48,951 bases of DNA from a bacterium (GTDB taxonomy: Bacteria; Pseudomonadota; Alphaproteobacteria; Rs-D84; CACZYB01), in contig JAAVBN010000036.1 in assembly GCA_014803545.1 (NCBI GenBank), forward strand, positions 1-48,951, written 5' to 3'. A program made the position numbers and the translations under genes. Below the pieces are notes generated by a model, which saw only the letters and a list, made by a program, of their open reading frames with translations, did no database searches and was not told the DNA's origin. Below, piece by piece: positions 1-48,951 of this stretch. Numbering within the stretch: position 1 is the first letter of the stretch; each line of letters starts with the position of its first letter.

Positions 1-250
1 ATATATAAAGTTCTCTAATTTGAGGTGGACAATGAATAGTTTTAGAAATAACATAAATAACTTTAAATTTATGTCCTATTCTTGAGAAACATTCTCTAAG
101 AGTAAGTATTCCAACAGACATAGCAAGTAAACTATCTTTTTGAGTTAGATAATTAAAAGCACATTTTAAAAAATTCCAAATATCTTTAACATATCTAGAT
201 AAAAATTCTAGTAAATCATTTTGTAAGAAATATAAAAAATCACAATACAT
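1..250 (-). CDS. Partial hypothetical protein, C-terminus outside the window
   Basis: An uninterrupted minus-strand reading frame starts at the ATG at 250 and runs off the left edge, giving at least 83 residues (begins MYCDFLYFLQNDLLEFLSRY). A GGAG ribosome-binding site lies 9 bases before the ATG. The visible part is rich in aromatic and hydrophobic residues with no motif I recognise. It lies downstream of, and in the same direction as, the HUH-like gene at 415-888. Without the rest of the protein no function can be given. It could also be a chance open frame in AT-rich DNA, but the good Shine-Dalgarno sequence argues for a real gene. Confidence 0.45.
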   Translation of the reverse strand, partial: MYCDFLYFLQNDLLEFLSRYVKDIWNFLKCAFNYLTQKDSLLAMSVGILTLRECFSRIGHKFKVIYVISKTIHCPPQIRELYI

Positions 251-322
251 TTTACTTTACTCCACTATATACAAAAATTATATAGTAAGCTAATTTATAT
301 TCAAGAATATTTTCACATAAAC

Positions 323-354
323 AAGCCTGAATTAAGTGAAACTAGTTCTGGCTT
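323..354. other. Inverted repeat / hairpin
   Basis: Nine-base arms (323-331, AAGCCTGAA; 346-354, TTCTGGCTT) pair with one mismatch around a 14-base loop. No T run follows on either strand, so this is not a standard terminator. It lies just downstream of the small HUH-nuclease-like gene; a nicking or replication hairpin for that protein is possible but speculative. The rest of 251-414 shows nothing recognisable. Confidence 0.35.
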
Positions 355-414
355 ATGTTTTACCGCAAAATGTAATTCCGTGAATATGGGGTAGATGGGA
401 TTGAGTTTTCGCAC

Positions 415-888
415 CTATTTTTTTACATCTATATTAAACAAATCGTGTGAAAGTATCATCCTATCGCTATCAAAATGTTTATAATTTGTGATTTTTATTT
501 CTTTGATTGTATAATATTCAACCTTAGCTATATCGTTTTTAATCTCATCAATTTGCAAACAATATTTGGGTAATCTTTGTTTTGAAATAATATTCTGAAT
601 AGCTGTTTCTAACTCTAAATATGTAAAATTACCACCGTTAAAAAGTAAGTGAAAATGCCAGTCCTCTGAAACACCTTTCTCTGCAAAAGCTATAAAAGGG
701 ATGTGCTTTTTATTCCAGTGTCTGTGAAGTAAAAGTCTTTCAAAATCCTTCATAATATTTTTTAAATGAGTTATAGAATGTTCAAGATTTTCACTTTTTA
801 AATTATCAGGAAGTTGTATTGTCATAAGATATTTCGGACTATAAGTATTATCAATCCATTTTTTAAGTTCAGATTTTAAGTTAGTCAT
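415..888 (-). CDS. Small HUH-endonuclease-like (Rep/rolling-circle type) protein
   Basis: 157 residues. Three motifs appear in the order expected for a rolling-circle Rep nuclease domain: a hydrophobic strand ending in YLMTIQLP (residues 20-27, motif I-like), a His-hydrophobic-His motif in DWHFHLLFNGG (H78 and H80, metal-binding HUH motif), and VEYYTIKE (Y126 and K129, matching the YxxK catalytic motif III). HUH enzymes nick single-stranded DNA and stay covalently joined through the Tyr; such proteins drive replication or transposition of plasmids, phages and small transposons. No helicase domain is present, so this would be a nuclease-only or domesticated version. An AAGAG ribosome-binding site lies about 8 bases before the ATG. 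It sits in the accessory block with DNA methyltransferases and hipBA, consistent with a mobile-element origin. The assignment is by motif only, not by overall similarity. Confidence 0.5.
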   Translation of the reverse strand: MTNLKSELKKWIDNTYSPKYLMTIQLPDNLKSENLEHSITHLKNIMKDFERLLLHRHWNKKHIPFIAFAEKGVSEDWHFHLLFNGGNFTYLELETAIQNIISKQRLPKYCLQIDEIKNDIAKVEYYTIKEIKITNYKHFDSDRMILSHDLFNIDVKK

Positions 889-1100
889 TTTTTATGCTCT
901 TATTAAAATTATTATTCAAAAATTAGGGTATAAAAATAACAAAGGAAAATTACAAATCTCCCGCTATTTTTTCAACCGAATTTATGTAGCAAAAAGCGAT
1001 TAACAGACCTTTTATAAACATAAATCCTATATCTTGGTGTATACACATTTTTATAGAACCCAAGTTAGAATTTAGAAGTCATAGTTTAAATTTTTTACGC

Positions 1101-1134
1101 AAAAAAAATCACCCCATAACTTAATATGAGGTGA
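1101..1134 (-). terminator. Intrinsic terminator of the methyltransferase operon
   Basis: Nine-base arms 1109-1117 and 1126-1134 pair fully on the minus-strand RNA if one G-U pair is allowed, followed by eight U (the A run at 1101-1108). It begins six bases past the stop codon at 1140. The remaining 889-1100 stretch contains no other feature I can support beyond the ribosome-binding site of the 415-888 gene. Confidence 0.75.
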
Positions 1135-1139
1135 GTTTT

Positions 1140-2261
1140 TTAGTTGAAAGCCGGTAAAATCTTTTTTAATTCTTGCATAAGTCTTTTTACAACCAAAGGA
1201 CAAAAACTTTCACCAATCAACTGTCGTAAAAGTTTGTAATCACCTCTAGCCCAGTCAGGTATATCATTATAATAACTGTCTGGGAGTCCGGTAATTGCAA
1301 ACAATTCTGCAATGGAAAAAGGTCTTGGGTCAGAATAAGTACCATCAGGTTTTTTATAACCAGGATGAACAGACCAATCACCACTTATACTATCACTAGA
1401 CATAACAATAGTTGGACATGGTTCATCCCATTTTGCCCTACCAAAAGCACTTTTATGTTTAGCTTTTGATTCAGTCCCGTTGATATTTTTTATTCTCCAT
1501 TTGCCAATATTTGATAAAGCTGATTGACCAGTTGGAGTGTGTCTTAAACACTCCGCTTGGTTTGGATTAACATATTCTGCGTAGTGAAACGGATTGTTTT
1601 TATCACGTTCACCAGGTTCAAGTGATTTAAATTTTCCATTACCTATAACATCCTTTAATGTCAAAACTTTATCATCCTTCTTTGGAAAATTCCATTTACC
1701 AAATTCCTTTTTACATGCAAGGATTATTCCTCTTTTTCGTTTTTGAGCCGTGCCATAATCACATGCTTTTATTGTATTAATGTTTACTTCATAACCAAGA
1801 TTTATTAAAAAATCTGTGATATATTGTTTGATAGTTTTACCTCCCAATTTATCTGTGATAACAGGAGGTTGTTTATCAGATATAAAGTAAGGAACATTTT
1901 CAATCAATAAAAAGTCAGGATTTGTAGCTTTGGTAATATCCAAAACATCCATAAATAAAAAGACTTCCGGATCGGAAAGATGTTGACCACCAGCAAGTGA
2001 AAAAGGTTGACAAATTGGACTTGCCAATATACCTGAACAACCAGTTTCAATATAGGATTGGATTATTTCATCTTTCTTTTCCCTTATATCACCAATAATC
2101 ATTTTATCATCTTTATATAAATCTTGATGATATGTAGCTCGAACTATATCTAATTCATTTGAAACAGCACATTCAAAACCAATATCTTTTAAAAGATAGG
2201 TACCTGTCCCTCCACAAGCGAAGAGAGACAGGTATCTTACTACATTTATATTTTTAGTCAT
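1140..2261 (-). CDS. DNA (cytosine-5-)-methyltransferase
   Basis: 373 residues from the ATG at 2261. It transfers methyl from S-adenosylmethionine to C5 of cytosine in DNA. Visible motifs are motif I (LSLFACGGTG, residues 11-20), the catalytic Cys loop SPICQPFS (C84, motif IV), ENV (residues 121-123, motif VI), QKRKR (173-177, motif VIII), and a C-terminal motif IX/X region with WDEPCPTIV and a final GESFCP. All catalytic residues are present, so it should be active. Motif IV reads PIC rather than the usual PPC. An in-frame ATG at 2348 lies inside the upstream gene, and 2261 is preferred because motif I normally starts within about 15 residues of the N-terminus. The first 8 bases overlap the upstream MT-A70-like gene, so the two are translationally coupled. 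No restriction endonuclease is visible, so it may be an orphan or element-borne methylase. Confidence 0.85.
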   Translation of the reverse strand: MTKNINVVRYLSLFACGGTGTYLLKDIGFECAVSNELDIVRATYHQDLYKDDKMIIGDIREKKDEIIQSYIETGCSGILASPICQPFSLAGGQHLSDPEVFLFMDVLDITKATNPDFLLIENVPYFISDKQPPVITDKLGGKTIKQYITDFLINLGYEVNINTIKACDYGTAQKRKRGIILACKKEFGKWNFPKKDDKVLTLKDVIGNGKFKSLEPGERDKNNPFHYAEYVNPNQAECLRHTPTGQSALSNIGKWRIKNINGTESKAKHKSAFGRAKWDEPCPTIVMSSDSISGDWSVHPGYKKPDGTYSDPRPFSIAELFAITGLPDSYYNDIPDWARGDYKLLRQLIGESFCPLVVKRLMQELKKILPAFN

Positions 2262-3192
2262 TTTGGTCTCCGAATACGGTCCATTTAGAGCTATATTTAC
2301 GAGATGAAAAGACTTCAAGATATTGTGTGTTTGGACACATTTTTTCAATATTTGAATAATAATAGTCCGGTTTAAAGTTTTTATTTTTTTGATATTCTAA
2401 ATGTATAGAATCAAGATGGAATTTATTATTGGTTTGTATTTTATAGTTATTTTTAAAACCTATCAAAAGTAGTTCATGATGATTGATAATATAGGTATTA
2501 GTATTTTTAAAACCTTTATCCCAAACAACACTATTTTGATATACAAAACCTAGTTCTTCTATATATGACAACGCTTCTTTTAAGTTATTTGGTTTGGTCC
2601 AAACAAAACAAATAGCGTCTTTATCAATAGGAAGATGAAGTATTGTATTTTTATTGAAATTTTGAGTTAAATCTATATATACCACACTATATAATTTTGT
2701 TTTAACATCATTTTCAATAACATCATCGGAATCATTAATATTATTATATATATCTTTAATTTCGGTGTTTTTACATACTTCATTTTCTTTATTTTTTTTG
2801 GACAATTTAAGCGCTAAGGAACGAGTAGCTAAGACATTGTTTTCTTTTGCATATTCGATAGCGAGATTGACAGACTCTTTGGTAAGTTTTTGAATCTCCC
2901 AAGCTTGTTTGTGTTTTAAGTTTAAAAGTCTTTCAACACATTGTTTGGACAGTACTTCGGAACCTATGTCGGTTCTTGCACCTTGAGCACTTTGAGTCTC
3001 GAAAAGAATAGGTTGAATTTTTTCAAATTCAAGTTGTAAGAGTAAAATAGACTTTTCGATTAATTCATTTGTAAATTTTACATAAGAATTTCGAGAATCA
3101 TTTGACTCTTGTATTTTAATTTTGTTATCTAAAGCATCTCTTTCAATACGGATAGCTTCGATATTTTGATTAAAATAATTTTTTATAATCAT
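2254..3192 (-). CDS. MT-A70-like adenine methyltransferase with degenerate catalytic motif
   Basis: 312 residues from the ATG at 3192, which has an AGGA site 9 bases upstream; an in-frame ATG at 3291 lacks one. The C-terminal half matches the MT-A70 (N6-adenine methyltransferase) fold: ICFVWTKPN (194-202), SVVWDKG (221-227), NHHELLLIGF (237-246), KPDYYYSNIEKMCP (274-287) and YLEVFSSR (291-298). The catalytic DPPW signature should follow the strand SVVYI at 169-173, but the sequence there is DLTQ (174-177), and the Y..M segment that normally follows is also gone, so the protein is probably not catalytic. The N-terminal half is helical and carries QGARTDIGSE (70-79), like helical regions fused to phage or plasmid MT-A70 enzymes. 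It may be a DNA-recognition partner or regulator for the overlapping m5C methylase. A decayed enzyme is the alternative. Confidence 0.7.
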   Translation of the reverse strand: MIIKNYFNQNIEAIRIERDALDNKIKIQESNDSRNSYVKFTNELIEKSILLLQLEFEKIQPILFETQSAQGARTDIGSEVLSKQCVERLLNLKHKQAWEIQKLTKESVNLAIEYAKENNVLATRSLALKLSKKNKENEVCKNTEIKDIYNNINDSDDVIENDVKTKLYSVVYIDLTQNFNKNTILHLPIDKDAICFVWTKPNNLKEALSYIEELGFVYQNSVVWDKGFKNTNTYIINHHELLLIGFKNNYKIQTNNKFHLDSIHLEYQKNKNFKPDYYYSNIEKMCPNTQYLEVFSSRKYSSKWTVFGDQND

Positions 3193-3471
3193 TTTAAAAT
3201 TTCCTTTCTTATAAAAATTATTGAAAAAATTAGATTTGGAGAGCATATTTACGATATAAAACAACATTTTAAAGTTGGGTGTAAAATACACCCCCTATAT
3301 ATAAAGAATGGAAAATTTTAAAAAAAATATACGGCTCCGAATTAGTTGTTTTACGAATAAAACATTAACCCTTTGATTTTACAAAGAAATAACATAAAAA
3401 AATTTTTAATATAAATAAAAAATAACTTTGTTCCAGTTGGAATGAAGTTGCAGATGTAAAATTTATATTTT

Positions 3472-3546
3472 TTGCTTTACTTAATGGATAATATATTGTA
3501 TATTATCCATAAATAACCAATTTAATAGATAATATATTAACTATTA
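3472..3546 (+). promoter_or_regulatory. hipBA promoter with two palindromic operators
   Basis: Operator 1 (3486-3508) is a perfect inverted repeat with 10-base arms GGATAATATA and TATATTATCC around TTG. Operator 2 (3523-3546) has arms TAATAG and CTATTA around the palindrome TAATATATTA and touches the hipB start codon. A possible promoter is TTGCTT (3472-3477) with TATTGT (3494-3499), so operator 1 covers the -10 box. Autorepression by the HipB dimer and HipBA complex at such palindromes is established for the family. E. coli HipB also reads TATCC/GGATA half-sites, but with different order and spacing. Nothing else is visible in 3193-3471. Confidence 0.6.
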
Positions 3547-3845
3547 TGACATATTTATTAAAAACAAATAAGGACCTGCAAAAGGAAATTGCATTTCGGT
3601 TTAAACAAAAAAGGTTGGATAAAAACCTTACACAAGAGGGCTTATCTGAACGTTCGGGTATTTCACTTGGAACATTAAAGCGTTTTGAAAATACTGGTGA
3701 AATATCTTTGCAATCATTATTAAAAATTGCATTAGTTTTAAATGTATTGGATGAGTTTGACAACTTACTTAAACCTAATGACAAACCTATATCCTTAATC
3801 AACCCTGTAAAGATAAAACAAAGGAAAAGAGGACAATTAAAATGA
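3546..3845 (+). CDS. hipB: HipB-like XRE-family antitoxin / repressor
   Basis: 99 residues. A helix-turn-helix of the XRE/Cro type spans about residues 12-62 (FRFKQKRLDKNLTQEGLSER then SGISLGTLKRFE). The tail after residue 75 is basic (IKQRKRGQLK) and probably contacts HipA. It should neutralise the HipA kinase and repress its own operon. No Shine-Dalgarno sequence precedes the ATG, because the region is occupied by operator palindromes; translation may be leaderless or weak. It overlaps hipA by four bases (ATGA), the normal coupled antitoxin-toxin order. Confidence 0.85.
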   Translation: MTYLLKTNKDLQKEIAFRFKQKRLDKNLTQEGLSERSGISLGTLKRFENTGEISLQSLLKIALVLNVLDEFDNLLKPNDKPISLINPVKIKQRKRGQLK

Positions 3846-5005
3846 AATTAAATGTATACCTTAATACTTACGGTTCAAGAAAATTTGTTGGTATCCTGGA
3901 AGATACAGGAACAAAAATTTACTTTCAATATGCACCCGAATTTATAAAGGACGGTATTGAAATTTCACCTTTTAAATTACCTTTGCAATCAGATGTGTTT
4001 GAAGGGGATAATAGTATTTTTAGTGGTTTATTTGGTGTTTTTAATGACAGTCTTCCAGATGGTTGGGGATGTCTGCTGCTTGATAGGAAATTACAAAAGC
4101 AAGGATTGTCATTTAATTCAATAAGACCACTTCATAGACTTTCAATAATAGGTAATAATCCTATGGGAGCATTGGAATACGAACCCTCCGAAGACACAGA
4201 TAATATACCTACTGTAAATTTGGACTATCTTGCACAAGATGCAAAACAAATATTACTTGATAAATCAAATAATGGTCTTGATGAGCTTTTAAAACTAAAT
4301 GGTTCATCTGGTGGAGCAAGGCCAAAAATTGTTGCCATTGTATCAGATGATAAAAAAATAATACAACCACCAACAAATAATTTAGCAGGAGATTTTTCAC
4401 ATTGGCTTATAAAATTTTCAAATACACAGGATGATAAAAACCTTGGTGTTCAAGAATATGTTTATTCACTTATTGCAAAGGATGCAGGAATTGAAATGCC
4501 TGAAACATACCTTTTCCCATCACAAATTTCCAGTGGATATTTTGGTGTAAAAAGGTTTGATAGGCTTGGAAATCAAAAGGTTCATACTCATACAGCTTGT
4601 GGTTTACTTAATGCTGATTTTAGGGTTTCAAGTATGGATTACACAAACCTTTTAAAACTTACCCTTGTTTTAACAAAGGATATAAAGGAAGTTGAAAAAA
4701 TGGTTCGCCTTATGATATTTAATGTTAAAGCAGGCAATAGGGATGACCATACAAAGAATTTTTCATATTTAATCGATGAAAATAATAATTGGAAACTTGC
4801 TCCCGCATACGATTTAACCCCTTCATTTGGTATAAATGGAGAGCAAACAACAATGGTAAATGGTAAAGGTAAAGATATAACTAATGAGGATTTTGTTAAG
4901 GTTGCCTCCGAGTTTGATATAGATAAACAAAAGGTTTATGAAATGATTGAGGCTGTTGATAGTTCACTCAGCAACTATGATAAATTGATGAAACAGTATA
5001 AATAA
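3842..5005 (+). CDS. hipA: HipA-family serine/threonine kinase toxin
   Basis: 387 residues, close to the family length. HipA kinases phosphorylate aminoacyl-tRNA synthetases (GltX in E. coli) and cause growth arrest and persistence. Visible elements are an N-terminal couple-hipA domain (residues 1-110), the P-loop-like SSGGARPK (155-162) that includes the usual autophosphorylated Ser, the Lys of HWLIKF (K191), the catalytic loop NRDDHTKNFS (D301) and the Mg-binding Asp in APAYDL (D324). All catalytic residues are present, so the toxin should be functional. It is coupled to hipB by a four-base overlap. No clear terminator is seen in 5006-5231. The gene lies within the accessory block bounded by the tRNA-Gly fragment. 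Confidence 0.88.
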   Translation: MKLNVYLNTYGSRKFVGILEDTGTKIYFQYAPEFIKDGIEISPFKLPLQSDVFEGDNSIFSGLFGVFNDSLPDGWGCLLLDRKLQKQGLSFNSIRPLHRLSIIGNNPMGALEYEPSEDTDNIPTVNLDYLAQDAKQILLDKSNNGLDELLKLNGSSGGARPKIVAIVSDDKKIIQPPTNNLAGDFSHWLIKFSNTQDDKNLGVQEYVYSLIAKDAGIEMPETYLFPSQISSGYFGVKRFDRLGNQKVHTHTACGLLNADFRVSSMDYTNLLKLTLVLTKDIKEVEKMVRLMIFNVKAGNRDDHTKNFSYLIDENNNWKLAPAYDLTPSFGINGEQTTMVNGKGKDITNEDFVKVASEFDIDKQKVYEMIEAVDSSLSNYDKLMKQYK

Positions 5006-5231
5006 CGTCCCTATTGGAATTTTTGATTTTTAAAGGCTCTTTCACGCGTAAAAGGGCTTCCTAAAAATTGGATTTATTTTAATTATAAAAAAATATATAC
5101 ATTTGAAATTAAACACGATAATATAAAAAGTGTATCGCAAGTGTAATGCATTTGTTAACAAAGAATAAAGAAGGAATTGGTAAAAATAGCAGGAAACCTC
5201 TATTTTTTCAATAAAACAAAGAAAATTGGAA

Positions 5232-5252
5232 CGATTCCCTTCACCCGCTCCA
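5232..5252 (+). other. tRNA-Gly 3'-end fragment: probable attachment-site scar
   Basis: These 21 bases read as the end of a bacterial tRNA-Gly(UCC): TTCGATT-type T-loop remainder (CGATT), the T-stem strand CCCTT, the acceptor strand CACCCGC, discriminator T and encoded CCA. Upstream sequence shows no D or anticodon arm, so the rest of the tRNA is missing. Integrases commonly insert at tRNA 3' ends and leave such a copy at the far end of the element. In E. coli a tRNA-Gly(UCC) gene lies just upstream of tufB, so finding the remnant next to tuf fits an ancestral tRNA-Gly-tuf order. The preceding 5006-5231 has short AT-rich repeats but nothing else I can name. Confidence 0.65.
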
Positions 5253-5268
5253 AAAAATCTACAAAAAA

Positions 5269-6039
5269 ATGAAAAAAACTATTTTAATTTATAATGACTT
5301 TGGTGTTTTTGATATAAGACCTCTTAAAAAAGAACTTCAATCATATTTTTCAAAAACAAATGTATCAATAGATACAATAAATTCATCAGAAATAATAAAC
5401 AATTCTAAATTAAATAATGAAACCCTTGCTCTTTTTGTTCCAGGCGGAATGGCAAATGAATACTTTAAAAAACTTGGAACAAAGGGAAATATTAACATTT
5501 CCAATTATGTAAAAAATGGTGGAATTTATTTCGGCATATGTGGTGGTGCTTACTATGCCTGTCAAAAAGTAGAATTTGAAACAGATATTCCCGAACTAAA
5601 AATAAATACAGAATATAAATTAGATTTAATAAACACTCTTGCAAAAGGAACTTTATATAAAGAATTTAATATACATCCCTACTCTGCATCACCAAAATCA
5701 ACAATAATTATTGATATAGAAGACAAGGCAACAAAAACCTCTCAATCAGCAGTCTATCACGGTGGACCATTTTTTGATTTATCAAGAAAAGATTATAAAG
5801 TCATTGCAAACTATAAACTAAATTCTGGCAAAAAACTTCCTGCAATAATACAAAAACAATATGGTAAAGGACAAGTAATACTTTCAGGTGTTCATTTTGA
5901 ATATAATTTAGAAAACTTAGAAACAATAAAAGCAAACATAAACAAAACTTCCCTATCTTTACAATTACAAAAGGAAATAAAAGCAAAAGAAAACAAAAGA
6001 CAAACTCTTTTTTATAAATTAATGCAAAAAATAAGATAA
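5269..6039 (+). CDS. BPL_N-type glutamine-amidotransferase-like protein
   Basis: 256 residues. The fold signature is that of the class I amidotransferase-like domain found at the N-terminus of eukaryotic biotin-protein ligases (BPL_N): ILIYND at the start, LFVPGGMANEY (55-65), the nucleophile elbow IYFGICGGAYYAC (C91), a YHGGPFF loop (163-169) and GVHFEY (H209) as the likely catalytic His. No biotin-ligase catalytic domain is attached, and the substrate is unknown. The C-terminus is a Lys-rich helix. No Shine-Dalgarno sequence precedes the ATG, which lies only 16 bases past the tRNA-Gly fragment. It may once have been co-transcribed with that tRNA, and integration would have replaced its promoter. 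Confidence 0.65.
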   Translation: MKKTILIYNDFGVFDIRPLKKELQSYFSKTNVSIDTINSSEIINNSKLNNETLALFVPGGMANEYFKKLGTKGNINISNYVKNGGIYFGICGGAYYACQKVEFETDIPELKINTEYKLDLINTLAKGTLYKEFNIHPYSASPKSTIIIDIEDKATKTSQSAVYHGGPFFDLSRKDYKVIANYKLNSGKKLPAIIQKQYGKGQVILSGVHFEYNLENLETIKANINKTSLSLQLQKEIKAKENKRQTLFYKLMQKIR

Positions 6040-6066
6040 CTATCCATAATTTAATATAAAAATAAC

Positions 6067-6095
6067 TTGCATTTCTAAAAGATTTCCTATAAAAT
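6067..6095 (+). promoter_or_regulatory. tuf promoter
   Basis: TTGCAT (6067-6072) and TAAAAT (6090-6095) are separated by 17 bases, about 90 bases before the tuf start. The predicted start is near 6102. Confidence 0.55.
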
Positions 6096-6114
6096 ATCGC
6101 GTATGTGATTTTAA

Positions 6115-6140
6115 ATCAGGGGATTCCTGATGGATAATCC
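6115..6140 (+). other. tuf leader: two competing hairpins
   Basis: ATCAGG (6115-6120) can pair with CCTGAT (6126-6131). Alternatively GGATT (6121-6125) can pair with AATCC (6136-6140). The two hairpins exclude each other and lie in the untranslated leader ahead of an AAAGGAG ribosome-binding site. A regulatory role is only a guess. Confidence 0.3.
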
Positions 6141-6183
6141 TTTGTAAACTTTTATTAATATAAACTTAAAGGAGCTAATAAAT

Positions 6184-7359
6184 ATGGCAAAAGAAACATA
6201 CGTAAGAAGTAAGCCACATGTCAACATTGGTACTATTGGCCACGTTGATCATGGTAAAACAACAACTACTGCTGCTATTACAAAATTCTTTGGTGAATTT
6301 AAAGCATACGATCAAATCGACGCTGCACCAGAAGAAAAAGCACGTGGTATCACTATTAACACTGCACACGTTGAATACGAAACAGATACAAGACACTATG
6401 CACACGTTGACTGCCCAGGGCACGCCGATTATGTTAAAAATATGATCACTGGTGCTGCTCAAATGGACGGTGCTATACTTGTTGTATCTGCTGCTGATGG
6501 TCCTATGCCTCAAACTCGTGAACACATTCTTCTTGCTCGCCAAGTTGGTGTTCCTTCAATCGTAGTATTCTTAAACAAGTGTGATATGGTTGATGACGCT
6601 GAAATGTTAGAGCTTGTTGAAATGGAAGTTCGTGATTTACTTAACAAATACGGTTTCCCTGGCGATACAACTCCAATAATCAAAGGTTCATCACTTTGTG
6701 CATTAGAGGGTAAAAACCCAGAACTTGGTGAAAATGCAATTCGTGCATTATTAAAAGCTGTTGACGAATTCATCCCAACACCTGCACGTCCACTTGATAA
6801 ACCATTCTTGATGCCAATTGAAGACGTATTCTCAATTTCAGGTCGTGGTACTGTTGTTACAGGTCGTGTAGAAACAGGTATTGTAAAAGTTGGTGACGAA
6901 GTTGAAATCGTTGGTATCCGTCCAACAACAAAAACAACTGTTACTGGTGTTGAAATGTTCAGAAAACTTCTTGATGAAGGTGAAGCTGGTGATAACATCG
7001 GTGTTCTTCTTCGTGGAACAAAGAAAGAAGAAGTTGAACGTGGTCAAGTTCTTGCAAAACCAGGTACAGTTACACCACACAAGAAATTTGAATGTGAATG
7101 CTATATTTTGACTAAAGAAGAAGGTGGAAGACACACAGCATTCTTGTCAAACTATCGTCCACAATTCTATTTCAGAACAACAGACGTGACTGGTTCCGTT
7201 ATCCTTCCTGATGACGTAAAGATGGTTATGCCTGGCGATAACGTAAAAATGACTGTTGAACTTATTACTCCAGTTGCTATGAGCGAAGGTCTCCGTTTTG
7301 CTATCCGTGAAGGTGGTAGAACAGTTGGTGCTGGTGTTGTTTCTAAAATTATAGAGTAA
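6184..7359 (+). CDS. tuf: Elongation factor Tu
   Basis: 391 residues, standard length. It delivers aminoacyl-tRNA to the ribosome as the GTP complex. GTPase motifs are present: GHVDHGKT (19-26), RGITI near 59, DCPGH near 81, NKCD near 136 and the SSLC segment of G5. The two beta-barrel domains that follow are complete, ending [11 protein letters not shown] strong AAAGGAG site precedes the ATG. The gene stands alone, followed by its own terminator, whereas in many proteobacteria tuf is followed directly by tRNA-Trp-secE-nusG. Here that cluster lies 25 kb away in the opposite orientation. Confidence 0.98.
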
Positions 7360-7388
7360 GTTTCTATCATTTTTAGCTAAAATAAAAA

Positions 7389-7413
7389 GCCGTCCTTCGG
7401 GGCGGTTTTTTTA
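7389..7413 (+). terminator. tuf terminator
   Basis: Arms 7389-7395 and 7400-7406 form a 7-bp stem (two G-U pairs) with a TTCG tetraloop, followed by seven T. Confidence 0.85.
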
Positions 7414-7428
7414 TGTTTTTTTTATTTT

Positions 7429-7466
7429 CTTAAATTTCAAAAACGATAGTCTTTGATCCATCCCCC
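7429..7466. repeat. Direct repeat copy A (38 bases)
   Basis: Matches 8699-8736 with a single mismatch (A/G at the TTGATCC position). Both copies end in a short C run (five C here, six in copy B). The two copies bracket about 1.2 kb that holds the palindrome cluster and the 7940-8614 gene. Between this copy and the palindromes, GTAAGTTTT (7489-7497) and AAAACTTAC (7501-7509) form a further perfect hairpin. Confidence 0.75.
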
Positions 7467-7568
7467 TAGGAGACAACGGTGGGTGACTGTAAGTTTTAAT
7501 AAAACTTACTACTGCTGGATTTATTTTGTTTATTTGTTTTTTATTTTAAATAATGTTTATTTTCTTTT

Positions 7569-7608
7569 TATGAGCCAGCCCGCGGCCCGAATTCTTCGGG
7601 CTGGCTCA
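7569..7608. repeat. GC-rich palindrome 1
   Basis: Perfect 13-base arms 7569-7581 (ATGAGCCAGCCCG) and 7596-7608 form a long stem. Inside it, CCCGAA (7585-7590) and TTCGGG (7594-7599) form an alternative smaller hairpin. This is strongly GC-rich against an AT-rich background. No coding frame is supported here, and no T run follows, so it is not an ordinary terminator. Confidence 0.7.
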
Positions 7609-7649
7609 TGGCGAGCTCACTTATTTTTTTCATCTTTTAATTTCTCCCA

Positions 7650-7720
7650 GTCAGCAAGCGGACGCCCAGGCGCCCAAATTTTTGGGCGTCCGCTAGGAGC
7701 TAAAGCTCCCGTTGGCTGAC
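7650..7720. repeat. GC-rich palindrome 2, three-way-junction fold
   Basis: Outer stem GTCAGC (7650-7655) with GCTGAC (7715-7720). Inside are two arms: GCGGACGCCC (7658-7667) with GGGCGTCCGC (7684-7693), and GGAGC (7696-7700) with GCTCC (7705-7709) on a TAAA loop. The three stems make a three-way junction. A decayed partial copy lies at 9462-9494, so this is a dispersed element rather than a one-off. Its function is unknown. Confidence 0.65.
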
Positions 7721-7775
7721 AAAGGTTTATCCTTGAAAGTTTCTCTTCTTTTTTAATAAAGTAAAGTTTCATATT

Positions 7776-7867
7776 GCGAGTTACCCAACATCCACCTTGC
7801 GGGTAGTTCGCTGTACCCTGTTTTTATATTTCTTTTTTTATGAACCGGTCCGCAAGATGAGGGATGT
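7776..7867. repeat. Imperfect palindromes 3 (nested)
   Basis: GCGAGTTACCC (7776-7786) pairs with GGGTAGTTCGC (7801-7811) with two mismatches. A longer-range pairing links ACATCC and CTTGCGG (7788-7802) to CCGCAAG and GGATGT (7850-7867). The two structures exclude each other. No coding frame is supported across 7414-7939, which is made up of these repeats and AT-rich spacers. Confidence 0.5.
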
Positions 7868-7911
7868 CGCTCATTACTTCGTAATAACTTTTATAGTTTG
7901 TAATTATAAAA

Positions 7912-7937
7912 AAAATCCCCTCGGTGGAGGGGATTTT
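7912..7937. terminator. Bidirectional intrinsic terminator
   Basis: Perfect 11-base arms 7912-7922 and 7927-7937 with a GGTG loop. The outer pairs are A/T runs, giving U tracts on both strands. It ends two bases from the stop codon of the minus-strand gene at 7940 and serves that gene. Confidence 0.85.
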
Positions 7938-7939
7938 AA

Positions 7940-8614
7940 TTATCTTCCTGTATTTACATTTGGGAAAAAATCTTTTAATAATTGCTTAGTTTTTTTATCA
8001 TATTTTTTTCCAGTTTCAGAAGAAGCAAATAAATATTTTCTGTTTGCTAAATAACTGTAAAAGAAACTTTCATTCAATAATATTCTAAAAACATTCATTA
8101 TACACCCACCCTCATCTTCATAGGAAAACATATTATCAAGAACTCTATTAGGATATTTTAACGATTTGAATATATTAAAAGTATCATTTAATCTTTGTAT
8201 TTTCATATTATCAGTAACTAAAAACTCATACCTAAGTATACTACTTTCATGTACATCGTTACCCCAACCAACTTCCTCCTTACATATATAAAGCAATCTG
8301 CTTAATAATTTATATCTGTTAGGATTAGCTTTATCAAAAAGGTTAGTATAGTCCTTTAAAAGTTTACGATGTTCTTCTGGTATTTTTTCTAAATCACGAA
8401 TAACCGAATCATCTATATATATTTTACCATCATTATTAACACACTCACGATCTATACGTTTTCTTATTCTTATTGCATCAGAATGTGAAGAATCTGCCAT
8501 ACTTTCTGTAAATCCATAACGATGATAATCCTTTTTAATCTTTTCATATCTTTCTACAGCATCTTTATAAGTAAGATATTTGATTTTTTTGTTGTTGCTA
8601 TTTACAGTATTCAT
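7940..8614 (-). CDS. Unknown protein, family A (paralogue of 18176-18853)
   Basis: 224 residues, no signal peptide or membrane segment, Lys/Asp/Tyr-rich, probably cytoplasmic and helical. I recognise no known domain. It shares a clear core with the protein at 18176-18853: FDKANPNRYKLLSRLLYI against FDKDNPDRYKLLRRLIYI, FNIFKSL against FDIFKSL, LLNESFFYSYL against LLNEHTLLSFL, and the C-terminus KDFFPNVNTGR against KNFFPNINNQR. The family therefore has a conserved central motif and a conserved C-terminal FFPN box. An acceptable GAGG site precedes the ATG. Upstream, TTGACA is followed by a T9 run on the minus strand. It is transcribed alone and ends at the terminator at 7912-7937. Confidence 0.75.
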   Translation of the reverse strand: MNTVNSNNKKIKYLTYKDAVERYEKIKKDYHRYGFTESMADSSHSDAIRIRKRIDRECVNNDGKIYIDDSVIRDLEKIPEEHRKLLKDYTNLFDKANPNRYKLLSRLLYICKEEVGWGNDVHESSILRYEFLVTDNMKIQRLNDTFNIFKSLKYPNRVLDNMFSYEDEGGCIMNVFRILLNESFFYSYLANRKYLFASSETGKKYDKKTKQLLKDFFPNVNTGR

Positions 8615-8698
8615 AATAAAACCTCGTTTGTTATTATATTAAGCAGTTTAAACAAAAAAAAACAGATGTCAATGTTTATTTTGGATTTTTACACCTTC

Positions 8699-8736
8699 CT
8701 TAAATTTCAAAAACGATAGTCTTTGGTCCATCCCCC
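8699..8736. repeat. Direct repeat copy B (38 bases)
   Basis: Second copy of the 7429-7466 repeat, one mismatch, ending in six C. It lies just upstream of the promoter of the 8810 gene. Confidence 0.75.
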
Positions 8737-8754
8737 CATAAAAACTTTTACATC

Positions 8755-8783
8755 TTGCATATAATCCTGAAATATGTTATTAT
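8755..8783 (+). promoter_or_regulatory. Promoter of the 8810 gene, shared with the 18952 gene
   Basis: TTGCAT (8755-8760) and TATTAT (8778-8783), spacing 17. The first 26 bases differ from the promoter at 18886 at only three positions, including the spacer, which suggests common descent or a shared regulator. Confidence 0.55.
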
Positions 8784-8809
8784 ATAATAAATAAAGGAAA
8801 GGAGATATT

Positions 8810-9430
8810 ATGAGTAAAATTCCATTCGATTCAAAACAAACAGACAATATTACAAGAATAAAGAAAGATGATATCAGACTAATTATATACGATGCAAAGT
8901 TTGTATTGGATGAATTTTATTATGATAAGCAAATTGCATATATGTCGGATGTCCATCCATATATGTCAGATGTTGAATCAATCGCTAGAGTAAATCCCAT
9001 AAAAGATATTTATAATTTGATAGAAACTATAAATTTTGCATTAGATAATGTTGGAAATTGGGATAATAATCTTGATAACTATGAGATTGCGGACTTCTAT
9101 TCTACTCTTTCCGACTTAAAACACGCTTTGAAAAATGCTATGACTCATGCCAAGGAGACTTCTCAGTTTAAGGATAAGTATAAAGATTGGACTGACGCAT
9201 ATCATAAGGATATGGAAACTTCAACATTTAGCCGTGGTCAGGAAAAATTAGAAAATAAAATTAAAAAAGAGGCTAATTGGGCTCCAACCTATCATAAAGG
9301 AAAAATCTATTATTCATATTTCACGGAATATCATGGTCAAAATATACCTCTTAAAGATATAGAAAGAGCGGATGGGAAACGAACTCTTTCACCAGCGATG
9401 GTTAAAGAAAGAATGGAGATAGGTTTTTAA
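8810..9430 (+). CDS. Hypothetical protein
   Basis: 206 residues with no signal peptide or membrane segment, acidic N-terminal half and helical character. Residues 44-56 contain a tandem duplication (YMSDVHPYMSDVE). The C-terminal part (KGKIYYSYFTEYHGQNIP) looks like a short beta-rich segment. I recognise no domain. A strong AGGAAAGGAG ribosome-binding site and a good promoter support a real, expressed gene. It stands alone between the family A gene on the other strand and a convergent outer-membrane protein gene. Its promoter resembles that of the homopolymer-controlled secreted protein at 18952. Confidence 0.7.
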   Translation: MSKIPFDSKQTDNITRIKKDDIRLIIYDAKFVLDEFYYDKQIAYMSDVHPYMSDVESIARVNPIKDIYNLIETINFALDNVGNWDNNLDNYEIADFYSTLSDLKHALKNAMTHAKETSQFKDKYKDWTDAYHKDMETSTFSRGQEKLENKIKKEANWAPTYHKGKIYYSYFTEYHGQNIPLKDIERADGKRTLSPAMVKERMEIGF

Positions 9431-9461
9431 CCGCATTTTCAAAAATCCCCCTCTTAATTGT

Positions 9462-9494
9462 CGTCCACTAGGACCTAAACTCCCGTTGGCTAAC
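9462..9494. repeat. Decayed copy of palindrome 2
   Basis: Aligns with 7687-7720 over its whole length with three mismatches and one missing base. The left half of the element is absent, so the outer stem and the 10-bp arm cannot form. Confidence 0.6.
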
Positions 9495-9512
9495 TACAAT
9501 TTCCAAATTAAT

Positions 9513-9541
9513 AAAAAAATCCCTTAAATAATTTAAGGGAT
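9513..9541 (-). terminator. Terminator of the outer-membrane protein gene
   Basis: Perfect 11-base arms ATCCCTTAAAT (9519-9529) and 9531-9541 around one base, followed on the minus strand by seven U. Confidence 0.8.
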
Positions 9542-9562
9542 AAAAATAAAATTTTTTTTTAG

Positions 9563-10168
9563 TTAGAAATTATATCTTATACCAACAGATATATTGTTTG
9601 CACTTGCTTTTAATCCTTCTATATTTCCATAGTTTACATACTTATATCCAACATCAAAATCAAAATTTCTATCTAACTCAAATGCAATACCTGCCATAGC
9701 TTGATATGTAAATTTTGACTTTGTTGCATCTGCACTAATTTTACCAAGATATGTATCACTTGAATCATATACACTCAAACCAACATCTACGGAATTCACT
9801 CCAACACCAATTCCTACACCAAGATAAGGAATAACTATACTTTTCGTAGGAATATCCATAAAAGTATTAACCATAAATGAAGTATTTGTTAAAGTATCTT
9901 TTTCTCTTACAATATAAGAAGCATCACTATATTCATATTTAAAATCAACAGAAACTCTTGATAATTCAAACTCAGTTCTTATAGTATTAAAACTAGCTCC
10001 ATAGCTAACAGAAAAAGAAATTCCATCTTCATTATCATCAGAAACCCCATTATCTATTTTCAAATCTGTATAAGCAAGCTTAGCAGACGCATAAGGTCTA
10101 ATCATTGCCTCTGATTTACAAGATAACACTGTCAACACAGCAACTGTTAAAATTAAAGCTTTTTGCAT
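9563..10168 (-). CDS. Outer-membrane beta-barrel protein
   Basis: 201 residues. A signal peptide (about 1-21) precedes MIRPYASAKLAYTDL, after which the sequence alternates polar and hydrophobic residues in eight or so strands and ends VGIRYNF, a typical barrel C-terminus with terminal Phe read by the BAM complex. Size and layout match small 8-strand barrels of the opacity/Omp25 type common in alphaproteobacteria. The signal region also contains VLSCKS, a weak lipobox, but a barrel with signal peptidase I cleavage after SEA is more likely. It is monocistronic with its own terminator. Function cannot be assigned; surface structure or host contact is typical for the class. Confidence 0.75.
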   Translation of the reverse strand: MQKALILTVAVLTVLSCKSEAMIRPYASAKLAYTDLKIDNGVSDDNEDGISFSVSYGASFNTIRTEFELSRVSVDFKYEYSDASYIVREKDTLTNTSFMVNTFMDIPTKSIVIPYLGVGIGVGVNSVDVGLSVYDSSDTYLGKISADATKSKFTYQAMAGIAFELDRNFDFDVGYKYVNYGNIEGLKASANNISVGIRYNF

Positions 10169-10257
10169 TTTTTATTTCCTTTCAAATTCAATTATTAAAT
10201 ATTATGAATAAAATCATATTCGGAAAAATAATACAAATTCAGATACATTATGTCAAT

Positions 10258-10281
10258 AAAAAAAGCCCTCTAAACGGAGGG
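10258..10281 (-). terminator. Terminator of the 10310 gene
   Basis: Stem 10266-10270 with 10277-10281 followed on the minus strand by seven U. The surrounding 10169-10309 stretch has no other clear feature. Confidence 0.7.
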
Positions 10282-10309
10282 TTCTTTTAAATATTAAAGA
10301 CAACAGCTT

Positions 10310-10693
10310 TTATCTTTCTTTAGTAATAAAATCATCAATTTGATAGATATTAGCAGCATATTGTAAACCATTAAAAGTTCTAAATTGAATTTTTGAACCT
10401 TCTTTTATATTTGCAATAGCTACAAAATTCTCAGGCCTATTTTTAAGTTCTATTACTTTTTCAATAGTATCTTTGTTTTCATCTGTATCTACTAAAAATC
10501 TAGCACCACCACTATTTGTCTCTATTCTTTCCACTACTGTCCCAGAATATAAGGTTTCGTTTTCGTCATATATATACACTAATAATCCAATAGCAGCTAA
10601 AAACATTCCACTTGTAAGAATAGTACCAATAATAGTATCAATAGCATCTTTCATATTATCTGTTTTTTTATTAGTATTTTTATTTTTTTTCAT
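10310..10693 (-). CDS. Small single-pass membrane protein, unknown
   Basis: 127 residues: a Lys/Asn-rich cytoplasmic N-terminus (1-15), one membrane helix (about 18-42, IIGTILTSGMFLAAIGLLVYIY), then a roughly 80-residue soluble domain with alternating strands (SGTVVERIETNSGGARFLVD, KIQFRTFNGLQYAANIYQID). The soluble part looks like a small beta domain of about six strands. I recognise no family. It starts 12 bases downstream of msbA in the same direction and shares its terminator, so it is probably the last gene of the infC-tilS-ftsH-msbA run. Confidence 0.65.
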   Translation of the reverse strand: MKKNKNTNKKTDNMKDAIDTIIGTILTSGMFLAAIGLLVYIYDENETLYSGTVVERIETNSGGARFLVDTDENKDTIEKVIELKNRPENFVAIANIKEGSKIQFRTFNGLQYAANIYQIDDFITKER

Positions 10694-10705
10694 AATAAAC
10701 TCCTA

Positions 10706-12481
10706 TTATTTATCTTTACTTTTAAATTGCATGTTATAAAGTTTTGCATACTCACCATTCTTTTTAAGAAGTTCAGAATGATTTCCAGCCTCAACAATCT
10801 CACCCTTTTCAATAACATAAATCATATCAGCATTCTTAATTGTTGAAAGTCTATGTGCGATAACAATAGTAGTTCTGTTTTTCATAAGATTATCAAGAGC
10901 CGTTTGCACCTCAAATTCCGATTCTGTATCAAGGGCAGAAGTCGCCTCATCAAGTAAAAGTATAGGAGCATTCTTTATAATCGCACGAGCAATGGAAATC
11001 CTTTGCTTCTGTCCACCAGAAAGCCTTACACCCTTTTCACCAATCTTCGTTTCATACCCTGCACTCATTGCCGTAATAAAATCATAAGCATTCGCACTCT
11101 TTGATGCAGAGATAATCTCTTCCTCAGATACATTTTCATATTCCTTTTCACCCTTACCATAGGCAATATTATTCTTTATTGTATCATCAAAAAGTATCAC
11201 TTCCTGACTTACAAGAGAAATATTTTCACGCAAAGATTTTTGAGTATATTTATTAATATTCACTCCATCAATTAAAATCTCACCACCTGTTACTTCAAAA
11301 AATCTTGGTATCAAATTTACAATAGTTGTTTTACCACCACCACTTGCACCAACAAGAGCAACCGTTTTACCACTTGGTATTTTCATATTCAAATTTTTAA
11401 CAACAGACTTTCCTGATTCATATTCAAACGAAACATTTTTAAATTCAATATCACCCTTTACATCTTTAAGCTCTATCGCACCATCTACATCTTTAATAAC
11501 AGGCTTTGTATCAATAATTTCGTAAACCCTTTCCGCACTTACAAGAGCAGTTTGAAGTTGCACACGGAAATGAAGCAAAGATTTCAATGGCTTATAAACA
11601 GACACCCACGCACCCAAAAATGTTACAAATCCACCAGTTGTAAGATAGCCATTTGCTATTTGCCAACCACCAAATATTATAATTCCCGACATAACAAATC
11701 CAGATAATGTTTCAATCACTGGTGTAGTCATACTTGTGGTTTTTACAGATTTCATTTGAAGATTAAACATAATATCCAAGAGCTTTTTTATACGCTTTGC
11801 TTCAAACTTTTCCATACAATAAGATTTTATAATCTTAACACTTTGAAACGATTCCGAAAGCATACTTATAAAATTAGCACCTGTTTGTGTAGATTTAGTC
11901 GCAATACTCTTTGTTTTCCTTACTATAATAGAAATAGCAATCGCACCAATTGGGAAAAACACAAAAATAACTAAACACATTTTCCATGAATAATAAATCA
12001 TCAAAGAAAACATCGCAATACAAGTAATTAAATCTTTAAATATAGTAGTAATAAAGTTAATCGCAATATTTGTAATAGAATTACAATCATTTATTATACG
12101 AGACAACATTTGCCCACTTGAAGTTTTATTAAAATAACTCATATCAAGTGTCATTAAATGAGAAAACACCCTTTGCTGAATTGATTGCACAGTCCTAGTA
12201 CTTATATGAGAAAGTATCAAAGTTTGGAAAAAATAAAACCAACCCTTCATAAAATAAAGACCTATTATTTGAAAACATAAAATAATAAGCACATTACTAT
12301 TTCTATCAATAAAACCTTTATCAAATATAGGTTTCAAAAGAGAAACGGAAAATGCCTCCGTTCCCGCAGTCAAGGTTGTTAAAATTAACGCACCTATCAA
12401 CGCCCATATATATTTTTTTGTATGTTCACGCCAAATACGACGAAGTATTTTTATATTTAATTTTGCTTTATCTTTTGCCAT
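10706..12481 (-). CDS. msbA: MsbA-type ABC transporter (lipid flippase)
   Basis: 591 residues, a fused half-transporter. Six membrane helices lie within about residues 25-300, followed by the nucleotide-binding domain: Walker A GASGGGKTT (378-386), signature LSGGQ (487-491), Walker B ILLLDEATSALD (507-518) and the H-loop IAHRLSTI. The EAFSVSLLKPIFDKGF opening matches MsbA, which flips lipid A-core across the inner membrane. Other lipid or peptide exporters of this subfamily cannot be excluded. Its ATG overlaps the ftsH stop codon (TAATG), giving coupled translation. Presence of an MsbA fits the glycosyltransferase and outer-membrane proteins elsewhere in the window. Confidence 0.85.
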   Translation of the reverse strand: MAKDKAKLNIKILRRIWREHTKKYIWALIGALILTTLTAGTEAFSVSLLKPIFDKGFIDRNSNVLIILCFQIIGLYFMKGWFYFFQTLILSHISTRTVQSIQQRVFSHLMTLDMSYFNKTSSGQMLSRIINDCNSITNIAINFITTIFKDLITCIAMFSLMIYYSWKMCLVIFVFFPIGAIAISIIVRKTKSIATKSTQTGANFISMLSESFQSVKIIKSYCMEKFEAKRIKKLLDIMFNLQMKSVKTTSMTTPVIETLSGFVMSGIIIFGGWQIANGYLTTGGFVTFLGAWVSVYKPLKSLLHFRVQLQTALVSAERVYEIIDTKPVIKDVDGAIELKDVKGDIEFKNVSFEYESGKSVVKNLNMKIPSGKTVALVGASGGGKTTIVNLIPRFFEVTGGEILIDGVNINKYTQKSLRENISLVSQEVILFDDTIKNNIAYGKGEKEYENVSEEEIISASKSANAYDFITAMSAGYETKIGEKGVRLSGGQKQRISIARAIIKNAPILLLDEATSALDTESEFEVQTALDNLMKNRTTIVIAHRLSTIKNADMIYVIEKGEIVEAGNHSELLKKNGEYAKLYNMQFKSKDK

Positions 12482-14385
12482 TATTTTTTCTTTTCTTCTT
12501 TTTGTTTAACTTTTCTATCAGTAAATGGAAGAGTAGATTCTCTTTCTATCCTATTTTTAACAACATCAACCTTTTTAGTCAACTTTATTTTTTTACCATT
12601 AACTATTGCACGAACTTCATCACCAGTCAAGGTTTCATATTCAAGCAACGCTTTTGCAAGCTTTTCAAGTTTTGCTTTATTCTTTGTTATAGTTGATTTT
12701 GCAAGCTTATATCCCTCATCTATCATTCTTTTCACTTCTAAATCAATTTCACGCGATGTTTCTTCGGAAATAGGATATTTCTCCCTTTCACCATAATAAA
12801 CTGTCCCAATCTTAGGCGACAATCCCCAAAATACAACAGAATTTCTTGCATACTTAGTCGCCGCTTGTATATCAGAAGATGCCCCAGTTGTAATTTTATC
12901 CTTACCAAAGAAAGTTTCCTCACTGATTCGCCCTGCAAGAGCCACCGCAATATTAGAACGAATTTCAGTAATATTCACACTCACCTTATCCCTTTCTGGA
13001 AGTTGTTGCACAAGTCCCAAAGCTTGCCCACGAGGTATTATTGTAGCCTTATGTATAGGGTCCACCTCAGGAAGAAGCACAGAACAAAGTGCATGCCCTG
13101 CCTCATGATAAGCAGTATTTTTAAGTTCCTCTGGTGACATAGTTTTTGATTTATGCTCCAATCCCATAAGGATTTTATCCCTTGCATATTCAAAATCTTC
13201 CTGTGATATTTTCTTTTTATTTTTTCTTGCTGCAATAATTGCCGCCTCATTTACAAGGTTAGCAAGCTCCGCTCCACTAAACCCAGGTGTTCCACGAGCC
13301 ACAGAAACAACATCAACATCGGATAATATATTTACCTTACTAATATACTTTTTAAGTATTGCTTCACGCCCCTTTAAATCAGGCAAATCAATATACACTT
13401 GCCTATCAAATCTTCCTGGACGAAGAAGAGCATCATCCAAAACATCAACACGATTCGTTGCTGCAATTATTATTATTCCAGTATTAGTTTCAAACCCATC
13501 CATTTCAACAAGCAATTGATTAAGAGTTTGTTCTCTTTCATCATTTCCACCACCATATCCAGAACCACGATGACGACCAACTGCATCAATTTCATCAATA
13601 AATACAAGACAAGGCGCAGACTTTTTTGCCTGTTCAAACAAAGCTCTTACTCGGCTTGCACCAACACCGACAAACATTTCAACAAATTCAGAACCACTTG
13701 TAGAAAAGAATGGAACTCCAGCCTCCCCTGCAATAGCCTTTGCAAGTAAAGTCTTTCCTGTTCCAGGAGCACCAACCAATAAAACTCCCTTTGGTATTTT
13801 CGCTCCAAGTCGTGAATACTTTGTTGGATCCGAAAGGAAATCTACAATCTCCGCAACCTCTTGCTTTGCTTCATCAGCACCAAGCACATCAGAAAATCTG
13901 ACTTTTTGCATATCTGATGTAAACATTTTAATATTTGATTTTCCAAGACTAAATTTATCACTTTTTAAACTTCTAAAAAGAAGGACAAGAACAATAATCC
14001 ATAAAAATGTCGCAAAAACTCTCACAATTTCAAGAAAACTAAATTCAAAAGGCGCCTCAATTTTTATCTCCGTTGGTATTTGTTTTTCCTCTAATATTTC
14101 AAGAAGTCGTGGATAAAAAAGCACCTTTGATGTAAATTTTTGAGATTCTTTCTTTTCATCTTTTTTACCAGACTTTTCATCCCCCTTTGATTTCAAAGTT
14201 CCCTCAACAACATCACCCTTTATAACAATAGATTCTAATTCACCCTTTTTTGCCTTAGCCACAAAATCAGAAAATTTTATCTCATTCTGCTTTTTTTCAA
14301 TTTTATCATTAGGTGATTCGGTTATAAGGTTAAAAAACAAAATAATCAAAGCAAAAACATATATATATTTCCAATATTTTCCCAT
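12481..14385 (-). CDS. ftsH: ATP-dependent zinc metalloprotease FtsH
   Basis: 634 residues. Membrane-anchored AAA+ protease that degrades misfolded membrane proteins and short-lived regulators. Seen in order: TM1 (7-21), periplasmic domain, TM2 (121-138), Walker A GAPGTGKT (205-212), pore loop FVEMFVG (234-240), Walker B CLVFIDE (259-265), second region of homology ATNRVD...RPGRFDRQ (309-329) and the zinc site HEAGH (427-431). A Lys/Asp/Ser-rich insertion (66-84) enlarges the periplasmic domain. The tilS-ftsH order is typical of alphaproteobacteria. The gene is followed by coupled msbA. Confidence 0.97.
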
Positions 14386-14438
14386 TTTTATTTCCTTAAT
14401 TTAAATGTTTTTAAATAAGACAAGTTTATATTATAAAT

Positions 14439-15443
14439 TTATTTTTTACCAGCAGTTTTTTTATACCTAGATTTTTCTTTTTCAATAAAAATCATACCAT
14501 CTTTTTTTGTTGAAATTTTCAAATTTGAAAGTGTTGCCCCATTCCCCAAAGTTTGATTTACAATTTTATCATAAAGATTCTTTAAATTCTCAAATCTTGC
14601 AGGATAAGATTTATAGGATAATTCTTGAATAATTTTTGAAATTGCTCTTATTACAACCTCCTCTGGATAGATAGCAAACAATTTTGGCGAAAGCATAATA
14701 GATTCTTTTTCCTTTTTAACAGTTGATTTAAAAATGAAATCATTCACAAAAAAATCAATCGCCTCTCTTGCCCTTCTCATATTTTCAAGAGTATTCGCAA
14801 TTCTTTCATTTGAAAGCTCCAATGTATCAGTAAGTTTTTTAAGCTTTCTTATTCTAACACGCTTATATTTATTATCTTTATTTGATGGATCTTCCACCCA
14901 TTTTTGACGATTCGTTTTAAGATACACCTTTATCTCAGCCTTTGAATAACAAAGCATAGGACGAACAATACTCAAATCACCCCTTACTTGAATCTTTGGC
15001 ATTCCACAAAGTCCATAAACCCCACTTCCCCGTGAAAGGTTAAGGAAAAAAGTTTCCGTCTGCTCATCCGCATTATGCGCCACAAACAAACACTTAACAT
15101 CATTTTTATGACAATAATCAAAAAGCATTTTATAACGATAATTTCTTGCCACCGCCTCTATGTTAGAAGTAGGAATTTCACCAGTATAAGTCAGAATATG
15201 ATGCTCTATACCATACTTTTCTAACCACTTATGAACCTTCAAAGCCTCACGTGCAGAATTTTTTCTTAAATTATGATCAACAGTCAAGGCAACCATTTTT
15301 ACATTATTCAACTTTGCCCAATTATGACTTAACAAAGTCATTGCAAGACTATCTGAACCACCAGACACCGCCACCACAATTTTCCTTGGATAATTTTTTA
15401 AAATACTATCTAAATTCTTATTAAATAATTCTTGTGTTATCAT
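14439..15443 (-). CDS. tilS: tRNA(Ile)-lysidine synthetase
   Basis: 334 residues. It modifies C34 of tRNA-Ile(CAU) to lysidine so that it reads AUA. The ATP-pyrophosphatase P-loop SGGSDS (27-32) is present, followed by NIEAVARNYRY and HNADEQTETFFLNLSRGSG. The E. coli enzyme is about 430 residues, and here the C-terminal domain is much reduced. The short form is known in some reduced genomes (family knowledge). The gene begins nine bases after infC stops and lies 53 bases before ftsH, so the three are probably one operon. Confidence 0.92.
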   Translation of the reverse strand: MITQELFNKNLDSILKNYPRKIVVAVSGGSDSLAMTLLSHNWAKLNNVKMVALTVDHNLRKNSAREALKVHKWLEKYGIEHHILTYTGEIPTSNIEAVARNYRYKMLFDYCHKNDVKCLFVAHNADEQTETFFLNLSRGSGVYGLCGMPKIQVRGDLSIVRPMLCYSKAEIKVYLKTNRQKWVEDPSNKDNKYKRVRIRKLKKLTDTLELSNERIANTLENMRRAREAIDFFVNDFIFKSTVKKEKESIMLSPKLFAIYPEEVVIRAISKIIQELSYKSYPARFENLKNLYDKIVNQTLGNGATLSNLKISTKKDGMIFIEKEKSRYKKTAGKK

Positions 15444-15452
15444 AATATTTTA

Positions 15453-15977
15453 TTATTTAGAAGGAGATACAAACATTATCATCTGTCTTCCTTCCATCAA
15501 AGGTTCCTTGTCAACTTTTATAATATCGCCAAGTTCTTCCTTTATACGATTAAGAAGGGAAAGCCCAGATTCTTGATTTGTAATTTCACGACCTTTAAAT
15601 CTAACAGAAAATTTAACCTTATCACCATCTTCAATAAAACGTTTAGCAGCCTTCATCTTAACTTGAAAATCATGAACATCAATATTAGGACGAATTTTAA
15701 GCTCCTTTGTTTCAAAAACTCTCTGATTAGATTTTGCTTCTTTTAATTTTTTCTGTTCTTCATATTTCCATTTTCCATAATCCATAATTTTACAAACAGG
15801 AGGATTAGATTGAGGGGCAATTTCCAAAAGATCAAGACCCGCTTCACGAGCCATATCAAGAGCCTCATTAATAGAAACTATACCAACATTTCCACCATCT
15901 GCTCCGATAAGCCTTACTTCTCTTGCACGAATTTTTTCATTAACATTTAATGAAATTGAATTATCTTTATTTGCCAA
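15453..15977 (-). CDS. infC: Translation initiation factor IF-3 (TTG start)
   Basis: 174 residues. It binds the 30S subunit and checks start codons. N-domain (NEKIRAREVRLIGADGGNVG) and C-domain (KELKIRPNIDVHDFQVKMK and FSVRFKGREI) are complete. The start is TTG at 15977, with AGGAG seven bases before it. The nearest ATG is out of frame and ends after four codons. infC genes often use a rare start codon because IF-3 rejects such codons, giving autoregulation; in E. coli it is AUU. The IF-3 mRNA here probably works the same way (inference). Confidence 0.95.
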   Translation of the reverse strand: MANKDNSISLNVNEKIRAREVRLIGADGGNVGIVSINEALDMAREAGLDLLEIAPQSNPPVCKIMDYGKWKYEEQKKLKEAKSNQRVFETKELKIRPNIDVHDFQVKMKAAKRFIEDGDKVKFSVRFKGREITNQESGLSLLNRIKEELGDIIKVDKEPLMEGRQMIMFVSPSK

Positions 15978-16004
15978 ACATATACTCCTTTTAAATTATT
16001 ATTA

Positions 16005-16078
16005 TGGAGGTCGGTACCGGAATCGAACCAGTGTACAAGGATTTGCAGTCCTCTGCATAGCCTCTCTGCCAACCGACC
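16005..16078 (-). tRNA. tRNA-Cys(GCA)
   Basis: 74 bases including the encoded CCA. Acceptor stem GGTCGGT pairs with ACCGACC, discriminator T, D-loop with TTGGCAGAGAGG, anticodon loop CTGCAAA (anticodon GCA) and the T-arm GGTTCGATTCC. It is upstream of infC in the same direction. Confidence 0.95.
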
Positions 16079-16190
16079 ATAGAGGGCATTATAAACAAAT
16101 AAATTTTAAATTGCAATATATTTATTAGTTGAAAGAAATCCATTTTTAAGATATATTATTTTAAGTATAAAACTTTAAAAAGGAGAAAAA

Positions 16191-16790
16191 ATGAAACTAT
16201 CAAACAAAAAAATTTCTGTAAGTGTTTTTTGTGGTGCACAAAAAGGAAAAACAAAAGATTATTATGAATTGGCACATAAGACTGGCGAACTTCTTGCAAA
16301 AAATAAAATGCGACTTGTTTATGGTGCTGGTGGAACAGGTTTGATGGGTGCCGTTGCATATGGCGTTCTTGATAATGGCGGTGCAATTTACGGTGTCACA
16401 ACAAAAGTAATCGCCGCATTTGAAGAACCAATCAAAGGAACAAAAACTAAAATCGTTTGCGATATTCAAAAAAGGAAAAGAACCTTTATTGATAACTCCG
16501 ACGCTTTCATCGTTCTTCCTGGTGGTTTTGGAACTTTTGATGAATTATTTGATTTATTGGTTGGAAAAGAAATCATTAATAAACATGGTCAAGTTGTTCC
16601 AAACAGCACACTTTCAGAAACAAGACCTATAATTCTTGTTAATCATAAAAACTTTTTCAAACCATTTGAGGCTTTAACTGACGCCCTTATTAAGACAGGA
16701 TTCATATCAAAAGATCATAAAAAAATGTATGAAATGGTTTCCACACCAGAGGAGGCAATTAAACTCATAAAAAAATCTGTAAAAAAATAA
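16191..16790 (+). CDS. LOG-family nucleoside-5'-monophosphate phosphoribohydrolase
   Basis: 199 residues. The LOG family (often misnamed lysine decarboxylase) removes ribose-5-phosphate from cytokinin-type or purine monophosphates. Signature features are SVFCGAQKGK (11-20), YGAGGTGLMG (44-53), RKR (94-97) and PGGFGTFDEL (110-119), which carry the catalytic Arg and acidic residues. In LOG the last motif usually reads PGGxGTxEE, and here Asp replaces the first Glu. The biological substrate in bacteria is generally unclear. An AAAGGAG site precedes the ATG; the gene is monocistronic and diverges from tRNA-Cys. Confidence 0.85.
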   Translation: MKLSNKKISVSVFCGAQKGKTKDYYELAHKTGELLAKNKMRLVYGAGGTGLMGAVAYGVLDNGGAIYGVTTKVIAAFEEPIKGTKTKIVCDIQKRKRTFIDNSDAFIVLPGGFGTFDELFDLLVGKEIINKHGQVVPNSTLSETRPIILVNHKNFFKPFEALTDALIKTGFISKDHKKMYEMVSTPEEAIKLIKKSVKK

Positions 16791-16886
16791 TATAAGAAAC
16801 TATTGATTTTTAAGAATAAAGATTATATTATTTAAACAGTCTGTATAAAAAACAGTTCTTTAACTATAACAAAATAGGGGTTATAA

Positions 16887-18050
16887 ATGAAAATAAATAA
16901 ACTACTTACATTACTATCATTGGTAATATTGGGTGCATGTTCCTCTACTTCTGACACACTATTCGGTGATGAAAAGAAACCAGAGGCAAAGCAAACAGCT
17001 TCATTTGATGGCACATTTATGAAAAATAAAATTGCCAATTTCAAATCAGAGCAAGAACAACTAAAAGCATTAGTTGACTCAAGAAAAACAACTCTTCAAG
17101 AAATGAGAAATGAAACAAACACAGCTGTATCTGATTACAGAAGTGCCGTTTCACAAATCAATTCAAAATTGCAACTTGGCACAACTCCTGGAAATCCTGA
17201 ACTTATGGATGAATGGAAAGATGCACGTGCAAAACTTGAAAAAATCAATAACATCGCTTTTGATATAAAAAGACTTGTTGCAGATGTAGAATCTGATCAA
17301 TCAATGGTTGACTATATGGTTGGCTCTATCCAAGCATCATACAAAATCCGTGGTGCAACAGAAGACGATCATAAACAATTAAAGGCTATTGAAGAAGAAG
17401 CAAAACAAATTGGCTCAAACATTTCAATTTTTGCTCGCCAATTAAATCAAGAAGCTGAAAGACAACAAGCTTATGTTGATAACGAAAAATACAGCCTAAA
17501 CGATGTTGCTCTTAACATCAAAAATGGTAAACTTTATGGAACTTCATCATCAACTGACTTCTTCGCAAATGGCGGATCAATGTTTTCAAGTGATGAATCT
17601 TATGAAGCATTCATAAACGAAACAGCACAAGATTACGGTATGCAACAACGTGCTCCACAATCTCGTCGTCCTGCACAACGTTCACCAATGATGGTAGGAA
17701 ACAGAGATGAAGTAGCACTTCGCCCTGCTCGTGCAACTTCTACACCAGTTGATATTGCACCTATCGCAAAATCAACACGTCCTATTATAACAGTAAAGTT
17801 TGATAAAGCTTCTGTTGATTTCGCAGAACCTTTATATCAATCTTTAAGCCGTGTATTGGAAAGAAACCCATCTGCTACATTTGAAGTATCTGGCGTTGCT
17901 CCACAAGGAAAATCAAACGGCTCTATTAAAAAGAATGTAAAGGACGTTATGACAACCCTAACAGAAATGGGACTTCCTGCATCAAGAGTTGCTTTGACAA
18001 TGAGAACTGATGATGTAGAATTTGATGAAGTTCGCATTTACGAAAAATAA
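16887..18050 (+). CDS. Lipoprotein with coiled-coil region
   Basis: 387 residues. The signal peptide ends in the lipobox ILGAC (C18), so the protein is lipidated, with Ser-Ser-Thr next, which favours outer-membrane sorting. Residues 45-200 are predicted helical coiled coil (repeated KLEKINN and AERQQAY patterns). A Pro/Arg/Gln-rich linker (210-275) follows, then a C-terminal domain from about 290 (PIITVKFDKASVDFAEPLYQ) that has the strand-helix pattern of OmpA-like or BON-like peptidoglycan-associated domains, but I cannot assign it firmly. Probable envelope-spanning structural role. Good AGGGG site; own terminator. Confidence 0.7.
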   Translation: MKINKLLTLLSLVILGACSSTSDTLFGDEKKPEAKQTASFDGTFMKNKIANFKSEQEQLKALVDSRKTTLQEMRNETNTAVSDYRSAVSQINSKLQLGTTPGNPELMDEWKDARAKLEKINNIAFDIKRLVADVESDQSMVDYMVGSIQASYKIRGATEDDHKQLKAIEEEAKQIGSNISIFARQLNQEAERQQAYVDNEKYSLNDVALNIKNGKLYGTSSSTDFFANGGSMFSSDESYEAFINETAQDYGMQQRAPQSRRPAQRSPMMVGNRDEVALRPARATSTPVDIAPIAKSTRPIITVKFDKASVDFAEPLYQSLSRVLERNPSATFEVSGVAPQGKSNGSIKKNVKDVMTTLTEMGLPASRVALTMRTDDVEFDEVRIYEK

Positions 18051-18071
18051 TTATATATCTTTTATTAAAAG

Positions 18072-18097
18072 GCTCCCTCTTTTGGGAGCTTTTTTTA
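18072..18097 (+). terminator. Terminator of the lipoprotein gene
   Basis: Stem GCTCCC (18072-18077) with GGGAGC (18084-18089) followed by eight T. Confidence 0.85.
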
Positions 18098-18175
18098 TTC
18101 CTAAAAATTCTATTTACTTTTCTTTTACACTCCTTTAAAATTAAATAAAAAAATAAAAGAAAGGATTATAAAATT

Positions 18176-18853
18176 ATGATAATATTTAATGATGAGAACG
18201 ATAAAAGAGAACAAGAGATATTTGAATACACTGAAAATTGGTCTCCTAAAGATAAAAAATCCAAAAGTTCGTCACAATCTCAAAATAATACATATTTAAC
18301 CATTGAAGATGTAAGAGAAAAGCTTAATTCCACAAAAGATACATTCTACATCTGTTTTGATGATATTTCCAACGATATTGAAGAAAAATTAAGATTTTTA
18401 TATCAAATAGATACTCAATCCACCAGTAAGACAACAGAAAAATTATCACAATTACCAGATGAAGATGTTAAATTTTTAAATAATTTTGTTAATCTTTTTG
18501 ATAAAGATAATCCTGACAGATATAAATTATTAAGAAGATTGATTTATATTTATGAAAATGAAGTCAGAGATTATGACAACCATACAAAAATACCTGTTTC
18601 TCAAAATAAAAAGCTGTTAGAAAAATCTTTTGATATATTCAAATCATTGGAAAATTCAGACATCTTTCTTAATAAGATATTCGCATATGAAAAAGAAGGG
18701 ACAAAACGATATATATATGGTGCTCCTGTAAGTGATATATTATTAAACGAACATACCCTACTTTCATTCTTATTAGATTATCTTAAATCAGAAAATACAG
18801 AAAATAATCAAATAATTAAAAACTTTTTCCCAAATATAAATAACCAAAGATAA
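18176..18853 (+). CDS. Unknown protein, family A (paralogue of 7940-8614)
   Basis: 225 residues, no signal peptide, acidic and Lys/Asn/Ser-rich. The N-terminal 50 residues look disordered. The core (about 90-225) aligns with the 7940-8614 protein: a LPDE..FLNNFVNLFDKDNPDRYKLL box, FDIFKSLE, a FAYEKEG motif, SDILLNEHTLLSFL, and the closing FFPNINNQR. The shared C-terminal box suggests a functional element rather than drift. Function unknown. The GAAAGGAT ribosome-binding site is good. It precedes the homopolymer-controlled secreted-protein gene but has its own terminator. Confidence 0.75.
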   Translation: MIIFNDENDKREQEIFEYTENWSPKDKKSKSSSQSQNNTYLTIEDVREKLNSTKDTFYICFDDISNDIEEKLRFLYQIDTQSTSKTTEKLSQLPDEDVKFLNNFVNLFDKDNPDRYKLLRRLIYIYENEVRDYDNHTKIPVSQNKKLLEKSFDIFKSLENSDIFLNKIFAYEKEGTKRYIYGAPVSDILLNEHTLLSFLLDYLKSENTENNQIIKNFFPNINNQR

Positions 18854-18860
18854 CAAAAAC

Positions 18861-18883
18861 CTCCCAGAAGGGAGCTTTTTTTT
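18861..18883 (+). terminator. Terminator of the 18176 gene
   Basis: CTCCC (18861-18865) with GGGAG (18870-18874), then C and eight T. Confidence 0.85.
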
Positions 18884-18885
18884 AT

Positions 18886-18914
18886 TTGCATATACTCCTA
18901 AAATATGATATATT
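18886..18914 (+). promoter_or_regulatory. Promoter of the G9-tract gene
   Basis: TTGCAT (18886-18891) and TATATT (18909-18914), spacing 17. Nearly identical in sequence, including the spacer, to the promoter at 8755. A TGTGTGTG run follows at about 18914-18921. Confidence 0.5.
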
Positions 18915-18951
18915 GTGTGTGTATAATCAACAATAAAAGAAAGGAAAAATA

Positions 18952-19939
18952 ATGATTAAACAAAGTAATAAAGTAGTCTTGGGGGGGGGTAATTCTATCA
19001 TTATTTATTTCCCTTAATACAGCAAATTCTAAAACTTCAAGAAGACGAAACGCAACTTCCACTCCTCAAAACTCAATAGCATCAAATACAGAAAATAAAT
19101 CAGAATCTCCATACGCAATGAATCCATCTATTGGTGGCAAAATTGTTAATTGTCCTATGGCAAACGCAGAATATACAAATGATATTTTCATTAAATATTC
19201 CGCAGGAAGAACTGTGTCTATCAAACTAGATGATAGCATCCCTCTTAATACTGTTATAGATAAAGAAAGACTAAAATATTTCAATGATTTATATAACAGT
19301 GATGTCTATTTTTACCTTTCAGGTGCAAATAAGTCCAATATTGGTTTTATAGAATGTAATGATACAATAGGCGTTTCTGCAAATGGTCAGGAAGTAGTTG
19401 CTCTTAATTACAATAATATTGATACATATTGTATAAAATCAAATGAATATGAAGATAATCTTGTAATACATACAGTGCCCTATGGTTATATAAAAGTTAT
19501 TGGTGGTAATAATGTATTTTGTAGTATGAATTCAGATAAACACCCTTCTATCCAATGGTCTACTCTTGATGTCCTTACTGATACTGTTAATAATTCTACT
19601 CAAATGAAAAAAATAAAAGAAGTCTGTGGTAATCTTGATGTAGATGAACTTGAAAAAGTATATAAAATGACCGTTGCATCTTCTGTGACTTCTGGTATAG
19701 GAACCGTTGGCTCTATTGCAAGCACTGTAACTTCTGCTATCTCAAACAATGAACAGAAAAAAGATGATTCCAATGATAAAAAAGTAAATGGACTAAACCT
19801 TGCAACTACAATATCTTCTGCCGTTGGTGGAGTTGCAAGTGGAGCGGGAACCGTGACCTCTGGTATAGCAGCAAGCAAGCTTAAAAAGATTATTAGTGAT
19901 ATTAAGGCTTGTAGAGATGCAATAAATAAACTTCAATAA
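18952..19939 (+). CDS. Secreted protein, frame broken by a G9 tract (phase-variable candidate, OFF as sequenced)
   Basis: The ATG at 18952 has a strong AAAGGA site and a promoter, but with nine G at 18981-18989 the frame stops after 21 codons. With eight G the frame continues to 19939, giving 328 residues beginning MIKQSNKVVLGGVILSLFIS, a clear signal peptide. The downstream part alone can start at the ATG at 19118, but that has no signal peptide and no ribosome-binding site. The mature protein has a Ser/Thr/Asn-rich linker, a roughly 130-residue soluble domain with several Cys (C8, C69, C88 and C123 counted from 19118), and two Gly/Ala/Ser/Thr-rich hydrophobic repeats (TSGIGTVGSIASTVTSAIS and SSAVGGVASGAGTVTSGIA) that could insert in a membrane. 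No known family. A one-base assembly error or transcriptional slippage would also explain the frame. Confidence 0.75.
18981..18989 (+). repeat. G9 homopolymer inside the coding start
   Basis: Nine G in the tenth to thirteenth codons of the 18952 gene. Loss of one G restores the full frame. GGG is a rare glycine codon in the neighbouring genes, so the run is unlikely to be neutral codon choice. Confidence 0.9.
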
Positions 19940-19942
19940 ACC

Positions 19943-19969
19943 AAGCCCCAAATCGCAGGGCTTTTTTTT
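19943..19969 (+). terminator. Terminator of the G9-tract gene
   Basis: AAGCCC (19943-19948) with GGGCTT (19958-19963) followed by a run of T. Its presence just after the downstream frame supports that frame as a real gene end. Confidence 0.8.
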
Positions 19970-20018
19970 AATCTATTTTCCTACAACTTTAATAATTATT
20001 TCATCAAACAATCCCAAA

Positions 20019-20053
20019 TAAAAAAAAGAAGATAGCTTTTACACTATCTTCTT
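20019..20053 (-). terminator. rpoBC operon terminator
   Basis: Perfect 10-base arms AAGAAGATAG (20026-20035) and CTATCTTCTT (20044-20053), followed on the minus strand by a run of U. Confidence 0.88.
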
Positions 20054-20078
20054 TCTCACTAACATAAAGTTTATACTA

Positions 20079-23000
20079 TTATAGACCAGGAAGTGTCAAA
20101 TCTGTTTCCACAGCTTTTGCTTCCATATTCTGAGCTTCAATCTCTTGGTCTTGTGCTTTTGCAATCGCCTTTATTCTGTTGATATAAGCACCAGTTCCTG
20201 CTGGAATAAGTCTTCCAACAATAACATTTTCCTTCAAACCAGTCAACATATCCTCACGACCAGCAATCGCTGATTCAATAAGAACTTTTGTAGTTTCTTG
20301 GAAAGATGCAGCAGAAATAAATGAACGAGTTTGCAAACTTGCCTTTGTAATACCAAGAAGATAAGGACGACTTACCGCAGGTTTTCCACCTACTTCTATT
20401 GCCTTCTTGTTTTCTTCAATCAAATCTTCCTCATCAACATATTCACCATTAACAAAGGTTGTAGCACCAGCATCAATGATTTCATTCTTACGAAGCATTT
20501 GACGAACAATCACTTCTATATGCTTATCATTGATTTCCACACCTTGAAGTCTATAAACACCTTGGATTTCACTAACAAGATATTTTGCCAACTCCTCAAC
20601 ACCAAAGATACGCAATATATCATGAGGAGCAACTTTACCTTCGGTAATCTTATCACCCTTCTTTACTATATCACCATCTTGAACATTAAGAGCGGTTGTT
20701 TTTGAAATAAGATATTCAACTTCTTCGCTTTCATCATTTGGAACAATCGCAATTTTGTATTTAGATTTGTAATCTTCTTTAAATACAATAGTTCCATCTT
20801 TTTCAGCAATAAGAGCAGCATCCTTTGGACGTCTTGCTTCAAAAAGTTCAGCAACACGAGGAAGACCACCAGTAATATCCTTTGTCTTGCTATCTTCACG
20901 AGGAATATACGCAATAATATCACCAGCTTGCACTTCATCACCATTGTTTGAAGAAAGCACAGTTCCCGTTGAAATAATATATCTTGCAACAGAACCACTT
21001 GAAAGAACTAAGTTATTGCCCTTTTCATCAAGGATAAAGATAGATGGATTTAAATCCTTCTTTTTAAGTCCAGTCTTCCAATCAACAACAACCTTTGATG
21101 AAATACCAGTTGACTCATCTTTAACCTCAGAAACGGAAACACCATCAATCAAATCAACAAAGTTAAGTTTACCAGAAACTTCTGTGATAATAGGTCTGAT
21201 GTATGGGTTCCATTCAGCAACCTTTTGTCCCTTTGAAACTTTATCCCCTTCAAGAGCATAAAGCTTTGTTCCATAAGGCATCTTTTGACGGTTAATTTCT
21301 TTACCAGTAGAATCTACGAAAATAAGTTCTGCATTACGTGTCATAACAATGTTATCACCAGCGGAATTTTTCACATAAGATGTGTTTTCAAATTTAATTG
21401 AAGCATCGTATGGAGATTCAATAGATGACTTTTCAACACCCTTTTGTGCAGCACCACCGATATGGAAAGTTCTCATGGTAAGCTGTGTTCCAGGTTCACC
21501 AATTGATTGTGCAGCAATAATACCAACTGCTTCACCAACATTAACCATATTTCCACGAGCCAAATCACGACCATAACACTTTGCACAAATACCATGTTTT
21601 GCTTCACAAGTAAGAACTGAACGGATTTTAACTGATTCAATACCAGCAGCTTCAATCTTCTTAATATCTTCTTCGGTTATTTGATTATTTCTTGAAACAA
21701 TCACTTCACCATTATGAGTAATAATATCTTCTGCTGCAATACGTCCTAAAATACGTTCTGCAAGAGATTCAACAACATTACCACCATCAACAACAGCAGA
21801 TACAGAAATTGAACGATCTGTTCCACAATCTTCCATTGTGATAATCGCATCTTGTGAAACATCAACCAATCTTCTTGTCAAATAACCAGCATTCGCAGTT
21901 TTAAGAGCGGTATCAGCCAATCCCTTTCTTGCACCGTGGGTAGAATTAAAGTATTCAGCCACAGTCAAACCTTCTTTAAAGTTTGAAATAATAGGTGTTT
22001 CAATAATCTCACCATTAGGTTTAGCCATCAATCCACGCATACCAGCAAGTTGCTTAACTTGGGCCTTAGAACCACGAGCACCACTGTTTGCCATCATATA
22101 GATAGGATTTTGAGGTTTTCCAACTTCTTGATTAGAAAGAACCTTCATCATTTCATTTGCAACTACTTCGGAACAATTTGCCCAAGCATCAACAACCTTG
22201 TTGTATTTTTCTTTTGAAGTAATAAGACCGTCTTGATATTGTTTTTCAAATTCAATAACTTTCTTTTCTGTATCTTCAATAAGCTTTTTCTTGCTATCTG
22301 GAACAACAATGTTGTCTTTACCAAATGAAATACCTGAATACATAGCGTTCTTATAACCAAGATCCATAATTTTATCAGCAAATAAAACTGTTTCTTTTTG
22401 ACCGCAGTTTTTATAAATCGCACCAAAAAGTTCACCAATCTTTTTCTTTGTCATTTGTTGATTAACTAAATCAAAAGATACACCTTTTGCCTTTGGCACA
22501 ATTTCATAAATCAATACACGACCAGCAGTAGTATCAACAACCTTGTTTTCAAGTTCGCCAGCTTCATTTACAACTTGGATTCTTGCTTTAATCTTTGCAT
22601 GCATATCAAGTTTTTTAGATGCAAGTGCAAGTTTGATTTCATCCAATGAGCCAAGAACCATACCTTCACCTTTTGCCTTTTCTATTTCAATAGACATATA
22701 GTAAATACCCAAAACGATATCCTGGTTAGGTGTGATAATAGGCTTACCATTAGCAGGATGCAAGATGTTGTTTGTTGACATCATCAAAACACGTGCTTCA
22801 AGTTGAGCTTCTAATGAAAGTGGAACGTGAACAGCCATTTGGTCACCGTCGAAGTCCGCATTAAATGCAGTACATACAAGTGGGTGAAGTCTGATAGCTT
22901 TACCTTCTATAAGAACTGGTTCAAATGCTTGTATAGAAAGTCGGTGAAGAGAAGGCGCACGGTTCAAAAGAACTGGATGTTCCTTAATAACCTCTTCCAA

Positions 23001-24239
23001 AATATCCCATACAATAGGAAGTTCCTTATCTACCATCTTCTTTGCAGATTTAATGGTATTTGCGTGTCCATAGAACTCCAACTTTGAATAAATAAATGGT
23101 TTGAAAAGTTCCAATGCCATACGTTTAGGAAGTCCGCATTGATGTAATTTCAACATAGGACCAGAAACGATAACTGAACGACCAGAATAGTCAACACGTT
23201 TTCCAAGAAGGTTTTGACGGAAACGACCTGATTTACCTTTAAGCATATCTGCCAAAGATTTAAGAGGTCTTCTGTTACTTGCAACAACTGGTCTTGGACG
23301 ACGAGAGTTATCAAACAAGCTGTCAACCGCTTCTTGCAACATTCTCTTTTCATTTCTTATAATGATTTCAGGAGCTTTAAGTTCCATCAATCTTTTAAGT
23401 CTATTATTTCTGTTAATAACACGACGATATAAATCATTCAAATCCGCAGTCGCAAATCTTCCACCATCAAGAGCAACAAGTGGACGAAGTTCTGGTGGAA
23501 TAACTGGAATAACATCCATAATCATCCATTCTGGTTTTGAACCTGATTCAAGGAATGCTTCTATGATTTTAAGTCTTTGAATAACCTTTTTACGTGCTAT
23601 ATCAAACTTTAAATCTTTAAGTTCAAAACGAAGCTTTTCTGCCTCTTCCTTTAAATCAACAGATGCGAGCATTTCTTTTAATGCTTCTGCACCAATACCA
23701 GCCCTAAAACTATCTTGACCATATTCTTCAATATAACGTTGATAATCATCTTCGGTTAAAAGTTCGTGCATTTTAAGAGGAGTAAGTCCTGGTTCAATAA
23801 CTATATAGTTATCAAAGTAAAGAACTTTTTCCAACTTTTTAAGTGGCATATCCAAAAGCACACCCATTTTTGATGGAAGAGATTTCAAAAACCAAATATG
23901 AGCCACAGGACTTGCAAGTTCAATATGTCCCATTCTTTCACGTCTAACTTTTGAAAGGGTCACTTCCACACCGCACTTTTCACAAATAACACCACGATAT
24001 TTTATACGTTTATATTTACCGCAAAGACATTCGTAATCCTTAACTGGACCAAATATTTTTGCACAGAAAAGTCCATCCTTTTCAGGTTTGAAAGTTCTGT
24101 AATTTATAGTTTCAGTTTTCTTCACTTCACCATAAGACCAAGAACGAATTTGTTCAGGAGATGCCACAGAGATTTTAAGTTTGCTAAAGCTATCTTCTGG
24201 GACTACATTATTAAAAGCTTTTTGAATTTCGTTATTCAT
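20079..24239 (-). CDS. rpoC: RNA polymerase subunit beta'
   Basis: 1386 residues, full alphaproteobacterial length. It carries the active-site Mg motif [12 protein letters not shown], the N-terminal zinc ribbon ([19 protein letters not shown]), the second zinc cluster ([17 protein letters not shown]) and the trigger-loop region ([20 protein letters not shown]). It forms the catalytic centre with RpoB. It starts 19 bases after rpoB ends and is followed by a strong terminator. Confidence 0.98.
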
Positions 24240-24257
24240 TATAGTTTCTCCTATTTA

Positions 24258-27200
24258 TTATTTTTTCATTTCCAAGTTAAGACCAAGTGATTTGATTTCT
24301 TTAACCAAAACATTGAAACTTTCTGGTGTTCCATATTCAAAGTCATAGTTTCCACGAACAATAGATTCGTAAACCTTTGTTCTTCCAGAAACGTCATCTG
24401 ACTTCACAGTCAACATTTCTTGTAAAGTATATGCCGCACCGAATGCCTCCAATGCCCACACTTCCATTTCACCAAATCTTTGACCACCGAATTGAGCTTT
24501 ACCACCCAAAGGTTGTTGTGTAACCAAAGAGTAAGGTCCAACAGAACGAGCATGGATTTTTTCATCAACCAAGTGATGAAGTTTTAACATATACATATAA
24601 CCAACTGTCACAGGACAATCAAACTTTTCACCAGTTTCACCGTTGTAAAGTTCAACTTGACCAGAAGAATCAAGTCCTGCCTCAGTCAAAAGTTCAGAAA
24701 TATCAGATTCCTTTGCACCATCAAATACTGGGGTAGCCATAGGCACACCATCAGAAATTGAATTTGCATAAGATTTAATTTCTTCATCTGTAAAGTCTTT
24801 AAGTTCTCTATCATAAATTTCTTTACCATAGATTTTTTCTAACTTCTTTCTTATATCAGCTACATTAAGTTCCTTGTTATAAACGCGTTCCATCATTTGA
24901 CCAATTTGAACGCCAAGACCCTTTGCAGCCCAACCAAGATGAGTTTCCAAAATCTGACCAACATTCATACGGCTTGGCACACCAAGAGGATTTAATACTA
25001 TATCCACAGGAGTCCCATCTGCTTGATAAGGCATATCTTCAACTGGAACAACCCTTGAAACAATACCCTTGTTTCCATGACGTCCAGCCATCTTATCACC
25101 AATTTGAAGTTTTCTTTTAACAGCAATAAATACCTTTACAACCTTTAATACACCAGGAAGAAGGTCATTACCTTGTTTAACTTTTTCAATCTTGTCATCA
25201 AACTTTGCATCTGTCTTTTGTAAAACTTCTTCAAATTCAGAAATCATTGAAAGCAATGCTTCTTGTGATTTTTCATTTTCAAGCTTTACTTTTGCAAGCT
25301 TAGAAGATGGAATACCAGCCAAATCAGAAGCCTTTAATGTAGCACCCTTTGATGCAACATCCTTTGGTGCTTCGGCAACAACTTTACCGTCAAGGAATGT
25401 TTTCAACTTTTCATTGAAACCAAGCTCCAAAATTTGCTTTTCATCATTTCTATCTTTGTTAAGTTTTTCAATTTCCATATATTCAATAGAAAGCGCACGT
25501 TCATCTTTTTGAATACCACGACGGAAGAACATACGAACATCCAAAACTGTTCCTTCTGTTCCAGGTGGAACTCTTAATGAAGTATCACGAACCTCGGTTG
25601 CCTTTTCACCAAATATTGCACGAAGAAGTTTTTCTTCTGGTGTCACAGGAGTTTCACCCTTTGGTGTAACTTTACCAACCAAAATATCGCCAGCTTTTAC
25701 ATGGGCACCAATATGAATAACACCAGTTTCATCCAAGTTTTTCAATGCTTCCGCACCAACATTTGGAATATCACGGGTAATTTCTTCTGGGCCCAACTTT
25801 GTATCACGTGCAGTTTCTTCAAATTCAGCAATATGAACAGAAGTAAACACATCGTCCTTTACAATCTTTTCACTTATAACGATAGCGTCTTCGTAGTTAT
25901 AACCTTGCCAAGGCATAAATGCAACACGCACATTTCTACCAAGAGCCAATTCACCCATATCTGTACATGGACCATCGGCAATTATATCACCTGCCTTAAC
26001 CTTATCACCAACATTTACAATAGGTTTTTGGTTGATACAAGTATCTTGGTTTGACCTTGCATATTTTTGAAGTCTGTAAATATCAACACCAGTTGCTGAT
26101 TTTGATTTTTTACCAGTCGCCTGAATAACAATTCTTGAACCATCAACTTGTGTAACTATACCATCATTTTCCGCTTGTATAGTAGCCTTAGAGTCAGTTG
26201 CAACACGATATTCCATACCAGTTCCAACGAATGGAGCTTCTGACTTTACAAGTGGCACAGCTTGACGTTGCATGTTTGAACCCATCAACGCACGGTTAGC
26301 ATCGTCGTTTTCAAGGAAAGGTATCAAAGCAGCAGCCACAGAAACAAGTTGCTTTGGTGAAACGTCCATCAAAGTAATTTCACTTGCAGGAAGCAACACA
26401 AACTCACCATCTTTACGGCAACTTACTAAATCCTCTGCAAAACTTCCATCTTTGTTTAAAACAGAGTTTGCTTGAGCAATGATATATTTATTTTCTTCCA
26501 TCGCAGAAACATAAATAATTTCATCTGTAACCTTACCGTCAACAACTTTTCTATATGGTGTTTCAATGAAACCATATTTATTTATCACAGCATAAGATGC
26601 AAGTGAGTTAATAAGACCGATGTTTTGACCTTCTGGTGTTTCAATAGGACAAATACGTCCATAATGTGTAGGATGAACGTCTCGAACTTCAAATCCAGCA
26701 CGTTCCCTTGTCAATCCACCAGGACCAAGTGCAGACAATCTTCTTTTATGTGTGATTTCAGAAAGAGGATTGTTTTGATCCATAAATTGTGAAAGTTGAG
26801 AAGAACCCAAGAATTCTTTCACAGCAGAAAGCACAGGTCTTGCATTAACTAAATCTTGTGGCATAACAGAATCAATTTGAGCAGAAGACATTTTCTCCCT
26901 TATTGCTCTTTCCATTCTAACAATACCAATTCTGTATTGATTTTCAAGAAGTTCACCAACCGCACGAATACGTCTGTTGGAAAGGTTATCAATATCATCA
27001 ATTTCACCTTTACCATCTCTTAAATCAACCAAGTATTTAATAACTTTGATAACATCATCACGGCGAAGGATTGTTAAACCCTCTGGTGCATCTTCAAATG
27101 AAATATCAAGTCTTGTATTTAATTTAAATCTTCCAACTGATGATAAATCATAAAAGTCTCTATCAAAGAACATCTTAAAGAACATACTTTCAGCAGATGA

Positions 27201-28430
27201 TACTGTAGGAGGTTCACCAGGACGCATTACTTGATAAATATCAAACAAAGCTTCTTCACGAGTTTTATTTTTATCAACAACCAAAGTATTTCTGATATGT
27301 GGACCAACTGTCACATTATCAATATAAAGAACGGAAATTTCTTTTATTTTTGCATCCGCAAGTTTTGAAATAATTTCGGCATCAATTTCTTGGCCAGCTT
27401 CTGCAATAACTTCAAATGTTTCCATATCCAATATATCATCAGACAAATACATACCAGCAGTAGCAAGTTGTTCATCTGTAATATAAAGTTCGGTCAAACC
27501 ACCTTCTGCTAATTTTTTTGCATTACGAGGAGAAATTTTTGCTCCTTGTGCAAGAACCACTTCACCATTTTTTGCATTAACTAAATCGTATGCAAATTTA
27601 ACACTTTTTGTGATAAGTGAAGCATCAAAAGGTTTCTTCCAACCATTTTTAAATTTTGTAAGTTTTTCTTCACGATAGAAAAGTTTAAGTATTTCATTTG
27701 ATGACATACCAACCTTTTCAACTGCTTCTGGATTTTTACCTTCTGCTATTGCTTTTTCAACAGCCATTTCAGTTTCATCATTATAAAAAGATGATAACAA
27801 AGATGTAACTGGAATTTTACGTTTTTTATCAATTCTGACATAAAGAATATCTTTTGCATCAAATTCAAAATCTAACCAAAAACCACGTGAAGGAATAATT
27901 TTTGCACTAAACAATAATTTACCACTTGCATGAGTTTTACCTTCATCATGTGTAAAGAATGCACCAGGAGAACGTTGCATTTGTGAAACGAACACACGCT
28001 CTGTTCCATTAAATATTAATGTACCTTTGTCTGTCATAAGAGGTACTTCACCCATAAAGATTTCTTGCTCTTTAACATCTTTTATGGATTTTTTTCCTTC
28101 ATCATCTATATCCCAAATGATAAGTCTTAATGTCACACGAAGAGGAGCAGCGAATGTAAGTCCACGACGAAGACATTCTTCTGCATCATATTTAGGAGCA
28201 TCAAACTCATATTTAACAAATTCTAAATCAACAAGTCCTGAAAAATCATGTATAGGAAATACAGATTTGAAAACGGCTTGTATACCAACATCTTTTCTTT
28301 CTTCGGGTTTTTCTTCTAATTGAAGGAAACTTTTATAAGATTCTTCTTGAATTTTAATAAGATTTGGAACATCAATAGGAGCTTTAATTTTACCAAAGTC
28401 TTTTCTGATTCTTTTATAAGCATTAAACAT
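24258..28430 (-). CDS. rpoB: RNA polymerase subunit beta
   Basis: 1390 residues. Conserved landmarks are the rifampicin-pocket cluster with [10 protein letters not shown] and [13 protein letters not shown], which are wild-type residues, the [12 protein letters not shown] motif, and a C-terminal [11 protein letters not shown] region (as [12 protein letters not shown]). The N-terminus ([15 protein letters not shown]) and length fit Alphaproteobacteria. The gene is downstream of rplJL in the usual rplKAJL-rpoBC order. Confidence 0.98.
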
Positions 28431-28599
28431 ATTTTTATCCTTTTTTGTTTTTTGGCTTGAACCTTAAAAGTTTATCATCTTTTTAAAGTCTCAAATTAAC
28501 TTTTTTCGCTTTTTTAAATACTACAATCGGCAAAGAATCCGAAAGGGAGGAAGAAGAAAAGCTAATCTTCAACCTCCACCAATAATATATAATTAGAAC
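28431..28599 (-). other. rplL-rpoB intercistronic region
   Basis: On the minus strand GGAGGTTGAAGA can pair with a TCTTCTTCCTCC segment (about 28544-28585), and TCGG with CCGA a few bases on. In E. coli this spacer holds an attenuator and an RNase III site that sets the rplL:rpoB ratio. A similar role here is inference. Confidence 0.4.
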
Positions 28600-28968
28600 T
28601 TATTTAAGTTCAACAGTTGCACCAGCACCTTCTAATTTTGCTTTCATTTCTTCAGCAGCTGTTTTAGCAACACCTTCTTTAATTGTCTTTGGTGCACCAT
28701 CAACTAAGTCTTTTGCATCTTTTAAACCAAGTCCAGTGATTTCACGAACTTCTTTAATAACTGCAATCTTGTTTCCACCAGCTGATGTAAGAACAACATC
28801 AAATTCTGATTTTTCTTCTGCTGCACCGCCTGCTGCTGCACCACCTGCCATTACAACAGGAGCTGCGGCACTAACGCCCCAACGTTCTTCTAATTTTTTT
28901 GAAAGCTCTGCTGCTTCCATAACTGTTAATTGGTCAAGTTCACTCATAATTTTTTCTAAATCTGCCAT
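28600..28968 (-). CDS. rplL: Ribosomal protein L7/L12
   Basis: 122 residues. It forms the stalk that recruits translation factors. N-terminal dimer domain, an Ala/Gly hinge (residues 35-50) and the C-terminal domain with [20 protein letters not shown] are all present. Standard position after rplJ, 45 bases downstream. Confidence 0.97.
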
Positions 28969-29013
28969 TTTTTTTATCCTTTTTTTTAAATGGTTAATAT
29001 TATTTTTTTTATT

Positions 29014-29496
29014 TTAAGCTGCTTCTTTTTCAGAATAAGCTTTGAAAACTCTTGCAAGATTTCCAGCAGGAGCAGAAAGAACAGCACAAATCTTAGCCCT
29101 AGCTTCATCAAGAGATGGAAGCATAGCAACTGATTTAACACCAGCAACATCCAAGATTTCTTTGCCCATTGCACCACCAAGTATTTCAACCTTGTCATTT
29201 CCCTTTGCAAAATTAAAAATAACTTTTGCAGAAGATACAGGATCTTTTGAAAATGCTATCAATGTTGAACCTTTGAAAAGTGGAGCTAGTCCTTCAAAGT
29301 TAGTTCCGTTCAAAGCAAGCTTTGTAAGTCTATTTTGTGTAACTTTGATTGTTGCATCAAGATCCAACGCTTTCTTTCTTAAATCAGAAATTTCTGAAAC
29401 TGTTAATCCTTTAAAAGAAGCAACAACAACAGATTCTGATTCAGCAAAAGAAGAGTTAAGTCCTGAAATCCAATCTTTTTTATCATTACGATTCAT
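29014..29496 (-). CDS. rplJ: Ribosomal protein L10
   Basis: 160 residues. It anchors L7/L12 dimers to 23S rRNA. N-terminal MNRNDKKDWISGLN and the C-terminal helix (ICAVLSAPAGNLARVFKAYS) that binds L12 are visible. L10 with L12 usually represses its own operon through the leader upstream. Confidence 0.96.
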   Translation of the reverse strand: MNRNDKKDWISGLNSSFAESESVVVASFKGLTVSEISDLRKKALDLDATIKVTQNRLTKLALNGTNFEGLAPLFKGSTLIAFSKDPVSSAKVIFNFAKGNDKVEILGGAMGKEILDVAGVKSVAMLPSLDEARAKICAVLSAPAGNLARVFKAYSEKEAA

Positions 29497-29669
29497 TTAC
29501 AAACCTTTCTTTTTTTCTTGGTTAATATTAAGTTTTAAAACATATTTATTTTAAAACCGCCCTTCTTGCCCAAGATAAAAATTTTAAATTTTTCTCTTGT
29601 CTTGGTAGGGAGGAAAAATCCTTTTAAACTTGCGTCCCTACTGTCTTGGACAAGTATTTTTGTTGGCAA
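29497..29669 (-). promoter_or_regulatory. rplJ leader (probable L10 autoregulatory leader)
   Basis: The 173-base spacer between rplA and rplJ contains several self-complementary runs on the minus strand, such as CTTGTCCAAGACAG near 29615-29600 and CCAAGACAAGAG near 29607-29595, plus a GGGAGG/CCTCCC type pairing. Position and size match L10-leader RNAs that bind the L10-L12 complex. The exact kink-turn was not resolved by eye. Confidence 0.4.
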
Positions 29670-30362
29670 TTATTTCAAATCGCCCAAATCTATTCTTAAA
29701 CCAACACCTTGTGTTGATGAAAGAGATACTTTTTTAAGATATGTTCCCTTTGATGTAGCAGGTTTTGCCTTTACAATAACATCAATAAATGCGCGAACAT
29801 TTTCTTCTAATTTTGCCTCACCAAAAGACATTTTACCAACACCAGCATGAACAACACCAGCTTTTTCCGCACGGTATTCAACTTGTCCAGCTTTTGCCTT
29901 TTCAACTGCTTCTTTAACATTCATTGTCACAGTTCCAAGCTTTGGATTTGGCATTAAACCCTTTGGTCCCAATATTTTAGCAACTTTACCAAGAGCAGCC
30001 ATCATATCAGGAGTTGCAATACATCTGTCAAAGTTAATTTGACCTTTCAAAATGTTTGCAATTAAATCATCATCACCAACTATATCAGCGCCAGCATCTT
30101 TTGCCTCTGTTGCCTTTGGACCTTTGGCAAAAACTGCAACAACACATTTTTTACCAGTTCCATTTGGAAGAGAAACCATACCACGAATATTTTGATCTGA
30201 TTGTTTAGTATCAATACCAAGATTCATCGCAATATCAATAGTTTCATCAAACTTTACAGTTGATTTTTCTTTTAAAACTTTTAAAGCCTCAGATATAGTG
30301 TATAACTTTTCTTTATCAAGACCTTCATTCATTTTTTTCATTCTTTTAGATACAAAAGTCAT
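29670..30362 (-). CDS. rplA: Ribosomal protein L1
   Basis: 230 residues. It builds the mobile L1 stalk and represses the L11 operon in many bacteria. Conserved GPKGLMPNPKLGTVT and the C-terminal GLRIDLGDL region are present. The ATG is four bases after the rplK stop codon. Confidence 0.97.
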   Translation of the reverse strand: MTFVSKRMKKMNEGLDKEKLYTISEALKVLKEKSTVKFDETIDIAMNLGIDTKQSDQNIRGMVSLPNGTGKKCVVAVFAKGPKATEAKDAGADIVGDDDLIANILKGQINFDRCIATPDMMAALGKVAKILGPKGLMPNPKLGTVTMNVKEAVEKAKAGQVEYRAEKAGVVHAGVGKMSFGEAKLEENVRAFIDVIVKAKPATSKGTYLKKVSLSSTQGVGLRIDLGDLK

Positions 30363-30366
30363 TTTC

Positions 30367-30807
30367 TTAGCCCTCCACTACATCAACACTCATAGTTTTA
30401 CATTGACCTTCAACCATAGACATAGCAGCCTCAATGGTGTGGCAGTTCATATCTTTCATCTTTTTTTCTGCAATCTCTTTTACTTGAGATTTTGTAAGCT
30501 TTCCAACAGATGGACCTTGTCCAGGTGTTTTACTTCCTGACTTAATACCAGCTGTTTTTTTAATCATAAAGCTAACAGGAGGTAATTTAACTACGAAATC
30601 AAAAGATTTATCTTTGTAAACAGTAATTATAACTGGACAAGGAACACCCTTTTCCAAGTCTGCTGTTTTATCATTAAATGCTTTACAGAATTCCATAATA
30701 TTCACACCTGCTTGACCAAGAGCTGGACCAACAGGAGGTGAAGGATTAGCAGAACCCGCAGCAATTTGCAATTTTACATATTTTGCAATTTCTTTTTTGG
30801 ATGCCAT
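30367..30807 (-). CDS. rplK: Ribosomal protein L11
   Basis: 146 residues. It binds the GTPase-associated centre of 23S rRNA. The proline switch region [22 protein letters not shown] and the C-terminal RNA-binding domain are intact. It is followed by rplA with a four-base gap. The upstream hairpin at 30844-30872 may be a regulatory site. Confidence 0.97.
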
Positions 30808-30843
30808 TTTAAACTCCTTTTTTTTTACTTTGTTATTAGGAAT

Positions 30844-30872
30844 GGTAGTGCAGTTATGACGAACCTACTACC
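30844..30872 (-). promoter_or_regulatory. Hairpin before rplK
   Basis: GGTAGT (30844-30849) and ACTACC (30867-30872) pair around a 17-base loop in the rplK leader. L1 protein often binds a leader hairpin here; this site is only a candidate. Confidence 0.35.
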
Positions 30873-30883
30873 GGTTAAATTTT

Positions 30884-31078
30884 TTATCTGCTATAATGTT
30901 TACATTGAGAACACAATCCCTTGCAAACATAATCAACAGGAACTTTAACATTAGGGGCTTTCTTATCATAAGCCACATCTATTTCTTCACGTTTTTCAGG
31001 AATACCAAGTGTTGTTTTTGGAAAACATACCTTTAATCCATCAACTATACAATATTTAATAAAAGATAATGTATTCAT
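30884..31078 (-). CDS. Small Cys-rich protein between nusG and rplK
   Basis: 64 residues. Five Cys (10, 18, 52, 56, 59) and His61; the C-terminal VCKGLCSQCKH forms CX3CX2CXH and could bind zinc. The rest is basic with a central IPEKREEIDV stretch. A GAGGT site lies seven bases before the ATG, and the gene starts ten bases after nusG stops, so it is co-transcribed. nusG and rplK are normally adjacent, so this is an inserted or lineage-specific gene. It could be a small translation or transcription accessory factor, but nothing shows function. A chance ORF is possible but less likely given spacing and ribosome-binding site. Confidence 0.6.
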   Translation of the reverse strand: MNTLSFIKYCIVDGLKVCFPKTTLGIPEKREEIDVAYDKKAPNVKVPVDYVCKGLCSQCKHYSR

Positions 31079-31087
31079 ATAAAACCT

Positions 31088-31660
31088 CTATATTTTTTCA
31101 ACCTGGTTAAATTCCAAATCAACTTGTGTAGGTCTTCCAAAGATAGAAACAGAAACTTTCACCCTTTGTTTTTCATCATCAATTTTTTCAATCACACCAT
31201 TAAATGATGCAAATGGACCTTCACAAACTTTGACTTGTTCACCAACTTCAAATTTAATATCGGAAACAAAGCTTTCTTCTGTATTTTCTAATCTGTGGAT
31301 AAGATTTTCAGCATCTTTTTCACTTACAGGAGAAGGTTTAGTCCTTGAACCCAAAAATCCAGAAACAAGAGGAATATCGCGAACCATATGCCAAGTATCA
31401 TCATTCATAACCATACGGATAAGCACATATCCAGGAAAAAACTTTTTTTCCACTTTAACCTTTTTACCTTGTTTAATTTCGGTTGCTTCTTGTGTAGGGA
31501 TAAGGATTTCTACAAAAGAATCTTCCATTTTTTGTTTTTTAATTTTTTCTTCTAAACGTTTAACAACCGCCTTTTCACAACCAGAATGTACATAAACAAC
31601 ATACCATCTGGCATTATCATTTTTAGGTTGTTCTACTGTTTTTTGTTCTGTAATATCCAT
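31088..31660 (-). CDS. nusG: Transcription antitermination protein NusG
   Basis: 190 residues. It binds RNA polymerase and couples transcription with translation or Rho. NGN domain (WYVVYVHSGCEKAVVKRLEE to VRDIPLVSGFLG) and KOW domain (VKVCEGPFASFNGVIEKID) are complete. An N-terminal extension of about 17 residues precedes the NGN domain. It follows secE by 18 bases. Confidence 0.97.
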   Translation of the reverse strand: MDITEQKTVEQPKNDNARWYVVYVHSGCEKAVVKRLEEKIKKQKMEDSFVEILIPTQEATEIKQGKKVKVEKKFFPGYVLIRMVMNDDTWHMVRDIPLVSGFLGSRTKPSPVSEKDAENLIHRLENTEESFVSDIKFEVGEQVKVCEGPFASFNGVIEKIDDEKQRVKVSVSIFGRPTQVDLEFNQVEKI

Positions 31661-31678
31661 AATCCTATCCTTTTTTAA

Positions 31679-31867
31679 TTAAAAGTTAAAAACAAAACTC
31701 ATAAGCCACATAAAAAATCTGTCTACAAGAAAGAAAAACAAAGCAAACAAGATTGAAAATACAAAAATCATAATAGCAGAAGACACTGTCTCACGTCTAG
31801 TAGGCCAAACAACCTTAGCCACTTCCTGCTTTACTTGTTCAAAAAAATTAATAACTTTACTAAACAT
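31679..31867 (-). CDS. secE: Preprotein translocase subunit SecE
   Basis: 62 residues, the short one-helix form. FFEQVKQEVAKVVWPTRRET is the conserved amphipathic region, followed by one membrane helix (about 33-58). It stabilises SecY in the SecYEG channel. A TTTGTTT/AAACAAA hairpin (31881-31898) lies just upstream, between it and tRNA-Trp. Confidence 0.95.
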   Translation of the reverse strand: MFSKVINFFEQVKQEVAKVVWPTRRETVSSAIMIFVFSILFALFFFLVDRFFMWLMSFVFNF

Positions 31868-31957
31868 TCAACAACCTCACTTTGTTTTAGTAAACAAATC
31901 TTTCCGATTCGTTTTTATATATAAACTTTTATAAACATAAGGTTTTCCCTTAGTTTA

Positions 31958-32033
31958 TGGCAGGGGCAGAAGGATTCGAACCCACGACCAACGGTTTTGG
32001 AGACCGCTACTCTACCAGCTGAGCTATACCCCT
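31958..32033 (-). tRNA. tRNA-Trp(CCA)
   Basis: 76 bases with encoded CCA. Acceptor AGGGGTA, D-arm GCTCAGCTGGTAGAGT, anticodon loop CTCCAAA (anticodon CCA), T-arm GTGGGTTCGAATCC. It opens the secE-nusG-rpl-rpo cluster. Directly after its 3' end, 31931-31957 can fold into a hairpin (ATAAACATAAGG with CCTTAGTTTA, one-base bulge), likely used in processing. Confidence 0.96.
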
Positions 32034-32085
32034 ATCTATTTGATTTTACGGAATATAGTAAAACTAGCTCTATATAAGTAGAAAG

Positions 32086-32115
32086 AGTCTACACCAAAAT
32101 CCCTTGTAAAATCAA
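32086..32115 (-). promoter_or_regulatory. Candidate promoter of the tRNA-Trp-secE-nusG-rpl-rpo cluster
   Basis: On the minus strand TTGATT (32115-32110) and TAGACT (32091-32086) are 18 bases apart, about 50 bases before tRNA-Trp. The rest of 32034-32217 is AT-rich with no other feature I can support. Confidence 0.45.
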
Positions 32116-32217
32116 GTATTTTTTTAAAGCCTCAATAATATACACAATTTTTTTTATAATTTCAATCAAAAAGTCTTAAAAAAGATTCATATTCTGCCAC
32201 TTTTACCTAAAAAAAGG

Positions 32218-32246
32218 TTGACTTTACCCCCCCCCCACCATAATAT
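32218..32246 (+). promoter_or_regulatory. Promoter with a C10 tract in the spacer (phase-variable candidate)
   Basis: TTGACT (32218-32223) is followed by TTA, ten C (32227-32236) and ACCA, then TAATAT (32241-32246) at 17-base spacing. An overlapping TATAAT (32244-32249) sits at 20 bases. Each gain or loss of a C shifts the -35/-10 spacing, the mechanism known from promoters such as hifA in Haemophilus. It drives the gene at 32281 and probably its neighbour. Confidence 0.65.
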
Positions 32247-32280
32247 AATATATAAAGATAAACAAAAAGAAGGTTTCGTT

Positions 32281-33225
32281 ATGAAAAAAAATATTGCCGA
32301 CAAAGAAGATGTTATAGATAATGCCGTTTCATTTATAAATAAATGGATAAGAGCATCTGACAAAGAAAACTATAAAATATGTATAAATGAACTTAAAGGC
32401 AATGACGGCAAATGGACCATATCATATTCATACAACGGCCTTATAGAACAATTAAAATCTATAATGGAACAAACTAAACAAGACGGACAAGATATATATG
32501 AACAATTCGCCTATGAATTAAATGAAACAAACTATCCAACCGAAATAAAAGAAAAACTTTTAGCCGAAATTAAAAATGATTTATTTTCAAAACCTTCTGA
32601 AAATAAAAAAGAACATAAAAACGAAAAAAAAGTAAAGGAAATAGAAGAAATAGAAAAAGCATTAGCTTCCTTAGGATTACCTAGCTACCTATTTGCTAAT
32701 GGACTATACGACTACGGAAATCAAAAAGAAATAAAGAAAAAACTTTCATCTCTTCCTTTTAATATGCAAAAAAAGATAATAAAAAATTATGACAATGTCC
32801 TAAACTACTTTGACAATCCATCAAAGAAATTATGTTTATACGCCATTAAAAATTACCGAACAAGTATATTGTCAATTCCCGAAGAATATAGAAACAACGA
32901 CCTTGATATTCAACTTGCCATAATTGAAAAGACATCTGACTTTTCAAAAAGAATAAAACTTCTTCCACAGGCAAGAAAGACCTTCATAAAAAAGTATCCA
33001 ACAAAGATTATAACAGAAATAACAAAGGAAAACTACAATCAAACAGATACTCTTACAATTTATGATTTAAACAAGGAAGAATTGGAAATCTATCAACAAT
33101 CACTTGAAAAATACTTTGTAAACAAAGTCAAAAATGACCCTACATCCATAAGGGAAATAAAAAATCCATCTCAACTTGTAAGGGAAACTGCCTTGACAGC
33201 ATTCAAGGAGCAATATATAAGATAA
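32281..33225 (+). CDS. Unknown protein, family B (tandem paralogue of 33248-33835)
   Basis: 314 residues from the ATG at 32281, which has AGAAGG nine bases before it. No signal peptide; strongly charged, helical. It shares with its neighbour an N-terminal helix block (NETNYPTEIKEKLLAEIKNDL against NTNYPMEIKQQLLNEIRKDL) and a C-terminal block (IITEITKENYNQTDTLTIYD against IITDITKENYRNKKELSIYD, then LNKEEL). Between them lies about 150 residues absent from the neighbour (YLFANGLYDYGNQ, LPFNMQKKIIKNYDNVLNYF), possibly a helical repeat. No domain recognised. Expression should depend on the C10 promoter. Confidence 0.75.
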   Translation: MKKNIADKEDVIDNAVSFINKWIRASDKENYKICINELKGNDGKWTISYSYNGLIEQLKSIMEQTKQDGQDIYEQFAYELNETNYPTEIKEKLLAEIKNDLFSKPSENKKEHKNEKKVKEIEEIEKALASLGLPSYLFANGLYDYGNQKEIKKKLSSLPFNMQKKIIKNYDNVLNYFDNPSKKLCLYAIKNYRTSILSIPEEYRNNDLDIQLAIIEKTSDFSKRIKLLPQARKTFIKKYPTKIITEITKENYNQTDTLTIYDLNKEELEIYQQSLEKYFVNKVKNDPTSIREIKNPSQLVRETALTAFKEQYIR

Positions 33226-33247
33226 TAAAAAACGAAAGGATTAAACT

Positions 33248-33835
33248 ATGTTAAAAATTTTTATGACTAAAAAAAGAAAAGAAGAAATAAAACAAAAACG
33301 TAATAAAGCATATACTGAAATGTTCAAACTCTATATGCAAAATTTAATAGATGGTGATAAAGGCTGGAAATCCAGATATGATTACAACTATCTTTTAGAA
33401 GATATAAAAAAATATCTTGAAGGCTTTGAACAAGATACAATATCTTACGAAGATGTATATAAAATATTTATACTTGATGTCGCAAACACAAATTATCCAA
33501 TGGAAATAAAACAACAACTTTTAAATGAAATCAGAAAGGACTTATTTCCACCTGTTTCCGAAGACAAAGAAATACAAGCTGAAAAAACAAGCATTGAATA
33601 TATAATGGAATATCCTGAAAGAATTATAACAGATATAACAAAGGAAAATTATAGAAATAAAAAAGAACTTTCAATTTATGACCTAAACAAGGAAGAATTG
33701 AAAGCCTATAAAAAATCTATGGAAAATTTGATTAAAAAAGCTGAGAAAAATCTTAACTCCAAAAACGATTCTTCTGAACTTACAAAAGAAATCAAAATTT
33801 TAACATTTGAGGAATGGTTTAAGAATCAAAGATAA
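33248..33835 (+). CDS. Unknown protein, family B, short paralogue
   Basis: 195 residues with GAAAGGA before the ATG. It lies 22 bases after its longer paralogue, most likely in one operon. It keeps the N-terminal and C-terminal shared blocks but lacks the 150-residue middle part, so either it lost that part or the longer one gained it. Very Lys/Glu-rich (MLKIFMTKKRKEEIKQKRNK opening). No function is apparent; probably cytoplasmic. No terminator is visible before the aspS promoter. Confidence 0.72.
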   Translation: MLKIFMTKKRKEEIKQKRNKAYTEMFKLYMQNLIDGDKGWKSRYDYNYLLEDIKKYLEGFEQDTISYEDVYKIFILDVANTNYPMEIKQQLLNEIRKDLFPPVSEDKEIQAEKTSIEYIMEYPERIITDITKENYRNKKELSIYDLNKEELKAYKKSMENLIKKAEKNLNSKNDSSELTKEIKILTFEEWFKNQR

Positions 33836-33874
33836 TTTTCCATTTAAAATATTTTTATAAAAACTAAAAATACT

Positions 33875-33903
33875 TTGACTCTTATAGCAAAGTTTATTAT
33901 GAT
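33875..33903 (+). promoter_or_regulatory. aspS promoter
   Basis: TTGACT (33875-33880) and TATGAT (33898-33903), spacing 17, about 30 bases before the aspS start; AAAGAGG ribosome-binding site. Confidence 0.7.
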
Positions 33904-33932
33904 ACTTCAAAATAAATTAAAAAGAGGTAAAA

Positions 33933-35714
33933 ATGGAAAATATATACAGAACAAACACCTGCGGTGATATTAACGAAAGTTTCATTGGTAAAAAAGTTCG
34001 CTTATCTGGTTGGATAAATTCAAAACGTGACCACGGCGGACTTGTCTTTATTGATTTACGCGACCATTACGGAATAACTCAATGTGTGATTGATACAACA
34101 CATCCTGACTTTCCAAAACTTGACCATCTAAGGATTGAAAGCGTCATTTCCGTATATGGTGAGATTGTAAAAAGAGATCAAGAAACCATAAATGAAAACT
34201 TACCATCTGGACACGTTGAACTTAAAATAGAAAGTTTTAACATAATTTCATCTGCCGATGTTCTTCCAATACTTGTTGCAACCGATGAACAATTCCCAGA
34301 GGATTTACGTTTGAAATACCGCTATATTGACTTAAGAAGGTCAAAACTTCAAAAAACAATAAAGCTACGTTCCCAAATAATAAAAACTATGCGTGATTAT
34401 ATGTGGGATAACGACTTCAACGAACTTCAAACTCCAATACTTACAGCCTCCTCACCAGAAGGTGCAAGAGATTTCTTAGTCCCATCAAGATTACACGCTG
34501 GAAAATTTTATGCTCTTCCACAAGCACCACAACAATTTAAACAACTTGCTATGGTTGCAGGATTTGATAAGTACTTCCAAGTTGCCCCTTGCTTCCGTGA
34601 TGAGGATTTAAGAGCAGATAGAGTTTTGGAATTTTATCAACTTGATATGGAAATGTCATTTGCAACACAAGAAGATGTTCTTTCAATCGCAAAGGGCTTA
34701 GTTGAAAAAACTTTCTCAAAATTCGCAAACGGAAGAAAAATTGCCGACTGGCAAACAATCCCTTATGCCGAAGCAATGGATAAATATGGTTCTGATAAAC
34801 CAGATTTAAGAAACCCTTTAATAATAAAGGATGTGACAGAAGCATTTAAGGATTCAACATTCACAATATTTGCAAACTCTATTGCAAAGGGTTCTGTTGT
34901 AAAGGCAATAGTTGCACCATCAAGCTCTGAAAAACCTCGTTCATGGTTTGACGGGCTTAACGAATGGGCAAGGGCTAACAAAGCTCATGGCCTAGGCTAT
35001 ATAGTTTTTGATAAGGAAAATGGCGAAGAAAAAGGTCCTATTGCAAAAAATCTTACAAAAGATAGAATAGATATGATAAAAGAAATTTGCGACATAAAAA
35101 ATGGGGACAGTGTGTTCTTTGTATGCGACAAATTATCTACTGCACAAAAATTTGCAGGACTTACAAGAACAAAGTTGGCAACCGATTTGGATTTAATTGA
35201 AAAAGATATATTCAAATTCGCCTTCATAGTTGACTTCCCATTTTATGAAATGGATGAAACCACAGGCAAACTTGACTTCGGACACAATCCATTTTCAATG
35301 CCACAAGGTGGTTTAGAAGCCTTAAAAAGCAACGACCTTTTATCAATAAAGGCATACCAATACGATATAGTATGCAACGGCTATGAAATGGCAAGTGGAG
35401 CTGTAAGAAACTACGATATTGAAACTATGGTAAAGGCTTTTGAAAATGTCGGCTATACAAGAGCTGATGTAGAAGAAAGATTTTCAGGATTAATTACCGC
35501 TTTCAAATACGGTGTTCCTCCACACGCTGGAATAGCATTGGGAATTGACCGAATAGTAATGCTTCTTGCAGATGAACCAAATCTTCGTGAAGTAATCCTA
35601 TTTCCAATAAACGGTCGTGGTGAAGATTTAATGATGGGCGCTCCATCCGTAATTGATGAAAAACAATTAAAAGAATTACATATAAAAGTGGAGCTACCTA
35701 AAAAACAACAGTGA
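33933..35714 (+). CDS. aspS: Aspartyl-tRNA synthetase
   Basis: 593 residues, the long bacterial type. It charges tRNA-Asp. N-terminal OB-fold anticodon domain ([20 protein letters not shown]), class II motif 2 with [11 protein letters not shown], the bacterial GAD insertion (about 280-420) and motif 3 ([13 protein letters not shown]). First gene of a likely operon with the membrane protein, radC and perhaps RNase J. Confidence 0.97.
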
Positions 35715-35734
35715 AATAAAAACGGAGGGAAATA

Positions 35735-36181
35735 ATGAAAAAAAATTGGAAAAAGTTCTTAACAAACACAGACGTAATTCCAACAAACAAACCATTATTT
35801 CCCCTTCGCTGGCTTTTTATACTTGCCCTCGTTGCAAGTATTATTTTTTACCGATTCGTTTACATCTACCTCTATCCATCAAAACTAGGTAAAATTTTAT
35901 ACGATTATAATATTTCTCATACATCAAAAATTTATATAGAAGGTTTCTTTTTAACCGCATGGGTCATATTTCTAACTGCATTTTTATTCAAAGTAAGCGG
36001 ACTTCTATACGATTATATAATAATCCCAATAATAAAAATATTATACTATCTGTTAATGAAAACTCTATACGGTTTGGATAAATTAATTGAAAAAATAATT
36101 TATTTATTAAAAAGAAATAAAAAAACTGTTGCTCCTAAATCTACTTATGATAAAATAAAGAAAAAACTAAATAAGAAATAA
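35735..36181 (+). CDS. Hypothetical membrane protein
   Basis: 148 residues with three predicted membrane helices (about 26-48, 68-88, 92-116, the last two close together) and a Lys-rich cytoplasmic C-terminus (KKTVAPKSTYDKIKKKLNKK). A GGAGG site precedes the ATG. It lies 20 bases after aspS and 5 bases before radC, so it is co-transcribed. No family recognised. Confidence 0.65.
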   Translation: MKKNWKKFLTNTDVIPTNKPLFPLRWLFILALVASIIFYRFVYIYLYPSKLGKILYDYNISHTSKIYIEGFFLTAWVIFLTAFLFKVSGLLYDYIIIPIIKILYYLLMKTLYGLDKLIEKIIYLLKRNKKTVAPKSTYDKIKKKLNKK

Positions 36182-36186
36182 TTTTT

Positions 36187-36879
36187 ATGAACAAAGAAGA
36201 AAAAGAACAACCTCATTACATAGGACACAGACAAAGATTAAGGGAAAAACTCTTAAATAACGGAAGTGAAACTCTTGCCGACTATGAATTATTGGAATTA
36301 CTTTTATCAATTGCAATTCCAAGACGTGATGTAAAACCTCTTGCAAAGGAATTAATACAAAAATTTAAAACATTCGGTGGCGTAATTACTGCAAATCCAA
36401 ATGATTTAAGGGAAATAAAGGGCATTGGCGACACAGTAATTGCTACCCTTAAAATCATAGAGGCAAGTCAGATAAAAACACTAAAAGATAAAATTGAAAC
36501 CACTTCTGTTATTTCAAGCTGGTCCGAACTTATCAACTATTGTAAATTAAATATAGGTTCAAAGGATACAGAGGAATTTCATATACTATACCTAAATACA
36601 AAATGCCATTTGGTAAAGGACGAAACCCACTCCACAGGAACAATAAATTCCTCCTCCGTCTATCCTCGTGAAATATTAAAGGAAGTATTAAAGGTCGGTG
36701 CAACCTCCATAATAATAGTTCACAATCACCCAACTGGCGATACTACTCCATCAAAGGCAGACATACAAATCACACAAAAGATAAAGGAAACTCTTCAAAC
36801 AATTGATGTTTCCCTTCACGACCACTTAATAGTAGCAAAGGGTAATTACATAAGTTTCAAAATGCTTGGACTCCTTTGA
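36187..36879 (+). CDS. radC: RadC-family JAMM-domain protein
   Basis: 230 residues. N-terminal helix-hairpin-helix region (RLREKLLNNG to LREIKGIGDTVIATLK) and the C-terminal JAMM metalloprotease-like domain with HNHPTGDTTPSKAD (His179 and His181, Asp). Despite the name it is probably not a major DNA-repair factor; function is unsettled in the family. The start has no strong ribosome-binding site but is five bases after the upstream gene. Confidence 0.92.
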   Translation: MNKEEKEQPHYIGHRQRLREKLLNNGSETLADYELLELLLSIAIPRRDVKPLAKELIQKFKTFGGVITANPNDLREIKGIGDTVIATLKIIEASQIKTLKDKIETTSVISSWSELINYCKLNIGSKDTEEFHILYLNTKCHLVKDETHSTGTINSSSVYPREILKEVLKVGATSIIIVHNHPTGDTTPSKADIQITQKIKETLQTIDVSLHDHLIVAKGNYISFKMLGLL

Positions 36880-36950
36880 AATAAAACATAGAATTTACTT
36901 TTAATTTATGATAAAATAAACATAAGAAATAATAACAAAAGGATATAAAA

Positions 36951-38750
36951 ATGATTTTTGGAAAAAATAAAAAAGCAAACAAAAAAAATGCAAAAAACAT
37001 AAAAAATAATAAATCACAAAAGTTGGAAAAAAAGTTAAAGACAACAACCCCAATAAAAAAGACACCTATAAAAACAGCAATGAACTTATCATCATCAGAT
37101 ACACGTGTTTACTTTGGTGCTCTTGGTGGTATGGGCGACAGAATAGGTTGCAACCTCTATCTTTACGGGACACGCGGACAATGGATAATTGTTGATATGG
37201 GTATAGGTTTCCCAACCGAACGTATGGCAGGCGCCGAATACGTAATCCCTGATGCCTCTTTCTTAAAAGCTATAAAGGGAAGAGTTTTAGCAATACTTTT
37301 AACCCATTCACACGAAGATCACTACGGTGCAATCCCATATTTATGGGAAGAGGTAAAATGCCCTATATACGGTTGCCCTTTTGCAATCAAAATGCTTGAA
37401 AATAAACTCTCTGAAACCGCATTGTTTGGAAAAATTCCACTCCGACAAATTGATAAAAACGGGGCAAGATTTAATATCGGACCATTTGATATAGAATATT
37501 TTCACTTCACACATTCTATTCCACAATCAAACGGTATTATTATAAGAACAGAGCAAGGCGCCCTACTCCACACTGGCGATTGGAAACTGGACCCAACTCC
37601 TCTTATTGATAAAACCTCCGATATGAAGGCATTAAAAGAATTGGCACGTGAAGGTTGCCTTGCAGTCCTAAGTGATTCTACAAACGCCCTTAACCTTGAA
37701 CATAGTTTAAGTGAAGAAGTGGTAAGAGAGGAACTTGAAAAAACTATCCGCACTATAAAAAAGGGAAAAATAGTAATTACTTGCTTTTCCACAAATGTAG
37801 TTCGTATGGAAAGCATTTACAAAGCAGCCAAGGCAGCAGGAAGAAGATTAGTAGTCCTTGGTCGCTCTATGGAATCCAACAGCGATATTGCAAAATCCGA
37901 AGGATATTTAAAGGACTTTGACTACATCTCCTCCGAAGATGCTTCAAAATACGACAATGAAAAAGTCTTATATTTATGTACAGGAACCCAAGGTGAACCT
38001 CGCTCTGTATTAACTCGTGTTGCAGAAGGCACTTACACAGGCCTAAAACTTCACGATGGCGATACCGTAATCTTCTCCTCCAAAATGATACCAGGAAACG
38101 AAGAAGCAATTTTAAACGTTCAAAATAACCTATCCAAACACGGTATAAATGTTATAACAACTATGGATAATCCAAATATCCACGCCTCTGGTCACGGAAG
38201 CAAACCAGAACTTGAACAACTATATAATTTACTTAAACCACAAATTGCAATTCCAATACATGGCGAACCAATTCATACTTTCAGGAATTATAAAATCGCT
38301 ATGGAATGCAAAATCCCAAACTCTATTCTTATAGAAAACGGTCAATTTGTTGCAATAGAAGATGGTAAAACTCCTCAAATAGTAGAGGTCATTCCAACAA
38401 ACGAAATTATAATTGACGGAACAAGACAAATTTCCGCCGCAAACGATGTTTTCTCTGCAAGACGAAAAATCAACTACAACGGCGCTGTATTTGTAAGTAT
38501 TGTAATGAATAAATCTGGTTTAGTTGGAAAACCAGAAATCTCCTCCCTTGGTGTATTTGAAACCGATGGAACAGGAATAATAAAATCATCAATAATAAAC
38601 GAAATAAAATCGGTCATTAAAAACCTTTCAAAAAAGGAATTACAAAATGATGAAGCTATTCGCGATATTATAACAGCTTCAACCCGAAGAGTTATAAGGG
38701 ACGCAATGGATAAAAAACCACCTGTTTCCGTTCATATTTCAAGGATATAA
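36951..38750 (+). CDS. rnj: Ribonuclease J
   Basis: 599 residues. Metallo-beta-lactamase/beta-CASP RNase with 5'-exonuclease and endonuclease activity in RNA decay and maturation. Metal motif HSHEDHYG (119-126), a later HFTHS, the SDSTN motif and the C-terminal GHGSKPE and IPIHGE motifs are present. Residues 1-45 are an unusual Lys/Asn-rich extension (about half Lys and Asn) before the usual RVYFGALGGMGDRIG start; it could bind RNA or ribosomes. RNase J in place of RNase E-centred decay is known in many alphaproteobacteria. Confidence 0.93.
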   Translation: MIFGKNKKANKKNAKNIKNNKSQKLEKKLKTTTPIKKTPIKTAMNLSSSDTRVYFGALGGMGDRIGCNLYLYGTRGQWIIVDMGIGFPTERMAGAEYVIPDASFLKAIKGRVLAILLTHSHEDHYGAIPYLWEEVKCPIYGCPFAIKMLENKLSETALFGKIPLRQIDKNGARFNIGPFDIEYFHFTHSIPQSNGIIIRTEQGALLHTGDWKLDPTPLIDKTSDMKALKELAREGCLAVLSDSTNALNLEHSLSEEVVREELEKTIRTIKKGKIVITCFSTNVVRMESIYKAAKAAGRRLVVLGRSMESNSDIAKSEGYLKDFDYISSEDASKYDNEKVLYLCTGTQGEPRSVLTRVAEGTYTGLKLHDGDTVIFSSKMIPGNEEAILNVQNNLSKHGINVITTMDNPNIHASGHGSKPELEQLYNLLKPQIAIPIHGEPIHTFRNYKIAMECKIPNSILIENGQFVAIEDGKTPQIVEVIPTNEIIIDGTRQISAANDVFSARRKINYNGAVFVSIVMNKSGLVGKPEISSLGVFETDGTGIIKSSIINEIKSVIKNLSKKELQNDEAIRDIITASTRRVIRDAMDKKPPVSVHISRI

Positions 38751-38755
38751 AAAAT

Positions 38756-38778
38756 GCCTCTATTAAGAGGCTTTTTTT
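38756..38778. terminator. Terminator after RNase J, convergent with the glycosyltransferase gene
   Basis: GCCTC (38756-38760) with GAGGC (38767-38771) followed by seven T. Confidence 0.8.
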
Positions 38779-41548
38779 ACAGTTCTAAAATTATCTTCAT
38801 AATTTTCTTTAAATGTTTTTTTCCATTCTTTTTAAATGGAGTAAATTTCAAATAATGATACCACTCTGCTCTAAATGGATGAGAACTTATTCCATTCCAA
38901 GGTTTAGCATCATTTGAAAAATGACATATTACAGGATCACTCTTATAATACTCATCTTTAACACTACTTAATTTTTTATTTATATTTAAGAAATAAAAAC
39001 ACTCTTGAACATTATATCCAATATCAAGAAATTTAACTTTACCTTTAAATAAATAATTCATAACATCTTGATCATTAAGGACCAAATCATCATGAAGTTC
39101 CTTTGTAGCTTTAAATAATTTATCAGTTATATTTTCTTTTTTCCATTTTTCATTGTTAATAAGAAGAACTCCTGCATTAAAATATCTATCAATATTATAC
39201 TTTTTCTTAAAAGCTATTATACCACTATATGAATCGGAAGGAATGTATTCATTAAGTTCTTCCACAGCAGATGTTGAATCAAAGCAACCATCTCTTACCG
39301 CTGCTACATAATTATCCCCTAAATCTGTATTGTATAATTCTCTTAACGACTTTCTTACAAGAATATCGCAGTCAAGATATAAACATTTTTTAAGTTCTGG
39401 TTTTAAGGTTGGAATCAAATACCTTGCATAAGTTGCCTTTGTAATATACCCCCTACTATTATTAATAAAAAAGCCAGAAAACAATTTTTCATCAACCTTC
39501 AAAAATTCAATATTAAATTGTTTAATCTTAACTAACTCTTGAATTTTCTTTTTATTTTTATTTGAAATTCCCATATCTAAAATATAAAAATTAAATAAAT
39601 CTTCCTTAATAGAATTTTGTAAGATAGAAGTTATTGCAACACTCAAAGCCTCCACATAATTATCATCACTTGAAAAAAATATATTTATTTCTTGAGGGAA
39701 ATATTTACTTGCAAATGGCAACACAGGACATAATGACGCAGTATCCATAAATTCACCAATATAATTTGATACAACAGAAATATCTCTATAATAAGAAGAT
39801 AACAAAGCATAACTCATTTCATTACAAATATAAAACTTATCCTTCCAATTATGATCACGAACAAAATCCATAACATATTTAAAAGTCAGAAATTCACCAT
39901 ACGACTGTATATAATTTTCACTACAATAATTATCAACAGCTCCATTTAACACGACATAATAATTATATAATTTCTGAGATAAGAAATAAATTGATTTAGC
40001 TTTAAGCAAATATAACCAAACAAATACTAAATCTTCTGACATATTTGTATTTGGAAATCTTATATCATTTTCTTTAATAATAGATCTTTTAAATATATGC
40101 CCCCAAACAGATTTAAAACTCCACCTATAAACAAATAAATCTATATCACTTTTCCCATTTTTACAAAGTTCCGAACCAAAAGGCAAATACTTTCTACTGG
40201 TTACCAAAGGATTATCATGATAATTAGGCAAACACTCAATTATATCAACATCATATTTCAACATGGTTTTAAGCATCTTTTCGACACAGTTTTTTTCAAA
40301 TGAATCATCTGCATCACACCACATAATATATTCCGCAGAGGAATTATCCAATCCCTTTTGCCTTGTATAACCAATACCCATATTCTTTTCATTTTTGAAA
40401 ATTTTTATACGACCATCAATTTTTGCATACTCTTCCAAAATAAATAAAGAATTATCGGTTGAACCATCATCAACACACACAATTTCAATATGTTCATAAG
40501 TCTGCATTCTTAAACTATCTAAACACCTATTTAAATATAATTCTTTATTATAAACAGGCACAATAATAGAAACCAAATGATGATTAAAAGAAAATGAACA
40601 ATATTTTTTTGCTTGTTTATATTTATTATTCATCAATGAAACAATAACATTATCTGGATAAGATGCAAGATTACAATCTACAACCACTTTTTTTAATAAA
40701 TCACAAACATTTTTTAAAGGTTTAACATTACTAAGCAACTCAACACAAAAATTTATAAATATAACATCTACAAAAAAAGGCTTTAATTGCTCCCAACAAC
40801 CATTATCAACAAACAATTGATGAATTTTATATAAATTAACAATTTCACATAATTCATCTTTTGCACTCCTTTTGTGATTAAGTTTGTAAACAATAGAAGT
40901 TTTAGATTTTCTATAATTATACAATTTTTCTGTTATACTATAAAATTTATGAGTATAAAAGAAATATTCAAAGTTAAAAGGAATATCTTCACTTAACTGC
41001 CCCACAGGAAACCTTAAATTATACTTATCTAATATAGACTTTCTATACATTTTATTCCAAGCAGCTATTCTGTAAAAGAAATCCTTAAAATAACTTAAAT
41101 CCATATCATATTTACCATCTTTGATTTTAAAATTATCAAAGAATTGCCTGTGATAAGCTGCATCAGATAAATTATATTCATTTACAACATTAAAATCCCA
41201 ACATACCAAATCAACATCATCTGTCATCTTTGAAATTGCCATTTCACAAGCATTTAGTTCAAGCCAATCATCACTATCAACAAATATTATATATTCGGAC
41301 GAAGCAATATCAATTCCCGCATTTCTTGCAGCAGACAAACCTCCATTTTTTTGATTGATAATTTTTATACGCTTATCCTTTTTTGCATATTCTTTAAGAA
41401 TGGAAAGCGTCCCATCAGTAGAACCATCATTCACACATATAATTTCAAGATTTTTATAAGTCTGATTTATAACACTATCCAAACATTGCACTACGTATTT
41501 TTCAACATTATAACATGGAATAATAACAGATATTAACTTTTCTTTCAT
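38777..41548 (-). CDS. Triple-domain glycosyltransferase (GT2-GT2-GT8)
   Basis: 923 residues, about three times a single-domain enzyme. Domain 1 (about 5-230) is GT2: VSVIIPCYN-like start (ISVIIPCYNVEKYV), CVNDGSTDG, and DSDD (91-94). Domain 2 (about 325-550) is a second GT2: VSIIVPVYNKELYL, CVDDGSTDNS and DADD. Domain 3 (from about 619) is GT8, LgtC-like: NIFFSSDDNYVEAL, CLYLDCDILV (the DxD metal site near 719), FNAGVLLINNEKW and HFSNDAKPWNG. It should add several sugars in turn to a surface glycan such as LOS or capsule. Each domain keeps its metal motif. It is preceded by genes for secreted proteins on the same strand, so those may be substrates, but this is inference. Confidence 0.85.
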   Translation of the reverse strand: MKEKLISVIIPCYNVEKYVVQCLDSVINQTYKNLEIICVNDGSTDGTLSILKEYAKKDKRIKIINQKNGGLSAARNAGIDIASSEYIIFVDSDDWLELNACEMAISKMTDDVDLVCWDFNVVNEYNLSDAAYHRQFFDNFKIKDGKYDMDLSYFKDFFYRIAAWNKMYRKSILDKYNLRFPVGQLSEDIPFNFEYFFYTHKFYSITEKLYNYRKSKTSIVYKLNHKRSAKDELCEIVNLYKIHQLFVDNGCWEQLKPFFVDVIFINFCVELLSNVKPLKNVCDLLKKVVVDCNLASYPDNVIVSLMNNKYKQAKKYCSFSFNHHLVSIIVPVYNKELYLNRCLDSLRMQTYEHIEIVCVDDGSTDNSLFILEEYAKIDGRIKIFKNEKNMGIGYTRQKGLDNSSAEYIMWCDADDSFEKNCVEKMLKTMLKYDVDIIECLPNYHDNPLVTSRKYLPFGSELCKNGKSDIDLFVYRWSFKSVWGHIFKRSIIKENDIRFPNTNMSEDLVFVWLYLLKAKSIYFLSQKLYNYYVVLNGAVDNYCSENYIQSYGEFLTFKYVMDFVRDHNWKDKFYICNEMSYALLSSYYRDISVVSNYIGEFMDTASLCPVLPFASKYFPQEINIFFSSDDNYVEALSVAITSILQNSIKEDLFNFYILDMGISNKNKKKIQELVKIKQFNIEFLKVDEKLFSGFFINNSRGYITKATYARYLIPTLKPELKKCLYLDCDILVRKSLRELYNTDLGDNYVAAVRDGCFDSTSAVEELNEYIPSDSYSGIIAFKKKYNIDRYFNAGVLLINNEKWKKENITDKLFKATKELHDDLVLNDQDVMNYLFKGKVKFLDIGYNVQECFYFLNINKKLSSVKDEYYKSDPVICHFSNDAKPWNGISSHPFRAEWYHYLKFTPFKKNGKKHLKKIMKIILEL

Positions 41549-41580
41549 AATAATACACTCACTAAATTTATTTTTATTAC

Positions 41581-41922
41581 TTATGAATATCTATCTTTTA
41601 AATGACTAAGAAATTCATTAATTACTTCATTAGAAAAATTACCAAACTCTGCATAACTCAAATCTAATTCAGTTAATTTTTCTTCAATATCAGAAAGTAT
41701 TTTCTGATTCAAATTAAAACGTTGAGTTTTAAAATATTTATAAAGAGATTTTTCTTGTTCTTTTAAAGAAGAAATAAACTTAACGAATAAATCGTTAAGT
41801 TCATAAGTTCGTTTAAATAAATCCTCCTTATAAAGAGAATCGTCCAAAAATTCAGTATTTTTATTATTAAAAATTTCTGGGATAATACAGTTATACTCAT
41901 ATTTATTTTTTTTAAACATCAT
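41581..41922 (-). CDS. Hypothetical protein
   Basis: 113 residues, or 112 if it starts at the second ATG (41919), which is better spaced from the GGGAG site. Soluble, helical, charged; no signal peptide. No recognised domain. It lies between the glycosyltransferase and the secreted-protein genes on the same strand and is probably part of the same transcript. Confidence 0.6.
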   Translation of the reverse strand: MMFKKNKYEYNCIIPEIFNNKNTEFLDDSLYKEDLFKRTYELNDLFVKFISSLKEQEKSLYKYFKTQRFNLNQKILSDIEEKLTELDLSYAEFGNFSNEVINEFLSHLKDRYS

Positions 41923-41965
41923 AAAACTCCCTAATATTAATATATTATCCCAGTATATATATTTA

Positions 41966-42664
41966 TTATAACTTTGTCAACTTTCCACCAGCAGAGCCAA
42001 GTCCATCTACATTACTTGATGATTTATCAGTTGAGAATAAACCACTTATTTGATTAGATGCACCAGCACTACCATTAGAACATTGACATGTATGTTGTAG
42101 ACAAGAATTATAAGCACCTGTTCTAGTACAATTATTAGCAGCCGCTCCATTAGTACCTTTATTAGCAGCAAATGTTCTTGTCTTACCACTTTCTGTTATT
42201 GTTAATTTTGGAGAACCATTATTGTATATATGTGAATAACTTGCTGCTACTGATACATAGAATACATAATATGTTGATCCACCAGTACCACCACTACCTG
42301 TACAATTATTTCCTACTGTTGTACAATTTTTACCATAACTATTACAACTCTGAGTTCTATTATCACAGCTATTGGAAGAACCATTTGCACCCTTTATTGC
42401 AATTCTATACCAACCTGGTTGCAAGGTTCCGCTATAATTACCTGCTCCATCGAAAATAACTGATGCTCCACCCTTTGTTACTGGATTGAAACAAGCTCCA
42501 CTACCCACAGCACCAGGATTTGATGACAAACCACTTGGACAAGCTGTACATTGGTAAATTGTTTCCGCCTTTGCAACATTCACACCCAATAATGGGAAAA
42601 TCCAAAAGAACAATTTCTTTAATATTGCATGCTTATTTATAAAATACCATAATTTAAGTCTCAT
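41966..42664 (-). CDS. Secreted Cys/Gly-rich surface protein
   Basis: 232 residues. A signal peptide (about 1-33, ending VNVAKA) precedes ETIYQCTACPSGLSSNPGAVG. About a dozen Cys, many in NC or CN pairs with Ser/Thr/Gly. A central stretch (GAGNYSGTLQPGWYRIAIKG then GGTGGSTYYVFYV) is reminiscent of the Gly-rich lectin-like fold seen in some animal and bacterial secreted proteins, but this is a weak resemblance. The mature N-terminus is the same type as the 48424-48951 protein (AESVYMCEPCPAG). It is likely exported and disulfide-bonded. AAGGAG precedes the ATG. Confidence 0.7.
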   Translation of the reverse strand: MRLKLWYFINKHAILKKLFFWIFPLLGVNVAKAETIYQCTACPSGLSSNPGAVGSGACFNPVTKGGASVIFDGAGNYSGTLQPGWYRIAIKGANGSSNSCDNRTQSCNSYGKNCTTVGNNCTGSGGTGGSTYYVFYVSVAASYSHIYNNGSPKLTITESGKTRTFAANKGTNGAAANNCTRTGAYNSCLQHTCQCSNGSAGASNQISGLFSTDKSSSNVDGLGSAGGKLTKL

Positions 42665-42690
42665 TTTTAAGTCTCCTTATTTATTACTAA

Positions 42691-43077
42691 TTAATTTGAT
42701 TGTAATGTAGTTCTATAAAAACCTCTACCACAAGAACTGGAATTTTTTGAATAAGAGAGATATGTTCCACCAGGACAAACTAACTGAGAACAACCTTCAA
42801 CCCCCTCATTTGGCTTATAATAACCATTATATCCGCCACCCTTTAATAAGCACTCTACACAATTTCTATCGGTTGAATTATACTCTCTTCCAATAGGACA
42901 AGAGCAACCTTTACTTGTATAAGTAGCCTTATCAGTTTTAGGATCACAATTATTACCAGGCTTCGGCACACAATAATTTACCAAAGAATCAGTAAACATT
43001 GTTGCAAAAGCAACAGTAGACAATGTCAAACAACATACGCATGACATTATAGAAATATAAAATATATTCTTTTTCAT
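42691..43077 (-). CDS. Small secreted Cys-rich protein
   Basis: 128 residues with a signal peptide (about 1-25, ending TVAFA). The mature part has ten or more Cys in the pattern CDPKTDK...GCSCPIGREYN...CVECL...CSQLVCPGGTYLS, i.e. CP.G.. units like those of eukaryotic Cys-rich receptor repeats. It belongs with the 41966 and 48424 genes to one family style of secreted Cys/Pro/Gly proteins. First gene of the minus-strand surface block. A few U-rich and inverted segments lie upstream at 43110-43180, but no clear promoter. Confidence 0.7.
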   Translation of the reverse strand: MKKNIFYISIMSCVCCLTLSTVAFATMFTDSLVNYCVPKPGNNCDPKTDKATYTSKGCSCPIGREYNSTDRNCVECLLKGGGYNGYYKPNEGVEGCSQLVCPGGTYLSYSKNSSSCGRGFYRTTLQSN

Positions 43078-43270
43078 GATCTTCTTCTTTCTCCCTTTAA
43101 AACACTTTAATTTTTATCCCGATAAAGTGCCGAAAAAGTAAAAAACTATATATAAATGTATTTTCTTACTTTTCTAATTCTATTTTTCAAGAACTAATAA
43201 AATAATAGCATATAAAAAAATAATGTAAAGTTTTTTTTCAAATTATATTTTGATAACCGAAAATTTTCCC

Positions 43271-43298
43271 TTGTAAAAGTTAATAAAAATAGTATGAT
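43271..43298 (+). promoter_or_regulatory. PFOR promoter
   Basis: TTGTAA (43271-43276) and TATGAT (43293-43298), spacing 16, about 40 bases before the start; AAAGGT ribosome-binding site. The 43078-43270 part is AT-rich with only an imperfect inverted repeat. Confidence 0.55.
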
Positions 43299-43339
43299 AT
43301 GCAACTATAAAGCTAACAAAAACAAACGAAAGGTAAAAA

Positions 43340-46300
43340 ATGGCTGATATAACAAAATTAATGTGCGATGGAAACGAAGCTGCATCTGATGTTGCTTATC
43401 GTTTAACTGATTTGGCAATTATATACCCAATCACTCCATCATCTCCTATGGCAGAAAATTACGAGGTATGGAGCAACGCAAAACGCAAAAATCTTTTTGA
43501 TGTAGTTCCAGAAGTTACAACTATGCAATCCGAAGCTGGTGCAATCGGTGCCGTTCACGGTGCTTTACAAGCTGGCTCCCTTGCAACAACATTTACTGCA
43601 TCCCAAGGATTACTTTTAATGATTCCTAATATGTATAAAATCGCGGGTGAACTTTTCCCATTCGTTATGCACGTAAGCGCAAGAACAGTTGCTTCCCACG
43701 CTTTATCAATATTCGGCGACCATTCCGACGTTATGGCTTGCCGTCAAACTGGATTCGCAATGATTGCATCTAATTCAGTTCAAGAAGCACACGACATCGC
43801 TGCAATATCACACGCAACAACACTTAAAACTCGTGTTCCTTTCTTACATTTCTTTGATGGATTCAGAACTTCCCACGAAATAAACTTAATTGAGAAAGTT
43901 TCTGACGAAGTCCTATCAAACTTAATTGATTATTCAAAGATTGATGAATTCCGTGAAAACGCCTTAACCCCAGAAAAACCAGCGATTCGCGGAACTGCAC
44001 AAAACCCTGACGTATTCTTCCAAGCACGTGAAGCATCAAACCCATATTACGAAAAGGTTGAATCCGCTGTTCGCGAAACTATGAAAAAATTTGAAGAACT
44101 CACAGGTCGCCATTACGATGTTGTTGAATATGTGGGCGCTCCTGATGCTGACAGAGTAATCGTTGCAATGGGTTCTGGTTGTGAAACAATAGAAGAAACA
44201 ATAAAAGTTTTAAATGCAAACGGCGAAAAATTAGGTTTGGTAAAGATTCGTTTATACCGTCCTTTCCCAACAAAGGCATTTGTAAATGCTCTTCCAAAAT
44301 CTGTTAAAAAAATCTCTGTTCTTGATAGAACAAAAGAAGCTGGATCTTTGGGTGAACCATTATACCTTGATGTATGCTCTGCACTTAAAGAAGAAAACCG
44401 TTGCGACATTTTCACAAACGGCGGACGCTATGGCATTTCATCAAAGGAATTTACCCCAAATATGGTAAAAGCTATTTATGATGAACTTAATTCAAAAAAT
44501 CCAAAACAAGAATTTACTGTTGGTATCAATGACGATGTAACCCATCTTTCACTTGATTACGACAATGGATTTGAATTAAATGACAAAGATACTTATGCTG
44601 CCCTATTCTATGGTTTAGGAAGTGATGGAACAGTTGGTGCAAATAAAAACTCCATCAAAATCATCACATCAGAAACAACAAAATATGGTCAAGCATACTT
44701 TGAATACGATTCTAAAAAATCAGGTGGAAATACTATTTCTCATTTAAGATTTAGTGATAACAAGATAAAAGCACCTTATTTAATAAGCTCTGCAAACTTC
44801 TTAGCAGTTCACCACTTCCCATTATTTTACACACTTGATATGTTGAAAAATATTAAGGAAGGCGGAATCCTACTTATAAATTCCCCATTCAAACGTGAAC
44901 AACTTTGGGATAATTTACCATTAGAAGTTCAAGAACAAATCATCGCTAAAAAATTAAAGGTATATGCAATCAATGCAAATATTGTTGCACGCGACTCTGG
45001 TATGGGAAGAAGAATTAATACAATTATGCAAACTGCCTTCTTCCATTTAGCAGGAGTTATCCCAAGCGAACAAGCAATCAAGGCTATTAAAAAAGCAATT
45101 GAAAAGACCTATATGAAAAAAGGTCCAGAAGTCGTTCAAATGAACTTCAACGCTGTTGATAACGCTATATCAAATATATATGAGGTAGAAGTTCCAAGCA
45201 AACCTTCTGCAAATGCAAGACCAAGACCTTCTGTTGTATCATCCGATGCAACCGAAATTGTTAAACGTCTTCACGCAAAAATCATTGCTGGAAACGGAAA
45301 CGATTTACCTGTATCCGCTTTTGCACCAGACGGAACTTTCCCAACTGCAACTTCAAAATATGAAAAACGTTCTATCGCAGAAATGGTTCCAGTATGGAAT
45401 AACCTAACCTGTATCCAATGTGGAAAATGTGCATTCATTTGCCCACATGGTGCAATCCGAACAAAGGTTATGACCGACGAAGAATTAAAGAACGCACCAA
45501 ATACTTTCAAAGTTGCAAAATATAAAACAAAGGAACTTGGCGAAAACTTAAATTTCGTTGTTCAAGTATCACCAGAAGATTGCACAGGTTGTGGACTTTG
45601 CGTTGCAAACTGCCCTGTAAAAACACCTATTGAAGGAAGTGATAAAGTTGAAAAAGCACTTACAATGACTCCACTCCAAGAGGTTGGCAAAACAGAAAGT
45701 GAAAATTTCAAATTCTTTGAAACAATACCATATATTGACAGATCAAAGTTAAACCCTGCACTTCCAAAACACGTTCAACTTATGCAACCATTGTTTGAAT
45801 ACTCTGGTGCATGTGCTGGTTGTGGAGAAGCAGGTTATATAAAAATCATAACTCAACTTTTTGGCGACCGTATGATGATTGCAAATGCAACTGGTTGCTC
45901 TTCAATCTATGGTGGAAACTTACCAACAACACCATATGCAAAAAATGAAAAGGGATTCGGTCCAGCATGGTCCAACTCTTTATTTGAAGACAACGCAGAA
46001 TATGGTTATGGTCAAGTTGTCGCAGTTGAAACACTTTCAAACACTGCAAAAACTTTACTAAAAGAATTATCATCAACAATTGGTGATAATTTGGTAAACG
46101 AAATACTTGATGCAAAACAAACAACTGACGCTGAAATTGATGCTCAAAGAGAAAGAGTAAAGGCATTAAAGGAAAAATTATCCACAGCAAAGGATAATAA
46201 ATCAAAGATGCTTTTATCCGTTGCCGACTACTTAATCAAAAAATCATTATGGATTTTCGGTGGTGACGGTTGGGCATACGATATCGGATACGGTGGTCTT

Positions 46301-46894
46301 GACCATGTTTTAAATATGGGAAAGAATGTAAACATATTCGTTCTTGATACCGAAGTATACTCAAATACTGGCGGTCAACAATCTAAATCAACACCATTCG
46401 GTGCAAGTGCAAAATTTGCAACTGGTGGAAAACAACTTATGAAAAAAGATTTAGGTTTAATCGCAATGGCAAACTCCAATGCCTATGTTGCAAAAATCGC
46501 AATGGGAGCAAACGAAGCCCAAGCAGTTAAAGCAATCCGTGAAGCAGAAAGCTTTGATGGACCATCGCTTATAATTGCTTATGCACCTTGTATTGCACAT
46601 GGATTTGACCTTGTGAACGGACCAAACCAAACAAAGGCAGCTGTTGAATCTGGACACTGGGCACTTTACAGATTTGACCCAAGATTAATTTCAGAGGGCA
46701 AAGCTCCACTTCAACTTGACAGCCGTATTCCAACACTTGATATTCGCGAATATCTATTAAAGGAAACAAGGTATAAAGTAATTAAAAACACAAACCCTGA
46801 AAAGTTTGAGGAAATTGTCCGTCAAAGAACATTTGAAAATAATTACAAATTCCACTTCCTTGAATACCTAAGCAAATTCAAGTCAGAAGAATAA
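43340..46894 (+). CDS. nifJ: Pyruvate:ferredoxin (flavodoxin) oxidoreductase
   Basis: 1184 residues, the single-chain form. It oxidises pyruvate to acetyl-CoA and CO2 and reduces ferredoxin or flavodoxin. Seen in order: domain I with PSSPMAENYEVW, the two-cluster ferredoxin domain (CIQCGKCAFICPHGAI near 690 and CTGCGLCVANCP near 746), the third-cluster Cys in CAGCGEAGY near 823, and the TPP domain with TGCSSIYGGN, GDGWAYDIGYGGLDHVL and YSNTGGQQSK. All cluster Cys are present. Its presence indicates anaerobic pyruvate metabolism, unusual in well-known aerobic alphaproteobacteria. Monocistronic with a strong terminator. Confidence 0.97.
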   Translation: MADITKLMCDGNEAASDVAYRLTDLAIIYPITPSSPMAENYEVWSNAKRKNLFDVVPEVTTMQSEAGAIGAVHGALQAGSLATTFTASQGLLLMIPNMYKIAGELFPFVMHVSARTVASHALSIFGDHSDVMACRQTGFAMIASNSVQEAHDIAAISHATTLKTRVPFLHFFDGFRTSHEINLIEKVSDEVLSNLIDYSKIDEFRENALTPEKPAIRGTAQNPDVFFQAREASNPYYEKVESAVRETMKKFEELTGRHYDVVEYVGAPDADRVIVAMGSGCETIEETIKVLNANGEKLGLVKIRLYRPFPTKAFVNALPKSVKKISVLDRTKEAGSLGEPLYLDVCSALKEENRCDIFTNGGRYGISSKEFTPNMVKAIYDELNSKNPKQEFTVGINDDVTHLSLDYDNGFELNDKDTYAALFYGLGSDGTVGANKNSIKIITSETTKYGQAYFEYDSKKSGGNTISHLRFSDNKIKAPYLISSANFLAVHHFPLFYTLDMLKNIKEGGILLINSPFKREQLWDNLPLEVQEQIIAKKLKVYAINANIVARDSGMGRRINTIMQTAFFHLAGVIPSEQAIKAIKKAIEKTYMKKGPEVVQMNFNAVDNAISNIYEVEVPSKPSANARPRPSVVSSDATEIVKRLHAKIIAGNGNDLPVSAFAPDGTFPTATSKYEKRSIAEMVPVWNNLTCIQCGKCAFICPHGAIRTKVMTDEELKNAPNTFKVAKYKTKELGENLNFVVQVSPEDCTGCGLCVANCPVKTPIEGSDKVEKALTMTPLQEVGKTESENFKFFETIPYIDRSKLNPALPKHVQLMQPLFEYSGACAGCGEAGYIKIITQLFGDRMMIANATGCSSIYGGNLPTTPYAKNEKGFGPAWSNSLFEDNAEYGYGQVVAVETLSNTAKTLLKELSSTIGDNLVNEILDAKQTTDAEIDAQRERVKALKEKLSTAKDNKSKMLLSVADYLIKKSLWIFGGDGWAYDIGYGGLDHVLNMGKNVNIFVLDTEVYSNTGGQQSKSTPFGASAKFATGGKQLMKKDLGLIAMANSNAYVAKIAMGANEAQAVKAIREAESFDGPSLIIAYAPCIAHGFDLVNGPNQTKAAVESGHWALYRFDPRLISEGKAPLQLDSRIPTLDIREYLLKETRYKVIKNTNPEKFEEIVRQRTFENNYKFHFLEYLSKFKSEE

Positions 46895-46900
46895 AATAAA

Positions 46901-46928
46901 GAGGAGCCAAAAAAGCTCCTCTTTTTTT
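46901..46928. terminator. PFOR terminator, shared with the convergent small gene
   Basis: Perfect stem GAGGAGC (46901-46907) with GCTCCTC (46915-46921), loop of A, seven T after. Confidence 0.9.
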
Positions 46929-46946
46929 ATTTTTATAAAAACTACT

Positions 46947-47265
46947 CTAACCAGCTCTATTTTCCAACATATTCTTCATACCGTTAAGCATCTGCTGAGC
47001 ATCATCATCACTCATAAACGGCAAAGCTTTCTTTACATCAGAAATTGTAAGCTTATTTGCACGCGAAATATTATCTTCAATAAAGTTTTGAATCTTCATA
47101 TCTTCTTGTTTTGTATATGCGAACGCACCAGATGATATTATTGTTGTGGAAAGTAAAAATAAGCAAACACCTATTTTTAAACCTGATAAAATCTTGGATT
47201 TTTTACTATTTGAAACAGGGAACTTAATTACCCCCCCCCATAGGGACTTTGTCTAATTTACTCAT
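46947..47265 (-). CDS. Small secreted protein, frame broken by a G9 tract (phase-variable candidate, OFF as sequenced)
   Basis: The ATG at 47265 has an AAGGAG site and a promoter. As sequenced, the frame meets a stop after 13 codons because of nine G (coding strand; C9 at 47231-47239). With eight G the frame runs to the TAG at 46947, giving 105 residues: an N-terminal MSKLDKVPMGGVIKF, a hydrophobic signal segment (IGVCLFLLSTTIISSGAFA, cleavage after AFA), then a small acidic helical mature part with KQEDMKIQNFIEDN and SDDDAQQMLNGMKNM. No known family. It is co-oriented with nothing and divergent from the barrel gene at 47401. The layout copies that of the 18952 gene. A sequencing slip is the alternative. 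Confidence 0.7.
47231..47239 (-). repeat. G9 homopolymer (C9 on the plus strand)
   Basis: Nine C, read as G9 in the coding strand, right after the ninth codon of the 47265 gene. Loss of one restores the frame. Confidence 0.9.
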
Positions 47266-47300
47266 TATTTTCTCCTTTTTTCTGATTAATAGACATTAAA

Positions 47301-47329
47301 ATATTATCATATAATAGAATTAAATTCAA
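47301..47329 (-). promoter_or_regulatory. Promoter of the small G9-tract gene
   Basis: On the minus strand TTGAAT (47329-47324) and TAATAT (47306-47301), spacing 17, about 36 bases before the ATG. Confidence 0.55.
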
Positions 47330-47340
47330 CACAAAAAATC

Positions 47341-47368
47341 TTGACTCAGAATAAACAATGGGTATAAA
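47341..47368 (+). promoter_or_regulatory. Promoter of the 47401 barrel gene
   Basis: TTGACT (47341-47346) and TATAAA (47363-47368), spacing 16. It is divergent from, and only about 12 bases away from, the previous promoter, so the two could interfere or share control. Confidence 0.55.
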
Positions 47369-47400
47369 ATCCTACTATAAAACAATAAAAAGGGGAATAA

Positions 47401-48390
47401 ATGAAAAAAAGTCTTTTAACATTATTTACATTAAGCATAATTTCAACTACAACTTATGCCCAAGAAATAAAAGTAAACAATCCAATAAAAATACAATTTG
47501 CTGAACCTAAAATAGAAACACAGCAAACATCACAAAAAACCGAACTTGAAAAAGAAACAGCAAAAACTCTACAACAACAAGAATTAAAAACAGAGTCAAC
47601 TTCAAAAACACAAAAAACAGAATCTTCCTTTTCATTAAAGGGCCTTCAATTAGGAGCAGGTCTTGGCGCTCTTGGTGGTGCAAACTTCCAACTTGGATAC
47701 AGATTTCCACAAAGCTCACAAAACTTCTGGAAAAACAGAATAGGTTTCAGATTGGAATATAATACCTGGTCACCATTAAAAAGTTATATAAATGATTACC
47801 TAGAAGACAATCCTATTGAAATTGATGACAATGAACTTTCTGTTATATTAAAAGGAAAACAATTCGGCGCCCTAATTGATATTTACCCATTCGGAAACAC
47901 TTGGGCTTTGGGAAATATCCGTTTAAGTGCAGGTTATTATACCGGAGATTTCTCTGTTGGTGGACTTCTTTCAAAACAAGCCAACGAAACATTCTCTATG
48001 TCGGCACCTAATTCTTCAACAGATATTTATTATAAAGTAAACGGAAACGCAGACCTAACCGCAACACTTGATTACGATGTAAAGGGCCCATACGCAGGTA
48101 TAGGTTTTGATATGGGGCTACTATGGGGATTAAAAATGTATTTTGATGCAGGTTTGGTATTCACCGATAAACCAGATATAAACACAGACATAACAGGAAC
48201 TGGAACAATCACAGTATGTAATGATGAAGCTTGCACTTCTCCAATAAGTACTGTTCAAATAGATGATACATCAAATCAAGAAATTCAAAAACTTTTAAAT
48301 GATACAAAGGCGCAATACGAAGACGAACTTGATGAATTAAGAAAAGGTTATTTCCCAATCATCAAACTCGGCTTATTGTATCGCTTCTAA
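47401..48390 (+). CDS. Outer-membrane barrel protein
   Basis: 329 residues. Signal peptide (1-20, ending TTYA), then a Gln/Lys/Thr-rich periplasmic linker of about 60 residues (KTELEKETAKTLQQQELKTE), then a barrel region from GLQLGAGLGALGGANFQLGY to the C-terminal IKLGLLYRF, which has the terminal Phe recognised by BAM. The extracellular loops include a Cys pair (ITVCNDEACTS). Ribosome-binding site AGGGG. No family assigned; the disordered linker before the barrel is uncommon. Own terminator. Confidence 0.75.
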   Translation: MKKSLLTLFTLSIISTTTYAQEIKVNNPIKIQFAEPKIETQQTSQKTELEKETAKTLQQQELKTESTSKTQKTESSFSLKGLQLGAGLGALGGANFQLGYRFPQSSQNFWKNRIGFRLEYNTWSPLKSYINDYLEDNPIEIDDNELSVILKGKQFGALIDIYPFGNTWALGNIRLSAGYYTGDFSVGGLLSKQANETFSMSAPNSSTDIYYKVNGNADLTATLDYDVKGPYAGIGFDMGLLWGLKMYFDAGLVFTDKPDINTDITGTGTITVCNDEACTSPISTVQIDDTSNQEIQKLLNDTKAQYEDELDELRKGYFPIIKLGLLYRF

Positions 48391-48398
48391 TAAAAACA

Positions 48399-48425
48399 TC
48401 CCCCTTAAAAAGGGGGAATTTTTTT
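48399..48425. terminator. Terminator between the two convergent genes
   Basis: TCCCCCT (48399-48405) with AGGGGGA (48411-48417), loop TAAAA, then a T run. Confidence 0.8.
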
Positions 48426-48951
48426 ATCTCAATACACCATCATCACATCTCTTTCCGTGTATGGAATCACCATGTGCAAGTGTTATATCATAATCACAAC
48501 CATTTAAGACATTATAAACTGGACTTCCACTCTGATCATAAACATAACAATAACATCGTGTAGAATTAAAAGAAACTCCATTTGATGTTCTAACAGATGA
48601 TGTCCTATAACAAGATTGTTTACCATGGTAACTATAACCACTTCCATTAGAAGCAGTAGAAAAACTATAATAACAACTTTTTAATTTATCACACCCTGTC
48701 TGCGAGGAATTAGCCTTATATCCCTCTGGGCAAGAGGAACACGAAGAAGCTCCTTTATTAGAATAAGTTCCAGCAGCACATGATGTACAGCTTTTTGCAC
48801 CTACAGAAGCGAAAGTACCTGCGGGGCAGATAGTTTTGACGCCGTTATTACAAGAATAACCTGCTGGGCAAGGTTCGCACATATACACGGACTCTGCTCT
48901 TGTAGTTGTTGGTAATAAAGTTAATGCTGATACGGCTATCAGTTTGTTCAT
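48424..48951 (-). CDS. Secreted protein with CP-type Cys repeats (start at window edge)
   Basis: 175 residues from an ATG formed by the last three bases of the window, so the upstream region and any earlier start cannot be seen. The signal peptide (about 1-19, ending TRA) is convincing. Mature part: three tandem Cys units (CEPCPAGYSC, CPAGTFASVGAKSC, CAAGTYSNKGASSC, then CPEGYKANSSQTGC) of the ephrin-receptor-like/GCC type, then a C-terminal domain with four or more further Cys (CYYSFSTASNGSGYSYHG and CYCYVYD). It probably forms a disulfide-rich surface or secreted module. Related in style to the 41966 and 42691 proteins. Confidence 0.7.
   Translation of the reverse strand: MNKLIAVSALTLLPTTTRAESVYMCEPCPAGYSCNNGVKTICPAGTFASVGAKSCTSCAAGTYSNKGASSCSSCPEGYKANSSQTGCDKLKSCYYSFSTASNGSGYSYHGKQSCYRTSSVRTSNGVSFNSTRCYCYVYDQSGSPVYNVLNGCDYDITLAHGDSIHGKRCDDGVLR

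Follow-up and report, generated by a model that had tools for sequence, protein, structure and literature searches.

A run of ten C residues lies between the predicted −35 and −10 boxes of orfA, and we consider it rather probable that this site is a promoter-spacer contingency locus, in which a slip-prone C tract in a sigma70-type promoter of the two genes orfA and orfB would grade their transcription. The locus was found in a 48,951-nt stretch of DNA, analyzed whole and called here the window, from an alphaproteobacterial genome (G000; 1.06 Mb, 39 contigs, 96% complete). The host, apparently uncultured, is probably alphaproteobacterial by its RpoB as well, whose closest solved structure is the chain of entry 7ye1, a Caulobacter RNA polymerase. 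It would be one of several promoter-spacer tracts in a set of about 45 C/G tracts in that genome.

The C10 tract and the predicted promoter of orfA

The features of the locus are the following.

32218..32223, + strand: −35 hexamer TTGACT of the predicted orfA promoter, a 5/6 consensus match, kept in the sister species G005
32227..32236, + strand: C10 tract within the promoter spacer, TTTA directly 5′, read from the sequence
32239..32244, + strand: −10 candidate CATAAT, spacer 15 bp, 5/6 match
32241..32246, + strand: −10 candidate TAATAT, spacer 17 bp, 4/6 match
32244..32249, + strand: −10 candidate TATAAT, perfect match, spacer 20 bp at C10 and 17 bp at C7
32266..32273, + strand: ribosome binding site AAAGAAGG, 7 nt 5′ of the ATG, read from the sequence

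The block is laid out as TTGACT, TTA, C10, and ACC, followed by the overlapping CATAAT, TAATAT, and TATAAT, and the predicted promoter reads TTGACT-TTA-C10-ACCATAATATAAT, with a ribosome site and ATG downstream; AAGAAGG (AAGG at 32270-32273) stands 7 nt upstream of the orfA start ATG at 32281. The sequence-only reading that drew attention to this site had reported TTGACT, the C10 tract, TAATAT at a spacing of 17, and TATAAT at 20, and all of these coordinates and spacings are correct. Its two −10 candidates are likewise right, but it overlooked CATAAT at a spacing of 15. No other C or G run in the window is as long, and just two more reach at least 8, a G9 at 18981-18989 and a C9 at 47231-47239. 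The C10 tract lies outside orfA, 44 bp 5′ of an ATG with a ribosome site, and so does not have the form of a coding contingency locus. As at the Neisseria genes fetA and porA, the homopolymer instead falls between the predicted −35 and −10 boxes, and its ten bases exceed the length of ∼8 G/C taken as slip-prone.

In the mechanism that we propose, a sigma70-type promoter with a C-tract spacer would drive the accessory unit orfA-orfB, and slipped-strand changes in tract length would shift the distance from TTGACT to CATAAT, TAATAT, and TATAAT. At C10 the perfect TATAAT sits at 20 and the 4/6 TAATAT at 17, with no good box well placed, which should give weak to moderate expression; contraction to C7-C8 would put TATAAT at 17-18 and give strong expression. 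Loss of one to three C would then raise transcription stepwise. The C10 form would be near the weakest state because its best promoter score is 10.7, against 14.6 at C7 (C8 13.5, C9 12.0, C11 11.1, C12 12.4), scores from an approximate matrix of E. coli hexamer frequencies and spacer weights that are to be read qualitatively only. The sequence and its geometry are seen directly, and we infer slippage at the C10 tract, use of the predicted boxes, and graded expression.

Genes and surroundings

The tract and its genes are set between a tRNA gene and aspS.

31958..32033, − strand: tRNA-Trp gene, divergent, bounding the intergenic region upstream
32281..33225, + strand: orfA, a predicted ORF of 314 aa with no assigned function
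33248..33835, + strand: orfB, 195 aa, a shortened tandem paralogue of orfA
33875..33903, + strand: aspS promoter TTGACT-N17-TATGAT, separate from that of orfA
33933-35714, + strand: aspS, downstream of orfA-orfB

The downstream genes had been described as tandem paralogues without known function, and this is confirmed: both the N-terminal and the C-terminal part of orfA have a match in orfB (identity 33-44%, E about 1e-13), and neither product received a functionally named hit in Pfam, PHROGs, NCBIfam, or PADLOC. The searches did return one weak DUF4116-like stretch, to be taken as a lead only, with a Pfam E of 0.07 and, across about 43 residues, an E of 1e-4 to phrog_5925, a family likewise without a known function. 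AlphaFold2, run on the single sequence, gave a poor model (mean pLDDT 50.5). The same description had called the pair a two-gene operon. The tandem arrangement holds, and the 22-nt gap between the genes makes the pair a candidate operon.

At the equivalent place, G005 has an orthologue of orfA (68%) and G002 a homologue (32%). orfB is absent from G005, in which aspS starts about 100 bp past orfA, and in G001 and G003 tRNA-Trp adjoins aspS directly, without orfA or orfB. Taken with the separate aspS promoter, this pattern of presence and absence indicates that orfA-orfB is an accessory, lineage-specific insertion between tRNA-Trp and aspS with its own predicted promoter. We also note an inverted pair in front of tRNA-Trp, where window positions 32034-32135 (minus strand) contain TTGATTTTAC and the inverted copy GTAAAATCAA; the pair is present in G000, G001, G003, and G005, with a variant in G002. 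Between the tRNA-Trp end and the orfA −35, 191 of 197 positions are identical in G000 and G005.

The orthologous promoter in a sister species

G005 is a metagenome-assembled genome of a sister species, with the locus on JAAVBO010000013.1, and it supplies the single orthologue that has the promoter. There the promoter reads TTGACTTTACCCCACCCCCACCATAATATAAT: 31 of the 32 positions of the −35 to −10 block are identical to G000, the −35 and −10 boxes are unchanged, and the spacer is equal in length, with the tract interrupted as C4-A-C5. The 5′ UTR below the −10 differs at 6 of 31 positions, and orfA itself has diverged by 26% at the DNA level. Because the 5′ UTR below the −10 diverges, the promoter block itself appears to be what is conserved, which supports a real promoter. 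The interrupted tract of G005 should slip less, and its equal length and C4-A-C5 interruption suggest that in this species the spacer is probably held rather than switched. The upstream sequence of G002 differs from that of G000 and G005, so either state of the tract, intact or interrupted, may be ancestral.

Promoter-spacer tracts elsewhere

We searched for the same geometry under a strict C-oriented definition (TTGAC[AT] close before the tract, TATNAT at a 15-20 bp spacer, and a ribosome site with ATG). G000 contains two such matches, against 0.003 expected from flank shuffling; the second, at L061:1431, is also C10 and has its −10 at a spacing of 20. Three tracts in the mirror, G-oriented form were found against 0.001 expected, and G009, of the sister genus represented by G008 and G009, has six promoter-spacer tracts against 0.005 expected. 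The G-oriented tracts of G000 are given below.

L049:7710, L056:1976, and L056:2723: TTGACA-N9/10-G9-TAAAAT

By a looser definition, about 30 of the 80 tracts in the sister genus lie in promoter spacers of 15-20 bp. Their commonest recognizable class is the G-strand form, in which TTGACA is followed, mostly after 6 to 10 bp, by G9 and then by TAAAAT, TAAGTT, or TAAACT, with an ATG and ribosome site at many. The tract-in-promoter arrangement is not due to chance, and its recurrence across the clade is directly visible. Promoter spacings in G005 show an excess at 17 bp (31 against a background of about 10; weaker in G000), and because they peak there, the tract-bearing spacers of G008 and G009 appear to be mostly off the optimum. 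The earlier proposal that tract changes would move the unit between strong and weak promoter states accordingly has geometry, predicted sensitivity, the 17-bp preference, and recurrence on its side, but the G005 spacer, of the same length and interrupted, speaks against it.

Tracts also occur in other positions around promoters. Some in G000 precede a −35 box by about 15-22 bp and others lie in hairpin leaders. A C tract with the near-identical flank TTGAATTTACAGGTGTTTTA stands ahead of other promoters (TTGNNN-N17-TATTAT), 15 bp from their −35, with lengths of 8-10, at L042, L060, and L041 in G000 and at L072 and L076 in G005. In a family of hairpin repeats the C tract forms the loop, for example GTCCATCCCCCTTA-C9-TAGGGGGATGGAC, and some copies lie inside a short leader ORF; the copies (L032:4451, L037:4846, L038:4470, L044:4694, L045:55, L050:4559, L057:8335, and L059:77) have tract lengths of 9 or 10 in G000. 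At L117:2048-2109 of G008, two TTGACA promoters stand back to back, apparently serving divergent genes, and in both a G9 abuts the −10 on its upstream side.

A genome-wide class of tracts

Genome-wide, G000 has 45 C/G runs of at least 8, with a peak at exactly 9. The counts of C runs are 546 for C4, 110 for C5, 6 for C6, 0 for C7, 4 for C8, 31 for C9, 9 for C10, and 1 for C11, where those from C8 upward cover the whole genome and those for C4-C7 come from 348 kb fetched around the C8+ runs, about a third of it; no C/G run of 7 occurs in the 348 kb read. Because C6 and C7 number 6 and 0 and C9 numbers 31, the long runs form a class of their own rather than the end of a declining distribution. 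All lengths are consensus values of a draft, probably short-read, assembly. In G008 and G009 the length is nearly always 9.

The class also has a fixed context. TTA directly precedes the tract in 42/45 cases in G000, 24/25 in G005, 37/55 in G008, and 18/25 in G009, compared with 2-4% of C4/C5 runs. This flank holds at coding starts, in both promoter-spacer orientations, upstream of promoters, and in hairpins; on the G strand it yields a TAA just after G9 in coding starts and the beginning of the −10 in promoters. We surveyed 385 alphaproteobacterial genomes, few of them from the family to which the window belongs. TTAC9 occurred 39 times in G000, 11 times in G275, and 0-6 times in each of the others, and a reversed control pattern was rare in all 385. 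TTAC8 sites number 24 in G005, 39 in G008, and 18 in G009, and 0-1 in G001-G004, which belong to the same genus as G000. The fixed length and fixed TTA context of the class exceed what plain slippage explains.

Length changes between species are observed directly at tracts other than that of orfA. With flanks aligned, tract lengths in G000/G005 are 8/9, 9/8, 8/10, 11/9, and 10/9, and 9/9 at three loci, so that length differs at 5 of 8 well-aligned loci in what is a between-species comparison and not population data. At the two places checked, L061 and 47231, G005 lacks the tract-bearing gene in the corresponding position, as expected for accessory genes.

Coding-start tracts

The C10 tract had been counted as the third contingency locus of the window, and the count is fair, since the window's two other tracts lie at the 5′ ends of ORFs.

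18981..18989, + strand: G9 tract at the 5′ end of an ORF; a 328-aa ORF opens at one base shorter
47231..47239, − strand: G9 (C9 on the + strand) at the 5′ end of an ORF; 105 aa at one base shorter

Across G000, 14 poly-G tracts, the window's two included, come immediately after a start codon provided with a ribosome site; many, these two among them, belong to ORFs for predicted exported proteins. Beyond each tract one frame holds a long ORF of 93 to 691 codons. This ORF is out of frame at the assembled length at 11/14 loci in G000 and 13/14 in G005. We also observed a predicted exported-protein family with the common N-terminal pattern M..GGG[K/V]xxVxSxxY, encoded by G9-TAAA..TGTAAA[A/T]TCA. 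Its members are L031, L035, L039, L043, L049, L050, L051, and L057 in G000 and L069, L073, L078, L082, and L084-L086 in G005, most of them not in frame at the tract length of the assembly. We know of no such pattern, GGG[K/V]xxVxSxxY, in the poly-G systems of Campylobacter or Neisseria.

Alternative explanations

The conservation seen in G005 would also fit an ordinary, non-switching promoter whose spacer is C-rich by descent, whose 17/20 length is held by selection, and whose working −10 is TAATAT; the intact C10 would then come from one A-to-C change, or the interruption would have arisen in G005. We regard this as possible but on the unlikely side. Spacer length and boxes are identical in G005 despite the 26% divergence of orfA DNA, and the tract there is interrupted. 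Against it stand the sharply distinct tract class of the genome (peaking at 9, with no run of 7 in the sequence read), the TTTA-C run form that the C10 tract shares with other tracts, and the recurrence of the geometry at L061 and, in mirror form, at L049 and L056. It is far less probable that the tract acts in translation, in which case a TTG at 32218 would be the start, reading in frame across the tract to orfA, and tract changes would shift the frame. That frame is open from 32218 across the tract in both G000 and G005, but AGG abuts the TTG and no usable ribosome site precedes it, in contrast to the ATG at 32281 with its AAGAAGG at 7 nt, and the intervening codons differ between the species by amino-acid changes (P/H, Y/C, E/K). 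We rejected the TTG as a translational start because it lacks a ribosome site. A homopolymer artifact of assembly or sequencing has the least credence of all: the assembly is a metagenome-type draft and several tracts lie near contig ends, but the tracts recur at orthologous places and in fixed contexts in independently assembled genomes.

The uniformity of the class raises the question of what the tract is. TTA-C9 could be a recognized DNA element, either a protein site or the target of a length-changing or copying process, with plain slippage secondary, a reading that we judge improbable. The TTA frequencies in G000 and G005 (42/45 and 24/25 against 2-4% for C4/C5) in such unlike settings, the near-constant length of 9 in G008 and G009, and the concentration of the motif in few of the lineages among the 385 genomes all point that way. 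On the other hand, the settings each offer a partial local reason for the flank (a TAA stop after G9, a TAAAAT −10 after G9), lengths differ between orthologues, some tracts derive from one ancestral repeat and so are not independent, and the factor invoked is a putative one. A broader proposal, which we hold to be doubtful, is that TTA-C9 (G9-TAA) is a defined switch element that an alphaproteobacterial family keeps at exactly nine bases and employs within promoter spacers, at coding starts, in upstream regions, and in the hairpins of leaders, perhaps with a factor of its own for binding or length tuning; the orfA locus would be one instance of it.

Comparison with known systems

Read as a promoter-spacer contingency locus, the orfA site is closest in design to fetA (frpB) of Neisseria gonorrhoeae, which has a poly-C tract between its −10 and −35 and phase-varies through the promoter spacer (Carson et al. 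2000, as cited in PMC5320596), with tracts of C10-C14 in natural strains (PMC5320596). In both, the poly-C lies between −35 and −10, and at orfA its length is expected to alter spacing and transcription strength. Unlike fetA, orfA is in an alphaproteobacterial host and is not a known surface receptor, its spacer leads into three −10 candidates that overlap, and its tract is interrupted in the sister species. Neisseria porA likewise has a homopolymer, poly-G, in the −35/−10 spacer and graded expression (van der Ende et al. 1995, as cited in PMC5320596). The position of the homopolymer and the graded expression, predicted here, are shared with orfA, whereas poly-G replaces poly-C, and porA is more closely approached by the G9-TAAAAT promoters of G008 and G009 than by the orfA locus. 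In the meningococcus, tracts of 8 or more are mostly variable (PMC5084427). The poly-G coding loci of Campylobacter and Neisseria resemble the window's other two tracts and about 14 genes of G000, with a G tract just past the start codon and a long intact ORF out of frame; they differ from the orfA promoter tract in that their mechanism is translational.

A limited literature search found no reports of tract contingency loci or promoter-spacer switching in Alphaproteobacteria. The orfA locus would be one more example of a known mechanism, and the wider tract class, with its fixed length and fixed TTA context brought to light genome-wide, is the more interesting finding. Homopolymer promoter-spacer switching, best known from Neisseria, apparently recurs many times in these small-genome alphaproteobacteria.
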